Below, one piece after another: positions 1 through 64,000 of a stretch of DNA of 64,000 bases. The stretch is from Bacteroidia bacterium (GTDB lineage Bacteria > Bacteroidota > Bacteroidia > SpSt-205): positions 1 to 64,000 of the forward strand of contig JANXCX010000011.1 in assembly GCA_025059535.1 (NCBI GenBank). Direction: 5' to 3'. The position numbers were made by a program, and so were the translations under genes. Numbering within the stretch: the stretch's first letter is position 1; the number at the start of each line of letters is the position of its first letter. The notes beneath the pieces were generated by a model. The model made no database searches. It saw only the letters and a list, made by a program, of their open reading frames with translations, and was not told the DNA's origin.

Positions 1-1207
1 CGCCACCACCACCACCACCTGCATCGCCAAGGCAGCAGCACCATGGAATTATGCTAGATGTACTTTGGTTAGAAGCCCCACCGCCGCCGCCACCGCCGCC
101 ACGACCGCCGCCGCCACCGCCGCCACCACGACCCCAGTTAGGTGCGTAATAGTCAGAGGCAAAGATAAATACACCCGGAGCTGGAGACCCATCCTGTCCA
201 GCTGAGCCGGCGCCTCCTGCTGCCCCACCTTGGCCATCCCCTTGGCGGGTACAGCAGCTACAATTTGGGCCATTTGCACCGCCTCCGCCTCCCCCACCTC
301 CTGCCGTACCGCCTAGACCACCAGCAGCTCCACCACCTCCCGGCGCTCCAGCTGCACCAACTGCCCCCGCTCCACCACCTCCGCCCCATCTACAGGGGTT
401 TGTGTGGGCTCCATTTCCTCCCACTCCTCCTGCCCCTCCATTACCCCCATTGCCGCCAGCTTGGCCCGGCTGAAGGTCGGCAGCATTTCCCCCACCCCCA
501 CCCGTTCCCCCACTGCCGCCACAGGCATTTCCTGTCCCCCCGCAGTTATTGCACCCAAAAGCACTACAAATTCCGCCCGACTCACCGCCATCAGCACCCC
601 AGCATCCTCCCCCGCCATTTCCTCCCGCACCGCCATTAGGGCCAGGCGCCCCATCAGCCCCGCGTCCTGCCGTTACATCGCACCGTACTATACGGTAGTT
701 CGAACACCCCGCTAAGTAGATCCCATACACGCTCATCCCATGATTAGTAGGGCGTGCGCCTGGGGCATACCCCTGAACATTTAGCGTAATATCTTGTATA
801 CGGAAGTTAGCTACGTTCACGCCTCGTATGCCTATCAGCCGCGGTGGCCAGCTCGTTTCGGGATTATTGGTAGTACGGACAAAGCGCGTAATGGCCGCGT
901 TAGTCTTTTTCCACTGCTGGGTGCGGTCATAGCCGCCATCCCAATATACATTGGAGCAGAGCTCCAAGGTATTATTCAGGGTATAGTCGCCTGTGGCCAG
1001 ACGAATAACGTGCGGCGAGGTAGCCGTAGCTGTAGCGCAGGCCTGGTTGCGCGCCCAAAAGATATCGGCGGGATTATCGCGCGAGCCGCAGTTTGCCCCG
1101 CCAGCGCAGCCGCCTGGGGCGACATACCATACCCGCCCTTCACCACAGGCATCCTGAGCCCACAGTAAGGAAACTATGCCAACCAGCCCAAGAAGTACGC
1201 GTCTCAT
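1..1207 (-). CDS. Secreted glycine-rich protein, C-terminus cut by the window edge
   Basis: An open frame runs from ATG at 1207 to the left edge with no stop (402 complete codons), so it is partial. It opens with a signal peptide (MRRVLLGLVGIVSLLWAQ), then a Cys-containing region with 'WDGGYDRTQQW' and 'GIYLAGCSNYRI', resembling the right-handed beta-helix surface proteins of Bacteroidota. From about residue 180 it becomes very Gly-rich (runs of Gly-Gly-Asn/Ala plus scattered Cys), coded by GGC/GGT repeats around 79-136. It should be exported; no enzymatic motif is visible. The Gly runs resemble polyglycine-II bundles. It has its own promoter 5 nt upstream. Its function is unknown; a surface adhesin or sheath protein is a guess. 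The frame is supported by the signal peptide and the start-proximal promoter. Confidence 0.75.
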   Translation of the reverse strand, partial: MRRVLLGLVGIVSLLWAQDACGEGRVWYVAPGGCAGGANCGSRDNPADIFWARNQACATATATSPHVIRLATGDYTLNNTLELCSNVYWDGGYDRTQQWKKTNAAITRFVRTTNNPETSWPPRLIGIRGVNVANFRIQDITLNVQGYAPGARPTNHGMSVYGIYLAGCSNYRIVRCDVTAGRGADGAPGPNGGAGGNGGGGCWGADGGESGGICSAFGCNNCGGTGNACGGSGGTGGGGGNAADLQPGQAGGNGGNGGAGGVGGNGAHTNPCRWGGGGGAGAVGAAGAPGGGGAAGGLGGTAGGGGGGGGANGPNCSCCTRQGDGQGGAAGGAGSAGQDGSPAPGVFIFASDYYAPNWGRGGGGGGGGRGGGGGGGGASNQSTSSIIPWCCCLGDAGGGGGG

Positions 1208-1357
1208 CAGAGCAAATATAGGGAAAGGGACGCAACTCTGCCGTAGCTATTTGGGCGGCTTTTTTTACAGCTTAGGAGGGAAGGTAGGCTTCTGGGAAAA
1301 GGTAACCTTTCCCTCCCCCTTGGGGAAGGCTTGGCCGTACGGAGGCGGACTTGGGAA
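1208..1357. other. 150-nt intergenic region, longest in the window
   Basis: Besides the promoter at 1213-1220 it holds short purine/pyrimidine-rich inverted segments (around 1298-1335, GGGAAAAGGT/AACCTTTCCC and CCTTCCCC/GGGGGAGGG on the minus strand). These could fold as a hairpin downstream of the stop at 1358, but no U-run follows, so I do not call a terminator. Confidence 0.4.
1213..1220 (-). promoter_or_regulatory. -7 promoter element for the gene starting at 1207
   Basis: TATATTTG on the minus strand matches the Bacteroidota -7 consensus TAnnTTTG. It ends 5 nt before the ATG, so the transcript should be leaderless or nearly so. Confidence 0.65.
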
Positions 1358-1954
1358 TTAGTTGGAGGTAGTAAGCCGTTTTACGGGATAGGGCGGCTGG
1401 GCGTCGGCCGCCGTGTAAGGGTAAGGCGCCCACTGGTGGAGGCGCACTTCCTGAAGCAGCGTACCCTCCGCGCTCCACAGGCGCAGGCCAAGGGGTAGGC
1501 CCCGCCGGAAGTAATGGGCGGCTAAAATTAGGCCCTCCGCTCGGAAGTGCCGCAGCCACGGCGTCCAATCAAACGCCAGCTTTTCCGCCCAGAGAACTTC
1601 CAGCCGCTGCCCCGGAAGCCGAAAAATCGCCCGGACGGCCTCCTGGCCCTCCACCACCTCATACCCCGCTAATTCTACTTTTTGGAAGAAGATAGTATCT
1701 GGGTAGAAAGCCGTGACGTCGTAGGCTACCTTTTTGCCATGATCCAGCCAGTACTTTTTATCGGGAAGGAGGAGGAAATCCAGCTCACCCTGGAGGGTAT
1801 CCCACGTACCTTTGGCTATGAGGCGCACGTGGGTAGGGGCGAGGCGCAGCTGCAGTTCTACTACCTGCCGCTTGGCTGGGTCTTGGGTGAAGAAGGTAAG
1901 CTGGTACTGAGCCCAGAGCAGGCTGGCAAGCCCGAGGAAAGCCCACGGTTTCAT
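1358..1954 (-). CDS. Secreted protein of unknown function, possibly DUF4412-like
   Basis: The 198-residue product begins with a clear signal peptide (MKPWAFLGLASLLWAQ) and continues as a beta-rich sequence without Cys pairs. Phrases such as 'KKYWLDHGKKVAYDV' and 'YEVVEGQEAVRAIF' resemble the short periplasmic DUF4412-type proteins of Bacteroidota, in which a protein is described by its effect on a stored substrate, but the similarity is weak. The ATG follows the stop of the upstream Gly-rich gene by 2 nt (TAA-CT-ATG), so the two form one operon and may act together at the surface. No catalytic motif is visible. Confidence 0.6.
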   Translation of the reverse strand: MKPWAFLGLASLLWAQYQLTFFTQDPAKRQVVELQLRLAPTHVRLIAKGTWDTLQGELDFLLLPDKKYWLDHGKKVAYDVTAFYPDTIFFQKVELAGYEVVEGQEAVRAIFRLPGQRLEVLWAEKLAFDWTPWLRHFRAEGLILAAHYFRRGLPLGLRLWSAEGTLLQEVRLHQWAPYPYTAADAQPPYPVKRLTTSN

Positions 1955-1956
1955 AG

Positions 1957-3399
1957 TTAGGGACCGATTCGGCCTTTGAGGAATTGGGTGAGGTAGTTTC
2001 CGTCTGGGTAGGGCACTAGGGCTGCGCCCCCTATACGACGGATGGCATAGCCCGCCGGGCCGCCGGGTTCCAGCTGATGGCCTCCCGGGGGCAGACAGCC
2101 GATACTAATAGGAATGTCGGGAATCGGCCAAGGCATGTCTATCACACCGCCAATGCAAACCTGAACATGCCCTGGGCGACCCGGATAGCCGTATTCCCCC
2201 CCATTACCGCCGTAGCCCTGACCTGTTACAGTTATGGTGGCGGGTCCGAGCGAAATGGAGGTGGTATAGCTTAGGAGGCCGCCTAAGCCGGCGTAGGCCG
2301 TGAGGCCGCCTGTCGCATCTTGGCCTGGGGCGAAGTAACCGATGGTGAAGTTGCCGCTCGGGCGACCGCCGAGGCCAAGCTGGGCTCCTCCTCCCCCACC
2401 TGCCGCTACCCCCACCGAAAAGCGCACAGGGCCTATTTCAAAGGTTTGTTCTACCCCGGCTGAGCCGCCGCCACCACCTCCGCCGAAGATGTAGCCATTA
2501 CGCAGGTAGAGGTAGGTGCGCGTAGTGATATGCATGGCATCCCCCCCAGGGGCGCCCGCTTGGCTATATTGGGGAAAGGGTGCCCCGCGCGCCCCATCCC
2601 CCCCACGACCCAGAAAAGCCCCTTCGTGGATAAGGGCCACTACGGACTGCGGATGGAGATTCCCCGTGGTAAAAGCGGGTACGTTCGTGCTACTTGCGCT
2701 GACTTCTACCCCGGGGTGCGTATGCACTACGACGCAGACAGGCTCGTTGGTAGGAATATTCGGATTGCGCGCCGTGAGGTTGTAGTCCGTTGTACTATTT
2801 AGTATATCCACGCGGAAGCAGCTGCGAATGGTGAGGGTATAGATGACATTCTTGATGGTATTTCCGCACACGACTTGGACGACGATGGGATAGGTGCCCG
2901 GCGGGGCGATGGGCTCCGCCTGAATAGTCAGCGTAGCCGTACCCGAGCCATTTAGGATAGGCGGATTAAAGCTATAAGTAGTATGGGGCGGGAGGTTAGA
3001 GTAGATTTGGAGGGCGACGGGCTGGGGCGTCCCCGCTGTTTGTGTAAAGGTAAGGGTAGTCTGAACCGACGACGTATTCACATGGTCTATGACGCCTGAG
3101 CTGGGATTGAGGCTTAAGGTGAAGTTACAGTCCTCGCACGACTCGGCGTAGGCGGGAATCCAGCATTGGCCGTTGAAGTATTCTACGACATTATTGTCCG
3201 TATTGTAAATGACCAGGCCCGCGGGCGGATTCTGGATGCCATCCCGTTGAGCCCGCGTAAGGCGCGGTAGGAGAAGGCCTTTATTGGAGCTTTCTAAGTG
3301 GAGGATAGCGGCCGAGTGAGGTTCTAGAATGCCGATGCCCACACCTTGGCCGAAAAGGAGGCTCGCAAGCCCTAAGGTCCAGACCCATCTATGCCACAT
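1957..3399 (-). CDS. Secreted protein with a predicted polyglycine domain
   Basis: The 480-residue product has a signal peptide (MWHRWVWTLGLASLLFGQ). Residues ~25-75 hold the Bacteroidota surface-protein segment 'SSNKGLLLPRLTRAQRD...GLVIYNT...YFNGQCW'. Residues ~95-200 look like an Ig-like or DUF11-type beta domain. From ~260 to 440 runs of Gly alternate with beta strands ('GRGGDGARGAPF', 'YIFGGGGGGGSAG', 'GVAAGGGGGAQLGLGG'). That pattern resembles the polyglycine-II sandwich of phage gp38-type tail adhesins. I infer an exported, surface-exposed binding protein. It is the first gene of a two-gene operon, and its -7 element lies 6 nt before the ATG. Its function is not established. Confidence 0.7.
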   Translation of the reverse strand: MWHRWVWTLGLASLLFGQGVGIGILEPHSAAILHLESSNKGLLLPRLTRAQRDGIQNPPAGLVIYNTDNNVVEYFNGQCWIPAYAESCEDCNFTLSLNPSSGVIDHVNTSSVQTTLTFTQTAGTPQPVALQIYSNLPPHTTYSFNPPILNGSGTATLTIQAEPIAPPGTYPIVVQVVCGNTIKNVIYTLTIRSCFRVDILNSTTDYNLTARNPNIPTNEPVCVVVHTHPGVEVSASSTNVPAFTTGNLHPQSVVALIHEGAFLGRGGDGARGAPFPQYSQAGAPGGDAMHITTRTYLYLRNGYIFGGGGGGGSAGVEQTFEIGPVRFSVGVAAGGGGGAQLGLGGRPSGNFTIGYFAPGQDATGGLTAYAGLGGLLSYTTSISLGPATITVTGQGYGGNGGEYGYPGRPGHVQVCIGGVIDMPWPIPDIPISIGCLPPGGHQLEPGGPAGYAIRRIGGAALVPYPDGNYLTQFLKGRIGP

Positions 3400-3405
3400 T
3401 CAGTC

Positions 3406-3413
3406 CAAAGATA
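3406..3413 (-). promoter_or_regulatory. -7 promoter element for the gene at 3399
   Basis: TATCTTTG on the minus strand ends 6 nt before the ATG at 3399. It sits in the 31-nt gap after clpX. Confidence 0.6.
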
Positions 3414-3430
3414 AGAAATTTAGGCCAGAT

Positions 3431-4651
3431 TTAGCCGGCCGCTCGGAGGGGCTTTAGACGCTGCTGGACGAAGTCCTCCGTGATAAGAAGGTGCGCGCCT
3501 TTGGGCCGGGTGAAGAGGAGGTCCTCCAGAATAGTTTCTAAGAGGCTGCGGAGGGCTCGGGCACCTGTGCCTATTTCCAAGGCCGCGCGGGCCAGCGCGC
3601 GGAGGGCCTCTTCGGTAAAGTCCAGCTGAATCCCATCCCAACTCAAAAGCGTTTGGTACTGCCGCACTAAGGCATTTCTGGGTTCGGTAAGGATGCGGTA
3701 GAGGGCTTCTTCGTTTAGGGGCTCCATCGCCGCTATGATGGGCAGCCGGCCGATAAATTCGGGTATGAAGCCAAACTTGCGCAGGTCCTCAGGCTGGACG
3801 TAGGCGTAGAGGGATTCAGGCCTTTCCTCCAAGCTGCCGGCGCGGCGAAAGCCTACCACCTGGCGGCTCAGCCGCCGCGCAACGATTTTGTCAATCCCTT
3901 CAAATGCCCCGCCGCAGATGAAAAGAATATTCTCGGTATTTACTGGGATGAAGCTCTGTTCGGGGTGTTTGCGGCCACCTTTGGGAGGTACGTTCGCTAC
4001 GGTGCCTTCTAAGAGTTTGAGGAGAGCCTGCTGGACCCCTTCCCCGCCCACATCGCGCGTGAGGGAGGGGTTTTCCGACTTGCGGGCAATCTTATCAATT
4101 TCATCAATATACACTATGCCAATCTGGGCGTACTCTACCTCGTAGTCGGCAGCTTGGAGTAGGCGCACGAGGACGTTTTCTACATCCTCGCCTACGTAGC
4201 CGGCTTCGGTGAGCGTCGTGGCGTCGGCGATCGCAAAGGGCACCTCCAGAAACTGGGCGATAGTGCGGGCCAGAAGGGTTTTGCCCGTCCCGGTGGGGCC
4301 TATGAGTAGGATATTGCTTTTCTCCACCCGTACAGGGGGAGGCTGATCGGGATGGGCCAAAAAGGCCGCAATGCGACGATAGTGGTTATAGACGGCAATA
4401 GCCAGCTTGCGCTTGGCGGATTCCTGTCCTACGACGTAGGCATCTAAGTAAGCCTTGATTTCGGCGGGGGAGGTCTGCGGCATTTTCCAATTGCGCAGCC
4501 GCAGGCCGCGCCGCGAGGCCTTAGCCGCCTCGTATAGGTACTGGACGCATTCCAAGCAGATGTGGGCTGGCTTTAGCGGTGAGGCGATAAGGGGTACTTT
4601 CGGGTTAGCCTTGCCGCAGAAATCGCATCTGGGCGCTTCAGAGGGTCCCAT
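3431..4651 (-). CDS. clpX: ATP-dependent Clp protease ATPase subunit ClpX
   Basis: ClpX is the AAA+ unfoldase that feeds substrates to ClpP. The 406-residue product begins with the zinc-binding domain (CDFCGK at ~10-15, HICLEC at ~29-34). It then has the Walker A motif GPTGTGKT, the pore loop GYVGEDVE, Walker B 'IVYIDEID', the RKH loop ('RKHPEQ') and sensor/arginine-finger segments ('[10 protein letters not shown]'). I place the start at ATG 4651 ([13 protein letters not shown]), because the longer frame starts far inside clpP. The start overlaps the end of clpP by 14 nt, in line with translational coupling. It is the last gene of the tRNA-tig-clpP-clpX unit. Confidence 0.95.
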
Positions 4652-5336
4652 CGCGCGCGGGCGGCCGAAGCACCTCGTCAATTATTCCATAGGCCTGGGC
4701 CTCATCGGCCCGCATCCAATAGTCGCGATCGGAATCTTTCCAGATTTTCTCGTAAGGCTGGCCCGTGTGGTAGGCCAGAATTTCGTAGAGCTCACGCTTG
4801 ATGCGCTGGATTTCGGCATGAACGATTTCAATGTCGGAGGCTTGGCCTTGGACGCCGCCTAGGGGCTGGTGAATCATCACGCGCGCATGAGGCAGGGCGG
4901 CACGCCGGCCTTTCCGCCCCGCAGCTAAAAGAATCGCCGCCATAGAAGCCGCCATACCCGTGCAAATCGTATGCACGGGGGGGCTTACATACTGCATGAC
5001 ATCGTAAATGCTCAGCCCATCATACACCGAGCCGCCCGGACAATTTATGTATATGAAGATATCCCGCTTTTTATCGGCCGATTCCAGAAAGAGCAGCTGG
5101 GCAATCACGATATTGGCTATCTGGCTATCTATGGGATAGCCAAGGAAAATAATGCGATCCATCATAAGGCGGGAAAAGACGTCCATGACGGCGATATTGA
5201 GCTGACGCTCTTCAATGATATTCGGGGTAAGGCCATAGAAAGTGTGGCGCAGGCGCGCTTCGTACTGGTCTAGGCACAGGCTACTCAGGCCATGCTCGGC
5301 CTTAGCGTATTTGCGAAACTCCTCGCCTAAGGTCAT
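4638..5336 (-). CDS. clpP: ATP-dependent Clp protease proteolytic subunit ClpP
   Basis: ClpP is the self-compartmentalised serine protease partner of ClpX. The catalytic triad is visible: Ser131 in 'GMAASMA', His156 in '[10 protein letters not shown]' and Asp205 in 'DRDYWM'. With the start at ATG 5336 the protein has 232 residues, including a ~30-residue N-terminal stretch ahead of the usual '[24 protein letters not shown]' core, slightly longer than the common ~200. The start codon overlaps the tig stop as ATGA, which decides it over a longer in-frame alternative inside tig. Confidence 0.95.
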
Positions 5337-6670
5337 ATTAGGTATAAAAATAGGGTTTCTGCTGAGATGGGGTGGGTCTGAGAAGGGCCTAGGCGCTGGG
5401 TTAGCCATTCTTGGAAGCGGGCTTGCTGGAGGGATTCTTTGAAGGTATCGCCACTCTTTTGGAGCAGATGGCGGAGTGCGGTCTGACGCTCTTCTTCGGC
5501 GTTTTCAAGTCTTTCCAGCCAGGCTTGCGCTTCTGGCGAGAGGTTAGGCGCCTGCTTGAGGCGCTCCCACAGCTTCTCCTGCATTTCTTCTTCGGATACT
5601 TGGAGCTCGGGCATGTGCTCGGCGTAGCTGGCAAAGAACACCCGCCAGGCTAAGTCCTCCTTGTACTCGCTATAGGGGCGCGGGTGGCCATTTTGACCTG
5701 ATCGGGTGCGTAGGTAGAGGAGATAGTTATAGTAAGCCAGGTCTTCGGGAATAGTTACGCCCGCGGCTTTCAGAAGCTGCTGGCGTTGAAGGCGGCGGTT
5801 GAGGCGGTGAAGCGTACGCTCAGTTAGGCGGTGGAGCAGCTCCACCCAGAGGGCCTCTGGCTCGGCACGTTCTTCTGGGCTAATCTCCAGCTGCTCTAAA
5901 ACCTCCTCTAAGTTAGCCGGTTGTACTAAAGCAGCCGAGGCTACGCTCAATTCTACGGTGGAGCTGGGAAGCGTCAAGGGCGAGAAGTCCGGTTCCTCTA
6001 AGCGGATGAGGTCAGTGTAGGGTACGAGGTGGGTTACTGGCAGGGAAAATTTCTCGCCTAAGCGCCGTCCCGTTAGCAGTTCCCACGGAAAGGGCTGGAT
6101 GAGGGTATTCCACGGCAGGCGCAGGGGCGCTTTTTCGGCACGCTCCCAGAGGAGGCGCACGATTAGCCCCCGCTCAGCCGGCACGGAAGCCGGAAGCTCC
6201 TCCAGCGGCTCCAGCTTACCGAAGATTAGCCGCAGAAACTCCTTGTAAAGCTGTACATCGGCGGGGTTAGGCTGATAGGTATATTCCATGAGGCGCACTT
6301 CCCCCAGGGGTAGCGGCTGGTCGGGCACCGTCAGAAACCGCACCTGATACACATAGTCTGGAAAAGGCGGCTGGGGATGAAGCTTCTCTGGGGTATGGGC
6401 ATAGTAAGGGAGGCCTATAAGCTTGCGATTCCCAAGGGTATCCCGCAGGGCCTCAAAGAAATGCGTAAGCAGTACGTCAGTGAGTAGGGACTCGCCTTGG
6501 CGAGCCATGATTACTTCCGCTGGCACCTGACCGGGCCGAAAGCCGGGAAGTACCAGCTCCTTGCGCAGGGCTCGGATGCGCTCCCGGTAGCGCGGGCCAT
6601 ACTGCGCAGCGGGTAAAACTACCTCTCCCTCCCCCAGATAAGGCTTGGGAAACCTTATGGTAGCTGGCAC
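5333..6670 (-). CDS. tig: Trigger factor, ribosome-associated chaperone
   Basis: Trigger factor binds ribosomal protein uL23 near the exit tunnel and folds nascent chains. The product (445 residues from GTG 6670) carries the ribosome-binding signature '[10 protein letters not shown]' at ~41-50, the same distance from the start as in E. coli. The rest is a long helical, Glu/Leu-rich C-terminal domain, typical of divergent Bacteroidota trigger factors; a PPIase domain is hard to recognise by eye. Starting at GTG 6670 places the codon 3 nt after the 3' end of tRNA-Leu; longer frames would run into the tRNA. It is translationally coupled to clpP by ATGA. Confidence 0.9.
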
Positions 6671-6673
6671 AGG

Positions 6674-6755
6674 TGCGGATGGAGGGACTCGAACCCTCAA
6701 CCCTTTCGGGACCAGATCCTAAGTCTGGCGCGTCTGCCAATTCCGCCACATCCGC
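6674..6755 (-). tRNA. tRNA-Leu (anticodon UAG)
   Basis: An 82-nt class II tRNA. The acceptor arms GCGGATG/CATCCGC pair fully. The anticodon stem CCAGA/TCTGG holds loop CTTAGGA (anticodon UAG), the variable arm is TCCCGAAAGGG, and the T arm contains GGTTCGAGTCC. The discriminator is A. The following bases are CCT, so CCA is not encoded. It is followed after 3 nt by the tig GTG. Confidence 0.95.
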
Positions 6756-6756
6756 G

Positions 6757-6829
6757 TGGCACCGGCGGGACTCGAACCCACATTTGGAGTTTAGGAAACT
6801 CCCGTTCTATCCTGTTGAACTACGGCGCC
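6757..6829 (-). tRNA. tRNA-Arg (anticodon CCU)
   Basis: A 73-nt tRNA. Acceptor GGCGCCG pairs with CGGTGCC (one G-U). The D stem is GTTC/GAAC. The anticodon stem GGAGT/ACTCC encloses loop TTCCTAA (anticodon CCU), and the T stem is GTGGG/CCCGC. The discriminator is A and CCA is not encoded. Only one nucleotide separates it from tRNA-Leu. Confidence 0.95.
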
Positions 6830-6834
6830 TCTGA

Positions 6835-6842
6835 CAAAGGTA
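6835..6842 (-). promoter_or_regulatory. -7 promoter element for the tRNA-tig-clpP-clpX unit
   Basis: TACCTTTG on the minus strand ends 5 nt before the first base of mature tRNA-Arg. With the usual spacing, transcription would begin at or next to the tRNA 5' end. Confidence 0.65.
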
Positions 6843-6888
6843 GAGAAAAGCCGCCAGTAAAGGGCAGTCAGCTATCCGAGAGAGTGGC

Positions 6889-6896
6889 TACCTTTG
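6889..6896 (+). promoter_or_regulatory. -7 promoter element for the oxygenase gene at 6901
   Basis: TACCTTTG is followed by GGGG and the ATG. The predicted mRNA is leaderless. Confidence 0.65.
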
Positions 6897-6900
6897 GGGG

Positions 6901-7866
6901 ATGGAAAACCTACCTGTCGTAGACCTGGAGGCCTTTTGCCAAGGCACACCACTTGAGCGGCAGCGCTTCATCCAAGCGCTCGGCGAGGCCTTTCAAGAAG
7001 TGGGGTTTGTAATCGTGCGGCACCATCGGATTTCGCCCGACCTCCAAGCCGCAATTTATGCGAAGACGGCGGCCTTTTTCGCCTTACCGCCTGAAGTAAA
7101 GCAGCGGTACATCGTACCTGGCACCGCTGGTCAGCGCGGCTATACCCCTCCCAACCAAGAATACGCCAAAGGCCGAGATGTGCCAGACCTCAAGGAATTT
7201 TTCCACATTGGCCCTGAGATTAGCGACCCTACCGATCCGCTCTATCATCGCCTGCCCCGCAACGTCTGGCCTACTGAGGTATCGGGCTTTCGGGAAGTGA
7301 TGGAAGAAGCCTACCAGCGCTTCTTAGAGACGGGTCAGCTTCTTTTGGAGGCTATAGCGCTATACTTAGGTTTAGCGCCTGATTACTTTACGCGGCGCAT
7401 TCGGAATGCACCGAGCCTCTTGCGCCTTCTGCACTACTATCCGATTAGCTCAGAGACTTCTATACCGCCCGGCGCTACGCGCGCAGCCGAGCATGAGGAC
7501 ATCAACCTAATCACCCTTCTTATCGGCGCTAGTGCCGAAGGCCTAGAAGTGCTTACGCGTCAGGGGGAATGGCTTGCCCCGCGCGTGGCACCCGATGAGA
7601 TGGTAGTGAATGTCGGCGACATGCTCCAGCGGCTTACGAATAATTACCTGCGCAGTACGACACACCGGGTAGTGCTTCCGCCACCGCCTCTATGTTATCA
7701 GCCGCGCTATTCTGTGCCATTTTTCCTGCATCCTCGGCCGGAGGTGAGCCTGGCCTGCTTGCCTAATTGCATCAGTGAAGCTAACCCCAAGCAATATCCG
7801 GACATTACGGCTGAGGAGTACCTTCGGGAGCGGCTGGTAGAGCTTCGCCTGCTTCCGCGCGCCTAA
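6901..7866 (+). CDS. 2-oxoglutarate/Fe(II) oxygenase, isopenicillin N synthase-like family
   Basis: The 321-residue product has the N-terminal DIOX_N region ('LPVVDLEAF...FQEVGFVIVRHH...FFALPPEVKQRY...GQRGYTPP') and the C-terminal 2OG-FeII core. The iron ligands are visible: His198 and Asp200 in 'EHEDIN', and His255 in 'STTHRVV'. Arg269-x-Ser271 ('PRYSVP') is the expected cosubstrate-binding pair. Proteins of this family hydroxylate or oxidise small molecules using O2, and bacterial members are mostly uncharacterised, so no substrate is assigned. It is a single-gene unit with its own promoter 4 nt upstream. Its stop overlaps the convergent gpsA stop by 4 nt. Confidence 0.85.
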   Translation: MENLPVVDLEAFCQGTPLERQRFIQALGEAFQEVGFVIVRHHRISPDLQAAIYAKTAAFFALPPEVKQRYIVPGTAGQRGYTPPNQEYAKGRDVPDLKEFFHIGPEISDPTDPLYHRLPRNVWPTEVSGFREVMEEAYQRFLETGQLLLEAIALYLGLAPDYFTRRIRNAPSLLRLLHYYPISSETSIPPGATRAAEHEDINLITLLIGASAEGLEVLTRQGEWLAPRVAPDEMVVNVGDMLQRLTNNYLRSTTHRVVLPPPPLCYQPRYSVPFFLHPRPEVSLACLPNCISEANPKQYPDITAEEYLRERLVELRLLPRA

Positions 7867-8831
7867 GGTCTGGCGAGCGTCTCACGCACCGCTGCACCCA
7901 AGGAAGCAGGGGGTGAGTCGCCCCGTAGGACCGCTACAATAGCCCGCAGAAAAGGAAAGCGCTCAAGTTTCACGAGCCCTTCTAAGCTCTGCGCGGCGTA
8001 GTAGCCTTCTGCCACCATGCCTAGCTTTTGGAGGGCTGCTGAAGGGCTATAGCCCTGCGCCAGAAGCTGTCCGAGCCGCTGATTACGGCTATAAGCACTA
8101 AACGCCGTCACCAAAAAATCCCCAGCCCAGCCTGGCGAAAGGAAGGGGATACGCTCTTGAGGTACCCATTCGGTAAGGACTTCTTGAAGCTCGCGTAGGA
8201 TGGCTGCCGCTAGGGCGGCGCGCGCATTATCGCCCCACAGACTCACTACGCCCATACCTATGGCATAGATGTTTTTGAGCACTCCCACCCATTCCAAAGC
8301 CTCTAAGGCCGAGGTAGGCAGCAAGGCAAAATAGGGGGAGGCAAAAAGGGCCTCTAGGGTAGCGTAGCGCGTGGGGTCGGAAGCGGCGACCGCTACCCAG
8401 GTGGGGCGCCGCTCTATGACTTCTTCAGCGTGGCTAGGTCCGCTGAGTACGGCAAAGTCCCGCACGCCGCGCGCCTGCAGGTAGGTAGTAGGCCGGCGGG
8501 GCGGATTAGGCAAAAGCCCCTTGGTACAAGAGACCCAGAAACCTTCCAGTTTCGGTGCTTCCCTCAGCACTGGCTCTACATAGCGCGAGGGAAGGGCCAA
8601 TACCACGGCTTCGGCGTCCTGGAGGGCTTGCTCAAGTTCCATCCCTACCCACTCTAGTTGAGCTAAAGGAAAGGTTTTGTCAGGGAAAATGAAGGGGTGA
8701 CGCCCGCTGCGGCCAAGCTGGTCAGCAATCGGCGCGCTGTGCACCCACCAGCGCAGCGTGTGGCCTTTTTCTAAGAGAACCGCCGCAAGGGCACACCCCC
8801 AGCTACCTGCACCAATGAGGGCAATTCTCAT
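7863..8831 (-). CDS. gpsA: NAD(P)H-dependent glycerol-3-phosphate dehydrogenase
   Basis: The enzyme reduces dihydroxyacetone phosphate to sn-glycerol 3-phosphate for phospholipid synthesis. The 322-residue product opens with the Rossmann motif 'IALIGAGSWGCALA', followed by 'VLALPSRYV', 'WVSCTKGLLP', the 'AVLSGPSHAEEV' segment and 'LKNIYAIGMGV' with the catalytic Lys. Length and motif order match GpsA. It is the fourth gene of the lysC-tolC-MFP-gpsA chain, with the ATG at 8831 overlapping the stop of the membrane fusion protein as ATGA. Confidence 0.93.
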   Translation of the reverse strand: MRIALIGAGSWGCALAAVLLEKGHTLRWWVHSAPIADQLGRSGRHPFIFPDKTFPLAQLEWVGMELEQALQDAEAVVLALPSRYVEPVLREAPKLEGFWVSCTKGLLPNPPRRPTTYLQARGVRDFAVLSGPSHAEEVIERRPTWVAVAASDPTRYATLEALFASPYFALLPTSALEALEWVGVLKNIYAIGMGVVSLWGDNARAALAAAILRELQEVLTEWVPQERIPFLSPGWAGDFLVTAFSAYSRNQRLGQLLAQGYSPSAALQKLGMVAEGYYAAQSLEGLVKLERFPFLRAIVAVLRGDSPPASLGAAVRETLARP

Positions 8832-10075
8832 AGGGGCCGTTTAGGCTGTACGGCTACGCTGTCCTGCAGCACCGTCTGCAGCACCTCGTAAGGCCCTACT
8901 ACGATGATTTCATTGGCTTTGAGGCCGCTTTGGATCTCCACCCTTTGGTCGTCGGAAGGGCCCAAGCGCACTGCGCGCCAGCGCGCCCGGCCATTCTCCA
9001 CCACAAAGACGCCCTCTTTACCTTCGCGCAGCACCACAGCCTGAAGGGGTACCGTGAGAACCCCTTCCCGCCTATCATAAAAGATATGCACGAGCGCGCT
9101 CATTTCCGGCCGCAGCGGATACTGGCGCGGATCATAAGCCGCACTATCAATAAGCACCTGTACTAGATAGGTACGCGCTTCCTCTATACTGAGGGGATTG
9201 GAGGCCTCACTGCCGCTGGCACTTCGCCCTGAACTATAGCCCACCCTAATCACCCGTCCAGGCCAACGTAGACCCGGGTAGGCTTGGGGCTCTACGACGA
9301 CGGAGTCCCCTACATGGAGGCGGATGACGTCGTTTTCCGAAATCTGCGCCTCGGCTACCAGCTGGCTAAGGTCGGCGATACGCAGGCTTTCGGTACCGGC
9401 CATTTGACCTACGCCTACCACCCGCTGGCCCACGCGCACGTTTAGGCGGGTTATGATTCCATCCATGGAGGCATAAACCGAGGTGCGCTGCAGGTCTAAC
9501 TGGGCGCGGCGCAGGTTAGCTTCGGTGCTCTGAATGCGGTAGAAGGCGGCCTCTACATTACTGCGGGCGGCTTGGAGCTGGGCCTGCACCAGGCGATAGC
9601 GAAAATGAGCGTTATCCAGCTCAGCCTCCGAGATAGCGCCGCGCGCCTTTAGCTGAAGCGCCCGCTGATAGGCTAAAGACTCCTGCACCGCAGCCACTTC
9701 CTGTTGGGCTAAGTTAGCCCGCGCCGCCGCATACTGCGCACGCGCCTCCGCCAATACCGCCTGCATTTGTAAAACAGCCGTCTGATAATTATCTGGCCGA
9801 ATTGTAAAAAGTAGCTGGCCTCGGCGGACCGTATCCCCCTCCCGCACGTAGATTTGTATTACTTCACCCGAGATATCTGGGCTTATGGGCACTTCCGAAA
9901 TCGGTCGCAGTATAGCTGTCTCCGTTATAAAGGGCAGAAGGGTCTGACGGCGCACGGTATCTACCTCTACGCGGAGGGCTTTTGAACCGCCTACCAGCCG
10001 ACCTATCCCCCAGAGGAGGAAAAAGGCTAAGAGCGCTCCACCAATTACCCAGCCTAACTTTCGGCGTTTCCTCAT
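8828..10075 (-). CDS. Efflux membrane fusion protein (HlyD/RND adaptor type)
   Basis: The 415-residue product has one N-terminal membrane segment (~8-25, 'LGWVIGGALLAFFLLWGIG'). A split biotinyl-lipoyl domain follows ('PISPDISGEVIQIYVREGDTVRRGQLLFTI' and 'VYASMDGIITRLNVRVGQRV') around a long alpha-helical hairpin rich in Ala/Gln/Arg (~105-195), then a beta-barrel and a membrane-proximal domain. Such proteins bridge an inner-membrane pump and a TolC-type channel; this one resembles MacA. It overlaps the upstream tolC-like gene and downstream gpsA by ATGA. No ABC or RND pump gene is adjacent, so its partner is encoded elsewhere. Confidence 0.87.
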   Translation of the reverse strand: MRKRRKLGWVIGGALLAFFLLWGIGRLVGGSKALRVEVDTVRRQTLLPFITETAILRPISEVPISPDISGEVIQIYVREGDTVRRGQLLFTIRPDNYQTAVLQMQAVLAEARAQYAAARANLAQQEVAAVQESLAYQRALQLKARGAISEAELDNAHFRYRLVQAQLQAARSNVEAAFYRIQSTEANLRRAQLDLQRTSVYASMDGIITRLNVRVGQRVVGVGQMAGTESLRIADLSQLVAEAQISENDVIRLHVGDSVVVEPQAYPGLRWPGRVIRVGYSSGRSASGSEASNPLSIEEARTYLVQVLIDSAAYDPRQYPLRPEMSALVHIFYDRREGVLTVPLQAVVLREGKEGVFVVENGRARWRAVRLGPSDDQRVEIQSGLKANEIIVVGPYEVLQTVLQDSVAVQPKRPL

Positions 10076-11445
10076 AGCTCTTTGTATTTACCCAAGTAGG
10101 CCCCCAAAAGGAGCGTACGAATCTGCCGCTCTAGACGGGCTTGTTCCAATTCCAAGCGCGCCTGGGCCGCTGTAGAAAGGGCCTCCCGATAGCTCCAGTA
10201 GCTTAGCAGGCCAGCTTGGTATTGGGCTTCGGCTTGGGCCAGGGCTTTTTCGGCGGTTTGGCTACTGATCTGAAGGGCGGCTTCTTGGATTAGGGCGTTT
10301 CGCCAGACTAGATAGGCCTGCTGCGTGCGGCGCACTACCTGCTGGGTTTGAAGACGAAGCTGAATCTCCGCCATTTCTAAGGCACTTTCTGCCCGCGCAA
10401 GCCGAAGCCGCCGCCGAAACTGTTGAAAGATAGGCACGGAGAGCGAGACGAAAATAGATTGATTGAAGTTTTCGCGCAGTTGGCGCTCAAAGGCGAACGG
10501 CTCCCGTACCACGCCAGTGGGAGTGATACGGAAGAGGCCGGCGTTGGAGGAGTAGTTCGTTTGGAGCGAGGCGGTGACACTGAGGGTGGGGAAAAACTCG
10601 GCGCGCGCGAGCCTACGGGCATAGGTTTGCTGAAGGACACGCCAGCGGGCCTCTTCTACCTCAGGGGCCTGCTGAAGGGCAAGGGTGATAGCCTCCGCTT
10701 CCGAAAGCGGGCCCAAATCCAGCGGCGAAAGACCCAGGGTGAATTCCACGCTATCTACGGGCGTCTCCTCAGCGCCCATGAGCTGGAGAAGGAGTAGTTT
10801 ATTCTCTCGGTGGCGGTTGTAGAGGGCGAGGTACTGGGCCTTTTCACGCAGCAGCTGGGCTGCCAGCGTGAGGCTATCTAGGGAAAGGGCCTGGCCAGCG
10901 GCTAAGCGGGCACTCTGGCGATTTAGCTGGTCCTCTAGACGGCGCAAGCGCCACTGCGCCAGTTCTAAGGTTATGGAATCGCTGAGGGCCTGCTGGAATT
11001 GAAGGAGCGCCTGGGCGAGGACTTCCGCTTCGGCACGCTGTTGGGCCGCACGGGCCGCCCCGAGCCCTGCCTGCGTCTGACGCAAAAGATAGTGGTTAGC
11101 AAACCCAGCAAAGAGTACCCAGTTCGCCGCCAGCGAGGCGGAACTGAAAGTGGTCGTTTGCTGAACGCGCTGGAAGGCGAAAGGGTCAAAAGTGGTCCCA
11201 TAGTTTTGGGTAGCGCTGACGTTGGCCGTAAGGCTGGGTAGGAAGTTGGCTTGGGCTTGGTAGAGCTCCCAGCGGGCTGGAGGTAGAGCCGCCGCCGCCT
11301 GCTGAAGCGTCAGGGCATTCCGCCGAACTCCCTCTAGAAACTCGCGCAGGCTAATCCACCGCACGCCAGCCGGTGGAAAAGGCGGGAGGGCGCCGATTTG
11401 CCCTAAGGTCACAGCAGGAAGCCAGAGCAGGGCTTTAGCCTTCAT
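10072..11445 (-). CDS. TolC-family outer membrane efflux protein
   Basis: The 457-residue product has a signal-like start (MKAKALLWLPAVTLGQ). It then has the repeated helical-hairpin architecture of TolC/NodT proteins: 'SLREFLEGVRRNALTLQQAAAAL', 'ANFLPSLTANVSATQNYG', and the second repeat 'ALQQAPEVEEARWRVLQQTYARRLARAEFFPTLSVTASL'. It should form the outer-membrane channel for the fusion protein encoded just downstream (ATGA overlap). ATG 11445 is chosen over a longer frame because it yields the signal peptide and an 11-nt overlap with lysC. Confidence 0.88.
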   Translation of the reverse strand: MKAKALLWLPAVTLGQIGALPPFPPAGVRWISLREFLEGVRRNALTLQQAAAALPPARWELYQAQANFLPSLTANVSATQNYGTTFDPFAFQRVQQTTTFSSASLAANWVLFAGFANHYLLRQTQAGLGAARAAQQRAEAEVLAQALLQFQQALSDSITLELAQWRLRRLEDQLNRQSARLAAGQALSLDSLTLAAQLLREKAQYLALYNRHRENKLLLLQLMGAEETPVDSVEFTLGLSPLDLGPLSEAEAITLALQQAPEVEEARWRVLQQTYARRLARAEFFPTLSVTASLQTNYSSNAGLFRITPTGVVREPFAFERQLRENFNQSIFVSLSVPIFQQFRRRLRLARAESALEMAEIQLRLQTQQVVRRTQQAYLVWRNALIQEAALQISSQTAEKALAQAEAQYQAGLLSYWSYREALSTAAQARLELEQARLERQIRTLLLGAYLGKYKEL

Positions 11446-12700
11446 AGGCCAGCCAGTGCAGGCGATCAGGGAGACGCTGAAGGTAGAGGGCTTCCCCATT
11501 GGGGATCACCGCAGAACGGTCGGGATAAAGAATGGTGTACAACGCAAAGGGTGAGCGCCAGCGTACCTCCCACCCTGCGGGCAGGGTCGTACGCCATCGG
11601 TCTAAAATTTCGGGGGCGGCCTTTACGGCAAGGGCTGCCGTACGCACCCCACCTTGGAAGAAATAGATGAGCGCCCCCTCCCGCTCTAGCCCCTGGATAA
11701 GCTGAGAGGAAGCGATCGGCGTAAGGTCTGTGCTACAGACTTCTATAAGGGTCAGGCCACCGCAGCGTATATAAATGGGAGGAAGGTGGGGCGCCTCTTC
11801 GGTGCTAATGCAGGTGCCTTCGGCTTCGGGCCTAAAGTAAGGCCGTACATATAAGGGAATTCTACCTTCCCAGAGGGGGCGTAAGGTGCGCGGATGGAGG
11901 ACTTTAGCCCCGTAGTAGGTCATTTCGGCGGCTTGGCTGTAGCTGAGCTGAAGCAGAGGTTGGGCCTGGGGATCTTGTCGGGGGTCAGCCGCATAAATCC
12001 CGCCTACATCCTTCCAGGCAATCATGCCCTCGGCCCGCAAGAGCCGGGCAAAAAGAGCGGCCGAATAGTCCGATCCCTCCCGCCCTAAGGTAACGCTGCG
12101 CCGGCGCAGGTCCGACGCTATGTACCCTTGCGTGATCACCAGTCCATGCGTCCGAAAGAGCGGCACTAAGAGGGCATCTACGTTCGCCTGACTGAGGCTC
12201 TCTATTACGTTGGGCTCGGGATAGTGGCCATCCGTGACCAAAAGCCGGCGCGCATCTATCCATTCCAGGGAGAAGCCTTGGCTCTGAAGGTAAGCCCGTA
12301 CAATTTCACTGCTTACAAGTTCGCCATACACTAGCACGCCATCTACGCCGGAAGGCGACTCCTCGCCTAATTGCATAAGGGCCCGAAGGCGCTGCCAAAG
12401 GGGGTTCCAATACCGCTTGGCAAGGTCGTCCCCTAGCGAATCGGCCAAAGGCGCAGGCAAAAGCTGCTGAATAAGCTGCTGGTGGAAATGCTGGAGATCG
12501 GTGAAGGCGCTGGCTAAGGCTGCTTCGGCCCCCTGGGCCGCCAGGCGCGTCAGCTCCAGTAAGTGATTGGTGGTCTTTCCAATAGCGGATACCACCAGAA
12601 GCCGCGGCCTCTCTGGATAGATGTGCCGAAGGATGTACGGAAGTTGGGCAAAGGCGTCGGCGCTCCGCAGGCAACCGCCTCCCACCTTCATGATCCACAT
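11435..12700 (-). CDS. lysC: Aspartate kinase
   Basis: The enzyme phosphorylates L-aspartate at the head of the lysine/threonine/methionine pathway. The 421-residue product shows an N-terminal kinase core with 'MKVGGGCLRSADAF' (a divergent form of the usual KFGGTS motif), 'LVVSAIGKTTNHLLELT', 'TLGREGSDYSAALFA', 'WKDVGGIYAADPRQ' and 'AEMTYYGAKVLHPRTL'. A C-terminal ACT-like regulatory region follows from about residue 310. The start is ATG 12700; the upstream TTG overlaps the -7 element. It leads an operon continuing into the efflux genes and gpsA. Confidence 0.9.
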   Translation of the reverse strand: MWIMKVGGGCLRSADAFAQLPYILRHIYPERPRLLVVSAIGKTTNHLLELTRLAAQGAEAALASAFTDLQHFHQQLIQQLLPAPLADSLGDDLAKRYWNPLWQRLRALMQLGEESPSGVDGVLVYGELVSSEIVRAYLQSQGFSLEWIDARRLLVTDGHYPEPNVIESLSQANVDALLVPLFRTHGLVITQGYIASDLRRRSVTLGREGSDYSAALFARLLRAEGMIAWKDVGGIYAADPRQDPQAQPLLQLSYSQAAEMTYYGAKVLHPRTLRPLWEGRIPLYVRPYFRPEAEGTCISTEEAPHLPPIYIRCGGLTLIEVCSTDLTPIASSQLIQGLEREGALIYFFQGGVRTAALAVKAAPEILDRWRTTLPAGWEVRWRSPFALYTILYPDRSAVIPNGEALYLQRLPDRLHWLAYEG

Positions 12701-12706
12701 CGCCTG

Positions 12707-12714
12707 CAAAAGTA
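12707..12714 (-). promoter_or_regulatory. -7 promoter element for lysC
   Basis: TACTTTTG on the minus strand ends 6 nt before ATG 12700. No equally good element is seen for divergent nadB; TAGATTGC at 12723-12730 is a weak candidate, 4 nt before its GTG. Confidence 0.6.
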
Positions 12715-12734
12715 CTTTTTCATAGATTGCTAAT

Positions 12735-14324
12735 GTGCGTGCGCGGACGGACTATTTAGTGATAGGCTCCGGCGTAGCGGGACTTTTCTTTGCCCTGAAG
12801 GCCGCTTCGTATGGGGAGGTGCTTATTCTTACAAAAGATAGGCCCGAAGAAAGTAATACCACCTATGCCCAAGGCGGTATAGCCGGCGTATTTTCTTCCG
12901 AAGACAGCTTTGAGGCGCATATTCAAGATACGCTAACGGCAGGGGATGGGCTCTGTCGGACAGAGATAGTACGCGAGATAATTAGGGAAGCGCCCGATGC
13001 CATAGAAGAACTTATGAGTTATGGCGTGGAGTTTGATAGAGATGCAGAGGGTCATTTAGCTTTGGGGCGGGAAGGGGGGCATTCCTATCCGCGTATTTTA
13101 CACCGGGGGGATGCCACGGGTGCGGCTATCAGTCGCGCCCTCCTCAAAGCGGTCCAGAACCACCCACGCATTCAGCTTTGGGCGGGGTTCTTCGCCCTAG
13201 ACCTTATCACCCAGCACCACTTGGGTATATATGTCAATCGCGGCTATCCAGGGATTGCCTGCTATGGCGTCTATGCCTTGGAAGAGCGCACAGGTACGAT
13301 TTGGACTATTCTGGCGCGTGTAACGGTACTTGCCTCAGGCGGTGCCGGCCAAGTGTATGCTGTAACTACTAATCCCCCTACAGCTACGGGGGACGGGGTG
13401 GCCATGGCCTTACGCGCAAAAGCGCGCATTGCTAACATGGAGTTTTATCAATTTCACCCTACCGCGCTTTACGAGCCGGAGAAGCGACCGGCTTTTTTGC
13501 TTACAGAGGCCTTACGGGGAGAGGGGGCAAAGCTTTTAGACCCTATTCATCACCGCCCCTTTATGGCTAAATACCATCCCCAAGCTGAACTGGCGCCACG
13601 CGATGTAGTGGCTCGCGCCATAGATACGGAGGCTAAGATCGCTGGTACGCCCTATGTGTACTTAGATGCGCGCGCCATACCGAATCTGCCCCAGCGCTTT
13701 CCTACAATTTACACCTACTGCACGCGGAAGGGTCTAGACCCAACTACGGACCTCCTCCCTGTGGCTCCCGCTGCCCACTATATGGTAGGTGGCATAGATA
13801 CGGATGCGGTAGGACGCACTTCAATTCAGCGGCTGTATGCGATTGGCGAAGTAAGCTATACAGGGCTTCATGGAGCTAACCGGCTAGCATCCAACTCGCT
13901 GCTGGAGGCGCTTGTATTTGCCCGTCGCGCGGCGGCTCACAGCGCTCCCCTCCTCAAGGAGTGCAAATGGCAGGAGGATGTCCCCGATTGGGACCCGCGC
14001 GGCAGCCGCCACCCAGAAGAGATGGTCCTTATCAGCCACAACCTTCAAGAACTGCGCACGCTCATGAGCAGCTATGTGGGCATTGTACGCTCTACTTTTC
14101 GGTTAGAGCGGGCCCGGCGGCGCATCGCCCTCCTTTACGAAGAAACCGAAGCCTTCTACGCCCACACCTACCCCTCGCGCCCCCTCTTTGAGCTGCGCAA
14201 CCTCATCGCCGTAGCCTACCTCATCGTCAAATGTGCCTCCATCCGCAAAGAAAGCCGAGGCCTCCATTATATCTTAGACTATCCCCATAAGAACCAGCAG
14301 CTAGTCGTGGATACCTTGGTATAG
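12735..14324 (+). CDS. nadB: L-aspartate oxidase
   Basis: NadB oxidises L-aspartate to iminoaspartate, the first step of de novo NAD synthesis. The 529-residue flavoprotein begins with the FAD Rossmann motif 'DYLVIGSGVAGLFFALKAA' and has 'ESNTTYAQGGIAGVF', the active-site segments 'ALGREGGHSYPRILH' and 'FYQFHPTALY', 'LLTEALRGEGAKLLD', 'HYMVGGIDTD' and 'GLHGANRLASNSLLEALVFARRAA'. The C-terminal helical domain is complete. The start is GTG 12735; an ATG at 12733 is out of frame. No nadA or nadC is adjacent. It is divergent from lysC across 34 nt. Confidence 0.94.
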   Translation: MRARTDYLVIGSGVAGLFFALKAASYGEVLILTKDRPEESNTTYAQGGIAGVFSSEDSFEAHIQDTLTAGDGLCRTEIVREIIREAPDAIEELMSYGVEFDRDAEGHLALGREGGHSYPRILHRGDATGAAISRALLKAVQNHPRIQLWAGFFALDLITQHHLGIYVNRGYPGIACYGVYALEERTGTIWTILARVTVLASGGAGQVYAVTTNPPTATGDGVAMALRAKARIANMEFYQFHPTALYEPEKRPAFLLTEALRGEGAKLLDPIHHRPFMAKYHPQAELAPRDVVARAIDTEAKIAGTPYVYLDARAIPNLPQRFPTIYTYCTRKGLDPTTDLLPVAPAAHYMVGGIDTDAVGRTSIQRLYAIGEVSYTGLHGANRLASNSLLEALVFARRAAAHSAPLLKECKWQEDVPDWDPRGSRHPEEMVLISHNLQELRTLMSSYVGIVRSTFRLERARRRIALLYEETEAFYAHTYPSRPLFELRNLIAVAYLIVKCASIRKESRGLHYILDYPHKNQQLVVDTLV

Positions 14325-14433
14325 GCTTCGGCCAAAGACATAGAGTTTAGCGATTTTGCCGTGCGCTACCGCCTACCTAAGGCATACGCTGGCAAAACCC
14401 CTGCAGGCTTTTGAAGCCCAGCCATAAGAAGGC
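14325..14433. other. Intergenic region between convergent nadB and nth
   Basis: 109 nt with no promoter match. A small hairpin (GGCTT-TTG-AAGCC, around 14407-14419) lies downstream of nth. There is no U-run, so I cannot call a terminator. Confidence 0.35.
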
Positions 14434-15084
14434 TCAGGAAGTCTGAGCGGTCTGCGCAAAGTACTCACAGTAAGCCGTAAAGGGGCAGTCGCCACAGCGG
14501 GGCTTTCGGGCGGTACAGTGGTAGCGCCCGAAAAGAATAAGCCAGTGGTGCGCACGCCCCAAATAGGCCGGCGGGACGATGGCAGTGAGTTCCGCCTCTA
14601 CCTTTTCGGGCGTCTTGCCCTTCGCCAGGCCGAGGCGCCGACTGACGCGGAAGACATGTGTATCTACCGCCAATACAGGGGCTTGCCAGAGTACCGAACT
14701 AATTACATGGGCGCTTTTGCGACCAATCCCCGGCAGCTTTTGAAGCTCCGCAGGGTCCTTAGGCAGCTCACCGCCGTACTTTTCCATCACTGTGCGGGCA
14801 AGCTCCACCAATCGCTGAGCTTTAGAATTTGGATAGGAAATACTTCGGATATAGGATAGAACTTCGGCTGGATCGGCCTGGGAAAGGGTGGCAAAGTCCG
14901 GAAAGCGCGCAAAAAAAGCCGGCGTTGTTTGATTGACGCGTACATCCGTACATTGAGCGGAGAGCACTACAGCTACCGTCAGCTCATACGGATTGCGGTA
15001 GCGCAGCTCGGTCGTGGCTTCCCCGTACCATGCCTCCAAAATCGGTAGGATATAATGCAGCTTCTCTGCTGGGCTTAGCGGCAT
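14434..15084 (-). CDS. nth: Endonuclease III, DNA glycosylase/AP lyase
   Basis: The enzyme excises oxidised pyrimidines and nicks abasic sites in base-excision repair. The 216-residue product has the helix-hairpin-helix 'LQKLPGIGRKSAHVI' with the catalytic Lys, and the catalytic Asp in 'LAVDTHVFRVSRRLGL'. It ends with the four-Cys [4Fe-4S] loop C-x6-C-x2-C-x5-C ('CTARKPRCGDCPFTAYC'). Length and motif order are canonical. It is monocistronic, divergent from the outer-membrane gene at 15114 with only 29 nt between start codons. Confidence 0.95.
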   Translation of the reverse strand: MPLSPAEKLHYILPILEAWYGEATTELRYRNPYELTVAVVLSAQCTDVRVNQTTPAFFARFPDFATLSQADPAEVLSYIRSISYPNSKAQRLVELARTVMEKYGGELPKDPAELQKLPGIGRKSAHVISSVLWQAPVLAVDTHVFRVSRRLGLAKGKTPEKVEAELTAIVPPAYLGRAHHWLILFGRYHCTARKPRCGDCPFTAYCEYFAQTAQTS

Positions 15085-15088
15085 AGCG

Positions 15089-15096
15089 CAAAAATC
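15089..15096 (-). promoter_or_regulatory. -7-like promoter element for nth (one mismatch)
   Basis: GATTTTTG on the minus strand differs from TAnnTTTG at the first base. It ends 4 nt before the nth ATG, the same position as the exact matches elsewhere. Confidence 0.45.
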
Positions 15097-15101
15097 CCAC
15101 C

Positions 15102-15109
15102 TATTTTTG
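15102..15109 (+). promoter_or_regulatory. -7 promoter element for the gene at 15114
   Basis: TATTTTTG ends 4 nt before GTG 15114. It stands back to back with the nth element, 5 bp apart. Confidence 0.6.
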
Positions 15110-15113
15110 CTCG

Positions 15114-15836
15114 GTGAAAGGACTCTTAGGCTTGGTGTGGCTGCAGTTGGGCCCTATCATAACGCACCGCCCCACGCAGGGGATTAGTGGGAGTATTGTG
15201 GAACGGGGGGCTTTGCAGGTAGAGTCGGGCTATCAGCCCCTTTTCCAGCGGTCGGCTGCACCCCTACCTGAGCTTATGGCGCAAGTGCGCGTAGGCCTTG
15301 GGCGCCAGAATGAAGGCTTTCTCACCCATGCCCTCACATGGCCACCCGCTCGGGTTAGTTTGCATGCTCTGGCCTTCAAGCAGCGTCTCTACAGCGGCTC
15401 CCTTCTGACCCTTACCGCTGCGCTCTGGGGTTATGCACCGCTCAGTAGGTACGCTGCTGGCCTGCAGCTCTGGCTTCTGGCTGACCTCACCCTGAGCCCC
15501 AGGGGTACGCTTACCCTAAATGCCATAGGCGGCTACTTTGGCCAGCCGCAGGTCGTGCTGGCCGGCTTTTACACGCATAGTTTCACCAACCGCCTATTTA
15601 GCTGGGTAGAGGGCTTCGCCTACCTTCCTGAAAGCGGGGGCACTTCGCGCACGCGCGCAGGTGGCGGACTAGGCTTGCAGTATATCTCAGGAAAGGCACA
15701 ACGTACGGCTGTGGACCTCGCCCTTAATGCGGCCTATTTGCCTAATGAAAGGACGAGCCAGCTTCAGGTGCTTTTTGGACTAAGCCGAAAGTTTGCCTTT
15801 AGGGTGCGCCAGGGGCCTCCTCCGAGGGTGCCATAG
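15114..15836 (+). CDS. Predicted outer-membrane beta-barrel protein
   Basis: The 240-residue product starts at GTG 15114 with a hydrophobic leader. It alternates short aromatic and amphipathic strands ending in Gly/Tyr turns ('LQVESGYQPLF', 'LMAQVRVGLGRQNEGF', 'LGLQYISGKAQRTAVDLALNAAYLP', 'LQVLFGLSRKFAFRV'). This pattern fits an outer-membrane barrel of the 'MetA-pathway of phenol degradation' or transporter-like type. The opening 'THRPTQGISGSIVERGALQVESGYQ' resembles that family. No substrate can be proposed. Its last 38 nt overlap the convergent permease gene. Confidence 0.65.
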   Translation: MKGLLGLVWLQLGPIITHRPTQGISGSIVERGALQVESGYQPLFQRSAAPLPELMAQVRVGLGRQNEGFLTHALTWPPARVSLHALAFKQRLYSGSLLTLTAALWGYAPLSRYAAGLQLWLLADLTLSPRGTLTLNAIGGYFGQPQVVLAGFYTHSFTNRLFSWVEGFAYLPESGGTSRTRAGGGLGLQYISGKAQRTAVDLALNAAYLPNERTSQLQVLFGLSRKFAFRVRQGPPPRVP

Positions 15837-17499
15837 GCGAGCCCCGCCCTACATGCGCATGCCAGTAGCTGTAGCCAAAATAAATCAGCAGCCCTGCGCC
15901 CGTCCACACGCCCAAGCGTATCCAGTTCTGCATATCCAACTCCACAATAAAGTAGAGGGTGCTGATAAGACCGAGGATAGGGAGCATGGAGAGGTTATAG
16001 GAGACTACAAAGTAGCCTATTATAAGCAGAATAAGAAGAAACACCCGGTAGCGCCAGAGGCTTCCGCCTTGGCTCCAGTCCCATAGAGCGCTAAAACCTT
16101 GCGGATTAGAGAGGTAGGCCCATAGAAGTCCTATCCCTAGGAGGCCTATATAAAGCCATCGGCCTGGGATGTAAGGCACGCGGAAGCGCGGCGCGTAGGC
16201 TGCGGGAGGCCGATAGTGTAGGTAGGCTACCCCCGCACATACCACGGCAAAGGCCACCAGCGTACCCATGCTGGTCATATCTACTACGGCGGAAAGTGAG
16301 GAAAAAAACAAGGGCACGCCTACGGCCAAGCCCGTAAGCAAGGTAGCCCGGTGGGGCGTACGGAAGCGTGGATGAATGCGGCCCAGCCAGGCCGGCAGGA
16401 GCCCATCCCGACTCATCACATACCAAATGCGCGGCTGACCAATTTGAAAGACCAAGAGCACGCTAGTCATAGCGATAACCGCACTTATGGCGACTAGGCC
16501 CGTAAGGAAACGCCGCCACCCCTCACTAATAGGAAGCTGATTGAAAACATACGCTAAGGGATCAGCCACTGCAAGCGTCTTATGAGGAGCGAGTCCCGTT
16601 AGCACTAAGGCTACCCCCACATACAGAAGCGTGCAGATAAGAAGCGCTAGGATCATAGCTAAGGGTAAGTCGCGGCGCGGGTTACGGGCCTCCTCCGCCG
16701 TCGTAGAGAGGGCATCAAAGCCAATATAGGCAAAGAATACTGCCCCTACGGCGCGCATAGTGCCCGTGAAACCATTTGGCATGAAGGTCAGCCAACGCTC
16801 GGGCTGGACAAAAAACGCCCCAAGCCCTATGACAAGGAGCACGGCGCCGATCTTGAGCGCAACGAGGAGGTTATTGGCGGTACGGCTCTCTTTGATCCCT
16901 ATGTAGGCTATGGCTGTTACGAGGGCGTTGATAAAAAGTGCCGGAAGGTTGGCGATTAGGGGTATGCCGGCCCAGCGCGGCGCCTGCTGCCAGGCTTCAT
17001 AGGCTGGCCGAAGCGCTGGATCGCCCGTTTCTAAGAAGGCTTGGGCTTGTTTCCAGAGGGTAAAGGGGTCAGTACCCCAGTAAAGCGGTAGGGGGAGGCC
17101 CCAGCTGGCTAAAAGGGCCTGAAAGTAGCCCGACCAGGAAATAGCCACAGCGATATTACCGACCGTGTATTCCAGCACGAGCATCCAGCCCACCACCCAG
17201 GCCCAGATTTCGCCGAAGGTTAAATAGGCATAGGTATAGGCGCTGCCTGCTATGGGCGTGTTAGAGGCCATTTCCGCATACGCCAGCGCGGATAGCCCCG
17301 CCACAAAGGCCGCCAGCACAAATACCAGCGTAACGGAGCTTCCGGCCATAGCCGCCGCCTCGCCAATCGTGCTAAAAATCCCCGCACCTATAACCGCTGC
17401 AACCCCTAAAGCCGTAAGGTCAAAGAGGGAAAGTATGCGCCGCAGTCCTTGAGGAGGAGTAGGCTCAACCGCCTTACGCCTAAAAATAGAACGACTCAC
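15799..17499 (-). CDS. APC-family amino acid permease, cationic amino acid transporter type
   Basis: The 566-residue integral membrane protein begins with a cytoplasmic tail and TM1 carrying the APC signature 'ALGVAAVIGAGIFSTIGEAAA', then about 14 hydrophobic segments. 'AEEARNPRRDLPLAMILALL' and 'FFAYIGFDALSTTAEEARNP' are hallmarks of the CAT/YfnA subgroup. It should import an amino acid by proton symport or exchange; specificity is not readable from sequence. Its GTG overlaps the gltA stop (GTGA), so it is co-translated with citrate synthase, linking amino acid uptake to the TCA cycle. The C-terminus overlaps a convergent gene by 38 nt. Confidence 0.88.
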   Translation of the reverse strand: MSRSIFRRKAVEPTPPQGLRRILSLFDLTALGVAAVIGAGIFSTIGEAAAMAGSSVTLVFVLAAFVAGLSALAYAEMASNTPIAGSAYTYAYLTFGEIWAWVVGWMLVLEYTVGNIAVAISWSGYFQALLASWGLPLPLYWGTDPFTLWKQAQAFLETGDPALRPAYEAWQQAPRWAGIPLIANLPALFINALVTAIAYIGIKESRTANNLLVALKIGAVLLVIGLGAFFVQPERWLTFMPNGFTGTMRAVGAVFFAYIGFDALSTTAEEARNPRRDLPLAMILALLICTLLYVGVALVLTGLAPHKTLAVADPLAYVFNQLPISEGWRRFLTGLVAISAVIAMTSVLLVFQIGQPRIWYVMSRDGLLPAWLGRIHPRFRTPHRATLLTGLAVGVPLFFSSLSAVVDMTSMGTLVAFAVVCAGVAYLHYRPPAAYAPRFRVPYIPGRWLYIGLLGIGLLWAYLSNPQGFSALWDWSQGGSLWRYRVFLLILLIIGYFVVSYNLSMLPILGLISTLYFIVELDMQNWIRLGVWTGAGLLIYFGYSYWHAHVGRGSPMAPSEEAPGAP

Positions 17500-18782
17500 C
17501 CCCGCTTAGCAATCGGCACATACTCGCGGAAAGTAGACCCCATATAAATCTGGCGCGGGCGTACGATAGGCTCAGCGGCTTTGCGCATTTCCCACCACTG
17601 CGCCAGCCAGCCGGCTAGTCGCCCAAACGCAAACATTACCGTAAACATCTCCACAGGTATCCCTATAGCCCGATAGATAATACCCGAGTAAAAATCCACA
17701 TTCGGGTAGAGCCGCCGCTCTATGAAGTACGGATCGCTTAGCGCTACTTCCTCCAGCTTTTTGGCTATATCTAATACAGGGTCATGAATGCCAAGCACGT
17801 TTAGGAGTTGATCGGCCGCTTGCTTGATAATTTTAGCCCGTGGGTCAAAGTTCTTATATACCCGATGACCGAAGCCCATAAGGCGGAAAGGATCATTTTT
17901 ATCCTTGGCCTTATCTACCCATTTGTACACATTTCCGCCGTCGGCCTTTATCATTTCAAGCATTTCAATTACTTCCTGATTAGCGCCGCCGTGTAGGGGG
18001 CCCCAGAGGGCACAGATCCCCGCGGCCACCGAAGCGTAAATATTAGCCAAAGAAGAGCCTACCGTCCGCACCGTGCTGGTAGAACAGTTCTGCTCATGGT
18101 CAGCGTGTAGGATGAGGAGCTTATTTAGCGCATCTACTACGTGAGGATCAGGCGAATAGTCATAGGTAGGCATGCCAAACATCATATAGAGAAAATTACT
18201 CACATAGTCTCGCTCATTGCGTGGATACATGTATGGGTGTCCTCGGCGCTTCTTGTAAATCCAAGCAATCAAGGTAGGTACTTTGGCTAAAAGGCGAATG
18301 ATATTCCGCTCAATCACTTCATCCGATGCATAAGGGTCCAGCGATTCAGGGTAAAACGAAGAGAGAGAACACACAACCGAGGCCAGCATGCCCATCGGAT
18401 GAGCTGAAGAGGGAAAGCCGTCAAAGAATTTTTTAATGTCCTCGTGAAAAAGCATGCGCTCCTTAATTCGTCCTTCAAAATCTTCTAGCTGGGCGCGGGT
18501 AGGAAGCTCGCCGTAGATTAGAAGATAAGCCACCTCCAGATAGGAAGAGAATTCGGCCAGCTGCTCAATCGGATAACCCCGATAGCGGAGTATGCCCTGT
18601 TCGCCATCAATAAAGGTTATGTGGCTTATTGTGGAACCCGTGTTCTTGTAGCCTACATCCAGCGTGATGAGCCCCGTGCGATCGCGCAGCTTAGATATAT
18701 CTAGGGCCTTTTCGCCTTCCGTGCCTACTAAGACATCCAGCTCGTAGGTCTGATTATTATAGTGGAGGAGGGCTTTTTCCAT
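17496..18782 (-). CDS. gltA: Citrate synthase
   Basis: The enzyme condenses oxaloacetate with acetyl-CoA at the entry of the TCA cycle. The 428-residue product is a type II bacterial form with the N-terminal small beta domain ('LHYNNQTYELDVLVGTEGEKALD') and the catalytic residues in 'LILHADHEQNCSTSTVRTVGSS' (His), 'LWGPLHGGANQEVIEML' (His) and 'NVDFYSGIIYRAIGIPVEMFT' (Asp). 'GFGHRVYKNFDPRA' is also conserved. Translational coupling to the downstream permease is by GTGA overlap. It is divergent from bioD across 31 nt. Confidence 0.96.
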   Translation of the reverse strand: MEKALLHYNNQTYELDVLVGTEGEKALDISKLRDRTGLITLDVGYKNTGSTISHITFIDGEQGILRYRGYPIEQLAEFSSYLEVAYLLIYGELPTRAQLEDFEGRIKERMLFHEDIKKFFDGFPSSAHPMGMLASVVCSLSSFYPESLDPYASDEVIERNIIRLLAKVPTLIAWIYKKRRGHPYMYPRNERDYVSNFLYMMFGMPTYDYSPDPHVVDALNKLLILHADHEQNCSTSTVRTVGSSLANIYASVAAGICALWGPLHGGANQEVIEMLEMIKADGGNVYKWVDKAKDKNDPFRLMGFGHRVYKNFDPRAKIIKQAADQLLNVLGIHDPVLDIAKKLEEVALSDPYFIERRLYPNVDFYSGIIYRAIGIPVEMFTVMFAFGRLAGWLAQWWEMRKAAEPIVRPRQIYMGSTFREYVPIAKRG

Positions 18783-18786
18783 ACGG

Positions 18787-18794
18787 CGAAAATA
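18787..18794 (-). promoter_or_regulatory. -7-like promoter element for gltA (one mismatch)
   Basis: TATTTTCG on the minus strand has C in place of the third T of TTTG. It ends 4 nt before the ATG. The same TTCG variant precedes ftsW. Confidence 0.45.
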
Positions 18795-18801
18795 CTACAA
18801 A

Positions 18802-18809
18802 TACCTTTG
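18802..18809 (+). promoter_or_regulatory. -7 promoter element for bioD
   Basis: TACCTTTG ends 4 nt before GTG 18814, so a leaderless transcript is predicted. Confidence 0.62.
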
Positions 18810-18813
18810 CAGT

Positions 18814-19425
18814 GTGAGCGTTATTGTAACGGGTATCCACACCGACGTGGGAAAGACGGAGGTGGCGGCCCTCCTTACGGCTGGGCTGGGCTGGACGTAC
18901 TGGAAGCCGATTCAGACGGGCTTGCCGGCGGATCGCGAGCGGATTAGCCGGCACGGCCTGCCTACTTATCCTGAGCGGTATCACTTAGCGCTACCTGCTG
19001 CCCCGCTGGTAGCGGCACAGGCCGAAGGTATAACGATTGATTGGGCCCAGCTAGCCGCCCCCCCACCTCCTGGCCAGCTTGTCATAGAAGGCGCTGGTGG
19101 GTTATACGTCCCCATTACGCCTCGTCATTTTTTGATTGACCTTTTTGCGCAGTGGCGGCTGCCCTTGATTCTCGTTGTGCGGCCCTATCTCGGCGCTATG
19201 AATCACACCTGGCTTTCCTTGCGGGCTATCCAGGCCTACCAGCTCCCGCTTTTGGGGATAGTTCTGAATGGGACCACCGGCGATCCAAGTGAAAACTACT
19301 TTCGCCAGACCTTTGAGATACTAGGCGAGATTCCGTGGGGCTATAGCGGCAGTCTGGTGGAGGTATTTAGGGCGAGCGGTTTGGCAGCTCGTTTGCCCGA
19401 GAAGCTGCGAGCCTATGGCCTATAA
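18814..19425 (+). CDS. bioD: Dethiobiotin synthetase
   Basis: BioD closes the ureido ring of biotin from DAPA, CO2 and ATP. The 203-residue product has the P-loop 'GIHTDVGKTEVAALL' at ~6-20, 'YWKPIQTGLPADRERI' with the conserved Lys, 'VIEGAGGLYVPIT', and the guanidine/adenine-binding 'IVLNGTTGD'. It starts at GTG 18814, fixed by the promoter 4 nt upstream and the immediate 'SVIVTGIHTD'. No other biotin gene is present in the window. The stop overlaps the convergent efflux gene by 6 nt. Confidence 0.92.
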   Translation: MSVIVTGIHTDVGKTEVAALLTAGLGWTYWKPIQTGLPADRERISRHGLPTYPERYHLALPAAPLVAAQAEGITIDWAQLAAPPPPGQLVIEGAGGLYVPITPRHFLIDLFAQWRLPLILVVRPYLGAMNHTWLSLRAIQAYQLPLLGIVLNGTTGDPSENYFRQTFEILGEIPWGYSGSLVEVFRASGLAARLPEKLRAYGL

Positions 19426-20562
19426 GTTGCGCACTAAAAGTACGGGCTGACCTTCCGTAACAAGCGCCGTACCTTCGGTAAGCAGGGTATCACCGGCTTG
19501 AAGGGGACCTGCCAGCGCCGCCGCACGTCCCTCCGTAGCTAAGAGCTGCACGCCCACCCGCCGCGCAAGGCCACCCCGAGCCACATACACATAAGCCGAG
19601 GTATCCTGAAACTGCACCGCCTCAATAGGCACTACCCAAGCCTTATCCAGCACTAAGCGCGGAATACGCACATACACCGTCATATTCGGGCGCAGCCAGT
19701 TGCGCACCTCCGCTGGAATCTCCCGAATCACCACCGTATAGGCGCGACTGAGGAGGTTGAGATTTTGTGAAACTACGGCTATACGACTGGAAAATTTCGC
19801 TGGTATGTCGGGTATTTCTACTTCTACAGGCAGACCTGCCGCCCCTAGACGAAGGAAGCTCTCAGGTATATCTACCTTTATTTCCCAGCCTTCCGAACTC
19901 ATTAGACGGATGGCGGGTACGCCAGGCATGAGCATTTCCCCCAGACGCACCAGCACCCCATCTATGCGTCCAGCAAAGGGCGCCCGCACTTGAGCCAAGC
20001 GCAGCTGCTCTTCCAGAGCCGCAAGGGCTGCCTCTAAAGACTCCTTGTTGCTCTTAGCCGTAAGGTATTGCACTTCGGCGCCAATCCCTTCTTCGTACAG
20101 CTGCTTTTGCTTTTCGTAAAGCGTCTGAGCCAAACTGAGGCGGCTACGCAGCTCGCTAAGGTTTTTGCGCAGGGCTTCCGCATCCTGCTCAAGCAGAATC
20201 TGCCCCGCTTGCACAAAGTCCCCCTCCTGCACGTATAGGCGTACGATAGGTGCCGCTATGCGAGCGGTTAGCGTCACTACTCGCCGATTATCCACGCTGC
20301 CTTGAAAGCGGAGGTAGGCCTTGAAAGCCTGCGGCTCAAGCAAAAGGTAGCTTACAGGTATAGCCTTACGGGTTTGCGCCTGAGGTTCGGCCGCCTGTAG
20401 CTCCTGTTCCAGCGCTTGAATCTGCGCCTGAAGGCGTATAACCTCCCGCCGCAGCTGCTCAAGGCGCCGCTTCTTCGCCTCTAAAGAAAGATTTTTCGGT
20501 CGGGACTCGGAGTGGCACCCCCACAAGAGAAAACCTAATACGCTAATTCCCAAGTACCGCAT
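19420..20562 (-). CDS. Efflux membrane fusion lipoprotein (RND adaptor type)
   Basis: The 380-residue product starts at ATG 20562 with a lipoprotein signal ending in 'GFLLWGCHSES', so Cys is the probable acylation site. A coiled-coil segment (~30-60, 'LEQLRREVIRLQAQIQALEQEL') precedes the adaptor core: 'ARIAAPIVRLYVQEGDFVQAGQILLEQ', a helical hairpin, 'RAPFAGRIDGVLVRLGEMLMPG' and a beta-barrel. It resembles RND adaptors of the AcrA/MexA type. The start used here follows the tolC-like stop by 4 nt; a longer TTG frame lacks the signal. No pump gene is adjacent. Confidence 0.88.
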   Translation of the reverse strand: MRYLGISVLGFLLWGCHSESRPKNLSLEAKKRRLEQLRREVIRLQAQIQALEQELQAAEPQAQTRKAIPVSYLLLEPQAFKAYLRFQGSVDNRRVVTLTARIAAPIVRLYVQEGDFVQAGQILLEQDAEALRKNLSELRSRLSLAQTLYEKQKQLYEEGIGAEVQYLTAKSNKESLEAALAALEEQLRLAQVRAPFAGRIDGVLVRLGEMLMPGVPAIRLMSSEGWEIKVDIPESFLRLGAAGLPVEVEIPDIPAKFSSRIAVVSQNLNLLSRAYTVVIREIPAEVRNWLRPNMTVYVRIPRLVLDKAWVVPIEAVQFQDTSAYVYVARGGLARRVGVQLLATEGRAAALAGPLQAGDTLLTEGTALVTEGQPVLLVRNL

Positions 20563-20566
20563 AGGC

Positions 20567-21898
20567 CTATTCCATAGGAAGGGTTCCAATCGCTTTTTGC
20601 CAATCTACATACGCTAAATAGGTTTCTAAAAGCGCCGTAGTATAGTTAGTCTGGGCTTGCTCGTAGCTCGTCTGGGCTTGAAGAAGTTCTAGGTTTGATC
20701 CCACCCCTAGTTCTTGCTTGCGGCGAGTCGTACGGAGCACTTCTTCCGCCAGGGCCAAGTTGCGCTTTTGAATCTGAAGGGCCTTTAGGCTACTGAGAAA
20801 TTGCCGGCGCGCATTCTCAGCCTCTAGGGTAAGGGCTTGGCGAAGTTGAAAGAGGTCGTTTTGATTTTTTTGAAGCTCTAAACGCGCCTGCTGGATTTGG
20901 CTTGCGCGACGCAGGCCGTCAAAGAGGGGCACTTGCAGCTGAAGCCCAATAAAGGCTATGGGAAACCAGCGCTGGCGCGTATCTAAGAAGTCAAACTTGC
21001 GCCGTTGCGCTTGGGCCGTAAGCGTACCCACGAAGCTTAGAGTAGGCAAATAGCTTACTTGGTAGCGCCGCATATTTAGTTCTAAGGCGCGCCGCTGGGC
21101 CGAAAGCACCTGATATTCCCACCGTCTTGTAGGGTCAAATGAGGCTAAATCTAGAGTATCGGGCAAGCTTTGCAGAAGCTCCTCGGGTGCAAGGGTATCT
21201 GTCAGCGCAATAGGGGTTTCTAAAGGCATGCCCATTTGCAGCTTGAGGGTAAGGTAGGCTAAGGCGGTAAGCTCCTTAGCCCGCTCGTATTCGGTTTGGA
21301 GGTTAGCTAAGGCTACTTGGAGCCGCTGTACATCCAGCTTTTCGGTAAAGCCCTGCCGGTAGAGCCCTTCCGTCTGGCGGTTAAGTAGCTCTAACTGATC
21401 TACGCTTTGAGCTAGCAGGCGCAGGCGCTCCTGACTAATCAAAGCCGTATAATACGCTTTTTGTACCGCCACTACCGTCTCCGCACGAGTGCGCTGGTAA
21501 GAACGGCGGGTAAGTTCTTTTATGGCTTGAGCTGCTCGCAGCCCGACAAAGTAAGTCCCGTCAAAAATCAATTGTACCCCCGTCAGGCTTAGGTCTAAAT
21601 TGTAGGGCACCCCAAACTGCACGGGGAAAAATTCCCCCCGTATGCGCCCGCCGGTAATGAACTCACTGGGCACAAGAGAGGTGGGTATTTCTATGAAATA
21701 CCGAAAGCTGGCACTTCCTGTGATTTGCGGAAGGCCCGCCGCACGTACCTCGGCGATTTTCTGACGAGCCAAAAGGTAATCTAGATAGGCATTTTGCAAC
21801 GCCGGGGCGTGGTTCAGAGCATAGCGGATGCAATCCCGCAGGCTAAGAGCCTGAGGCGCCTGTAAAAGCATCCACAAAAGGGGTAGGCTAACGTACAT
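20567..21898 (-). CDS. TolC-family outer membrane efflux protein
   Basis: The 443-residue product has a signal peptide ('MYVSLPLLWMLLQAPQALS'), then 'SLRDCIRYALNHAPALQNAYLDYLLARQKIAEVRAAGLPQITGSASF' and a second helical repeat ending 'ELGVGSNLELLQAQTSYEQAQTNYTTALLETYLAYVDWQKAIG', the classical TolC family layout. It forms the outer-membrane exit duct for the fusion lipoprotein encoded next. The start overlaps the tetR stop by 11 nt, so regulator, channel and adaptor are one unit. Confidence 0.9.
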   Translation of the reverse strand: MYVSLPLLWMLLQAPQALSLRDCIRYALNHAPALQNAYLDYLLARQKIAEVRAAGLPQITGSASFRYFIEIPTSLVPSEFITGGRIRGEFFPVQFGVPYNLDLSLTGVQLIFDGTYFVGLRAAQAIKELTRRSYQRTRAETVVAVQKAYYTALISQERLRLLAQSVDQLELLNRQTEGLYRQGFTEKLDVQRLQVALANLQTEYERAKELTALAYLTLKLQMGMPLETPIALTDTLAPEELLQSLPDTLDLASFDPTRRWEYQVLSAQRRALELNMRRYQVSYLPTLSFVGTLTAQAQRRKFDFLDTRQRWFPIAFIGLQLQVPLFDGLRRASQIQQARLELQKNQNDLFQLRQALTLEAENARRQFLSSLKALQIQKRNLALAEEVLRTTRRKQELGVGSNLELLQAQTSYEQAQTNYTTALLETYLAYVDWQKAIGTLPME

Positions 21899-22511
21899 AG
21901 GTTTGGCGGATAAGCGGCTTATAGGCTTCCAAGGCTTGGCGGCCCTTTTCGGTACAGAAGCTGTACAGAAGCAGGAGGAGGGTCTCAGCGTAGATCTCCG
22001 CTACGCTACGCTGCACCTGCTCGGCAAAGGTGGGGTTGAGCACTACATGCAACATGACATAACTTACCCAGGGGGGTATGAAGTCCTTGGGTAGGTCAGG
22101 GCGAAAAACCCCCTCCTGAATGCCCTGCTCTAAGGAGAGGCTGAGATGCCGCAGGATTATCTGTTGAATGCGCGGAATAATCAGAAGGCGCAAATGGGGT
22201 AAAAGCCGGCGCAGCTCGGAAAAAAGTACGGGGTTGAGGGAGGTCAAAGTACCATAGGCATAGTTAGCGATAGCGGTCATAGCCGCAAGAATGTCCTGGT
22301 GATGTTTCTGCCGCAGCTCCTGCATTTTGGCCTCCATTTGGTCTAGGAGCGCCTCCGCACAGGCCGCCACTAAAGCCTCCTTAGAAATAAAATGCTCATA
22401 GAGCGTCTTTTTAGAGATGCCTAGGGCTTCGGCGATCTGGTCCATTGTCGTGGCACGTATGCCCTGCTGCATGAAGAAGCGCTGGGCGGTGGCTATAATA
22501 GCCGCACGCAC
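21888..22511 (-). CDS. TetR/AcrR-family transcriptional regulator
   Basis: With GTG 22511 as the start the protein has 207 residues. The N-terminal helix-turn-helix ('AIIATAQRFFMQQGIRATTMDQIAEALGISKKTLYEHF', read in two parts, ~3-42) is a typical TetR DNA-binding domain. The C-terminal ligand domain is unassigned. The upstream part of the longest open frame lies antisense to the omega-amidase gene, so it is not used. As the first gene of tetR-tolC-adaptor it probably represses its own operon and responds to an exported compound (inference). A clear promoter is not seen. Confidence 0.85.
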   Translation of the reverse strand: MRAAIIATAQRFFMQQGIRATTMDQIAEALGISKKTLYEHFISKEALVAACAEALLDQMEAKMQELRQKHHQDILAAMTAIANYAYGTLTSLNPVLFSELRRLLPHLRLLIIPRIQQIILRHLSLSLEQGIQEGVFRPDLPKDFIPPWVSYVMLHVVLNPTFAEQVQRSVAEIYAETLLLLLYSFCTEKGRQALEAYKPLIRQTYVR

Positions 22512-22564
22512 ACATGCCGAAACCCAAAAAACTCCAAGAAAGTTCCCAGTTTCCCCTTTGACCG

Positions 22565-22572
22565 TAGCTTTG
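22565..22572 (+). promoter_or_regulatory. -7 promoter element for the omega-amidase gene
   Basis: TAGCTTTG ends 3 nt before ATG 22576, which selects that codon over the much longer upstream frame. Confidence 0.62.
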
Positions 22573-22575
22573 GCT

Positions 22576-23388
22576 ATGGCCGAGGTGCTGCGCTTGGGAT
22601 GGGTACAATGCGACCTTGTGTGGGAAGATGTAGAAGCTAACATTACGCGGGTAGAGCGACTACTTTCGGGCGCCGAAGCGGCGGTGTGGGTGCTACCCGA
22701 GATGTGGAGCACGGGCTTTTCCATGGATCTCACTTCGGCGGAGCCGGAGGGTGGACCGGCCTGGCAAGCCATGCGCCGCTGGGCCGAAGCGAAAAACGCT
22801 CTCTTTATCGGCAGCGTCAAAGTACAGGCCGAAGGCCAAGCCCACAATAGAGCCTATTTCGTATTTCCCGATGGGCAATACACCTTTTACGATAAGCGCC
22901 ACCTCTTCCGTATGGCGGGAGAGCATCGGTATTTTGTCCCAGGCCAGAAGGCTGTAACCGTTGAGTGGCAAGGATGGCGCTTAGCTGTGCAGATATGCTA
23001 CGATTTACGCTTTCCAGTGTGGAGTGCGCGCCGGCCGGGGTACGATTATGACGTTCTTATTTATGTAGCGAACTGGCCGAGCGTGCGCCATGCGCACTGG
23101 AGCCGCCTTCTGCCGGCCCGCGCCATAGAGAATCAGGCCTATGTCCTCGGGGTAAATCGCCTAGGCCGGGATGGCCAAGGCTACCTTTACCAGGGCGGCA
23201 GCGCCCTCTGGTCGCCTAAGGGCGAACTGCTCCTCCATTCAGGCGAAGCCGAAGGGGCCTTTGTCGGCCTGCTTTCCTACACCGAGCTGGTGGCCTACCG
23301 CCGGGATTTCCCCTTTGCCCAAGATGCCGACGATTTCCAAATCCTCCTTCCTCCACCCTCTGGCTATCCACAGCGCCCTTCCCCTTAG
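22576..23388 (+). CDS. Omega-amidase, nitrilase superfamily (YafV type)
   Basis: The 270-residue product has the nitrilase Glu-Lys-Cys triad: Glu in 'VLPEMWSTGF', Lys in 'FYDKRHLFRM' and Cys in 'AVQICYDLRFPVWSA'. The overall sequence ('LGWVQCDLVWEDVEANI', 'IYVANWPSVRHAHW', 'LPARAIENQAYVLGVNR') matches YafV/Nit2-like omega-amidases, which hydrolyse 2-oxoglutaramate or 2-oxosuccinamate to repair transamination by-products. The start is fixed by the promoter and by 'MAEVLRLGWVQ'; the upstream part of the open frame overlaps tetR. It is followed after 22 nt by ftsW, which has its own promoter. Confidence 0.88.
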   Translation: MAEVLRLGWVQCDLVWEDVEANITRVERLLSGAEAAVWVLPEMWSTGFSMDLTSAEPEGGPAWQAMRRWAEAKNALFIGSVKVQAEGQAHNRAYFVFPDGQYTFYDKRHLFRMAGEHRYFVPGQKAVTVEWQGWRLAVQICYDLRFPVWSARRPGYDYDVLIYVANWPSVRHAHWSRLLPARAIENQAYVLGVNRLGRDGQGYLYQGGSALWSPKGELLLHSGEAEGAFVGLLSYTELVAYRRDFPFAQDADDFQILLPPPSGYPQRPSP

Positions 23389-23398
23389 GCCGGGGGCG

Positions 23399-23406
23399 TA
23401 CCTTCG
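23399..23406 (+). promoter_or_regulatory. -7-like promoter element for ftsW (one mismatch)
   Basis: TACCTTCG ends 4 nt before GTG 23411. It shares the T-to-C variant with the gltA element. It would drive the division cluster. Confidence 0.45.
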
Positions 23407-23410
23407 CCCC

Positions 23411-24505
23411 GTGTGGCTTAGCCTGCGGGGCGATAGACTACTCTGGGCATTCGCCTTAGGCCTAGGTTTCATAGGCCTCCTCGTAGTTTATAGCGCCACC
23501 GTAAGCTTAGTCTTTCGTTACCACCCCGAAATGCCTGAATACTACCTCGTAAAGCAGATCCTCACCTTGACCTTAGCCCTTTTTCTGGCGTACGCCGTGC
23601 ATCTTACGGACTATCGGCGCTGGGGGCCGTTATTTGAATATCTCTGGTGGCTTAGTATAGGGCTACTGGCTTATCTCTTCCTGCGCGGCAGCGGGGCTCA
23701 ACGTTGGCTTTATTTAGGGGGTATATCCTTCCAACCCTCGGAACTTGCGCGTTTCGCGCTTATGGGCCTTCTGGCCTATCGTATGGCGCTTCATGGGGAA
23801 AAGCCTTGGGGTTGGCCCGACTTACTGCCGCTCATAGTGCGGATTGGGCTTAGTTTTGCCCTTATTGCGCCCGTCAACCTGAGTAATGGCCTTTTCCTTC
23901 TGGTAAGCTCGGGGATTTTCTTGTACATAGGCGGCCTGCCTTTAGGTAAGCTTCTACGGCTAGCAGGAGTGAGCGGCCTGGCGCTGATAGTACTTTTTCT
24001 TTCGGCGCCGCGTGCGACGGTATGGCGCCAGCGCCTTTTGACCTACTGGAAAGGGGAGACCTCTCCTACCCTGCCTGCGGATGACTACCAGCGAGCCCAT
24101 GCTTCCCTGGCCGTGTATTCGGGCGGTGTGTGGGGGCGCGGACCTGGCCGCAGCCTCCAACGCTACTACCTGCCACAATCCTACTCCGACTTCGCCTTTT
24201 CCATTCTCATTGAAGAATATGGCCTGATAGGCGGCCTAGTCGTCTTAGGGTTGTATGGGGGCTTCTTAGGCCGACTAGCCGTCTGGGCCACCGCCGCCAG
24301 CGGCTTTGCCCAGCTCTTTCTAATTGGAACTTTCCTCCATACGGCCCTTCAAGTAGGCATTCACATAGGGGTGAGCTTAGAGCTTTTACCCATCACCGGT
24401 GTGCCCCTTCCTTGGATTAGTCTGGGCGGCAGCGCCCTACTAGCCCAAGCGCTTATGTTAGGGCTGAGTCTTTCCATTAGCCACGCTTTACGACAAAAGC
24501 CATGA
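23411..24505 (+). CDS. ftsW: Septal peptidoglycan glycosyltransferase FtsW (SEDS family)
   Basis: FtsW polymerises glycan strands at the division site with a class B PBP. The product (364 residues from GTG 23411) has about ten membrane segments. SEDS signatures are 'GGISFQPSELARFALMGLLAY', 'RAHASLAVYSGGVWGRGPG' and 'LLPITGVPLPWISLGGSALLAQ'. FtsW is chosen over RodA from its place in front of murG. The long upstream open frame inside the amidase gene is rejected because the promoter-adjacent GTG gives a normal N-terminus. It overlaps murG by ATGA. Confidence 0.92.
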   Translation: MWLSLRGDRLLWAFALGLGFIGLLVVYSATVSLVFRYHPEMPEYYLVKQILTLTLALFLAYAVHLTDYRRWGPLFEYLWWLSIGLLAYLFLRGSGAQRWLYLGGISFQPSELARFALMGLLAYRMALHGEKPWGWPDLLPLIVRIGLSFALIAPVNLSNGLFLLVSSGIFLYIGGLPLGKLLRLAGVSGLALIVLFLSAPRATVWRQRLLTYWKGETSPTLPADDYQRAHASLAVYSGGVWGRGPGRSLQRYYLPQSYSDFAFSILIEEYGLIGGLVVLGLYGGFLGRLAVWATAASGFAQLFLIGTFLHTALQVGIHIGVSLELLPITGVPLPWISLGGSALLAQALMLGLSLSISHALRQKP

Positions 24506-25584
24506 GCCTACTTATTGCGGCTGGCGGTACAGGGGGACATGTATTTCCGGCCCTTGCTGTAGCCCGCGCTTACCGAAGGCTTTATCCGCAGGCGCGCCTC
24601 TACTGGGTAGGGGTGCACGGCGGCCGCGAAGCCCGCTGGCTCAGCCAAGAAAATATCCCCTTCTACGGCCTCCACATCCGGGGCTGGCAACCTAAAAAGG
24701 GCTGGAAAAACCTCTTTCAACTCGGCTGGCTGCCCCTAGCGGCGGCCGAAGTGGGCTGGCTATTTAGGCGATGGCGAATTCAAGGCGTCTTTACTACGGG
24801 CGGCTACCCAGGCCTCATGCCAGGCCTATGGAGCGCCCTATTGCGAAAACCTTTAGTGATTTTAGAACTCAACCGGCATGCAGGTCGTACGGTTCGCTGG
24901 CTTGCTCCGTATGCGGAGCTTATCTTGGGTGCTTTTCCAGAGATAGAGGCCTTACCTAAAGGAAAAACGCCTGTCTTTGTTGGGGTACCCGTGCGCTTTG
25001 AGGTTGGGGAGAAGCAGCGCTATACCCCCGCTACCGCTCGCCAGGCCTGGGGCCTTGCGCCAGAAAGACCCGTAGTACTAGTACTGGGTGGGAGTGGGGG
25101 CTCCACCGCCCTCAATAGAGCTGTAGCCGCTGCTTTACCTGCTTGGCTAGCCGCTGGGGCTCAGATCATTTGGCAGGTTGGCGCACAGGCGCCGGCAGGG
25201 ATTACTCCCTCTGAAGCCCTCCGTATGATACCTTTTGTTGAGGATATGGCGCAGGCCTATAGTGCCGCCGACTTAGTAGTGAGCCGAGCAGGAGGCGCTA
25301 CTTTAGGTGAGCTGGCCTGGTGGGGCAAAGCCGCCGTACTCGTACCCTCGCCTCATGTAGCAGAGGACCACCAGCGCAAAAACGCCGCGTACTGGGCTCA
25401 AGCAGGGGCGGCCTACGTTGTAGCAGAGGAAGACCCCCAAGCCCTAGCCCAGGCCGTACTAAAACTCCTTCATGAGGCCTCGGCGCGCCAGGCCTTAGCT
25501 GCCGCTGCCCAGCGCCTTACCCAGCCCGACAGCGCTGTTCGCATCGCTCAGAAACTTCACGCCCTGCTCCATGGGGTTTCCTAA
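24502..25584 (+). CDS. murG: UDP-GlcNAc:undecaprenyl-PP-MurNAc-pentapeptide GlcNAc transferase
   Basis: MurG adds GlcNAc to lipid I, making lipid II at the inner face of the membrane. The 360-residue GT-B enzyme shows the N-terminal glycine loop 'AAGGTGGHVFPALAVA', 'GVFTTGGYPGLMPGL', 'VLVLGGSGGSTALNRAVAAAL' and the nucleotide-binding 'SRAGGATLGELAWWGKAAVLVPSPHVAEDHQRKNA', read as adjacent pieces. All catalytic regions are present and the length is typical. It is translationally coupled to ftsW (ATGA) and overlaps murC by 14 nt. Confidence 0.95.
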   Translation: MSLLIAAGGTGGHVFPALAVARAYRRLYPQARLYWVGVHGGREARWLSQENIPFYGLHIRGWQPKKGWKNLFQLGWLPLAAAEVGWLFRRWRIQGVFTTGGYPGLMPGLWSALLRKPLVILELNRHAGRTVRWLAPYAELILGAFPEIEALPKGKTPVFVGVPVRFEVGEKQRYTPATARQAWGLAPERPVVLVLGGSGGSTALNRAVAAALPAWLAAGAQIIWQVGAQAPAGITPSEALRMIPFVEDMAQAYSAADLVVSRAGGATLGELAWWGKAAVLVPSPHVAEDHQRKNAAYWAQAGAAYVVAEEDPQALAQAVLKLLHEASARQALAAAAQRLTQPDSAVRIAQKLHALLHGVS

Positions 25585-26887
25585 CCAGCTACGGCTGTGG
25601 GGCATTGGCGGGGTAGGCATGAGTGCGCTAGCCCAACACCTCCACGCCTTAGGTCATACCCTCTCTGGCTACGACCGCGAACCCTCCCCCTTTACGGCAC
25701 TCTTGGAAGGTTTAGGCATTCCCATAGACTACACCGCCCGGCCTGAGCCTATGGAAGCCATAGAGGGTATAATCTACACGCCGGCTATCCCCGAAGACTT
25801 TCTGGAATGGCGGTGGGTACGCCAGCGCAACCTTCCCGTATGGCGTCGGGCTCAGGCTTTGGCTGAGAGCGTAGCGCCTTTTCAGGTTGTAGCCACTGCG
25901 GGGGCCCACGGTAAAACTACCACCGCCGCCATCCTAACCTGGCTTCTCCATGCTGTGGGAGATACGCCTTACAGCTTTGTAGGGGGGCTGATGCGGAATT
26001 TTCAGCGCAACTATGTGGCGGGCACTACTACGCTGGCCGTCGTGGAGGCGGATGAGTACGACCGCGCCCTTCTCCTTCTCGAGCCCGCCTACGCTATCCT
26101 ACAAAGCCTAGATCCAGACCACTTGGAGATTTACGGCTCCGCTGAAGCCCTACGGGCTACTTACAGGACTTTCGTGGAGAAAGTAAAACACCTCGTGGTA
26201 GCCCCAGCTGGGCTGCCCGATTTAGGTCGGCCGCTTCTGCGATATAGCCTGCAGGCCTATCACCGAGAAGGCGAATGGACCTACTTCACCTACGCCTGGG
26301 AGGGCCGGCGGCGAGAGGCCGCGTGGCACCAAATAGGCCGGCACCTGGCGGAAAATGCCGCTGCGGCTCTTACCCTTCTGGAAGCCCTTGGCTACCCCAA
26401 GGATCGCCTCTTAGCCGCTCTCCCTGCCTTCGCCGGGGTGGAACGCCGAATGGAGATCTACACCCTTCCCGAAAAGCAGATAGTAGTGAGCGATTATGCC
26501 CACCACCCCACCGAAGTGCGTCGTACCCTCGAGGCCTTACGCGAAAGTTTTCCCCGTTATCGCCTTTTTGTCTTTTTTCAACCGCATTTATACAGCCGTA
26601 CGGCTTTTTTTGCGCCCGAATTTGGCGCAGCGCTCAGTCTAGCCGATAAGGTCATTCTTCTGCCAATTTACGCCGCCCGAGAAACTTCCACAGGAGAAGT
26701 AAGCCACAAATGGATTTCTCAACATCTCTCGGTAGACTTCGCCGAGCTTTTACCTTTGGAAACCGAAATGCGCGCCTTACTCACTCGCTACAAATCGCCT
26801 GAGCGCCCCACTATCTGGGCTTTCTTAGGCGCAGGGGACATCTATAAGTTGGCTGAGCTTGCTACCCGAATCCTTACAACAAAATAG
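25571..26887 (+). CDS. murC: UDP-N-acetylmuramate-L-alanine ligase
   Basis: MurC adds the first amino acid of the stem peptide. The 438-residue product has the N-terminal 'LRLWGIGGVGMSALAQHLHALGH' UDP-binding fold, the Mur-ligase P-loop 'ATAGAHGKTTTAAILTWLL', 'VVEADEYDRALLLLEP' and 'HLEIYGSAEALR', and a C-terminal 'DYAHHPTEVRRTLEALRESFPRYRL' segment. Length is near normal. It overlaps murG upstream and is followed after 2 nt by the ftsQ-like gene. Confidence 0.95.
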   Translation: MGFPNQLRLWGIGGVGMSALAQHLHALGHTLSGYDREPSPFTALLEGLGIPIDYTARPEPMEAIEGIIYTPAIPEDFLEWRWVRQRNLPVWRRAQALAESVAPFQVVATAGAHGKTTTAAILTWLLHAVGDTPYSFVGGLMRNFQRNYVAGTTTLAVVEADEYDRALLLLEPAYAILQSLDPDHLEIYGSAEALRATYRTFVEKVKHLVVAPAGLPDLGRPLLRYSLQAYHREGEWTYFTYAWEGRRREAAWHQIGRHLAENAAAALTLLEALGYPKDRLLAALPAFAGVERRMEIYTLPEKQIVVSDYAHHPTEVRRTLEALRESFPRYRLFVFFQPHLYSRTAFFAPEFGAALSLADKVILLPIYAARETSTGEVSHKWISQHLSVDFAELLPLETEMRALLTRYKSPERPTIWAFLGAGDIYKLAELATRILTTK

Positions 26888-26889
26888 CC

Positions 26890-27558
26890 ATGTCGTGGCG
26901 CTTATTTTTATCTCTTGCGGGTTTAGGGGCTGGGTGGACGGCAGGCAATCGGTTCTATCAGCAGCTTCAGAGCCGGGCGGGCTGGTGCCTGCATGGCGAA
27001 GGCCCACTCTGGGACAGCCTAGCCCTAGCCCGAAAATTCCTAAATGGCTCTCCCGCCCCTTCCCTGGCTTCACTTTGGGAGATATACCAAAAAATTCAGC
27101 ACGCCAGGCTATTTGAGAAAATAAAATTCTACTATACGGGTAATGGAGGGGTATGCGTTTGCCTAAAAACCCGATCGCCTTTAGCGCTAGTATCCCTACC
27201 TGGCCGGCAGTACTATGTGGATGCAAGCGGGCAGGCGCTAGAGGTAATTCGGCCTCTGCCTCTGCCAATTATTGAGGCTTTGCGATGGGATACCCTGGCC
27301 CTGCATACTTTCGCCGAGTGGTGGGCCTCTAACCCCTGGTTTTACCAGGCCACAAGCCATCTGAATCAGCGTACAGATGGAGTATGGGTAGGTCATCTGG
27401 AGATAGCGCCGGAGGATTTTATACTGGGCCGCTCGGAACATTTAGGAATCGCGCTAAGTCAGTGGCGCGTGTACCTACAGCGGGTTCAACCTCTTCTTGG
27501 TGCTAATAGCTGCAAGGAAGTACTCCTTTTCGTCCCTGGCCAAATTATCTGTCGATGA
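26890..27558 (+). CDS. FtsQ/DivIB-like cell division protein, divergent
   Basis: The 222-residue product has one N-terminal membrane helix (~1-20, 'MSWRLFLSLAGLGAGWTAG'). The segment 'CVCLKTRSPLALVSLPGRQYYVDASGQALEVI' fits the FtsQ beta-domain pattern, in which a basic 'R-x-P' strand leads to 'YxxD..G.xL'. A POTRA-like part may lie at ~45-90. Its place between murC and ftsA is exactly that of ftsQ in division clusters. FtsQ links the cytoplasmic ring to the septal synthase from the periplasmic side. Similarity is low, so the identity rests mainly on position, topology and that one motif. It overlaps ftsA by 4 nt. Confidence 0.72.
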   Translation: MSWRLFLSLAGLGAGWTAGNRFYQQLQSRAGWCLHGEGPLWDSLALARKFLNGSPAPSLASLWEIYQKIQHARLFEKIKFYYTGNGGVCVCLKTRSPLALVSLPGRQYYVDASGQALEVIRPLPLPIIEALRWDTLALHTFAEWWASNPWFYQATSHLNQRTDGVWVGHLEIAPEDFILGRSEHLGIALSQWRVYLQRVQPLLGANSCKEVLLFVPGQIICR

Positions 27559-28844
27559 GCCTTATGAGAGAGCTATACACGGTAGTCGATATTGGCACGC
27601 AGGAGGTACGCGTCCTCATCGGACAGCCCGAGGTAGGGGGTAAAGTGAGCATTTTAGGGCTAGGCATTCAGCCAGCCCAGGGAATAGATGAGCGAGGCGT
27701 AGCGAATGTGGAACGGCTTGTGGAATGCCTGCAGAAGGCCTTACGACAGGCCAGCCAACAGTCTAATGTAGCTGTACAGCGCGTGTGGGTCAGCCTCAAT
27801 CATATGGATCTGCACATGGAATGGACCCAAGCGATTATCACCTTTCCGCAGGCGGATCATGAGATTAGCTGGGCGGATTTGGAGCGGCTGCGCCAGCAGG
27901 CTATTCAGCGGCCAGCCCCCCCCGAAATGGAGCTAATCCATGCCATCCCGCAGGCCTATCGCCTAGACCATCGGCGCAACCTCCGTGATCCTATAGGGAT
28001 GACCGGCATGCGCCTTGAGGGAGACTTTTGCCTTCTGTATGCACCCAAGCCTCACCTAGCCATGCTGCGTAAATGCTTCCAGCGCTTAGGGCTAGAGGTA
28101 GAGGGCTTTGTAGCTAAAGCCCTTATGGAAGCCGAAGTATATCTCACGCCCGAGCAGAAAAGCTCGGGGGTCGCTCTACTCCATCTAGGCGCTCACGCCA
28201 CAACCATAATACTGTATGCGGATGGAATCTTGAAACATTTCGCTGTCTTACCCTTAGGCGGCCATCTAATTACCACGGATCTACGGGAAGCTCTGCGGGT
28301 TATCCTGATTCCCCAAGCCGAGCGCCTCAAGCGGGAACAAGGCGTAGCCTTAGCCGCTAAGGTAGCCGAGAATGATATTCTACGGCTGCGCATCCCGGGC
28401 TATGCCGAACCTATCAATGTCAAGCGGCGGTTTCTGGCTGAGGTAATTGAGGCGCGCCTTCAGGAGATACTACTTTTTGTAGCGCGAGAAATAGAAAAAG
28501 CTGGCCTTTTGCGTCGCTTGTACGGGGGCGTGCATTTGGCTGGAGGGGGCGCTCTTTTAGCCGAAATAGAGGCGGTGGTGGAGTACGTCTTGGGCGAACG
28601 GGCCATGAAGGTAGATGTAGCCCCTATTTTGGGGCGCGGGCTTACGGAGTCCGTGCAAAATCCCCGCCTAGCTGGGGCCGTGGCTACCCTTTATGCCGTA
28701 CCTAAGCTGCACGAGTTTATGCCTCCCCTTCCCACCACCAACGCACCCGAAAAGAAGCCGCCTATTGAAAGGGGTCGCTTCTTCCAAAAAATACGCACTT
28801 TCATAGAGACCAACTTCAAAATACCTCAGGACCTTATAAATTGA
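27555..28844 (+). CDS. ftsA: Cell division protein FtsA
   Basis: FtsA is the actin-like protein that anchors FtsZ filaments to the membrane. The 429-residue product has 'YTVVDIGTQEVRVLIG' (phosphate 1), the SHS2 1C domain, 'GVALLHLGAHATTIILYADG' (phosphate 2) and 'GGVHLAGGGALLAEIEAVV' (adenosine). It ends with a basic amphipathic helix ('RGRFFQKIRTFIETNF') that fits the membrane-targeting tail. The start at 27555 overlaps the ftsQ-like stop as ATGA; a second ATG lies 3 codons downstream. It is followed by ftsZ after 18 nt. Confidence 0.93.
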   Translation: MSLMRELYTVVDIGTQEVRVLIGQPEVGGKVSILGLGIQPAQGIDERGVANVERLVECLQKALRQASQQSNVAVQRVWVSLNHMDLHMEWTQAIITFPQADHEISWADLERLRQQAIQRPAPPEMELIHAIPQAYRLDHRRNLRDPIGMTGMRLEGDFCLLYAPKPHLAMLRKCFQRLGLEVEGFVAKALMEAEVYLTPEQKSSGVALLHLGAHATTIILYADGILKHFAVLPLGGHLITTDLREALRVILIPQAERLKREQGVALAAKVAENDILRLRIPGYAEPINVKRRFLAEVIEARLQEILLFVAREIEKAGLLRRLYGGVHLAGGGALLAEIEAVVEYVLGERAMKVDVAPILGRGLTESVQNPRLAGAVATLYAVPKLHEFMPPLPTTNAPEKKPPIERGRFFQKIRTFIETNFKIPQDLIN

Positions 28845-28862
28845 AACTAAAAAAAAGCCTAT

Positions 28863-30158
28863 ATGAGCCTTTCCTTTGTTTCGGACAGTGCCCCACCCAT
28901 CATTATGGTACTCGGGGTAGGGGGTGCGGGCTGCAACGCCGTGGGAAATATGTACCAGTTAGGTATCCATGGCGTAGACTTCGTGGTATGTAATACGGAT
29001 AGTCAGGTTTTAGGGCGGAGTGCGGTGCCTAATCGGCTGCTTATTGGCCAAAAGCTGACGGGCGGGCTTGGTTGTGGGGCTGACCCCGACCGGGGCCGCC
29101 AAGCCGCCGAAGAAAGCCTGGAGGAGATTCGGGGGCTTTTTGCCCCGCACACCCGAATGGTATTTTTGACGGCGGGCTTAGGCGGTGGAACGGGTACCGG
29201 GGCGCTCCCCGTAATTGCTGAAGTCTGCCAAAGCCTTCAGCTGCTCACCGTAGCGGTAGTATCGCTGCCCTTCACCTTTGAAGGGGAAATGCGCCGCCGC
29301 AATGCCCTCAAGGGTCTCCAAGCGCTAGAAGAACGCGTAGATGCCCTCGTAGTTATCCACAACGACAACATCCTGCGAGTGGCCTCCAAAAACATGCCCC
29401 AGAAAAAAGCCTTCCTCATGGCCGACCAAGTCCTGTATAGGGCCGTGCGCGGGATTGCCGAAATCATCACTAAGCCCGGCTATATAAATGTGGACTTTGC
29501 CGACGTCTCTACGGTGATGCGGCGCGGCGGCTATGCCCTCTTAGGGATGTCTACCCAGCGCGGGGAAAATCGCGCTCTCATGGCGGTGGAAGAGGCGCTC
29601 AGCTCACCCCTGCTGGAGGCTATAGACCTGCGCGGGGCCCGTGGCTTACTGGTAAATATCACCGCCTCAGAAGATACGCTGACCGTCCAAGAGACCGAGC
29701 AAATTATGGTCCGAATCCGTGAGGCCCTGGGGGAAACGGATACCCAGCTCATTATGGGGCAGGTCTTTGACGCCGAAGCGGGAGAAGAGCTGAGTTTGAC
29801 CTTGATTGCCACGGGCCTTAACCGGCCCGCTTCTATAGAGCAGTCCTTGCGCACCCTGCCGCCTAAGGAAAAAAAGCCTTCTCCACCTCCCTTAGAGATG
29901 GAACTTCCTCTAAGCACCGAGCCACCTATTCCCTCCTCTTCTGAACCGCCGCGAACCGCTTCGTGGAACCTAGAAGAGCGGCTGCGCGAGCTGGCCCAGG
30001 ATCCCCGTGCGCTAGAGCGGGCGCGGCATTCGCCAGCCTTTCACCGCTATGGGATTACGCCTCCCCCGCTTTCAACGGCTCGGATAGAACCCATAGAAGG
30101 CGTTGACCTTCCCATTCTACGCCGCCAAAACCCGCGCCTCTACGATAACGCCGACTAA
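28863..30158 (+). CDS. ftsZ: Cell division protein FtsZ
   Basis: FtsZ is the tubulin-like GTPase that forms the division ring. The 431-residue product carries 'IMVLGVGGAGCNAVGNMY', the tubulin signature 'LTAGLGGGTGTGALPVIAE' and the T7 synergy loop 'YINVDFADVSTVMRRGG'. After residue ~320 comes a Pro/Glu/Ser-rich linker. The C-terminal peptide 'DLPILRRQNPRLYDNAD' fits the Bacteroidota form of the FtsA-binding tail. The 18-nt upstream spacer is A-rich without a Shine-Dalgarno sequence. Its TAA overlaps the next ATG (TAATG). Confidence 0.97.
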   Translation: MSLSFVSDSAPPIIMVLGVGGAGCNAVGNMYQLGIHGVDFVVCNTDSQVLGRSAVPNRLLIGQKLTGGLGCGADPDRGRQAAEESLEEIRGLFAPHTRMVFLTAGLGGGTGTGALPVIAEVCQSLQLLTVAVVSLPFTFEGEMRRRNALKGLQALEERVDALVVIHNDNILRVASKNMPQKKAFLMADQVLYRAVRGIAEIITKPGYINVDFADVSTVMRRGGYALLGMSTQRGENRALMAVEEALSSPLLEAIDLRGARGLLVNITASEDTLTVQETEQIMVRIREALGETDTQLIMGQVFDAEAGEELSLTLIATGLNRPASIEQSLRTLPPKEKKPSPPPLEMELPLSTEPPIPSSSEPPRTASWNLEERLRELAQDPRALERARHSPAFHRYGITPPPLSTARIEPIEGVDLPILRRQNPRLYDNAD

Positions 30159-30616
30159 TGCCGCAATGGTGGCTACGCTATGCCCGCCTTTGGATGGTGG
30201 CCCTTGAGGCACGCACCGAGCTCGTTTTAGGGCGTTGGGTCGCGCGCACCCTAGCGGTGATATTCCTTGGCCTAGCCGCGACTTTTACGCTCACTTTAGC
30301 CACCCTAGCCCTTATCACGGTAATAGCTGGCTTTCCGCGGTGGGGGTTAGCTTTCGGTCTGGCGGCCCTTGTATGGATGGGCTTTAGTTGGCTTCTGACC
30401 CTTTTTTTACCGCGCTGGCTGTACCGCCGGCTGATGGCGCGCCAATCCTTATACCGCTTACGGCTGGCCCAAGCGGGCATGCGCCTGATTGAGCGGACAG
30501 CCGCCCTTCCCTCTACCCAACCGTCGGCTTTGCTTAATTTACTTCCTTCTCTCCTACCCATCCTATGGAAGAGGGTGATTTGGCCTATTCTGCGGCGATG
30601 GCTACCTTTCCGCTAG
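30158..30616 (+). CDS. Small membrane protein, holin-X/YqjE-like
   Basis: The 152-residue product has two adjacent hydrophobic segments ('TLAVIFLGLAATFTLTLATLALITVIAG' at ~30-57 and 'GLAFGLAALVWMGFSWLLTLFL' at ~63-84, partly quoted) between basic, amphipathic flanks. This layout resembles the putative Actinobacterial holin-X/YqjE family, whose role is unknown. It is coupled to ftsZ by TAATG and overlaps the GGGP synthase start. I would not infer lysis activity; an envelope role near the division genes is possible but untested. Confidence 0.6.
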   Translation: MPQWWLRYARLWMVALEARTELVLGRWVARTLAVIFLGLAATFTLTLATLALITVIAGFPRWGLAFGLAALVWMGFSWLLTLFLPRWLYRRLMARQSLYRLRLAQAGMRLIERTAALPSTQPSALLNLLPSLLPILWKRVIWPILRRWLPFR

Positions 30617-31353
30617 GCAGGTGGGGCGAAACGCTTAGCCAGAGTGCCCCCCGGCCAGTTTGGCTGATCGATCCGGACTACCTTCCGCTGGAGCGATACC
30701 CTCAGGCGGCCGAGGCCTATCTCCAAGCTGGCGGAAAATGGGCGTTAGTAGGCGGCAGCCTGGCTTACCAGACCGACTTAGCCCGCTGGTGCGAAAAAGC
30801 CCGCCCTTTAGCCCCTCTCCCTCTCCTCCTTTTTCCTGGCAGCCCCCTCCACCTTAACCCCGCCGTAGATGCGGTGCTCTTCCTCTTCTTAGCCAGTGGA
30901 CGCAACCCCTATTACCTCATCGGCGCCCATGTAGAAGCGGCGCCCCTCCTTTACCGCTGGCGGAAGGAAGTCTTACCTACCACCTACTTGCTGGTGGGAA
31001 CTTTAGAGCACCTCCGCACGGTGCATTACCTCACCCACACGCTACCCATACCACCCGATAGGCCCGAACTCCTGCAAGCCACCGCGCTAGCGGGACTATA
31101 TTTAGGGCAGCGCTTTTTGTATGTAGATGCGGGTAGTGGGGCGAAAACTTTCTGTCCGCCAGATACTATTCAAGCGCTGCGCGCCGTTACCTCAGCGCCT
31201 CTTTTCGTTGGGGGGGGTATTCGGACGGCTCAGGCGGTAGCCGAACTAATTGCGGCTGGCGCCACCTTCCCCGTAATCGGCACCGCCGCCGAAAAAGCCA
31301 CCTGCGCCCGCCACTTCTGGGAAGAAATTTTTGCCCTATGCCCCTCCACCTAA
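30598..31353 (+). CDS. Geranylgeranylglyceryl phosphate synthase-like prenyltransferase
   Basis: Family members join a polyprenyl diphosphate to sn-glycerol 1-phosphate by an ether bond, as in archaeal lipids. The 251-residue TIM-barrel shows 'PVWLIDPDYLPLER' (strand 1 Asp), 'GGKWALVGGSLAYQ', 'FPGSPLHLNPAVDAVLFLFL', 'GRNPYYLIGAHVEAAPLL', 'FLYVDAGSGAKTFCP' and 'PLFVGGGIRTAQAV', all group-II GGGPS motifs. I place the start at ATG 30598, giving the usual N-terminus; the frame also allows 30565. Bacteroidota carry such enzymes, but their physiological product is little studied. Confidence 0.88.
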   Translation: MATFPLGRWGETLSQSAPRPVWLIDPDYLPLERYPQAAEAYLQAGGKWALVGGSLAYQTDLARWCEKARPLAPLPLLLFPGSPLHLNPAVDAVLFLFLASGRNPYYLIGAHVEAAPLLYRWRKEVLPTTYLLVGTLEHLRTVHYLTHTLPIPPDRPELLQATALAGLYLGQRFLYVDAGSGAKTFCPPDTIQALRAVTSAPLFVGGGIRTAQAVAELIAAGATFPVIGTAAEKATCARHFWEEIFALCPST

Positions 31354-32171
31354 CGCTTTTTCTCTACGCTATCCTGGGCGATTTAGATTTTTCTCGGGGC
31401 AAATGGACCCTTGTGGGTGTTAGCCTACCGAATTATGCGCCGCATCCGCTCCAGCAGCGCTTCTCGGCTTTCCTCCTTCAGGATTCCGCTATCCTGTGCG
31501 AGATGCAAAAGCTCTGGGTAGGGCGGACTTTCTACGAAGACTATTGCGATTACCACTTCGCCCTCAAGCTCTATGAAGGGCGCACCCTTCGCAAGACCCT
31601 TAAAGTGAATCTCCGCTGCGGCTACATCACCGAAGGCGTCTTTTCCTACAGCTTTTCACCGGAATGGCTAGAGCGCTTTGCCTCGGCTTTTCGCCCTATC
31701 TACTGGTCGCGCGTGTGGTTTCGTTATAACGAGCGTCTCCAGCTGGCCGTACGCGCCTTGCTGGAAGCGGAAGAGGTTTTCTTTTATGAAGAGCCCGAGC
31801 CATATCTTTTTGAAGGGAAATTCATTTTAGCCTGGGATAGCCTACCCTGGCGGGTGGATCGCGACTCACTGTATAGGGCCGTCCAAGCAAAGGTAATGGC
31901 CGCTTTCCCGCCGGGCCGTGTCTATGTGCGGCCCTACTTCTTCTACCTAGATGATAAGGCCCTTCTGCATTTTCGGTTTGAGGTTTTTTGCAACCGAGTG
32001 GATTTTGAGGCGTATGGGCGGCGCTTACCTTTCTCTGTAAGCTGGCAGCCCCACATCCAGCCCGGCGAGGCTAAGCGGCTGATTTTGATTGGGGTAAATC
32101 GGGAAAAATTTCTGGCTTATGTGCACGCCTGGCAGCAGAAGCATGGGGCCGTTTCGGAAATGCCCGACTAA
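31338..32171 (+). CDS. Unknown protein, 277 residues
   Basis: I do not recognise this protein. It is a soluble-looking sequence rich in Tyr, Phe, Arg and Leu, with no signal peptide, no Cys motif and no nucleotide-binding motif. Internal phrases are 'CDYHFALKLYEGRTLRKTLKVNLRCGY' (in two parts) and 'YVRPYFFYLDDKALLHFRFEVFC'. The ATG overlaps the end of the GGGP synthase gene by 16 nt, so it belongs to the division/lipid operon as its last member. Its last 101 nt run antisense to the end of the symporter gene. Confidence 0.7.
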   Translation: MPLHLTLFLYAILGDLDFSRGKWTLVGVSLPNYAPHPLQQRFSAFLLQDSAILCEMQKLWVGRTFYEDYCDYHFALKLYEGRTLRKTLKVNLRCGYITEGVFSYSFSPEWLERFASAFRPIYWSRVWFRYNERLQLAVRALLEAEEVFFYEEPEPYLFEGKFILAWDSLPWRVDRDSLYRAVQAKVMAAFPPGRVYVRPYFFYLDDKALLHFRFEVFCNRVDFEAYGRRLPFSVSWQPHIQPGEAKRLILIGVNREKFLAYVHAWQQKHGAVSEMPD

Positions 32172-33519
32172 GTAGCCACATTCCCCCGCCGCTTCCCAGC
32201 GCTATCCAGCCTATACTCCCGTACCCTAAGTCCCAATTTAGCCCGTACTCTATTACCACCGCTAATCCAAGCGAGCCTACCACGCCCCAAGGCACTAGCC
32301 CTTCCCTTATCGGAACACCCAGACGGGAAAAAAGAAAAAGCCCTAAAAGAGGCCCATAAAGATAGCCAGAAAATTTGAGAAAAGTTTGAAGGATCAGTCC
32401 TTTTGGAGATAGATGCTGATACAGTAGCATAAGGGCCCAGAAAATACCCGTCCACATGAGAAGGATGAGATTTTTCATGCGGAGGGTTTCGTAGCGGGCT
32501 GGCAGAAGATTACGCAGCGTAGCCGTGGTAAGGGCCGCTAGGGTACCATCCGCGCTGGAAAGCGCCGCCGACGCTACCCCTAGCACAAAAAGAACCTGGA
32601 AAAGGCCCCCTTCGTGCCGTACTACTTCGGCAAAGATTCGGTCCGGCTGACTTACGATTAGCCCTTTGCTCTGCGCATAGGCCCAAAGCAGACTGCCCAG
32701 AAAAAGAAAAAGCCCATTCACGGGAAGGAGTAGTAAGCCATACAGGAGTATATTCTTCTGAGCGGCACGCAGGGTGGGCAGGCTGAGATTTTTTTGCATT
32801 TGGTCTTGGTCCAAGCCGGTCATGGCCAGCGCTATCAGCACCCCTCCTAAGAAGTCCTTGAGGAAAAAGTGGGGGTGGGCCAGCTGAAGCTCAATAACGC
32901 GCGGGAAATGGAACTCGGACCTAAGGGCCTCTGGCCAAAGCAGAGCCACCGTAATTGCTGCCGCCGAAAGAAAAAGGGTGGTCTGGAAAAGATCCGTATA
33001 AATGATGGCCGCTATCCCCGTGCGCAAAGTATAGAGTAGGATGAGAGCGAGGCTGAGGGCAGCCAGAAGTGGGAGGGGCATAGCATTTAGGAAGGGCTGA
33101 AGGGCCCACAAGGCTAAAAAGAGCCGCAGGCTACTCCCAAAGCCACGCGCTAAGAGGAAAAATACGGCAGCGGTCTTTTCCGCAGCTGGGCCAAGGGTAT
33201 GCCGGAAATACTCGTAAATAGAGGCTTGGGCATGGCGGTAGTAAAGGGGGAGGAGTCCCCAGGCAATTATTCCATATCCAACTAAATAGCCTACTACCAC
33301 TTGTAGGTAAGTCCAGCCTTGGCTTTGGACGCTGGCAGGCACCCCTAGAAAGGTAAGGCCTGAGAGGGCGGTACCGACCATGCCGTAGCTCACCCATAGC
33401 CAGTGCGTCCGCCGCCCCGCCACATAGTAGGTATTTAGCGTGGAGCTCCCATACCAGCGACCTGCCCAATAGCTTATACCCCACAAAGCCCCTATGTAGG
33501 CCAAAATTACCCACGCCAC
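32071..33519 (-). CDS. Sodium:solute symporter (SSS family)
   Basis: The 482-residue protein has about 13 hydrophobic segments. N-terminal 'STLNTYYVAGRRTHWLWVSYGM', 'ALSGLTFLGVPASVQSQGW' and 'SIYEYFRHTLGPAAEKTAAVFF' are typical of SSS proteins, and 'GVASAALSSADGTLAALTTATLRNLL' contains the conserved SSSADG segment of TM8 near the sodium site. The solute is not readable. The start is GTG 33519, one base after the upstream stop. The hydrophilic C-terminal tail (about the last 30 residues) is coded by the 101-nt region that overlaps the convergent unknown gene. Confidence 0.9.
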   Translation of the reverse strand: MAWVILAYIGALWGISYWAGRWYGSSTLNTYYVAGRRTHWLWVSYGMVGTALSGLTFLGVPASVQSQGWTYLQVVVGYLVGYGIIAWGLLPLYYRHAQASIYEYFRHTLGPAAEKTAAVFFLLARGFGSSLRLFLALWALQPFLNAMPLPLLAALSLALILLYTLRTGIAAIIYTDLFQTTLFLSAAAITVALLWPEALRSEFHFPRVIELQLAHPHFFLKDFLGGVLIALAMTGLDQDQMQKNLSLPTLRAAQKNILLYGLLLLPVNGLFLFLGSLLWAYAQSKGLIVSQPDRIFAEVVRHEGGLFQVLFVLGVASAALSSADGTLAALTTATLRNLLPARYETLRMKNLILLMWTGIFWALMLLYQHLSPKGLILQTFLKFSGYLYGPLLGLFLFSRLGVPIREGLVPWGVVGSLGLAVVIEYGLNWDLGYGSIGWIALGSGGGMWLLSRAFPKRPHASAARRAHKPEIFPDLPQSKSAA

Positions 33520-33520
33520 C

Positions 33521-34009
33521 TCAGTAAATAAGCTGGCTCATCCCCAGACCTACAAGCTCTACCTTATTCGTTACGGCTTGGAGGAAAAGAATCGCATCAA
33601 TAATCTGGCGCTTGTCGGCATAAGGCGTGATGGTACCAAGGCTACTTTCTGCAGCCTTGATATAATCGCGCAGGGCCTCCTCCAGCTCTTTCATAGCCTT
33701 TTCATTGACTGGCCCCGAGGGTATGCGCAAATCATTTGGCACCTTAGGCTCTAATCGCGCAAAGGGTAAATACTGCAAAATCCGATAAAGACGGGTAAGC
33801 TTAGCCACATAGATGCGGGTAAGCTCTATTTTGTCCATTTTCTCAAGGTCACCCACGGTATAGAGGATGGTAGCGCTGCCGGGGATACTTTGGGGTTGGG
33901 CGGGGTTGGGGTTCTCCATACCCGAGGTTGGCTGCTGCGCCCAGACTAGCCCTAAGAGCCAGGCTACGCTTCGGAGGATTACCCTATTCGCGCTTTTGCT
34001 GAAGCTCAT
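33521..34009 (-). CDS. Exported protein of unknown function, 162 residues
   Basis: The product starts with a basic residue cluster and a hydrophobic stretch ending in Ala-Gln ('RSVAWLLGLVWAQQ'), a probable signal peptide. The mature part has a Pro/Asn-rich linker followed by helices ('LEKMDKIELTRIYVAKLTRLYRILQYL', in part; 'NEKAMKELEEALRDYIKAAESSL'). No family is recognised. It sits between the TPR gene (26-nt overlap) and the symporter (1-nt gap), hence one operon. Confidence 0.65.
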   Translation of the reverse strand: MSFSKSANRVILRSVAWLLGLVWAQQPTSGMENPNPAQPQSIPGSATILYTVGDLEKMDKIELTRIYVAKLTRLYRILQYLPFARLEPKVPNDLRIPSGPVNEKAMKELEEALRDYIKAAESSLGTITPYADKRQIIDAILFLQAVTNKVELVGLGMSQLIY

Positions 34010-35171
34010 TTTTACGCCGCAGGTATTCTTTGGCTTTATCCTCCATGCCCAAATAGGTGGTTACCTGAATAAGGCTTTGAATAAGCCCCAGGTCGTCGTT
34101 TAGCTGAGCATAAGCCTTTTCTAAGTAGGGTAAAGCCAGGCGAAAGTACTCTTGCATCTTGGCAAAGTAGCGCTGTTGGGTCTTTTCATCCCGGCTTTCG
34201 TTGTGCTTGTAGGCCATTTCAGCCCCTTGATTGACATAGTGGGCGCCGAGGTTATAGTTGGCATTTAGGTTATCGGGATTGATTTCCAGTACCTTCTGGT
34301 AGTAATAGACGGCCGAGTCGGGATTCACCTTTTCCCAAAGTTGGGCGTAGATAAGGAGGTAGGTTTCATTGCGCGGCTCGCGCTCAATTTCCTGGCGGAA
34401 GCGCTCAAGGGCCTGGGACTGAAGTTGGGGATTTTGCAGGTAAAGGTTGAGTTCGGCCCGACGGATGTTTTCATCGGTAGGGAACTTCGTGCGGGCTTCG
34501 GCTACAATTTCTAAGGCTTTTTGGGCCTGACCTATGGCACCATAGCTGGTGATTAGGCTGCTGTAGACAAAAGGTAGGATTTGGTCATTAGGCAAAGGTT
34601 TCTTTAGGCTTAGGGCAAGCTGGCGCGCGATTTCCAAGTCTTTAAGGGCGGCCTGCGTATCGCGCAGTTGGAGTTCTACTATTCCCCGCAGCCCGTAGGG
34701 AGGATAGAAGTCTTTTTGCCCCGCATATTCGCAGGCTTCTATCGCCCAAGTGAAATACTGGCGCGCCTCAGGTAGCTTTCCATTTCGGAAAAGCTCAACG
34801 CCTTCACGAAAAAGCATATTCACCGCTTGGGCACTGATCTGACGAAGCTCTGGCTCAAATTTCTTAGCCTCATCGTACTGGCGGCACTGACGCAGGGATT
34901 GCATCGTTTCTTCAAATAGGCTGGGATAGCGGTTGAGCACACTGCCAGGATCGCGTGAGTTTACTAAAAGGGCCATGTAGGCTTGGGCACGGATCTTATG
35001 GGCTTTGGCTAGATCTTGGGTTTTGAGAAGCTGAGGTGCGGCTAGCGCTTCTCGGATGTACTTGAGCGCTTGTTCAAAATCCCCATCTTGCACCGCCAGA
35101 GCCGCTGAGGTTACTTTACTTCGCTGCCCCCATAGCAGCGGTAGGCCTAGGAGAGGAAAAATCAGTCGCAT
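33984..35171 (-). CDS. Exported TPR-repeat protein
   Basis: The 395-residue product begins with a signal peptide ('MRLIFPLLGLPLLWGQ') from ATG 35171, fixed by a -7 element 4 nt upstream. Several TPR units follow, such as 'ALAVQDGDFEQALKYIREAL', 'GVELFRNGKLPEARQYFTWAIEAC', 'AVYYYQKVLEINPDNLNANYNLGAHYVNQGAE' and a final helical part. TPR arrays mediate protein contacts; here in the periplasm or at the outer membrane. It is the first gene of a three-gene unit with an unknown exported protein and a symporter, and is divergent from another exported TPR gene. Confidence 0.82.
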   Translation of the reverse strand: MRLIFPLLGLPLLWGQRSKVTSAALAVQDGDFEQALKYIREALAAPQLLKTQDLAKAHKIRAQAYMALLVNSRDPGSVLNRYPSLFEETMQSLRQCRQYDEAKKFEPELRQISAQAVNMLFREGVELFRNGKLPEARQYFTWAIEACEYAGQKDFYPPYGLRGIVELQLRDTQAALKDLEIARQLALSLKKPLPNDQILPFVYSSLITSYGAIGQAQKALEIVAEARTKFPTDENIRRAELNLYLQNPQLQSQALERFRQEIEREPRNETYLLIYAQLWEKVNPDSAVYYYQKVLEINPDNLNANYNLGAHYVNQGAEMAYKHNESRDEKTQQRYFAKMQEYFRLALPYLEKAYAQLNDDLGLIQSLIQVTTYLGMEDKAKEYLRRKNELQQKRE

Positions 35172-35175
35172 AAGA

Positions 35176-35183
35176 CAAACATA
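35176..35183 (-). promoter_or_regulatory. -7 promoter element for the TPR gene at 35171
   Basis: TATGTTTG on the minus strand ends 4 nt before ATG 35171. Its divergent partner element lies only 16 bp away. Confidence 0.62.
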
Positions 35184-35199
35184 CAAAAATCTCAGGCCC

Positions 35200-35207
35200 T
35201 ATCTTTG
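35200..35207 (+). promoter_or_regulatory. -7 promoter element for the TPR gene at 35212
   Basis: TATCTTTG ends 4 nt before ATG 35212. That ATG gives a signal peptide, unlike the longer upstream frame. Confidence 0.65.
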
Positions 35208-35211
35208 CCGT

Positions 35212-36834
35212 ATGCGCCGTGGTATAATCCTCTGGCCTATATTTGCTACAGCCCAGAGCCTTAGTGAAGCGGAGCTAGCCCTTCTGCGCGAAAACTATGA
35301 GCGTGTCCTAAGTATCACGCAACAAATTCTCTCCGCTAAGCCTAAAGAGCTGTATGCCTACTACCTGCAAGGCCAAGCTTATATAGGCCAGTACCGACAC
35401 AGCGAGGAAGAGGATGCCCGGCGGAGTAGCCTTCTGCGTCAGGCCCGTGCCGCCTTTGCCACCGCTCTGGAGCGAAACGCGAAATACCCCTACGCTCATA
35501 TAGGCCTAGCGGAAGTAGAAGTGCTGGAAAAAAACCCCGAAGCGGCCAAAGCGGCGCTGGCTAAAGCCGAAGAGTATGGCGCTAATGATCCGAAAGCCCT
35601 CCTAGAAGCGGCGCGCGTCTATACTGTATTGGGGGGCCGATTCGGCACCGATAAAGCCACGCTGCTCTACGCTAAAGCCCGAAATAAAGACCCCAACAAT
35701 CCAGCTATCCTGCGCGGGCTAGGTAGCCTTTGGCTGGAACAAGGCGTAATAGAGCTAGCGATTGAAAATTATGATAAAGCCACGCGCGTCGAGCCGAATA
35801 ATCCAGAAAACTATTATCGCTTAGGCCTAGCCTACCTCAAGGCTAAATCTTATAGAGAGGCCGGTGAGGCTTTCCGCAAAGCTATAGGCTTAGATTCGTC
35901 CTTTGCCCCGGCCTACCGAGAGCTAGGGGAGATTTACTACCTCGTACAGAAGTACCAGCAGGCTAAGGAGAACTACCAACGCTATGTAGCCCTTAGGCCT
36001 GAGCTTCCGGCGCGCGTGCGCTACGCTACTTTCCTCTACCTAAGCAAAGACTATAAGGCCGCCATAGACGAAATTCGGCGGATTCTACGCGACACTTTCA
36101 GCCTCACGCTCCAAAGGCTTTTGGGGTATTCCCTCATAGAAGATGGCCAGTATGAAGAAGGCCTGCACGAAATGAACAAATACTTTGAAAAACAGCGGCC
36201 TGAACGCGTTATTGCTAAAGATTATGGCTTCTATGCCCGGGCATTGGATAAGTCTGGCCAAGACTCGCTTGCGGTGCTCTACTATCAGAGGGCCGTAGAA
36301 AAGGATACCAGCCTTCTGCTGGAGCTTTATCCCGAGATGGCTAACGCCCTCAATACCTTAGGTCGCTATAAAGAAGCTGCCGAAGCATTAGAAAAAATCG
36401 TCGCTCGCAATCCCTCTTTAGAAAATATCTATCGGCTCGGCCGCACTTACTATAAGGTAGGCCAGACGATGAAAGACACTACCTACTTCCACAAAGCCCT
36501 ACAGGCTTTCCAGCAAATACGTGAGAAGCGACCTGAACTCCTGGCGGTCTATACCGAGCTGGGGCGCTGTGCGGCTATGCTAGACCCCGAAAGTACGGAG
36601 GGGCGCGCTAAGCCCTACTACGAAAAAGTCATAGAATTAGGCGGCAGCGACCCAGCCAAATACCGCAATGACCTCATAGAAGCCTACTCCTACTTAGGCT
36701 ACTACCACTATATCAAGGAAAACTTTCAACTCTCCTACGAGGCCTATACCAAGCTGCGTGAGCTGGACCCCCAGAATCCCCAGGCCGCCCAAGCTATTCC
36801 TTATCTGGAAAGCGTCCTGAAAAGAAAGAAGTAG
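35212..36834 (+). CDS. Exported TPR-repeat protein, 540 residues
   Basis: The product has a short signal peptide ('MRRGIILWPIFATAQS') and at least ten TPR units. Clear ones are 'AIENYDKATRVEPNNPENYYRLGLAYLKAKSYREAGEAFRKAIGLDSSFAPAYRELGEIYY' (read as consecutive repeats) and 'ALNTLGRYKEAAEALEKIVARNPS'. There is no catalytic motif. It is probably periplasmic or outer-membrane associated, a scaffold of the kind common in Bacteroidota. The previous frame upstream of 35212 overlaps the divergent gene and is dropped. It is followed after 2 nt by a DUF4286 gene. Confidence 0.85.
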   Translation: MRRGIILWPIFATAQSLSEAELALLRENYERVLSITQQILSAKPKELYAYYLQGQAYIGQYRHSEEEDARRSSLLRQARAAFATALERNAKYPYAHIGLAEVEVLEKNPEAAKAALAKAEEYGANDPKALLEAARVYTVLGGRFGTDKATLLYAKARNKDPNNPAILRGLGSLWLEQGVIELAIENYDKATRVEPNNPENYYRLGLAYLKAKSYREAGEAFRKAIGLDSSFAPAYRELGEIYYLVQKYQQAKENYQRYVALRPELPARVRYATFLYLSKDYKAAIDEIRRILRDTFSLTLQRLLGYSLIEDGQYEEGLHEMNKYFEKQRPERVIAKDYGFYARALDKSGQDSLAVLYYQRAVEKDTSLLLELYPEMANALNTLGRYKEAAEALEKIVARNPSLENIYRLGRTYYKVGQTMKDTTYFHKALQAFQQIREKRPELLAVYTELGRCAAMLDPESTEGRAKPYYEKVIELGGSDPAKYRNDLIEAYSYLGYYHYIKENFQLSYEAYTKLRELDPQNPQAAQAIPYLESVLKRKK

Positions 36835-36836
36835 GC

Positions 36837-37142
36837 ATGTTAATCTATGCGGTGCGCATAGATATAGAGGCGGAGATTGCGGAGGCCTGGCGGGCGTGGA
36901 TGCTGCATACTCATATTCCCGAGGTCCTACAGACGGGGTGGTTTCGGGGTCATCGGTTTGGGGAAATTATGGAGCCACCTCCGCCGGCGGGGCGCAGGGT
37001 CTTCTTGGTACTCTACGAAGCGGCCGAGGAAACAGCCCTACGGGCCTATTTAGAGCGCGATGCGCCACGCCTCCGAGCCGCCTACCCCCCTGAATTCCAA
37101 AACCGCTTCCAGGCCGAGCGTTGGGTATGGCGCATGCACTAA
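36837..37142 (+). CDS. DUF4286 family protein
   Basis: The 101-residue product matches the DUF4286 pattern of Bacteroidota: 'MLIYAVRIDIEAEIAEAWRAWM' then 'HIPEVLQTGWF' and a C-terminal 'FQNRFQAERWVWRMH'. It looks like a small ferredoxin-like (dimeric alpha-beta barrel) fold. Its function is unknown. It shares a unit with the upstream TPR gene (TAG-GC-ATG). Its stop overlaps the convergent permease stop by 4 nt. Confidence 0.82.
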   Translation: MLIYAVRIDIEAEIAEAWRAWMLHTHIPEVLQTGWFRGHRFGEIMEPPPPAGRRVFLVLYEAAEETALRAYLERDAPRLRAAYPPEFQNRFQAERWVWRMH

Positions 37143-38119
37143 AGCCTTGCCCTCAGGCGCGGATCGCTCCACCCCGCTATAAGCTCCCCCATTAGGTGAA
37201 GGCCTACAAAAAGCAAAGTAGAAATCTGCGCTATCCCTAAAACCAGTGGATAATCGCTGCTCATAAGAGCCGAGAAAAAGAGCTTACCAACCCCCGGCCA
37301 GTCAAATACTTCTTCAATAAAGAGCGCCCCTACAAAAAGCCCCGCCAGCCATTGAGAGAGGGAAGTGGCTAGGAGAGGTAGGAGATTGCGCAGGATATCC
37401 GACCTAAGGACCTGTCCGGGCGTCTTGCCTTTCGCGTAGGCTGTGCGCACGAAATCCGCCTGCAGAAGGCCCTGAGCCTGATGCAGCGTAAGCTGAAAAA
37501 GGTAAGCCGCTGGCCGAAGGGCTAAGGCAAGCGCCGGCAGGAAAAGCGCCTCCCACTGATAAACCAGCTGCTCCCGAAGGGGGTCATACGTCCGAATATA
37601 CCCTCCCAAAGGCAAGGGAAGAGGCCCAAGAGCCACTAAGGCCAAAAGCCCTACGCCCACCACATATCCTGGAAGGGCTAGAAGAAAAATAGCTAAGGCA
37701 TTCCAAAAAGGATGGGGACGATAGGCGCAGTATAGGCCTCCACCTATGCCCAGCAGAGCGGCTAAGACCATCGCCACGAGGCCTAAAAGCAGCGTAGCCG
37801 GCAAATGTTCTAAGTACAATTCCAACACACTGCGCCCATGCTGGTAGGATTCCCCTAAGTCTGGCAGCTGCCATTTTCCTTCTCGGTAAGGCAGCCAGTC
37901 GCGCCAAGCTAGGAGGTACTGCTTCCAGAGCGGCTCATCCAGATGAAGCCGGCGAACCACAGCCTCTAAGGTGGCCTTATCGCTGCGCTGGCCCAGAAGC
38001 ATGTGGGCAGGGTCTCCTAACGCACGCAGAAAGAGAAAAAGGAGGGTAAAGCTTACGAAAAAGATGGCGGCCGCCCGAAGGCCGCTATGAAGAAGCCAGC
38101 GCCCTAAGCCTCTATCCAA
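37139..38119 (-). CDS. ABC transporter permease, DppB/OppB type
   Basis: The 326-residue product has about six membrane segments and the BPD_transp_1 layout: N-terminal TM1, a periplasmic part with 'DPAHMLLGQRSDKATLEAVVRRLHLDEPLWKQYL' (in parts), then 'HLPATLLLGLVAMVLAALLGIGGG'. 'DFVRTAYAKGKTPGQVLRSDILRN' contains the EAA-type loop and 'VEDVFDWPG'-like 'IEEVFDWPGVGKLFFSALMSSDYP' is typical of peptide permeases. Partner DppC and ATPase genes are not nearby. The start overlaps sufD by 16 nt, an unusual gene order. Confidence 0.88.
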   Translation of the reverse strand: MDRGLGRWLLHSGLRAAAIFFVSFTLLFLFLRALGDPAHMLLGQRSDKATLEAVVRRLHLDEPLWKQYLLAWRDWLPYREGKWQLPDLGESYQHGRSVLELYLEHLPATLLLGLVAMVLAALLGIGGGLYCAYRPHPFWNALAIFLLALPGYVVGVGLLALVALGPLPLPLGGYIRTYDPLREQLVYQWEALFLPALALALRPAAYLFQLTLHQAQGLLQADFVRTAYAKGKTPGQVLRSDILRNLLPLLATSLSQWLAGLFVGALFIEEVFDWPGVGKLFFSALMSSDYPLVLGIAQISTLLFVGLHLMGELIAGWSDPRLRARL

Positions 38120-39279
38120 CGCCGAGCGGCTTCCTGAAGGCCCTCATGCGGCACGCGCCCTATGACTTCTTCCAGAAAAGCCTGGGCTAAGAGCTGGCGA
38201 GCCTGAGCTTCTGGAATACCGCGCGTGCGCAAGTAGGTAAGTATCTCCCCCTCCATAAATCCCGTAGTTACGCCATGCGTACAACGCACATCATCGGCGA
38301 AAATCTCTAATTGGGGTCGGCTGTAAGCTACCGCCTTTCTATCCCAGAGAAGGGCCTTATGCGATTGGTAGGCGTTGGTCTTCTGAGCCTGGCGATGAAC
38401 GAAGATGCGTCCTTGGAAGGTGCTACGCCCTTCTGGGTAGACAAGCGATTTGAAGAGCTGGTTACTTTCCGTATGCGGCGCCGCATGTTCTACGCGGATA
38501 GCGTAGTCCATGCTTTCACCCAGTCCCACACGGGCAGCACCCAGAAGATGGGCTACCGCTCCTTTACCCCTGAGGCGCACTTTTACCTCCAGGCGCTTCC
38601 AAGATACAGCGGCCGTAAGATCATAACCTTCCAGCCGGCTTTCCGCCTCCTGCTCGGCTGAAAGAATGATATAAAGGTAGGTATTTGGGGCTTTTAGGTA
38701 GGTGGGCAGGTAGAGGCGGGCCTGCGCCCCAAAGCTAAGGTGCAGATGCACGCGCACAATCATAAACCCTTCCCCTTGAGGGTTAAGCCATACTTCGCCT
38801 TCGGCATGGGGCTCAAGGGAAACGGTAAGGAGTTGGGTCGTCAGCCCCCCTTTCCCGGCAAAGTTCCAGCTTACATGGCCTTGCTTAGAAACCCGATAAT
38901 GCGCGCGCAGAGAAGCCCCCATAACGAGGGCTTCCCAAGGAGAAGCTGGGGTAGGAAAGCTGCTTAGAGCAGGCAAGGTTTCTGAGGGCGCTACCCTTTC
39001 GGCTGGCGCCAGGGCACTTTCAAAAGAAGACGGCCCTAAAAGCTCCACCTGCCCTAAGGCCCAGGGAAGGCGAAAGAAATCCACTGGGGTATATTTCCAG
39101 TCCTCTTTGTGGCGCAGCTCAGTAAAAAGCTGCTGGAGGTGGGCTTGAGCCGCTTGGGCTTGCCAGAGTTCTTGAAGGGGCAAGGGAAAATCGTCCATGC
39201 GCGCGCTGTCCCGCAAAAGCGCCGTAAGATGTGCCGCCCCCTCCTCAAGTGAAAGGCTGGCTGAGATAGGCGTACTCAT
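38104..39279 (-). CDS. sufD: Fe-S cluster assembly protein SufD
   Basis: SufD is a scaffold partner in the SufBCD complex for Fe-S assembly. The 391-residue product has a long N-terminal region and the beta-helix/C-terminal part with 'FQGRIFVHRQAQKTNAYQSHKALL' and 'KAVAYSRPQLEIFADDVRCTHGVTTG' (consecutive pieces). 'LRTRGIPEAQARQLLAQAFLEEVI' is the family's C-terminal helix pair. The conserved 'CTHG' Cys-His motif is present. ATG 39279 follows the sufC stop by one base; a TTG 12 nt earlier is less likely. Confidence 0.92.
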   Translation of the reverse strand: MSTPISASLSLEEGAAHLTALLRDSARMDDFPLPLQELWQAQAAQAHLQQLFTELRHKEDWKYTPVDFFRLPWALGQVELLGPSSFESALAPAERVAPSETLPALSSFPTPASPWEALVMGASLRAHYRVSKQGHVSWNFAGKGGLTTQLLTVSLEPHAEGEVWLNPQGEGFMIVRVHLHLSFGAQARLYLPTYLKAPNTYLYIILSAEQEAESRLEGYDLTAAVSWKRLEVKVRLRGKGAVAHLLGAARVGLGESMDYAIRVEHAAPHTESNQLFKSLVYPEGRSTFQGRIFVHRQAQKTNAYQSHKALLWDRKAVAYSRPQLEIFADDVRCTHGVTTGFMEGEILTYLRTRGIPEAQARQLLAQAFLEEVIGRVPHEGLQEAARRWIEA

Positions 39280-39280
39280 T

Positions 39281-40024
39281 TTACGCGCCAATGAGTTGTT
39301 CGTAGCCTTTTTCTTCCAACTCTAGCGCTAGCTCAGGGCCCCCCGAGCGCACGATACGCCCCCCTGCGAGAATATGTACGAAGTCAGGCTTTACATGCTG
39401 CAGAATGCGGTAGTAATGCGTAATCAGGAGGAAAGCCCGCTCAGGGCTGCGCAGGGCATTTACGGCATCTGAAACGATCCGCAAAGCGTCTATATCCAAT
39501 CCCGAGTCCGTCTCATCCAAAATAGCCAGCTTAGGATTTAGAACAGCCATTTGGAAGATTTCGGCTTTTTTGCGCTCACCGCCTGAGAATCCTTCATTTA
39601 CCGAACGGGAGAGAAAGGAAGGGTCTAGCTTGAGTAGGGCCGCCTTTTCGCGCAGGTGCCTCATAAGGTCGGGCGGCTCTATAGGGTCCAGCCCAGCGGC
39701 TGCTCTATGGGCATTCAGAGCCGCCCGCAAAAACTGCACCATGCTCACGCCAGGAATTTCTACAGGATACTGAAAAGCCAAAAAGAGCCCCGCATAACTG
39801 CGCTCCTCAGGACTTAGCTCTAGCAGATTTTTGCCTTCAAAGAGGATTTCACCGCCTGTAACTTCATACCCTTCTCGCCCGGCTAATACCGCCGCAAGGG
39901 TGCTTTTGCCGGCGCCATTGGGTCCCATCAGGGCATGCACTTCGCCTGCACGCACTTCCAGCGTAAGGCCCTTTAGAATAGGCCGGCCTTCTACCTCTAC
40001 GTGTAGGTCTCTAATGCTCAGCAT
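39281..40024 (-). CDS. sufC: Fe-S cluster assembly ATPase SufC
   Basis: SufC is the ABC-type ATPase that drives the SufBCD scaffold. The 247-residue product carries Walker A 'MGPNGAGKSTLAAVLAG', the Q-loop 'LFLAFQYPVEIPGV', the signature 'NEGFSGGERKKAEIFQM', Walker B 'LAILDETDSGLDIDALRIV' and the H-loop 'LLITHYYRIL'. It precedes sufD with a 1-nt gap. sufB, normally directly upstream, is not in the window. Promoter evidence is weak: a one-mismatch element (AATTTTTG) lies about 26 nt upstream. Confidence 0.95.
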   Translation of the reverse strand: MLSIRDLHVEVEGRPILKGLTLEVRAGEVHALMGPNGAGKSTLAAVLAGREGYEVTGGEILFEGKNLLELSPEERSYAGLFLAFQYPVEIPGVSMVQFLRAALNAHRAAAGLDPIEPPDLMRHLREKAALLKLDPSFLSRSVNEGFSGGERKKAEIFQMAVLNPKLAILDETDSGLDIDALRIVSDAVNALRSPERAFLLITHYYRILQHVKPDFVHILAGGRIVRSGGPELALELEEKGYEQLIGA

Positions 40025-40074
40025 AAGGTCTAAGGGTTACTCGCTGCATATAACAAAAATTCCCTACCTTACTC

Positions 40075-40080
40075 GGGAGG
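40075..40080 (+). promoter_or_regulatory. Shine-Dalgarno-like GGGAGG before the acyltransferase gene
   Basis: GGGAGG lies 7 nt before ATG 40088. It is one of very few good SD sequences in the window, where most first genes have no room for one. Confidence 0.45.
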
Positions 40081-40087
40081 CGGCGGT

Positions 40088-41038
40088 ATGGAGCTTTCGC
40101 AGCGGCTAATTTATACCCTCATGAACAAGGGCTTTGCGTGGGTAGGCCGGGCCAGCTGGCGTACGCTGGATTTCTTATCGGGTTGGATCTATAAGAGCCT
40201 AACGAGAGGGCTGCGCTACCGCCGTACCCTCGTGGCGGCCCACCTGCAGCAAGCCTTCCCAGAACTCTCTGAAAAGGCCCGCCAAGACATTGAAAAGGCC
40301 TTCTACCAGCTTTTCGCCGACTGGATGGTGGAAGTAGCTTTTATGCATGCGCGCGGGTGGGAAGCGGTAGCCGAACGGTTTGAGATAAAAAACCTCCACC
40401 TTTTTGACGAGGCCCATGACCGGGGCCAATCGGTAATTCTAGCCATGGGGCACCAGTTCAATTGGGAATGGGGTGGCTGGGTGCTGCGGCGCGTCACGAA
40501 GGCGCCTATTCTCTGCGTGTACCTTCCTATCAATGCCGCTGGGCCGGATAGATTTTTTCGGGAGCTTCGGGGGCGCTATGGGACGGAAATGCTGCCTTTA
40601 GGGCGGATGGGGGCCCGACTGGCGCGCATACGCCACCTCACACATACCCTCATTCTGATGGCCGACCAAAGCCCCAGTGATTTAGCCCGTGCTCACTGGA
40701 TACCCTTTCTCAATCGGCTTACGGCTTGGCATGGAGGGCTGGAGCGCAGCGCGCAGCTGGGCGACTACCGCGTGCTTTTTGTGGAGATTGTGCGGGTGGC
40801 ACGCCACCGCTACGAGGCCTACCCCAGCCTTCTTACCGACACGCCGGCGGCACTCCCGCCTGGCGAGCTTACGCGCCAATATGTGGCCGCGCTGGAAGCC
40901 AGCCTCCGCCGTAACCCCGAGAATTGGCTCTGGACCCATCGGCGCTGGAAACACAGCCCACCCGGCCTACTTTCGTCGCCAGAAGAAGCTATACAGAACA
41001 GGCAAAAGCCAGAGATTGAAGAAGGCGCCCGCCGCTAA
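40088..41038 (+). CDS. Lipid A biosynthesis acyltransferase-like protein (LpxL/HtrB family)
   Basis: Family members transfer an acyl chain to a lipid A precursor or related glycolipid. The 316-residue product has the characteristic start ('QRLIYTLMNKGFAW'), the 'RRTLVAAHLQQAFPEL' segment, and a catalytic H-x(4)-E/D-type motif in 'ILAMGHQFNWEWGGW'. 'MADQSPSDLARAHWIPFLN' and the terminal 'NPENWLWTHRRWKH' are diagnostic. It is probably membrane-associated. Its last 72 nt overlap the convergent RND gene and code for a polar tail absent from typical homologs, so that tail may be dispensable. Single-gene unit. Confidence 0.88.
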   Translation: MELSQRLIYTLMNKGFAWVGRASWRTLDFLSGWIYKSLTRGLRYRRTLVAAHLQQAFPELSEKARQDIEKAFYQLFADWMVEVAFMHARGWEAVAERFEIKNLHLFDEAHDRGQSVILAMGHQFNWEWGGWVLRRVTKAPILCVYLPINAAGPDRFFRELRGRYGTEMLPLGRMGARLARIRHLTHTLILMADQSPSDLARAHWIPFLNRLTAWHGGLERSAQLGDYRVLFVEIVRVARHRYEAYPSLLTDTPAALPPGELTRQYVAALEASLRRNPENWLWTHRRWKHSPPGLLSSPEEAIQNRQKPEIEEGARR

Positions 41039-43996
41039 GCCGCCAATAATCGCCGTAGCAAAGGGGCGCTGCACCTCAGCCCCAGCTTGGGTAGAGATAG
41101 CCATAGGCGCTAAGCCAGCCATAGCCACCAGCGCCGTAGCTAAAATAGGCCGGCTGCGCTCCATCAGCGCCTCCCTCATACGCCGCAAAGGCCAGCGAGA
41201 AGGCAGGCTAAGGTACCGATTGAGCAGGACCGTCCCATTGAGCGTAGCTAGGCCATAGGCGCTAATCAGCCCAATCGCCGCCGACAGGCTAAAGGGTAGG
41301 CCCCGCAAGCCAAGCGCTAGCATACCGCCCCCAGCAGCCGCTAAGGAAACCACCAGTACCAAAAGCACAGCCGAAAAGCGGCCCAGCGTCGCATACATAA
41401 GGCCACCAATTAGGAGTACTACCGTAGGCACTACCCAAAAAAGCCGCTCGCGCGCCGAAAGGTAATTCCGCCAGTTTCCTCCGAAGCTAATCCGATAGCC
41501 TGAAGGCAAAGCCAGGGTATCGGTATAGGCTTTGAGCGCCTCTACCACCGTCAGCACGCCGCGCCCCCGCACGCCAATCCCAATTGAATAGCTCCGCTCC
41601 CCCTCAGCATGGGGAATTTCATTATAGGAAGGTATCTGAGTGAGTGTGGCGATTTGGCCTAAGGGAACCCACTTGCCGTCTTGGGTGGGGATAGGCAGCT
41701 CAGCCAGTTGGGTTTCGGTGCCTTCTAACCGAATGGCAACCGGGAATCGCCACCCCTCTGGCGTAAGGAGGGGCGCTAAAGGGAGGCCTACACGCAGCGC
41801 CTGAAGCCAGCGCTGCGCCTCCCCCAGCGAAACCCCATAAAACGCCAGCGCCTCCGGCTTCCATCGGATCACAAATTGGCGCGTGCCAAAAAGGTAAGGC
41901 CGAGCCAAATCGGCTACGCCTTTCACCTTAGCGCAGTAGTCCGCAATCCTCTCCCCCCAGTACCGAAGCGTATCCAAGTCAGGCCCAATCACCCGAATTA
42001 CAATATCCGTCCGAGCGCCCGCCAAAAGCTCATTAAAGCGCATTTGAATAGGCTGCTGAACCCCAATAAAAACGCCTGGGTAATGCCGAACTATCAGACT
42101 CTTGAAGGAATCCGCCAAAGCCGTGCGCTCCCCGGCATAAGAAGGGCGGCGCGTAAGAATAAGGTCCGCGCTTTCCACGAACATAGGGTCCATGGGGATT
42201 TCCGAGGTGCCAATTTTAGCCACAGCGCCTGAGAAAGCCGCCGAAAAATGGGTGAGAAGCAGGCGGTGTATGGCCTGGCAGTAGGCAATCGTATGCTCTA
42301 AAGGCGTACCGGGCGGGAGGCGAATCTCCACGGCAAATGCCCCCTCATCCAGCTCTGGCAGAAAGATAGTCTCAGCTCGTAGAAAGCTCCAAAGCGCCGC
42401 GCCTAAAAGAAGAAGCCATGCACCGATAGGCCAGAAGGGGCGGCGCAGCCCCTGCCGAAAAAGCCATAAGCTGAAAAAGTGAATAGCCCGGTGAATCGTA
42501 TCGGCTAAGTGGCTTTTAGAAGGCGCAAGCCAGCGGGCCGCCGCCCAGGGTACAAACGTAAGGGCCAAAATAAGCGCCCCAAGCAGGGCAAACATCATGG
42601 TAAGTACCATAGGCCGAAACATTTTGCCCTCCACGCCGCTTAGGAGAAGTAGGGGAAGATAGACCGCTAAAACCACAAGCTCGCCGAAGAGGCTGGCTTG
42701 GCGTATTTGGATGGCGGCTTCTTCGGCGGCCCAGCGGCGCTCAGGCACAAGGGGTAGCCGTACCAGCACCGCTTCTACTAAAATCACCGCCCCATCCACA
42801 ATAAGCCCAAAGTCTATGGCGCCCAGACTCATGAGATTGGCGGAGAGGCCAGCCAGCGCCATAAGGCCCAGCGCAAAAAACATCGCTAGGGGAATAACTA
42901 GCCCTACGATTAGCCCGCCCCGCAAGCTGCCCAGCAGTAGGGTCAAAAGCCCAATTACGATAAGAGCAGCCTTGATGAGATTCTCGGCTACGGTGCGAAG
43001 GAGCCGACGGATAAGCTCCTCCCGGTCTAAGAAAGGCTCCAGGCGTATGCCGTAGGGCAGGCGCGGCTCCAACGCCCGAATTCGTTCCTTGAGTCTTCGG
43101 ACCACCTCGGCGGTATTTTCGCCGCGGCGCACCAGTACAATCCCGCCTACCGCTTCGCCAAGCGTATCTTTTAGAAGGGCGCCGTAGCGGGGTAAGTGGC
43201 CCTCTCGTACATAGCCTACTTCCGTTAGACGAATAGGCCGATTATGTCGGCGAGCTACCACGCTTTGCGCTATATCCTGAGGACTGCGCCAGAGGCCTTC
43301 TACGCGCAGCGAAAGTAGCGTACCGCTGCGCTCAATAAATCCAATTCCCATGAGCTGGTGGGTAGCTCTGAGGGCCTCTTCCACCTCGGTAAGGGTGATT
43401 TGATAGCGCTGGAGCGCCTCAGGTCGTAGGCAAATTTCCCACCGTCGCCCATAACCCCCAAAGCTGCTAATGTCCGCTACGCCTGGCACTTCCAGAAGGC
43501 TTCGACGCACCACCCAGTCCTGTATAGCCCGCAGCTCTGTAAGGGCCACGGGGACAGCCGGCCGCAGAATATACTGGTAGGCCTCACTGAGGCCGGTACT
43601 CAGCGGACCTATTTCCGGTTGAATCCCTGGCGGCAGCTGCTCCCGCACCGATAGGAGGCGCTCCGTAATCTGTGCCCGAGCCCGATAGAGATCGGTTCCC
43701 TCGGCAAATACCACCGTTACCAGCGAAAGGCCCATACGCGAAATAGAGCGCCACTCCACGCGATCAGGCAGCGTAGCTAACGCCGCCTCTATCGGGCGCG
43801 TGACCAAAAGCTCTACCTCCAGAGCCGAATAGCCCGGCGCATACGCATACACCTGCACCTGATTATTCGTGATATCTGGTACGGCATCTACCTGAACCTC
43901 CAAAAGCCCATATACCCCCACCACGGCCATCGCACTTACTATGGCCATTGTAAAAGCCGTGTGGCGGATGCTCTGGCGCAGAAGCCAGCTCCACAT
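40967..43996 (-). CDS. RND efflux pump, CusA/CzcA (heavy-metal) type
   Basis: The 1009-residue inner-membrane pump has the HME-RND signature 'QVDAVPDITNNQVQVYAYAPG'. The TM4 charged motif 'GAIDFGLIVDGAVILVEA' (proton relay) and paired large periplasmic loops are present, with about 12 membrane segments. It ends 'FFNLWLLPVLYSFFWRRK', the normal C-terminus. Metal specificity for Cu/Ag or Zn/Co is not decided here. No adaptor or channel gene flanks it, while two pump-less adaptor/channel pairs lie elsewhere in the window. Its promoter is TAGCTTTG, 5 nt before ATG 43996. The last 72 nt overlap a convergent gene. Confidence 0.92.
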   Translation of the reverse strand: MWSWLLRQSIRHTAFTMAIVSAMAVVGVYGLLEVQVDAVPDITNNQVQVYAYAPGYSALEVELLVTRPIEAALATLPDRVEWRSISRMGLSLVTVVFAEGTDLYRARAQITERLLSVREQLPPGIQPEIGPLSTGLSEAYQYILRPAVPVALTELRAIQDWVVRRSLLEVPGVADISSFGGYGRRWEICLRPEALQRYQITLTEVEEALRATHQLMGIGFIERSGTLLSLRVEGLWRSPQDIAQSVVARRHNRPIRLTEVGYVREGHLPRYGALLKDTLGEAVGGIVLVRRGENTAEVVRRLKERIRALEPRLPYGIRLEPFLDREELIRRLLRTVAENLIKAALIVIGLLTLLLGSLRGGLIVGLVIPLAMFFALGLMALAGLSANLMSLGAIDFGLIVDGAVILVEAVLVRLPLVPERRWAAEEAAIQIRQASLFGELVVLAVYLPLLLLSGVEGKMFRPMVLTMMFALLGALILALTFVPWAAARWLAPSKSHLADTIHRAIHFFSLWLFRQGLRRPFWPIGAWLLLLGAALWSFLRAETIFLPELDEGAFAVEIRLPPGTPLEHTIAYCQAIHRLLLTHFSAAFSGAVAKIGTSEIPMDPMFVESADLILTRRPSYAGERTALADSFKSLIVRHYPGVFIGVQQPIQMRFNELLAGARTDIVIRVIGPDLDTLRYWGERIADYCAKVKGVADLARPYLFGTRQFVIRWKPEALAFYGVSLGEAQRWLQALRVGLPLAPLLTPEGWRFPVAIRLEGTETQLAELPIPTQDGKWVPLGQIATLTQIPSYNEIPHAEGERSYSIGIGVRGRGVLTVVEALKAYTDTLALPSGYRISFGGNWRNYLSARERLFWVVPTVVLLIGGLMYATLGRFSAVLLVLVVSLAAAGGGMLALGLRGLPFSLSAAIGLISAYGLATLNGTVLLNRYLSLPSRWPLRRMREALMERSRPILATALVAMAGLAPMAISTQAGAEVQRPFATAIIGGLAAGAFFNLWLLPVLYSFFWRRK

Positions 43997-44001
43997 TTCC
44001 G

Positions 44002-44009
44002 CAAAGCTA
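44002..44009 (-). promoter_or_regulatory. -7 promoter element for the RND pump gene
   Basis: TAGCTTTG on the minus strand ends 5 nt before ATG 43996. Confidence 0.62.
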
Positions 44010-44025
44010 CATACGGCCGAAGCCG

Positions 44026-44033
44026 TATATTAG
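44026..44033 (+). promoter_or_regulatory. -7-like promoter element for the TPR gene at 44038 (one mismatch)
   Basis: TATATTAG differs at one base from TAnnTTTG. It ends 4 nt before ATG 44038, the position typical of this window. Confidence 0.42.
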
Positions 44034-44037
44034 AGGC

Positions 44038-45471
44038 ATGTTCTGGCAAGAGGATGGTATAGACCTGGAGGGGCTTCGCCAGCGGTTTGAAAGCGAGTGG
44101 CTCAAGGGCCAAGCCGGCTACTACAGCCAAAGCGAGCTGGAAGAGCTATGGGAGTGGTACATAGAGCGGGAAGCGCTTTCGCAAGCCCGAGCCCTCCTAA
44201 CGCATGCAGAGCACCTTTATTCCGAATGGCCGCGCCTCTCTTACTGGCGCAGCGTACTTGCCTACCATGAGGGAAAGACCTGGACAGCCTATACGTGGGG
44301 CCTGCGCGCCTTTGAAGAAAATCCGCCTACCCCTGCTCTCTGTAAGCATCTTATAGAAACCTGCCTCAGCGTAGGCCGCGCCGTAGAAGCTGAACGCTTC
44401 TGGCGCCTCTGGTGGAAAAGTAGCCCCACCCCGAAAGCCAAAGCCGATAGTGCCATCTTCCTTGCGGGAAGCTACTACTGGCACTACCGCCCAGAAAAAG
44501 CCCTTCCCTTCTTGTGGAAAGCCTGGAAGATGTATCCACCCTATCGTCTGAAGCTAGCCGCCAAACTAACGGCACTCTATCGCCAAACCGGTCGCCTGAC
44601 CGAAGGCCTAGAGGCGTATTGGCGCTGTCTCTGGACTAATCCTTATCAGCTTCCGGCTTGGCTTGGCTTAGCCCAGCTTTACCTACATAAGCTAAGCTAC
44701 GCCCAGCTTGAGCAGGCGCTCCAGCAAGCTCACCAGCTCTTAGCCAAGAAGCCGGAATGGACTAAAGCCTGGGCCCTTTACTACCGCATCCAGGCCAAGG
44801 CCTTTGAAGCGCAGGGCAAGCTGGCCGAGGCATTCCAGGCCTGGCTTCAAGCGCGCGAATACGAGCCTTCCCATCCCCTCACCCTACTTCATCTTGTTCG
44901 CCATTACCAGCGCTTAGGGGAGATAGAAGCCGCCGAGCCCTACATACGGCGCCTCTCTCAAGTAGGACTCAACCTTCCAGAGGTGCGCCAGCTTCTAGCG
45001 GACCTCCACTGGAGCGCCCATCGCACAGAAGAGGCCCTGCTCTACTACCGCACCCTGCTGCGTACCCCAGCCTACCGCACCCACGCCTTGAGTCGCCTAA
45101 TCCAAGGCAGCTTTCAGCTGGGCCGAACTAAAGACCTCTTTCGTTTTCTGCGCTATGCCGCTAAGCAATTTAGCAGGGAAAGCGGGCCTTGGCTTCAGTG
45201 GATTCAAGAAGCGTATGAGAAGGGCTCTGTCCCTTTAGCCTATCTCCTGAGCGTCTATGCGCTTCGGGTTCAGCGGCAGCACCCCCCTTCTCGCCTCTAT
45301 TATTGGCATGCCGCCCTAGCCCTACGCTCCAATAGAGTCTCACGCGCCTTGCGCAGCTTAGAACTAGCCCTTCTGACCAATGCAGCGGAAGTGGGGCTCT
45401 TTTATCGGCTTACGGCGGACCTTCCCCAATTGCCCCAGCCTATTCAGGCGCTTCTACGGCGCTACCTTTAG
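44038..45471 (+). CDS. Cytoplasmic TPR-like repeat protein
   Basis: The 477-residue product lacks a signal peptide and opens with an acidic segment ('MFWQEDGIDLEGLRQRFESEW', shortened here). It is built of helical pairs resembling TPR or Sel1-like units ('ALPFLWKAWKMYPPYRLKLAAKL', 'AFEAQGKLAEAFQAWLQAREYEPSHP', 'GSFQLGRTKDLFRFLRYAAKQF'), rich in Trp, Tyr and Leu. It has no catalytic motif. Proteins of this shape act as binding scaffolds. It is followed after 3 nt by nuoH, so the two share a transcript. Confidence 0.78.
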   Translation: MFWQEDGIDLEGLRQRFESEWLKGQAGYYSQSELEELWEWYIEREALSQARALLTHAEHLYSEWPRLSYWRSVLAYHEGKTWTAYTWGLRAFEENPPTPALCKHLIETCLSVGRAVEAERFWRLWWKSSPTPKAKADSAIFLAGSYYWHYRPEKALPFLWKAWKMYPPYRLKLAAKLTALYRQTGRLTEGLEAYWRCLWTNPYQLPAWLGLAQLYLHKLSYAQLEQALQQAHQLLAKKPEWTKAWALYYRIQAKAFEAQGKLAEAFQAWLQAREYEPSHPLTLLHLVRHYQRLGEIEAAEPYIRRLSQVGLNLPEVRQLLADLHWSAHRTEEALLYYRTLLRTPAYRTHALSRLIQGSFQLGRTKDLFRFLRYAAKQFSRESGPWLQWIQEAYEKGSVPLAYLLSVYALRVQRQHPPSRLYYWHAALALRSNRVSRALRSLELALLTNAAEVGLFYRLTADLPQLPQPIQALLRRYL

Positions 45472-45474
45472 CCC

Positions 45475-46386
45475 ATGCCGGGCTACCTGGCTCTTTTAGG
45501 CCTTCTCCTCTATGGCCTTTTAGCCGTATATGCAGAGCGCAAAATAGCCGCATGGATTCAGGATCGCTTGGGCCCTACCGAAACAGGCCCATACGGCCTT
45601 CTTCAGACCTTCGCCGACCTTCTTAAGCTTCTGCGCAAAAGTGAGGCGGTGCCCGAGGAAGCCGTAAGGGATACTTTTCGCGCAGCGCCGCTGCTTTCGT
45701 TTGCGGCGTTAGCCGCTAGTCTCACTTGGCTGCCCTTCCTCCAGCCGGCCAGCTCTAGTGAGTTTGGCCTCTGGCTGGCCTCTCTGACGCTTATTCTGCA
45801 AGCCGCTACCCTCTTTTTAGGTGGGTGGGCCAGCGGCAGTAAATACGCCCTCTTAGGCGCCTACCGCCTCCTTGGGCTTGTTTTAGCCTACGAGCTGATG
45901 GTAAGTCTTCTGCTTCTTACTCTTCTGACGCATTATGGCACTTTTAGTCTGGCCGCTATAGCCGCCCAGCAGAAAGACACCTGGGGGCTTTTTCAAAGTC
46001 CCTTCCTCCTGGGGGCTGCTGGAGCGTGGCTCTGGACGGCCCTCCTTACGGCTCATCGGGCCCCCTTTGACCTCCCCGAAACCGAGTCCGAATTAGTAGC
46101 TGGCGCGCTTACGGAATATAGTGGGATTCGCTTCGCCCTTTTTATGCTTAGCGAGTACGGCGTCATGCTACTTCAAGGCCTCTGGTTTGGGTACGGCCTC
46201 TTAGGGGGGCATGGGTGGCTAGGGGCCCTGCTGGTAGTAAGCCTCCTGTTGATTGTACGCTGGGCCTGGCCCCGCTGGCGCCCCGACCAAGTCCTAACCC
46301 TCGCCTGGACCCAAGGTATCCCCCTCACCTTCTCCCTCTGGATTGGTGAGCTACTTTGGCAGCGATTTATAGGAAAATCGTTTTGA
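45475..46386 (+). CDS. nuoH: NADH-quinone oxidoreductase subunit H
   Basis: NuoH lines the quinone site of respiratory complex I. The 303-residue membrane protein has the conserved 'ERKIAAWIQDRLGPTETGPYGLLQTFADLLKLL' region (in parts) and the diagnostic 'HRAPFDLPETESELVAGALTEYSG'. The N-terminus before the ERK motif has only about 20 residues, one helix, against about 35 in E. coli. No other nuo gene is in the window, so this subunit is separated from its operon. It follows the TPR gene by 3 nt; the ATG has no SD. Confidence 0.93.
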   Translation: MPGYLALLGLLLYGLLAVYAERKIAAWIQDRLGPTETGPYGLLQTFADLLKLLRKSEAVPEEAVRDTFRAAPLLSFAALAASLTWLPFLQPASSSEFGLWLASLTLILQAATLFLGGWASGSKYALLGAYRLLGLVLAYELMVSLLLLTLLTHYGTFSLAAIAAQQKDTWGLFQSPFLLGAAGAWLWTALLTAHRAPFDLPETESELVAGALTEYSGIRFALFMLSEYGVMLLQGLWFGYGLLGGHGWLGALLVVSLLLIVRWAWPRWRPDQVLTLAWTQGIPLTFSLWIGELLWQRFIGKSF

Positions 46387-46390
46387 TTTG
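46383..46390 (+). promoter_or_regulatory. Possible -7-like element for mtaB (one mismatch)
   Basis: TTGATTTG ends 7 nt before ATG 46398. One mismatch and a spacing longer than usual make it weak. Confidence 0.3.
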
Positions 46391-46397
46391 TTCTACC

Positions 46398-47732
46398 ATG
46401 GCACGGATCGCGTTTTACACACTGGGCTGTAAGCTAAACTTTGCTGAGACGGCCACCCTAGCGCGGCAGCTTGTAGCAGCCGGCCATGTGATTACGGATT
46501 GGGAGGCCCCCGCCGATGTGTATGTCCTAAATACCTGTGCCGTAACCCATCAGGCCGAGCGAAAGGCCCATAAGATCCTGCGGCAGCTTCATCGGCGAGC
46601 CCCGCAGGCGAAACTCGTCATAACTGGCTGCTATGCCCAGCGCGCCCCAGAAGCCTTTCAGAATCTACCTGGGGTAGCCCTTGTGGCCACTAATGCCCAA
46701 AAGCCGACTCTGGCTCAGGCGATTGAGGAGCTTATTCAGCACGACGTGGCTAATCCTGGGCTGAGGGGAGCTACAGAATGGGCCTTCTGGCCCAGCAGCT
46801 CAGGGGAGGGCCGCACGCGCGCCTTTCTTAAAGTCCAGGATGGCTGCGATTACCGCTGTAGCTTCTGCATCGTGCCTAAAACGCGCGGGCCCAGCCGCAG
46901 TGCCCCGCCCGAAGCCATACTCCAAGAGGTTCAGCGCTTAGCCGCCGCCGGTTTCCAAGAGATTGTCCTTACCGGCATCAACTTAGGCGATTACGGCAAG
47001 CCCCATGGCATACCTTTTCTGGAACTTCTGCGCCGCTTAGAGGCCGAAGCGCCGCCCACCATACGCCGTTTCCGTCTCTCTTCCATAGAGCCAAACCTCC
47101 TTTCGGATGAGGTATTAGACTTTGTGGCGGCGCATCCCCGCTGGGCTCCTCACTTTCACCTGCCCCTCCAGAGCGGGAGCGACCGAATCCTTCGGCTCAT
47201 GCGCCGCCGATACCAGCGAGCGCTCTACGAGGGGAGAATTCAAGCCATCCGCCAGCGCTTTCCCCATGCCGGGATCGGCGTAGATGTAATTGTGGGCTTT
47301 CCCTCCGAAAGCGAGGAAGATTTTCGCGAAACCTATCGCTTTCTGGAAGAGCTACCGGTAAGCTACCTGCACGTCTTTCCGTACAGTGAGCGGCCGGGTA
47401 CGGTGGCCGCTACGCTACCAGGCAGTGTGCCCTGGCCCGAACGCCTAGCCCGAAGCGAGGCCCTGCGCCTTCTGAGCCTTCAGAAAAAGCGTACATTCGC
47501 CGAAAGCTGTTTAGGTCAGGTGGTGCAGGTACTCATAGAAGAAGAGGGGGAAGGGCTCAGCGAGAATTACCTGCGCGTGCAGGTGCCGTCGGCCAGCGCA
47601 GGTGAATGGCTCGCCGTAAAGCTCATAGGGCTAGGGGAGGATGGCTTAGCCGTGGGCCTTCCCCTAAGTTCCAAGCCAGAAATACCTACTTTTGCTCCAC
47701 ATGGAACGGGAGGCCTTGCGAACGGCTTATGA
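46398..47732 (+). CDS. mtaB: tRNA threonylcarbamoyladenosine methylthiotransferase MtaB
   Basis: MtaB is a radical-SAM enzyme that makes ms2t6A at tRNA position 37. The 444-residue product starts at ATG 46398 with 'ARIAFYTLGCKLNFAETA' (MtaB subgroup). It has the N-terminal cluster Cys residues ('LGCKLN', 'LNTCAVTH', 'VITGCYAQ'), the radical SAM motif 'DGCDYRCSFCIVPKTRGPSRS', and a C-terminal TRAM-like domain. The longer frame upstream lies inside nuoH and is dropped. Its last 32 nt overlap the hmuS-like gene, which has its own promoter. Confidence 0.93.
   Translation: MARIAFYTLGCKLNFAETATLARQLVAAGHVITDWEAPADVYVLNTCAVTHQAERKAHKILRQLHRRAPQAKLVITGCYAQRAPEAFQNLPGVALVATNAQKPTLAQAIEELIQHDVANPGLRGATEWAFWPSSSGEGRTRAFLKVQDGCDYRCSFCIVPKTRGPSRSAPPEAILQEVQRLAAAGFQEIVLTGINLGDYGKPHGIPFLELLRRLEAEAPPTIRRFRLSSIEPNLLSDEVLDFVAAHPRWAPHFHLPLQSGSDRILRLMRRRYQRALYEGRIQAIRQRFPHAGIGVDVIVGFPSESEEDFRETYRFLEELPVSYLHVFPYSERPGTVAATLPGSVPWPERLARSEALRLLSLQKKRTFAESCLGQVVQVLIEEEGEGLSENYLRVQVPSASAGEWLAVKLIGLGEDGLAVGLPLSSKPEIPTFAPHGTGGLANGL
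47687..47694 (+). promoter_or_regulatory. -7 promoter element for the hmuS-like gene, inside mtaB
   Basis: TACTTTTG ends 6 nt before ATG 47701. It lies wholly within the last codons of mtaB. Confidence 0.55.
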
Positions 47733-48753
47733 GGCCCTCAGACGGGAAGCACCCCAGCTTTACCTGCGCGAAGCTGCCCAACGTCTAGGCGTCAGCGAAA
47801 TGACCCTCCTTCCGATAGCCCACGGCGAGGCGGCTATTCCCCTGCGGCCAGAATTTCCCGCCCTTTTTCAGCGGCTACCGCAGCTGGGCCCGCTCATGGG
47901 CCTTAGCCGAAATGAATGGGCCGTCATAGAAACCACAGGCCCTTACCCAGCGCCTACTTTTGAGGATTCCGTCGGCCTTCTTACCAGCCCCATTATAGAC
48001 TTGCGCCTATACCTCAAGCACTGGGCCTACGCGTATGCCGTAAATAGCTTCGGTAAGGATGGGCGACCTCTCTACAGCTTTCAGTTTTTTACCCCTTGGG
48101 GCGAGGCTATCCACAAGGTATACCTCCGGCAGCCTGAGTACCTCCCAGCCTGGCAGGCTATCGTAGAGGAATTTCGCCAACCTAACGGATCACTCCCCCC
48201 TCCCACTTCTCCCCCACCCTCGGACTTTCCCGCCAGCGAAGCGAGGATAGATAGAGAGGCTTTTTTGGACGAGTGGGCGCGGCTACAGGATACGCACGAA
48301 TTTCATGGGTTTTTGCGGCGGCATCGGCTTTCGCGCCTGCAGGCCATGCGATTAGCCGAAGGGCGCTTCGCCTGGGCTCTGCCGCCTTCTACGGTAAAGG
48401 CGCTCCTCCACTGGGCCCGTCAAAGCCACACGCCCATAATGTTCTTCGTAGGTAATGCCGGGATTCATCACATCTTTACCGGCTCTATCCGCACTCTCTC
48501 CGAGGCCCGCGGATGGATAAACGTGCTGGATGAGGTTTTCACCCTCCACCTCAATCCCACTGGTCTGGCGGCCGTATATCTGGTAGAAAAGCCCAGCACC
48601 GAAGGACCTATTTACTCTGTAGAACTTTTTGGGCCGAAAGGGGAGGAAATCCTATGGATTTTTGGCGCGCGTAAGCCTGGGCAGTTACCTCCCTCAGCAT
48701 GGGTAGAGTACGCTAAAAGCCTTATCCAGCAAGCCGCCTACCCCTCTTCTTAG
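47701..48753 (+). CDS. hmuS: Heme-handling protein, HemS/HmuS family
   Basis: HmuS-type proteins bind and in some species degrade haem in the cytoplasm. The 350-residue product has two repeats of the family fold. The second carries 'WARLQDTHEFHGFLRRHRLSRLQAMRLA' (in parts), 'IMFFVGNAGIHHIFTGSI' and 'GWINVLDEVFTLHLNPT', all typical. The first repeat begins with 'RLGVSEMTLLPIAHGEAAIPLRPEF'. A Pro/Ser linker (~165-180) separates them. The expected haem-ligand His is likely in 'HEFHG'. No haem transporter gene is nearby. The start is ATG 47701, fixed by its -7 element. Confidence 0.85.
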   Translation: MEREALRTAYEALRREAPQLYLREAAQRLGVSEMTLLPIAHGEAAIPLRPEFPALFQRLPQLGPLMGLSRNEWAVIETTGPYPAPTFEDSVGLLTSPIIDLRLYLKHWAYAYAVNSFGKDGRPLYSFQFFTPWGEAIHKVYLRQPEYLPAWQAIVEEFRQPNGSLPPPTSPPPSDFPASEARIDREAFLDEWARLQDTHEFHGFLRRHRLSRLQAMRLAEGRFAWALPPSTVKALLHWARQSHTPIMFFVGNAGIHHIFTGSIRTLSEARGWINVLDEVFTLHLNPTGLAAVYLVEKPSTEGPIYSVELFGPKGEEILWIFGARKPGQLPPSAWVEYAKSLIQQAAYPSS

Positions 48754-48847
48754 TGGTTTAGCCAAGCCCCGAAGCGTTTGTCAGCTCTTTGGGTTAAGCG
48801 GCCTAAACCAGAGGAAAAAACTAAGACATGGCACAGGAATGGCGCCG
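48754..48847. other. Intergenic region with nested inverted repeats
   Basis: Between convergent hmuS and paaD. TGGTTTAG (48754-48761) pairs with CTAAACCA (48803-48810). Inside, CCCGAAG (48768-48774) pairs with CTTTGGG (48787-48793) with one G-U. It could fold as a two-tier stem. There is no U-run on the hmuS side, so a terminator is not proven; an RNA structure or protein site is possible. Confidence 0.4.
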
Positions 48848-49324
48848 CTAAACAGGTGGCTTGAAGAGCTCAAAGGCCTCGCCGCAGTTATGGCAGCGGA
48901 AGATAGCCCGGCAGGCGGTAGGCCCAAAAGGCGTGCTTAGGCTTACAGCCGTGGAGCCACAGCGCGGGCAGCTTATGTCGGCAAAAAGCGCATCAGGGTC
49001 ACCAGAGAGGTGCTTGGGTAGGGCGAAGCCTGCGCGCCGTAGGCCCGCCCAACCAGCCGGGGTCACGGCTTCGGCCCGCCAAGGCCGCTGATAATTCACC
49101 TCTACTTCCGCCTCCAGCCCTTTGCTTGCTAATACAGCTTGAATCTCCGCCTGCAAGAGCTTTATGGCTGGGCATCCCGCATAGGTAGGAATAAGCTCCA
49201 CCCGTACCTTTTCCCCCTCTACGGTTACCTCCCCAACCATCCCCATATCCACGATAGAGACGTGGGGTATCTCAGGATCCCGGACGGCCTGTAGCCACTG
49301 GCGAACCTCTTTGGGCGTTACCAT
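48848..49324 (-). CDS. paaD: Phenylacetyl-CoA epoxidase maturation protein PaaD
   Basis: PaaD is a MIP18-family (DUF59) protein needed for the PaaABC(E) complex, likely in Fe-S maturation. The 158-residue product has the DUF59 region ('VRDPEIPHVSIVDMGMVGEV', 'LIPTYAGCPAIKLL') and the C-terminal Cys4 zinc-ribbon: 'ISCPRCGSTAV' and 'FRCHNCGEAFELFKP'. This layout is diagnostic. The start overlaps the paaC end by 7 nt. It ends the paaABCD unit; paaE, the reductase subunit, is absent from the window. Confidence 0.94.
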   Translation of the reverse strand: MVTPKEVRQWLQAVRDPEIPHVSIVDMGMVGEVTVEGEKVRVELIPTYAGCPAIKLLQAEIQAVLASKGLEAEVEVNYQRPWRAEAVTPAGWAGLRRAGFALPKHLSGDPDALFADISCPRCGSTAVSLSTPFGPTACRAIFRCHNCGEAFELFKPPV

Positions 49325-50082
49325 TCGGCTTCGGGTTCGGAAGCACTGACTTCGGTCATCTCTGCTAGAAGCGCCTCAAAGTGCGGGCTGCGCAGGCCGT
49401 GGCGAGCTCCTTGAAGGGGCAGAAGCACCTCAGAAGCGGGAGGCCCCACCTCAAACCCAATTCCCGCTAAAATCGGGGTGATAAGCTCAAGCCAGCGGCT
49501 TCGCAGTTCGGCATTAGGAGGTAGCCAGCCAGCCTCTACCATAGCGGCCTCTTGGGGTAGCTCTTCAAAAAGCAGCCAAGCATACGGCCAAAGGAGGTGG
49601 TAAGCGCTCTTAAGCCGCAGATACGCCTCTTCGGTAGAATGGCCCAGCTTTTCCACCCAGGTGCGGGCATGAAGCCAGTGGTATTTCTCCTCGCGCAGAA
49701 GGCGCTCGGCTAGGCCTGCCAAGGGCTCATAGCGGCTTTGGCGCAGGGCTTGCAGCCGAACCTGCTCCGCCGCATCATAGAGAAAGTGCCGCATAAGAGC
49801 CTGCGCATAGTCATAGTCGGTATTAGGCAGTTCCACAAGGTGCGCACAGCGAAAGCGCTCCGCCGGCCGCTTGAAGGCGTACTCGTCCGGCGTAGGTAAA
49901 CCCAAGTCAGTCAAAAGTTGGTAATAAGCCTGGGCATGACCTATCTCATCCTGGCCAATTGAAGCAAAAGCGATATCCTCCTCTAAAATCGGCCCTAACC
50001 CTATCCATTCGGCGTGGCGATGGCCTAAAATAAGGTCATCATCGGCCAGCGAAAGGAGAAGAATTTCTAAGGTTTCTAGCAC
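49318..50082 (-). CDS. paaC: Phenylacetyl-CoA epoxidase subunit PaaC
   Basis: PaaC is the structural, degenerate ferritin-like partner of PaaA. The 254-residue all-helical product has 'LADDDLILGHRHAEWIGLGP', 'FASIGQDEIGHAQAYYQLL' and 'RLLREEKYHWLHARTWVEKL', the remnants of carboxylate-His motifs of the family, and the usual length. It overlaps paaB and paaD by 7 nt each, in line with translational coupling. Confidence 0.94.
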   Translation of the reverse strand: MLETLEILLLSLADDDLILGHRHAEWIGLGPILEEDIAFASIGQDEIGHAQAYYQLLTDLGLPTPDEYAFKRPAERFRCAHLVELPNTDYDYAQALMRHFLYDAAEQVRLQALRQSRYEPLAGLAERLLREEKYHWLHARTWVEKLGHSTEEAYLRLKSAYHLLWPYAWLLFEELPQEAAMVEAGWLPPNAELRSRWLELITPILAGIGFEVGPPASEVLLPLQGARHGLRSPHFEALLAEMTEVSASEPEAEW

Positions 50083-50453
50083 GACTGGAGGCGATGGCGG
50101 TACTTTTCTAAGCGCTCACGTGTGGTGAGGTACCCCTGAGGCTCACGATAGGACTTATCCGTGGCGGGCTGGAAGAGGTCCTCTTCCTCGGACGCTGTAC
50201 GGTGGATAGCGTCCGTAGGCACTACCCATAGGGCGACACAGGTACTGCGGCGCGCGTATTGCTCTTTAGCCAGTACCAAGGCCAGCTCAGGATCCGGCGC
50301 GTGGAGAGAGCCTACATGCTGGGCATGACTGCCGCGTGTGCGCACCACGAAAACCTCATAGGTTTGCCACTGGTCTAATGGCAGAAGAGGAGGCAGTTCT
50401 ACGTTCCACAGCGCTGGCTCGGCCCGCCGAATGCGCGGATCCAGCGAAGCCAT
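50076..50453 (-). CDS. paaB: Phenylacetyl-CoA epoxidase subunit PaaB
   Basis: PaaB is a small bridging subunit of the ring epoxidase complex. The 125-residue product has 'WQTYEVFVVRTRGSHAQHVGSLHAPDPELALVLAKEQYARR' (in parts) and 'VALWVVPTDAIHRT', the family signature. It is slightly longer than the ~95-residue E. coli protein through N- and C-terminal extensions. It is one base after the paaA stop and overlaps paaC by 7 nt. Confidence 0.94.
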   Translation of the reverse strand: MASLDPRIRRAEPALWNVELPPLLPLDQWQTYEVFVVRTRGSHAQHVGSLHAPDPELALVLAKEQYARRSTCVALWVVPTDAIHRTASEEEDLFQPATDKSYREPQGYLTTRERLEKYRHRLQSC

Positions 50454-50454
50454 A

Positions 50455-51450
50455 TCAGGCCAAAGGCATTACGTAGCGCGCCTGAGGAGACTTAAGCGCC
50501 TCGCGTACCCAGCGGCCATTGGCTTCGGCAAAGCGCCGCACGGCCAGCCGCTCCGCATTGCACGGGCCCTTCCCATTAATCACTTGCCAGAATTCCTCCC
50601 AGTTGGGATCGCTATAGACCCACCGGCCCGTCTCAGGGTCCTTATGCAGGATCGGATCCGGAATCGTCAGCCCAAGCTCCCAAATCTTAGGCACATACAT
50701 ATCCAGGAATTGCTGGCGCATCTCGTCGTTGGTGGCTAGCTTGACTTTCCAGCGCACGAGCTTTTCGGTATGGACGGATTGCGTATCGGGCGGGCCAAAG
50801 AAGTGCATAATCGGGCGCCACCAGCGATTGAGCGCATCCTGAAGCATAGCCCGCTGCTTCGGCGTACCAGTGGCTAAATACACCACACTGTCGTAGCCAT
50901 ACTTAAGGTGGAAAGACTCCTCCCAGCAAATCCGCTCCAAAGCCCGTACATAAGGCCCATAAGAACCCTTGGAGTTAGTAGTTTGATTGATGATAGCCCC
51001 CGCATCCACGAGCCAGGCGATGATAGCCGTATCGGCCCAGGTTTTGGCGGGATAGTTGAAAATATTGGAGTACTTGGACTTGCCCGAGAGCAGGTCGTTG
51101 ATCATGGCTTCGCGGGATTTGCCCAAGGTTTCGGCGGCGCTGTAGAGGAGCTGGGCATGGCCAACCTCATCTTGGACTTTGGCCATGAGCGCCAGCTTAC
51201 GGCGGAAGTTTGGCGCACGCGTAATCCACGTACCCTCAGGAAGGGCGCCGATGATTTCCGAATGCGCATGCTGCTCAATCATCCGAATAAGCTGGCGCCG
51301 ATACTCAAAGGGCATCCAGTCCCACGGTTCTATTTTCTCACCACGAGCGATTCGGGCCTCAAACTCCGCAAGCTTCTCGGGATCCTCTTCCTCTATCTTT
51401 TTGCCCCAGTTAGGAATTTCGTCAGGGCGTAGGACGAGGTTACCGTACAT
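50455..51450 (-). CDS. paaA: Phenylacetyl-CoA epoxidase catalytic subunit PaaA
   Basis: PaaA carries the di-iron centre that epoxidises the aromatic ring of phenylacetyl-CoA with O2. The 331-residue product has Glu-x2-His motifs in '[19 protein letters not shown]' and '[18 protein letters not shown]', further ligands '[16 protein letters not shown]', and '[23 protein letters not shown]'. Length and motif order are canonical. The promoter (TATATTTG) ends 4 nt before ATG 51450, so the mRNA is predicted leaderless. Promoter, operator and start all lie within or over the 3' end of the upstream membrane-protein gene. Confidence 0.96.
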
Positions 51451-52912
51451 GGGTCAAATATACGCATTTTTCCCTTCCGAACGTTCGTTCGGTCCAGCAG
51501 AAGGCCAGAAGGCCGAAAGGGATAAGGGGAAAAAGGAAGTACCGGCTTTGGAGGGTGCCAGCCCAGAGATGCCCTAGCCAGGCCAGATGGGCCCCCAAGG
51601 CTACAGCCGCCAAGAAGGGCGCCTGGCGCCACCGCCAGAGATAAAACCCACTACCTATTAGCCCCCCTATAACCCAGAAACCCCATAAGAGCGCCGAATA
51701 GCCGTAAAGGAGCCCATAAATCCCCGTGGTCCAAATAGGCGTATAAATCAGCTGCTCGGCCCAGTGGCAGGTAAAGAAGTGCCAGGTGAGATAAAGAAAC
51801 CGTAGGCCGAAGTAGAGGAAAGGCTTTTCTTGGCGTAGGCTGGTGCGCCAAGCGCCTGTGAGCCGCGCAATAGGTAAAATAGCGCTACTATCCCCTCGGG
51901 CCAGGGTATGGCGTAGGGCTATTAGGGTCTTTTCCGCTGAAGGGCCAAAAGCCGTCGTGTAGGCCCGCTCGGGCAGTTTGTAGCGGCTGTAGAAGAAGTG
52001 CACGGGCATTTCGCCAAAGGCATCCAGCCACTCAAAGGTGCGTCGCCATTCCGTGCTATCTATGCCCGGCGTCCATATGGTAGGCTGAAGGGGCGTAGGC
52101 CGGCCATAGGCCCGCCACGTACAAGGCAGCCAAAATACTTCAAACACCAGCAAGGGGGCTAGCGTCAGAAGCACCCGACTTACCGAACGGCTTGCCCAGG
52201 CCACCCAGCCTACCACCACAGGAAGAAGCGCTACCCCAATCGGCCGAATGAGAATGGCCTCTGTCAGTAATAGGCCAGCTAGGACTAGCCAGCGGTGCGA
52301 AACCCCGCCACTGCGCGCAAAAGCCCAGAGTGCGCCCGTCAAAAAGCTATGGAATAGCCCCTCTGAACCCATAACAAACTCATACCGCACGATGAAAGGG
52401 AAAGAGCCGTAGGAGAGGGCACCCAGCCAGAAAAGGCGCGGATTTCCTGTAAGCCGCTCTACCGTGTCCCCAAACGCTAGCGCCGCCAAACCGCCTAAAA
52501 AAAGCTGCAGCAGTATCAGTACCTCCTGAATGCTAAGCCATCTAGCCAGAGGTAGATAGGCTAAGCCCCATATGCCGTACCCGGGTGTGCGGTAGTAGGC
52601 GCAAATATGCTGGAGGCAGCTTAGCTCCCCTGATCGGCTCAGGCAGCGCTGAGCTTGTAGGAAGGGATAGAAGTAGCTGGGCGCATCGGGATTCCAATAG
52701 CCGAGCTGCTGGAAGTAGTAGGGCTGATAGGGAAGAAAAGCGGGGATATGCGGCGCAGCCGTATCCGCCGCCAGCGTGCGAAAACCGTACCGTACCGCAG
52801 TGAGCGACGGCATAAGCTGAAGACCCATGCCCTTGTAGAGATGCGGTAAAATGGCATAGTACAGCAGCCGTACCGCCATTACGGCTACCCACGCCCCCAA
52901 GTAGCGCCCCAT
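51440..52912 (-). CDS. Polytopic membrane protein, glycosyltransferase-C-like
   Basis: The 490-residue product has about ten hydrophobic segments. An early periplasmic part ('[16 protein letters not shown]') contains acidic residues after TM1, as in GT-C enzymes that use lipid-linked donors, but a clear DxD motif is not visible. No closer family is recognised. It follows the GH57 gene by 6 nt, so it belongs to the alpha-glucan operon. Its last 17 codons contain the operator and promoter of paaABCD; the tail '[17 protein letters not shown]' is coded by that DNA and is probably not structurally important. Confidence 0.68.
51455..51462 (-). promoter_or_regulatory. -7 promoter element for paaABCD
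   Basis: TATATTTG on the minus strand ends 4 nt before the paaA ATG. It lies inside the upstream gene. Confidence 0.65.
51477..51492. promoter_or_regulatory. Palindromic operator, PaaR-type, upstream of paaABCD
   Basis: CCGAACG-TT-CGTTCGG is a perfect 7+7 inverted repeat. Its core (51478-51491) matches CNAACGNNCGTTNG, which I recall as the site of PaaR, the TetR-family repressor of phenylacetate genes in Thermus thermophilus. It sits 14 bp upstream of the -7 element, at about -28 to -43 from the predicted start, overlapping the -33 region, a position that would block transcription. Confidence 0.72.
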
Positions 52913-52918
52913 TCTCCT

Positions 52919-54106
52919 CTACGGCGCTTGCGCCAGCCGCTGCCTAAAGTCCGCCAAAATATTCATGTAGGTGATATAGGCCTCGTAAGGGGAATTGTAA
53001 GGGTTGAAGTACTTATGTACATCGCCGTCGGCAAAAAATTTTGTGCACATATAGTAAAAGTGGTCGCTGGTCTGGAGGCGCAGCCAGTCGCGCTGGATAC
53101 TGGGGTCCTCTACTTTTTGCACGAGGGCCTCTAATTCGTACAGGGTTTCAAAGGCATCGGTCTGAAGTTCGTTGCCCAGCCAAGCGGTAAGGTCGCGCTC
53201 AGTATCGGCCCACGAGAGGGGCATGGGTGCGGAGAGGGCCGCTACAGGCTTATATTGGCTCAATACCCAACTAGGTGTAACAAAAAGGGCCAAACCTTCT
53301 CGAAGCAAAAGCTCCACCCACGCTTCATAGAATTCAAATATCCCGCTTTCGGCCCACTGGTGCTCACCAAAAGTCTCGTAATCCATGAAGAGATTGACAA
53401 GCGTCTCCTCTGCAGGGAGGCTAGCGATCCAATTCGCCATTTTTTCGGCGGTGAGGGGCCACTCGCTCCAGCTTCGGTCGGAAAAGCGAAAGGCGATATC
53501 GTCGCTAAGTTTGTAGTGGCGCAGGAGAAGGCCTATCGGTGCCTCACTACTCTGGTAGAGGTAATTTGGGCTGCGCCAGCCGAGCAGGGTATCGGCCCCC
53601 TCCGCTAACATAGCCTGAAAGCCTAAGCCATGTACCCACCGGGCCAGCTCATCGTAATACACCAGCTCCGTATTTCGGAAGACCTTAGGCGTAGCTCCGA
53701 AAAGTTTGCGCAAAAGCTCTACGTGCTGGCGCACTTGGCGCTCAAATTCGGTCCGCGACTTGAGGCAGGCTAGGCTGTGTGGGTACGTCTCGGCAACCAG
53801 TTCTACAGCCCCCGTGGCATAAAGGCGCTGAAAGCTTTCTAACACCTCCGGGGCATAAAGCTGCAGCTGTTCTAAGAAAGTGCCTGTAAGGCCGAAGGTT
53901 ACCGAAAACCGCTCTTTGCCCCACTTCTCTATAAGCCGCAGAAGTAGGGCATTCATAGGAAGGTAGCACTTGCGGGCTATCCTTTGCAGGAGCGCTCGGT
54001 TATTAACCTCGTGGTAATAGTCGTGCGTTACGCCAATATCAAAAAAGCGATATATGCGTAGACGGAATGGCTGATGCACTTGGAAATATAGGCAGATATG
54101 CTTCAT
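52919..54106 (-). CDS. Glycoside hydrolase family 57 (alpha-amylase/glucanotransferase type)
   Basis: The 395-residue product has the GH57 regions in order: 'YFQVHQPFRLR' (I), 'AVELVAETYPHSLACL' (II), 'KVFRNTELVYYDELARW' (III, with the probable nucleophile Glu) and 'LVNLFMDYETFGEHQW' (IV, with the probable acid Asp). It should act on alpha-1,4-glucans such as glycogen or maltodextrin in the cytoplasm; no signal peptide is present. ATG 54106 overlaps the GT4 stop as ATGA and gives 'MKHICLYFQVHQP'. The GDE-GT4-GH57 order is a recurrent Bacteroidota arrangement. Confidence 0.92.
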   Translation of the reverse strand: MKHICLYFQVHQPFRLRIYRFFDIGVTHDYYHEVNNRALLQRIARKCYLPMNALLLRLIEKWGKERFSVTFGLTGTFLEQLQLYAPEVLESFQRLYATGAVELVAETYPHSLACLKSRTEFERQVRQHVELLRKLFGATPKVFRNTELVYYDELARWVHGLGFQAMLAEGADTLLGWRSPNYLYQSSEAPIGLLLRHYKLSDDIAFRFSDRSWSEWPLTAEKMANWIASLPAEETLVNLFMDYETFGEHQWAESGIFEFYEAWVELLLREGLALFVTPSWVLSQYKPVAALSAPMPLSWADTERDLTAWLGNELQTDAFETLYELEALVQKVEDPSIQRDWLRLQTSDHFYYMCTKFFADGDVHKYFNPYNSPYEAYITYMNILADFRQRLAQAP

Positions 54107-55374
54107 GGGAGAAGGGATTGGTAGGCTTCCACAACTTTGGCGCTGGCCCGCTCCCACTGCAGCTGGGAAAGCTCCTGCTGGGCATGGCGGATAAAAAAGG
54201 GGCGAATGCCTTTATAGCGTAACACCCCATAGATGAGGTCCGCTAGCGCTTCTACATCCCAAAAGTTCACTTTGAGCGCATGGGGTAGCACTTCGGCTAC
54301 ACCAGATTGGTAAGAGATGATGACGGGTACGCCGGCCCGCAGCGCCTCTAAAGCGGAAATGCCAAAAGGTTCGGAGACGGAAGGCATAACGTACACATCG
54401 CTCAGGTCAAAAAGGCGCTCCACCTCGGCGGGGGGCAAAAAGCCTGTGAAGCTAAAGCGGGCACCTAATCGCAGTTGTGCTACCCGATGGATTACCGAAC
54501 GCAGCAGGTCCCCGGTACCCGCCATGACGAAGTGCACTTCGGGTAGCCGGGGCACCAGCAAAGCCGCAGCTTCCACAAAGTATTCGGGACCCTTCTGAAA
54601 GGTTACGCGCCCAAGAAAGGTTACTACCTTGCGGGACGAGGGCGGACGGCTCACGGGCGCCCGATCCTTTGGAAGGACCGCATTATGCACCGCCCAAACC
54701 TTAGCCGGATCAATCCCATAGCGCTCCACTACCACACTGCGCGTATAGAAGCTCACCGCTATGACTAGGTCCGCTCCCTCTAAGCCAGCCTGCTCAATGG
54801 CCCGGATAGTAGGATTGGGATTTTCGCCCGAACGGTCATACTCAGTAGCATGCACGTGGACCACGAGCGGCTTGCCGGTTTTTTCCTTAAGCCAAAGCCC
54901 CGCCAAATAGGTCAGCCAATCATGGGCATGGATAATATCAAAGGTTTCCCGCTCGGCTAAATGGCTCACGGCAAAGGCATAGCGATACACTTCGCCCAGT
55001 AGGTCAGGGCCATACCGCCCGGTGAATTCTAAGTGCAGAACGCCTTCAGTGGCTTCAGGCAGGGGGGGCGGCACGCTGAATTCCAGCGTGGGGCCCACAA
55101 TCTGCTCCATATAGGGTCCTAAGGCCGTCGCTACGCCATAAAATCGGACTTTCTCCCCGAATTCGGCCGCAGAAGCGCTAGGGAAGGGGATAGGAATCTC
55201 GTTAGCTCCTAGTAGGCGGTAGCCATCAGGCGGTTCTTCTCCCGTCCGCAGCGGCATGACAAAGACCACCTCTACCTTATGATAGGCCAGTCCTTTTACA
55301 AGGCCGTAGCAAGCTACGCCCAAGCCGCCGGCTATGCGTGGGGGAAATTCCCATCCCAACATGAGCACCCTCAT
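54103..55374 (-). CDS. Family 4 glycosyltransferase, glycogen synthase-like
   Basis: The 423-residue GT-B enzyme begins 'RVLMLGWEFPPRIAGGLGVACYGLVKGLA', the pattern of glycogen/starch synthase-like GT4/GT5 proteins. 'DIIHAHDWLTYLAGLWLKEK' follows, and the EX7E motif is 'VSEPFGISALEALRAGVPVI'. It probably extends or makes an alpha-glucan from a sugar nucleotide, together with the neighbouring debranching enzyme and GH57. It overlaps both neighbours by ATGA. Confidence 0.9.
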   Translation of the reverse strand: MRVLMLGWEFPPRIAGGLGVACYGLVKGLAYHKVEVVFVMPLRTGEEPPDGYRLLGANEIPIPFPSASAAEFGEKVRFYGVATALGPYMEQIVGPTLEFSVPPPLPEATEGVLHLEFTGRYGPDLLGEVYRYAFAVSHLAERETFDIIHAHDWLTYLAGLWLKEKTGKPLVVHVHATEYDRSGENPNPTIRAIEQAGLEGADLVIAVSFYTRSVVVERYGIDPAKVWAVHNAVLPKDRAPVSRPPSSRKVVTFLGRVTFQKGPEYFVEAAALLVPRLPEVHFVMAGTGDLLRSVIHRVAQLRLGARFSFTGFLPPAEVERLFDLSDVYVMPSVSEPFGISALEALRAGVPVIISYQSGVAEVLPHALKVNFWDVEALADLIYGVLRYKGIRPFFIRHAQQELSQLQWERASAKVVEAYQSLLP

Positions 55375-57212
55375 GGGCGTTCCAGGAAAAAGCTCAAGCG
55401 GAGAAGCTCGCCTACGCTCCAGGCTTGGGCGGGCGCGCCCCGAGGCAGGTGGGGGGCATCGCCATCGTAAATCTCCGCTATAGTCCCCCAGCCGTAGGCA
55501 TAGGCAGCTTCTTCAAAGCCCTGCCAGAGCTTGCGCAGGGCTGGTTTGGCCGCTTCGCCCAGCAGGGCAAGTTTCGCATCCGCATAAATGCCCAGGAGCC
55601 AGGGCCAGACTGTGCCATTGTGGTAGGCGCGGTCGCGCAGCGCCGGTGGCCCTTCATAACGGCCATGGTATAACGGATCCGCCGGCGAGAGCGTACGCAG
55701 CCCGCGCGGCGTCAGAAGATGCCTTTCAACCGTGTCTAATACAAGTTCAGCCACCTTATCACTTATGGGGCGGTAAGGCAAAGCTACGGCTAAGAGCTGA
55801 TTAGGGCGAATCTGCCAGCTAGCGGCGGTAGAACTGCACCAGTCGGCTAAGTAGCCGCGCGCCTTTTGCCAAAAGGTAGGCTTGAAAGCGGCCAAAACCC
55901 TGCGGGCAAGGAGGTCCCAGCGCCAACGCACCCCTTCTTGGGGGGCGATAGTAGCCACAAACCGCAAAGCGGCATACCATAGGGCATTCAGCTCTACGAG
56001 AGCACCTTCGCGCCAGACTATCGGCTGGCCCTCCGCCTGAGCATCCATCCAGGAAGCCGGCGGCACCGCCCTAAACCGCAAGAGTCCATCTTCCCCCGCC
56101 CACCGCTGGAGGTAATACACCAGCACAGCCTGCAGCGGCTCCCCATAGTAGCGCCAGATTTCCCCCGCTGACATACCCATACGGTGCGCCTGGATAAGCG
56201 CCCAGACCCACCATAGACCCGTATCCTCGGCCGTATAGGTATTGGGGAAAGTATTGGGAAATTGTCCTTCCTCCGAGCGATGATGAAGCGCCGCCTCCAT
56301 AACCCGATGAAAACGCTGTACCTCTTCACGGGCCAAGGTGAGCCCCGGCAAACTGATAAAGGTATCCCGCCCCCATACCCCAAACCATGGATGCCCTGCC
56401 ACGATATACTCGCCTCGGTCCGTGCGTAGGAAAAAGTGCTCGGCGCTTTCCCAGAGAACCTCCTGAAAGCTGCGGGGGGGCTTAGAAACCGTCCGCATGG
56501 GTACAAGGGGTGGGCGCGCCGCTGGACTAAAAGCAATATAAATCTCCCCTGGCCCATGGAGTCGCCACTCCCAGCATTCTAAACTCCATAGATTTTCTTG
56601 GGCGGGGTAGCCGCGCGCCGCCTCCTCTGGATAATATACGCCTTCGTACGCGTAAGCCCAAGGTATAAAGCGCGGGGTAGGAAAGACCTGAAAGGTAAGC
56701 GTAAGGCTCTCACCTAAATGCAGGCGATCGCCGTGCCGCTCTAGCTGAGGGGGCTCCACTCGTAAAGTATGCCAAGGGCGCACAGCCCAAAGGGGTATCC
56801 ACCGAAAAAGGACTTCACCCGAAAAGCTATACCGTAGCACCCATAGCGGCAGCTCCTGCCCAAGATAAACCTGCTTTTCAATCCGCAGGTCCCCAATCTG
56901 GTAGTACCAGGTCCATCCTTTACCGGCGCTAAACCCCTGAAGGTGCCTATATCCCTCCCAACTCAGACGGCCATAAAAGAACTGCGTGGTCAGAAGAAAA
57001 TGCCCTGCCTTGACCAAAACCTCCTCCTGCATTTGAGGGAGGAGCTCATACCGCTCAAACCCTTTCCATAGGGAGAGCCAGCTGTGATATTTTCGGGTAG
57101 GGCATCCCCACAAGGTAGTCATAGCGTAGCCGCCCCAGGACGCTAACTGGACGGCTTCGCGCCGAAGGGCCCAGCTACTTTCTACCAGAGGGAGTCGCCC
57201 TACCTGAGCCAC
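55371..57212 (-). CDS. Glycogen debranching enzyme, amylo-alpha-1,6-glucosidase type
   Basis: The 613-residue product has an N-terminal beta domain ('GGYAMTTLWGCPTRKYHSWLSL') and a C-terminal (alpha/alpha)6 barrel with the signature 'AGHPWFGVWGRDTFISLPGLTL' and 'RFRAVPPASWMDAQAEGQPI'. This is the single-domain GDE_C type found in archaea and Bacteroidota, which cleaves alpha-1,6 branches. I use GTG 57212: the GTG at 57218 overlaps the -7 element (57218-57225), while 57212 leaves the usual 5-nt spacer. It leads the alpha-glucan operon. Confidence 0.92.
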   Translation of the reverse strand: MAQVGRLPLVESSWALRREAVQLASWGGYAMTTLWGCPTRKYHSWLSLWKGFERYELLPQMQEEVLVKAGHFLLTTQFFYGRLSWEGYRHLQGFSAGKGWTWYYQIGDLRIEKQVYLGQELPLWVLRYSFSGEVLFRWIPLWAVRPWHTLRVEPPQLERHGDRLHLGESLTLTFQVFPTPRFIPWAYAYEGVYYPEEAARGYPAQENLWSLECWEWRLHGPGEIYIAFSPAARPPLVPMRTVSKPPRSFQEVLWESAEHFFLRTDRGEYIVAGHPWFGVWGRDTFISLPGLTLAREEVQRFHRVMEAALHHRSEEGQFPNTFPNTYTAEDTGLWWVWALIQAHRMGMSAGEIWRYYGEPLQAVLVYYLQRWAGEDGLLRFRAVPPASWMDAQAEGQPIVWREGALVELNALWYAALRFVATIAPQEGVRWRWDLLARRVLAAFKPTFWQKARGYLADWCSSTAASWQIRPNQLLAVALPYRPISDKVAELVLDTVERHLLTPRGLRTLSPADPLYHGRYEGPPALRDRAYHNGTVWPWLLGIYADAKLALLGEAAKPALRKLWQGFEEAAYAYGWGTIAEIYDGDAPHLPRGAPAQAWSVGELLRLSFFLERP

Positions 57213-57217
57213 GGCCA

Positions 57218-57225
57218 CAAAGATA
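57218..57225 (-). promoter_or_regulatory. -7 promoter element for the alpha-glucan operon
   Basis: TATCTTTG on the minus strand ends 5 nt before GTG 57212. It decides between two in-frame GTG codons. Confidence 0.6.
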
Positions 57226-57335
57226 AACCTTCGCTGCCAAGCCGAATGAAAGCACAGGCAAGAAACTAAATATTCCTATGGAAAACGGAGCCAATCGCTG
57301 GGATTATATCTAATTTTGCTCCTTGCCTTTAGCCG

Positions 57336-58823
57336 CTAATCCTCCTCTTCTTCTTCCTCACCTTTTCGCTGGCTCAAAAGGTCGCCTAAGATATCGCGGA
57401 AAGAAAGCTCCTTTTCCGACAGGGTGCGTCCGATGACGGAAACCTCTGCCAGGCCATGGAGGACCAACTCCATCCAGATATGGGGCGGCCCTACTAGGCC
57501 GGTATTTTCTACAAGCCGCGCCAAATGCGGTATGCGCTCTAGGGCGCGTCGGTAGGCGCTATCCGACATCGTGCGCGAAAGGATAAGCTCATTCCCACTT
57601 GAGAACCAGTCCACTATCGGCTGATAGGGATTAGACTGAGAGGTGCCGCGCTTGAATCGGTCTGGCGCAGGAAAATGCGCTAAGAATTCCTCCCGCAGCG
57701 CCCGATGGCAAAGGTAAATCGCCACATTTTGCACGCCTTCCTTCTCCCCTTCGTAGACTAGCTCTATTTTACCCGTGATGGCGGGTACGGCCGCGTAGAT
57801 ATCCATCGGACGCACTACGGTGCTTTCCTCTCCATTTAGTACCATGCGCTGCTCGGCCCAAGCCACCACACATTCGTAGGCCGATATCGTAAGCCGGGCA
57901 GATACGCCGCTTTTGGCGTCTATATGCTCGCTCTGGCGGGCCAAAAAGCCAAGCCGTTCTATGGCTTGGGCCAGGACCGGCGGCACCGTAATCCGCTCCT
58001 TCTGCGCCGGGGCCAAAGAGGCCTCCTGCTGCGTAATGCGCCGGCTAGCCTCTAAAGAGCGCGGATAATGCGTAATAATCTGGCTACCAATTCGATCCTT
58101 AAGAGGCGTAACAATCGTACCGCGCTGCGTGTAATCCTCCGGATTAGCCGTGAAAACAAACTGAATATCCAGCGGCAAGCGCAACTTGTAGCCCCGAATC
58201 TGAATATCTCGCTCTTGGAGAATATTGAAAAGGGCTACCTGAATGCGCGGCTGAAGATCTGGCAGCTCATTGAGTACAAATATCCCGCGATGGGCACGAG
58301 GAATAAGCCCATAATGGATAACGCGCGAGTCGGCATAGGGCAGCTTGAGCGTGGCCGCCTTGATAGGATCAATGTCCCCAATCAGATCAGCTACTGAGAC
58401 ATCAGGGGTAGCAAGCTTTTCGGTATAGCGCTCTATGCGCGGAATCCAGCGGATAGGGGTGTCCGGGCCTGCCTCTTCTACCAGCTTCTTGCCTTCTGGG
58501 GTAATGGGGTTAAAGGGGTCCTCGGGCAGTTCCACCCCATCAATCGCCGGTATCCACGCATCCAAAAGTTCTACTAACAGGCGCGCCAGGCGAGTCTTCG
58601 CCTGCCCCCGCAGACCTAAAAGGAGAATATTATGTCGGGCCAAAATAGCCGTACACAACTGGGGCAAAACCGTGTCCTCGTAGTCGTAAATCCCCTGAAA
58701 AATAGGCCGGCCCGTACGCAAAGCCGCCAAAAGATTTTCCCGCAGCTCGTCTTTGACCGAGCGGCTGCGATAGCCTGACCGCTTGAGCTCCCCTAGAGTA
58801 CGCAGGCGCAGGAGGGAGTCCAT
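57336..58823 (-). CDS. MoxR/magnesium-chelatase ChlI-type AAA+ ATPase
   Basis: The 495-residue AAA+ protein has a Walker A variant 'LLGLRGQAKTRLARLL' (Ala before Lys-Thr), a Walker B variant 'GIFVLNELPDLQPRIQVALFNILQER' (Asn for Asp), 'FVFTANPEDYTQRGTIVTPLKDRIG' and a very acidic C-terminus. This group is annotated 'magnesium chelatase' in Bacteroidota but more probably serves a chaperone-like role with a VWA partner. None is adjacent. The start is ATG 58823, 12 nt after the -7 element, leaving a short leader. The long frame from 58838 overlaps the promoter. Confidence 0.85.
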   Translation of the reverse strand: MDSLLRLRTLGELKRSGYRSRSVKDELRENLLAALRTGRPIFQGIYDYEDTVLPQLCTAILARHNILLLGLRGQAKTRLARLLVELLDAWIPAIDGVELPEDPFNPITPEGKKLVEEAGPDTPIRWIPRIERYTEKLATPDVSVADLIGDIDPIKAATLKLPYADSRVIHYGLIPRAHRGIFVLNELPDLQPRIQVALFNILQERDIQIRGYKLRLPLDIQFVFTANPEDYTQRGTIVTPLKDRIGSQIITHYPRSLEASRRITQQEASLAPAQKERITVPPVLAQAIERLGFLARQSEHIDAKSGVSARLTISAYECVVAWAEQRMVLNGEESTVVRPMDIYAAVPAITGKIELVYEGEKEGVQNVAIYLCHRALREEFLAHFPAPDRFKRGTSQSNPYQPIVDWFSSGNELILSRTMSDSAYRRALERIPHLARLVENTGLVGPPHIWMELVLHGLAEVSVIGRTLSEKELSFRDILGDLLSQRKGEEEEEED

Positions 58824-58835
58824 AGCTGTTCTAAA

Positions 58836-58843
58836 CAAATATA
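58836..58843 (-). promoter_or_regulatory. -7 promoter element for the AAA+ ATPase gene
   Basis: TATATTTG on the minus strand ends 12 nt before ATG 58823. It is the only exact match here that leaves a short (about 7-nt) leader. Confidence 0.55.
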
Positions 58844-58892
58844 AGTTCCCAAGGCCACTGAGGGTATGAGACGAGCCGCACCAAAATTTGCC

Positions 58893-58900
58893 TAAATTTG
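58893..58900 (+). promoter_or_regulatory. -7 promoter element for hmgA
   Basis: TAAATTTG ends 3 nt before ATG 58904. A TTG start at 58898 overlaps it and is rejected. Confidence 0.62.
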
Positions 58901-58903
58901 TAT

Positions 58904-60091
58904 ATGCCTTACTATGTACGCCGTGGCCAGTTACCGCCTAAGCGGCACACGCAATTTCGCCAAAACGGTAAGCTGCTGGCGGAAGAACTCATAAGCACCG
59001 AAGGCTTCTCAGACCTGTATGCGCTCGTCTATCATGTCCATCCGCCTACGATGGTGCGAGCAATAGAGGAAGCTACTTTAGACTTACGCCCTCAGGCCGC
59101 CGTAGCCAACAACATGCGCCACAGAGCCTTTCGCGGCTTCCAAATAGCCCCTGAGCCCGACTATCTAAAGAGCCGAAAAGTCATCCTCTTCAACGACGAT
59201 GTTCACCTCTCCTTAGCGGCACCTACGCAGGGTTTTAGCGACTATTTCTACAAAAATGCCTCGGCCGATGAGCTCATTTTCGTCCATGAGGGGACTGGTG
59301 AGCTACGGACAGGCTTCGGGCGGATACCTTTCAGGCCCGGTGATTACCTCCACATCCCGCGCGGCACCATCTACCAGCTGCATTTAGATACGCCCCAAAA
59401 CCGCTTCCTTATAATTGAATCCTACTGCGGGGCTATCCGCTTTCCCCGCCGTTATATGAACGAGTATGGGCAGCTCATGGAGCATGCGCCCTTCTGCGAG
59501 CGGGACCTACGCCCACCCACCGATCTAGAGACCCACTACGAGACGGGCGAATTCGTGGTAAAAATCAAGAAGCTGGGCGAGCTCTTTACCTACATTTGGG
59601 CTACGCATCCCTTTGATTTTGTAGGCTGGGATGGCTGCCTGTATCCGTATGCCTTCTCCATCCATGATTTTGAACCTATCACGGGGCGGGTGCATCAGCC
59701 ACCTCCCGTACATCAGACCTATGAGGCGCGCCAGTTTGTCGTGTGCTCCTTCGTACCACGCCTGTATGACTACCATCCGCTGGCTATTCCCGCTCCCTAC
59801 AACCACAGTAATGTGGACTCCGATGAGGTCCTCTACTACGTAGAGGGCGAATTTATGAGCCGCAAGCATGTGGAGCGGGGAATGATTACGCTGCATCCGA
59901 TGGGGATCCCGCATGGCCCCCACCCCGGGGCGGTAGAACGCAGCATCGGGGCCCGCGAAACGCGCGAGCTGGCGGTAATGATAGATACCTTCCGCCCGCT
60001 GCGTCTGACCGCCGAAGCCATTCAAATTGAAATTCCTGATTACTACCTAAGCTGGCTACCCGAAACCGAAAAAAATCCCTCCCAAGTATGA
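58904..60091 (+). CDS. hmgA: Homogentisate 1,2-dioxygenase
   Basis: HmgA opens the ring of homogentisate to maleylacetoacetate in tyrosine degradation. The 395-residue bicupin product has iron-ligand candidates His301 and Glu308 in 'PYNHSNVDSDEVLYYVEGEF', and His337 in 'HPMGIPHGPHPGA'. N-terminal 'MPYYVRRGQLPPKRHTQF' and 'RGFQIAPEPDYLKSRKVILFN' match the short bacterial form. It is coupled to hppD by ATGA. The downstream hydrolase (fumarylacetoacetase) is not in the window. Confidence 0.94.
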   Translation: MPYYVRRGQLPPKRHTQFRQNGKLLAEELISTEGFSDLYALVYHVHPPTMVRAIEEATLDLRPQAAVANNMRHRAFRGFQIAPEPDYLKSRKVILFNDDVHLSLAAPTQGFSDYFYKNASADELIFVHEGTGELRTGFGRIPFRPGDYLHIPRGTIYQLHLDTPQNRFLIIESYCGAIRFPRRYMNEYGQLMEHAPFCERDLRPPTDLETHYETGEFVVKIKKLGELFTYIWATHPFDFVGWDGCLYPYAFSIHDFEPITGRVHQPPPVHQTYEARQFVVCSFVPRLYDYHPLAIPAPYNHSNVDSDEVLYYVEGEFMSRKHVERGMITLHPMGIPHGPHPGAVERSIGARETRELAVMIDTFRPLRLTAEAIQIEIPDYYLSWLPETEKNPSQV

Positions 60092-61218
60092 ATACCGCGA
60101 CCCAAGTCCAATCCACTTCTACCCAGACGGCAGACTTTCTGCCGATTTTGGGCACGGACTACATAGAATTTTATGTAGGTAACGCCAAGCAAGCCGCCTA
60201 CTACTATCAGCATGCCTTCGGGTTTCAGCCCGTAGCTTACCGCGGGCTAGAGACGGGCTACCGCGAGGCCGCCAGCTACGTACTTCGGCAGGGCAAGGTT
60301 ACGCTTGTATTTACCACGCCCTATCACCCAGGTAACTTCATCGCCGACCATATCTATCGCCATGGCGACGGCGTGCGGGTGCTAGCCCTTACCGTACCCG
60401 ATGCCCGAAGCGCCTATGAAGAAACTACCCGCCGCGGGGCTAAGTCTTTCCTTGCGCCTACCACCCTTTCCGACAGCGACGGCGAAGTAGTCCTGTCTGG
60501 CATTCATACCTATGGGGATACCGTACATGTGTTTGTGGAGCGCACCCGTTACCGCGGTCCTTTCCTGCCGGGCTTTGCGCCGTGGTCCGGCTTCGGGCAA
60601 AGTACCCCCGTAGGCTTCAAGTATGTGGACCACTGCGTGGGGAACGTGTACCTGGGCGAAATGAATCAATTCGTAGCCTTCTACCGCGAGGTGATGGGCT
60701 TCCACCAACTTATCTCCTTTGACGACAAGGATATTTCCACCGAATACTCGGCCCTCATGAGTAAAGTGATGGCCAACGGGAACGGCTACATCAAGTTCCC
60801 TATAAATGAGCCCGCCAAAGGCCGCCGCAAATCCCAAATAGAGGAGTATTTAGAGTACTACCACGGCCAGGGGGTACAGCATATTGCCCTAGCCACGGAT
60901 GACATTATTACTACCGTGCGGGAGCTACGCCGGCGAGGTGTGGAGTTTTTAGAGACGCCCAAAGCCTACTATGAGACCCTTCTAGAGCGCGTGGGGCCTA
61001 TAGACGAGCCCGTCTCGGTTTTAGAGGAGCTGGGTATCCTCGTAGATAGGGATGATGAGGGCTATCTGCTCCAGATTTTCACGCGCCCGGTGCAGGATCG
61101 CCCTACGCTCTTTTATGAAGTCATTCAACGCAAGGGCGCGAAATCCTTCGGCAAGGGCAACTTTAAGGCGCTCTTTGAAGCTATAGAGCGCGAGCAAGCC
61201 CGTCGGGGCAACCTCTGA
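60088..61218 (+). CDS. hppD: 4-hydroxyphenylpyruvate dioxygenase
   Basis: The enzyme converts 4-hydroxyphenylpyruvate to homogentisate, the substrate of HmgA. The 376-residue product has two VOC domains. The iron ligands are His182 ('KYVDHCVGNV'), His265 ('GVQHIALATDDI') and Glu344 ('LFYEVIQRKGAKSFGKGNFKAL'). The start overlaps the hmgA stop as ATGA. Length and motif order are canonical. Confidence 0.96.
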   Translation: MNTATQVQSTSTQTADFLPILGTDYIEFYVGNAKQAAYYYQHAFGFQPVAYRGLETGYREAASYVLRQGKVTLVFTTPYHPGNFIADHIYRHGDGVRVLALTVPDARSAYEETTRRGAKSFLAPTTLSDSDGEVVLSGIHTYGDTVHVFVERTRYRGPFLPGFAPWSGFGQSTPVGFKYVDHCVGNVYLGEMNQFVAFYREVMGFHQLISFDDKDISTEYSALMSKVMANGNGYIKFPINEPAKGRRKSQIEEYLEYYHGQGVQHIALATDDIITTVRELRRRGVEFLETPKAYYETLLERVGPIDEPVSVLEELGILVDRDDEGYLLQIFTRPVQDRPTLFYEVIQRKGAKSFGKGNFKALFEAIEREQARRGNL

Positions 61219-61220
61219 CA

Positions 61221-62066
61221 GTGCGCGTCTGCGTTCTGGCCGCTTTCCTGGGGGGGCTCTCAGCCCAGGATAAGCCGGCGTATGTGCTGTATTCCAGCCA
61301 GGGCAAGCGGCTCAGCTACACGGCGCTCCTTCGGAAGGCGGAGAAAGCCGATGTAATTCTTTTCGGTGAGCTGCACAATAACCCCATAGCCCATTGGCTG
61401 GCCTATGAGCTAGTGCGGGACCTTCATGCGCAGCACCCGAGCCGCCTTCAGCTGGGCTTAGAGATGCTAGAGACCGATCAACAACCGCACCTAGACCAGT
61501 ACCTCAGGGGAGCGCTACCAGAGCTTGAGGGAAAAATAACGCTCTGGCCGAATTTCGCCACCGACTATGCCCCGCTAGTGGCCTATGCGCGTGCGATGAA
61601 AATCCCTTGCTTCGGTACAAATGCGCCGCAGCGGCTAGTCCGGCAGGTTAGTCGAAGTGGCTTAGCAGCCTTAGAAGGGTGGAGTGAGACCGATAAAGCC
61701 TATGTAGCCCCTCTACCCTTTCCGCGCCTAGATAGTCTTCCTACTTACAAGCAGCTTGATTCTCTGGCTCAGGCGCATGGCCTGCCAGCCGAACCCTTCC
61801 GCCTGGCGCAAATGCTGCGTGATGCCACTATGGCCTACACGATTAGCCGCCAGTGGCGACCCGGCCAAATCTTCTTTCACCTCAACGGCCGCTACCATAG
61901 CGATTACGGGGAGGGCATAGCCGCCTATCTGCGCCTCTACCGGCCGGGCTTGCGGCTCCTCATCCTTTCCACGGAAGAGGCTCCGGAGCCTCAGCGCTAT
62001 CGTCCCCCTTCAGGTCTAGCGGATATCATCCTCGTAGTTCCTGCCTCTATGACGAAAACGCACTAA
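61221..62066 (+). CDS. ChaN-family (Tiki-like) haem-binding protein, exported
   Basis: The 281-residue product has a short signal peptide ('MRVCVLAAFLGGLSAQ') from GTG 61221 and the ChaN-type pattern: 'VILFGELHNNPIAHWLAYELV', 'LGLEMLETDQQPHLDQYL' and 'IFFHLNGRYHSDYGEGIAAYL'. Family members bind haem or resemble the Tiki/TraB fold with acidic and His residues in those motifs. It begins 2 nt after the hppD stop, in one operon, although no functional link with tyrosine degradation is clear. Confidence 0.85.
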   Translation: MRVCVLAAFLGGLSAQDKPAYVLYSSQGKRLSYTALLRKAEKADVILFGELHNNPIAHWLAYELVRDLHAQHPSRLQLGLEMLETDQQPHLDQYLRGALPELEGKITLWPNFATDYAPLVAYARAMKIPCFGTNAPQRLVRQVSRSGLAALEGWSETDKAYVAPLPFPRLDSLPTYKQLDSLAQAHGLPAEPFRLAQMLRDATMAYTISRQWRPGQIFFHLNGRYHSDYGEGIAAYLRLYRPGLRLLILSTEEAPEPQRYRPPSGLADIILVVPASMTKTH

Positions 62067-62068
62067 GA

Positions 62069-62497
62069 ATGTATTTTGCGCCCCGTTATCTGTGGCTGGC
62101 TAAACCGCCCCTTGAACGCCTTCAGGAAGGCCGAGGCGAACTGACCCTCTTTTTATCTTCCTCGGATTGGCGGCCAGAGACGCAAGAGCTTTTAGGAAAA
62201 ATCTTAGGGGCTGTCCAGCGCCCGCTAGGCGAAGTGGAGATTTGGCTGGCGCACAGGGCGCTGACCTTAGAGCGGCTGAGGCTCTTCCCAAACCCCCTGC
62301 TCTGGATATTTGGGCCTATCACTGCGCTCAAAAAAGGCGTTTATGAGGCGGAAAGCTATTTACCCATAGCCCCCCCTAAAGGCCTTTCAAGCCAACGACT
62401 CGTCTTCGTTCTACCGGCCCTTACAGAGATGCTGAATAATCTCCCAGCGAAGAGGGAGGCATGGCACTATCTCAGCGGGTTGGCTTTGAGGTCATAA
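62069..62497 (+). CDS. Unknown protein, 142 residues
   Basis: I do not recognise a family. The product is a small alpha/beta-looking sequence without a signal peptide: 'LTLFLSSSDWRPETQELLGKILGAV' and 'LFPNPLLWIFGPITALKKGVY' are the best-ordered parts, with no Cys motif. It lies 2 nt after chaN and overlaps tgt by 37 nt. The first half alternates strand and helix, as in a Rossmann-type half-domain, but no nucleotide-binding motif is visible. Confidence 0.6.
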   Translation: MYFAPRYLWLAKPPLERLQEGRGELTLFLSSSDWRPETQELLGKILGAVQRPLGEVEIWLAHRALTLERLRLFPNPLLWIFGPITALKKGVYEAESYLPIAPPKGLSSQRLVFVLPALTEMLNNLPAKREAWHYLSGLALRS

Positions 62498-63582
62498 AGG
62501 TAGAGGGCATGGCCCGTGCGGGCTGGCTTTATACAGCGCACGGGGCCGTGCCTACGCCAGCCTTCATGCCTGTGGCTACCCACGGCGCCCTCAAGGCTTT
62601 CCCCCATCACCTCCTCCACGATGCCCGGCTTATTTTAGCTAATACCTACCACCTTTACCTGCGTCCTGGGCCTCTTCTACTTAGCGAAGCAGGCGGCCTA
62701 CACCGTTTCATGGGATGGCCTTACGCCTTACTCACCGATAGTGGCGGCTACCAGGTATTCAGTTTAGCCAGTCATCGCCGCCTGACGGAAGAAGGCGTAC
62801 TTTTCAAATCCCATTTAGACGGTAGCCTTCATCTCTTTACGCCCGAAAAGGTGGTGGAAATTCAGCGGGTGATAGGGTCGGATATTCAAATGGTACTGGA
62901 TGTTTGCCCGCCCTATCCAGCCACGGCGGCTGAGATGGCGGAGGCGCTGCGGCTTACCCATGCATGGGCGCCGCGAGCCCGTAAGGCCTTTTTGGAAGCT
63001 CCCATGGCTTATGGCTATCCTATCCAGCAGTTTGCGATTGTCCAGGGGGGGGTGGACCCAGAGCTACGCCGTGCCAGTTACGCGGCATTGAAGCCGTGGG
63101 GATTTGAGGGATGGGCAGTAGGCGGCCTCGCCGTAGGCGAACCCTTTGAGCTGCGCCAGCCCATACTGCATCTCATGGGTAAGCTACTGCCAGAGGATAA
63201 ACCGCGCTATGTGATGGGCTTAGGTACCCCTCGCGACGTACTGGAAGCTATTGCGGCGGGAATGGACCTTATGGATTGCGTCCTTCCCACTCGGAATGCC
63301 CGCCATGGCCAAATTTTCACCTCCGAGGGGATCCTCCCTATCCGAAATGCCCAGTTTCGCGCCGACTTTACCTCCCTACCACCTTGGGGCTACACGCGGG
63401 CCTATCTCCACCACCTCTTCCGCAGCCAGGATCCACTGGCTTTTGTCCTAGCCACGGCCGCCAACCTCCATTTCTTCCTATCCCTCCTGGCGGAGGCACG
63501 CGAAAGGATTATAGCGGGAACCTTCGCCGAATGGCGAACTACCATAGAGCCCCGACTTAGCCAGAGGTGCAGCGCTGCCTAA
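62461..63582 (+). CDS. tgt: Queuine tRNA-ribosyltransferase, without the zinc-site residues
   Basis: Tgt exchanges guanine 34 for a queuosine precursor in tRNAs with GUN anticodons. The 373-residue product has the catalytic Asp93 ('LTDSGGYQVFSL'), nucleophile Asp272 ('DLMDCVLPTRNARHGQIF') and the usual 'IVQGGVDPELRRASYAAL'. The zinc ligands of the E. coli type are missing: the segment before 'YTRAYLHHL' has no Cys, and the position of the ligand His reads Ala334. Bacteroidota Tgt proteins, as I recall, also lack the Cys trio. The start at ATG 62461 overlaps the upstream gene by 37 nt. Confidence 0.93.
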   Translation: MALSQRVGFEVIKVEGMARAGWLYTAHGAVPTPAFMPVATHGALKAFPHHLLHDARLILANTYHLYLRPGPLLLSEAGGLHRFMGWPYALLTDSGGYQVFSLASHRRLTEEGVLFKSHLDGSLHLFTPEKVVEIQRVIGSDIQMVLDVCPPYPATAAEMAEALRLTHAWAPRARKAFLEAPMAYGYPIQQFAIVQGGVDPELRRASYAALKPWGFEGWAVGGLAVGEPFELRQPILHLMGKLLPEDKPRYVMGLGTPRDVLEAIAAGMDLMDCVLPTRNARHGQIFTSEGILPIRNAQFRADFTSLPPWGYTRAYLHHLFRSQDPLAFVLATAANLHFFLSLLAEARERIIAGTFAEWRTTIEPRLSQRCSAA

Positions 63583-64000
63583 TAAGTACGCTTGGAAAAG
63601 GGTACTTGCTGATTTAGGCGGCCGCAGAGGGATCGGCGCTCCTGCCCCCACGCCTCATACTCCCGCTGCGCTAGCCCTAAGGCTACCGCACGCCTGTACC
63701 ATTCCTCGGCTTTCTCCACATTACACAGCGCATCGTAGAGTAGGGCTAAATTGTAAGCCGCACGCTTTGCGGCGGTCTTATTGGGACTCTGGGCTTCTTT
63801 TTCCCAGGTAGCGATGGCTTCATTCCACTGCCGCCCTATTAAGGCCGTCTTAGCCTGCTCCAGGCCCGGCGACCCACGCACAAAGAAGGCAATACGCCGA
63901 TCGGGCTCGGGATAGACCGTATAACAAGGACAGATTCGCAAAAGGTATTTCTCCACTGCTGCCAGGTGCACCTCGCGAATCGTAGAGGAGCCCTGAAGCG
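63579..64000 (-). CDS. TPR-like exported protein, DUF6340-like, N-terminus beyond the window
   Basis: A frame without stops runs from the right edge to 63579, so the gene is cut. The GTG at 63971 is not needed as a start, since the frame stays open upstream ('TIREVHLAAVEKYLL'). The visible part has 'YTVYPEPDRRIAFFVRGSPGLEQA' followed by TPR-like helices ('QWNEAIATWEKEAQSP', 'AAYNLALLYDALCNVEKAEEWYRRAVALG'), the C-terminal layout of DUF6340-type Bacteroidota lipoproteins. It is convergent with tgt, with a 4-nt overlap. Confidence 0.7.
   Translation of the reverse strand, partial: LQGSSTIREVHLAAVEKYLLRICPCYTVYPEPDRRIAFFVRGSPGLEQAKTALIGRQWNEAIATWEKEAQSPNKTAAKRAAYNLALLYDALCNVEKAEEWYRRAVALGLAQREYEAWGQERRSLCGRLNQQVPFSKRTY

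Follow-up and report, generated by a model that had tools for sequence, protein, structure and literature searches.

Within the window (the whole stretch of DNA that was analyzed, 64,000 nt), which comes from a 1.9 Mb genome in 25 contigs (G000; GC 0.556 in the sampled part), the minus strand carries a compact unit of tRNA-Arg(CCU), tRNA-Leu(UAG), tig, clpP and clpX (Table 1). A first-pass annotation had placed the GTG start of tig (6670) 3 nt past the tRNA-Leu discriminator base (A6674) with no encoded CCA, and had described clpP and clpX as following by overlap. Both descriptions agree with the sequence: exactly 3 nt (C6673, C6672 and T6671) separate the discriminator from the GTG, reading CCT in place of CCA, and the downstream genes join through an ATGA and a 14-nt overlap. 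At the upstream end of the unit, TCAGA lies between the -7 box (6842-6835) and the start of tRNA-Arg (6829) on the minus strand. A promoter inside tRNA-Leu, which the annotation had named as a possible source of a longer tig leader, was also looked for; no TAnnTTTG box was found within tRNA-Leu when the minus strand was scanned over 4600-6900, and no sigma-70-type promoter was matched in 6550-6900. RNA structure at the tig start is ordinary (z -0.66).

Table 1. Features of the tRNA-Arg/tRNA-Leu/tig/clpP/clpX unit and of the divergent gene upstream of it (window coordinates).
Feature	Coordinates	Strand	Basis or remark
-7 promoter box TACCTTTG (Bacteroidota)	6835..6842	minus	no other TAnnTTTG between 6900 and 4600 on this strand
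Predicted transcription start	6830	minus	4 nt past the box, 1 nt ahead of tRNA-Arg; +1 spacing from PMC6847099
tRNA-Arg(CCU), discriminator A6757	6757..6829	minus	ARAGORN; Rfam RF00005, 64 bits
1-nt spacer C between tRNA-Arg and tRNA-Leu (position 74 of tRNA-Arg)	6756..6756	minus	sequence
tRNA-Leu(UAG), discriminator A6674, single copy in the genome	6674..6755	minus	ARAGORN; Rfam RF00005
CCT junction, tRNA-Leu to tig	6671..6673	minus	entire tig leader if cut after the discriminator; 2 nt if cut after C74
tig, divergent trigger factor, 445 aa, GTG start	5333..6670	minus	GTG at 6670-6668
clpP, ATG start at 5336	4638..5336	minus	overlaps the tig stop (ATGA)
clpX, ATG start at 4651	3431..4651	minus	14-nt overlap with the clpP end
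-7 box TACCTTTG of the divergent gene	6889..6896	plus	ATG 6901 is 4 nt on, an example of a predicted 0-nt leader

The protein read from GTG 6670 matches Trigger_N with 43 bits (cut-off 22) and contains PGFRPGQVP at residues 42-50, and its identity as trigger factor is further supported by the position of the gene ahead of clpP and clpX. The product is very divergent: Pfam matches its N-terminal domain only, and its TIGR00115 score, 47 bits, is far below the cut-off of 180. The N-termini of the tig products from ten family relatives align from the GTG 6670 codon or two residues later. The next in-frame start lies 147 nt past the discriminator and would lose PGFRPGQVP; a later start was rejected because this conserved N-terminal motif would be removed, which leaves no plausible version of the downstream start that the annotation had considered as an objection. 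TTG 6700 was rejected as a tig start because it falls within the mature tRNA-Leu.

In Flavobacterium, the -7 box has been described as spanning T-12 to G-5 (PMC6847099), and the transcription start is therefore the fifth base after the box. Promoter geometry was sampled over 302 kb of the 1.9 Mb source genome, with an ORF finder and no gene caller, and was compared with a single-contig relative (G005) and with a control, a complete genome from another order (G052). The next start codon is 4 nt away from the box in 26 of 61 cases in the source genome and 12 of 30 in G005 (0/20 in the control), and 3-7 nt away in 44/61, 22/30 and 2/20, respectively; when the starts are aligned, the box sits exactly at -12 to -5 relative to the start codon. 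Taken together with the Flavobacterium spacing, the 4-nt peak predicts leaderless promoter-led mRNAs in the source genome, most often with a leader of 0 nt. The first-pass annotation had regarded a 3-nt leader as the usual promoter geometry; the commonest value is instead 0 nt (distance 4). Promoter leaders in a sister family, represented by G012, are intermediate, at about 0-7 nt.

We analyzed the tRNA junctions of tig, dxr and prs across the order of Bacteroidia to which the source genome belongs, whose named members are uncultured and which was represented by 13 genomes. The order tRNA-Arg(CCU), tRNA-Leu(UAG), tig is kept in 11/11 family genomes with tig. Aligning the tRNA-Leu/tig junction in related genomes, a comparison that the annotation had proposed, places the tig start 1-3 nt after the tRNA-Leu(UAG) discriminator in 11 of the 12 genomes of the order that have tig. 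The start is TTG at 1 nt in seven genomes and GTG at 1 or 3 nt in three, while in G012 it is an ATG at 2 nt whose A is the A of an encoded CCA; the exception, G008, has a spacer of 10 nt with AGGAGG ahead of the ATG. These junctions hold at 1-3 nt although the proteins are merely 35-53% identical to the tig product of the source genome. The dxr gene starts with TTG 1 nt after tRNA-Val(CAC) in 10/10 genomes, and prs starts 4-5 nt after tRNA-Gln in 10/11, with 10 nt in G012. Elsewhere in the class, tRNA-Leu(UAG) often precedes tig too, at a distance of tens to >100 nt, and a hairpin and T-run often lie between them. A separate search for the 16S rRNA gene (RF00177) returned none in six genomes of the order (G000, G002, G005, G009, G010 and G012) and two in the control; the single-contig G005 is among the six, and the gene may be filter-missed or unusual.

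Close apposition of tRNAs and start codons extends well beyond tig. We scored each cluster-terminal tRNA as one unit and called it juxtaposed when a same-strand ORF started 1-11 nt downstream; 19/33 units qualified in the source genome, 12/34 in G005, 8/25 in G012 and 0/37 in the control (Fisher against the control, 1e-8 for the source genome and 4e-5 for G005). The 12 juxtaposed units of G005 involve the same tRNAs as in the source genome and similar proteins, with spacers within 2 nt. By Pfam and NCBIfam, the juxtaposed ORFs of the source genome include Dxr, ribose-phosphate diphosphokinase, LigA, SecE, L25, fructose-bisphosphatase, OsmC, DUF2480, PhoD, an RNA methyltransferase and an outer membrane beta-barrel protein. 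The start positions are independently supported, since the profile matches begin at residue 1-10 in Dxr, FBPase, L25, Prs, LigA and DUF2480. One ORF of 70 aa lying 6 nt after a tRNA (contig 25, position 33591) was set aside as spurious and excluded from the counts, since the ORF that comes next is longer and has a box of its own. In both genomes, a similar small protein without a Pfam family (65 aa at contig 5, 84207 in the source genome; 67 aa at contig 1, 740986 in G005) begins 4 nt after tRNA-Leu(UAA). Judged from the conservation of the junction together with these genome-wide counts, the abutment of tRNA and start codon at tig is beyond chance.

No TAnnTTTG was found inside the 43 tRNAs of the source genome or the 44 of G005. 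In the two genomes combined, a -7 box stands at the start of 0/31 juxtaposed genes and of 12/17 genes lying >11 nt from the tRNA, mostly 3-7 nt before the start codon; eight of these 12 boxes are exact, whereas the others differ at one position and a few could be fortuitous. Downstream of tRNA-Val(GAC), tRNA-Cys and tRNA-Arg(CCG), the source genome has a juxtaposed ORF and G005 a separated gene with its own box. Juxtaposition to a tRNA and possession of a promoter box are thus complementary ways of arranging a gene start. T-run terminators are largely missing behind the tRNAs of the source genome, where T-runs follow 5/33 tRNAs versus 29/37 in the control. Start codon usage also differs between the two arrangements: behind tRNAs, TTG and GTG are frequent (TTG in every dxr), and 0-nt promoter-led genes have mainly ATG; in the two genomes, ATG makes up 15/31 of the former starts and 33/43 of the latter (Fisher 0.015, with orthologues that are not independent). 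The TTG and GTG starts may serve to slow translation of mRNAs transcribed from strong tRNA promoters.

The tRNA-Leu(UAG) gene is single copy, and its transcript must therefore be cut at the 3' end. An RNase Z is encoded, scoring 296.6 bits for NF000801 (cut-off 252) and falling below the TIGR02651 cut-off (271 versus 293 bits), and the metal-binding motif SHLHADHVSGLPG is present. The canonical RNase Z cut site is after the discriminator, which would speak against a cut one base further on, as would the junctions of 3-5 nt. A cut after C74, by RNase Z or by another nuclease, is a version of the processing model that we regard as possible but hold only tentatively. It would turn the 1-nt junctions, the commonest length for both tig and dxr, into leaders of exactly 0 nt, and the CCA enzyme would then add only CA. 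In its favor, a C follows the discriminator in 42/43 tRNAs of the source genome, 43/44 of G005 and 46/46 of the control, though CCA is rarely encoded; in the source genome the spacers of tandem tRNAs (1-3 nt) always start with this C and some consist of it alone. Cleavage of CCA between its two Cs has also been reported in the actinobacteria Streptomyces and Propionibacterium.

We consider it highly probable that tRNA punctuation with leaderless mRNAs, operating in a bacterium, explains the tRNA/tig junction. The single -7 box before tRNA-Arg would drive co-transcription of tRNA-Arg, tRNA-Leu, tig, clpP and clpX, and tRNA-Leu(UAG) would be excised from the transcript by RNase P and an enzyme that cuts at the 3' side, for which the encoded RNase Z is the likeliest candidate. 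The product of the 3' cut would be an mRNA beginning CCU-GUG, or CU-GUG if the cut falls after C74, so that under either cut the 5' end of the tig mRNA is predicted to lie 2-3 nt ahead of the GTG. Ribosomes of this lineage would start at 5'-terminal start codons and translate from the cut end; such a product would be a normal ribosome substrate because promoter-made mRNAs have predicted 0-nt leaders. Translation of clpP and clpX would follow by overlap coupling behind tig, and equivalent processing may take place at about 19/33 tRNA units of the source genome. A processing-made tig end is supported by the conserved junctions, the lack of a box in tRNAs, the single-copy tRNA-Leu(UAG), the presence of RNase Z and the predicted leaderless character of the genome. 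On these sequence-based grounds, mRNA 5' ends with almost no leader are most likely produced when tRNA 3' ends are processed, probably by RNase Z.

The proposal in the first-pass annotation that tRNA maturation forms the tig 5' end is therefore borne out in part: the near-absent leader is supported by sequence and comparison, and the single case that it described is real, but it belongs to a genome-wide habit across unrelated genes and is not specific to tig. Its further suggestion, of a chaperone mRNA whose access to ribosomes is controlled by tRNA maturation, is not supported; no sign of regulation was seen, and unrelated housekeeping genes have the same tRNA arrangement.

Two other accounts of the junction were weighed. 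Spacers may simply have shrunk everywhere, with tig translated by internal initiation from an uncut tRNA-mRNA precursor, and the spacers of 1-3 nt between tandem tRNAs of the source genome are what such compaction would also produce. Some of the short spacers could indeed stem from genome compaction alone. As an explanation of the tig junction we find this improbable, since the single-copy tRNA-Leu(UAG) must be excised and most transcripts would gain a new 5' end anyway, and on the uncut RNA the folded tRNA directly abuts the start codon, leaving a ribosome no single-stranded leader. Compaction is also at odds with the constancy of the tig junction across such divergent proteins, and with the box that most non-juxtaposed genes own at the start codon. 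We give even less credence to an alternative-sigma promoter within tRNA-Leu that would supply tig with a longer leader of tRNA sequence. Although other sigma classes exist in Bacteroidota (PMC9723704), the scans described above returned neither a TAnnTTTG box in the tRNAs of the two genomes nor a sigma-70-type promoter around the junction; tRNAs are constrained in sequence, and many different tRNAs show the pattern. Punctuation by tRNA processing remains the reading that we prefer.

Several known systems resemble parts of this arrangement. In the thrU-tufB operon of E. coli, a tRNA and an mRNA share one transcript and the mRNA retains a leader with a ribosome-binding site; the tRNA-mRNA operon is common to both, whereas the leader here would be 0-11 nt. 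The closest parallel is tRNA punctuation in animal mitochondria (Montoya, Ojala and Attardi 1981, as cited in PMC4633059). There as here, tRNAs abut ORFs with no room for a leader (19/33 and 12/34 units; 11/12 genomes for tig, 10/10 for dxr and 10/11 for prs); in the present genomes, no -7 box, the promoter class examined, lies in the tRNAs or at the juxtaposed starts. RNase P and RNase Z free mitochondrial mRNAs with no leader or almost none, as is predicted here, and mitochondrial ribosomes accept 5'-terminal start codons, as those of this lineage presumably would. Mitochondrial tRNAs define the 3' ends of mRNAs too, and the majority of genes rely on them; the present case differs in being a bacterium with many promoters, in which many genes have their own and tRNAs would set 5' ends only, with operons running on downstream, as tig does through its overlaps into clpP and clpX.

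In leaderless (TA-led) bacterial genes, the box and the start codon are about 12 nt apart (PMC3160421; PMC4633059), a spacing that puts the transcription start on the start codon, as predicted here. Unlike the ends proposed behind tRNAs, theirs come from transcription, and tRNA is not mentioned in PMC3160421. In Nanoarchaeum equitans, RNase Z maturation of the tRNA in a tRNA-C/D box sRNA dicistron is said to give the RNA that follows its 5' end automatically (PMC3491384); this organism belongs to the Archaea, and what follows the tRNA there is not an mRNA but a small non-coding RNA. Described members of the phylum have few leaderless mRNAs, unlike the prediction for the source genome: about 3.7% of 5' UTRs are reported to be under 10 nt in B. 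thetaiotaomicron, 5.5% of mRNAs to be leaderless in F. psychrophilum, and leaders to exceed 10 nt in 87% in F. johnsoniae. Within the open-access literature consulted, we came across no description of bacterial leaderless mRNAs that arise through tRNA processing. Relative to that literature, the bacterial setting for punctuation is new, while mitochondrial punctuation and transcription-made leaderless bacterial genes were already known.

Across the order, we think it likely that tRNA maturation is a general second route, beside leaderless promoters, to translatable leaderless 5' ends, a counterpart of mitochondrial punctuation that arose with leader loss; leadered relatives, the intermediate sister family and the leaderless family form a series for that loss. 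Initiation in the phylum has been described as leadered and Shine-Dalgarno-free, and this lineage of Bacteroidota is predicted to depart from that pattern. Punctuation by tRNAs is usually regarded as an organelle peculiarity. If it also operates in a leaderless bacterium, then leaderless initiation would be what permits it, and housekeeping mRNAs (tig-clpP-clpX, dxr, prs, secE and ligA) would depend on tRNA maturation for their supply. These bacterial genomes would then offer a place to test leaderless mRNAs that RNase Z makes and that start with GUG or UUG.
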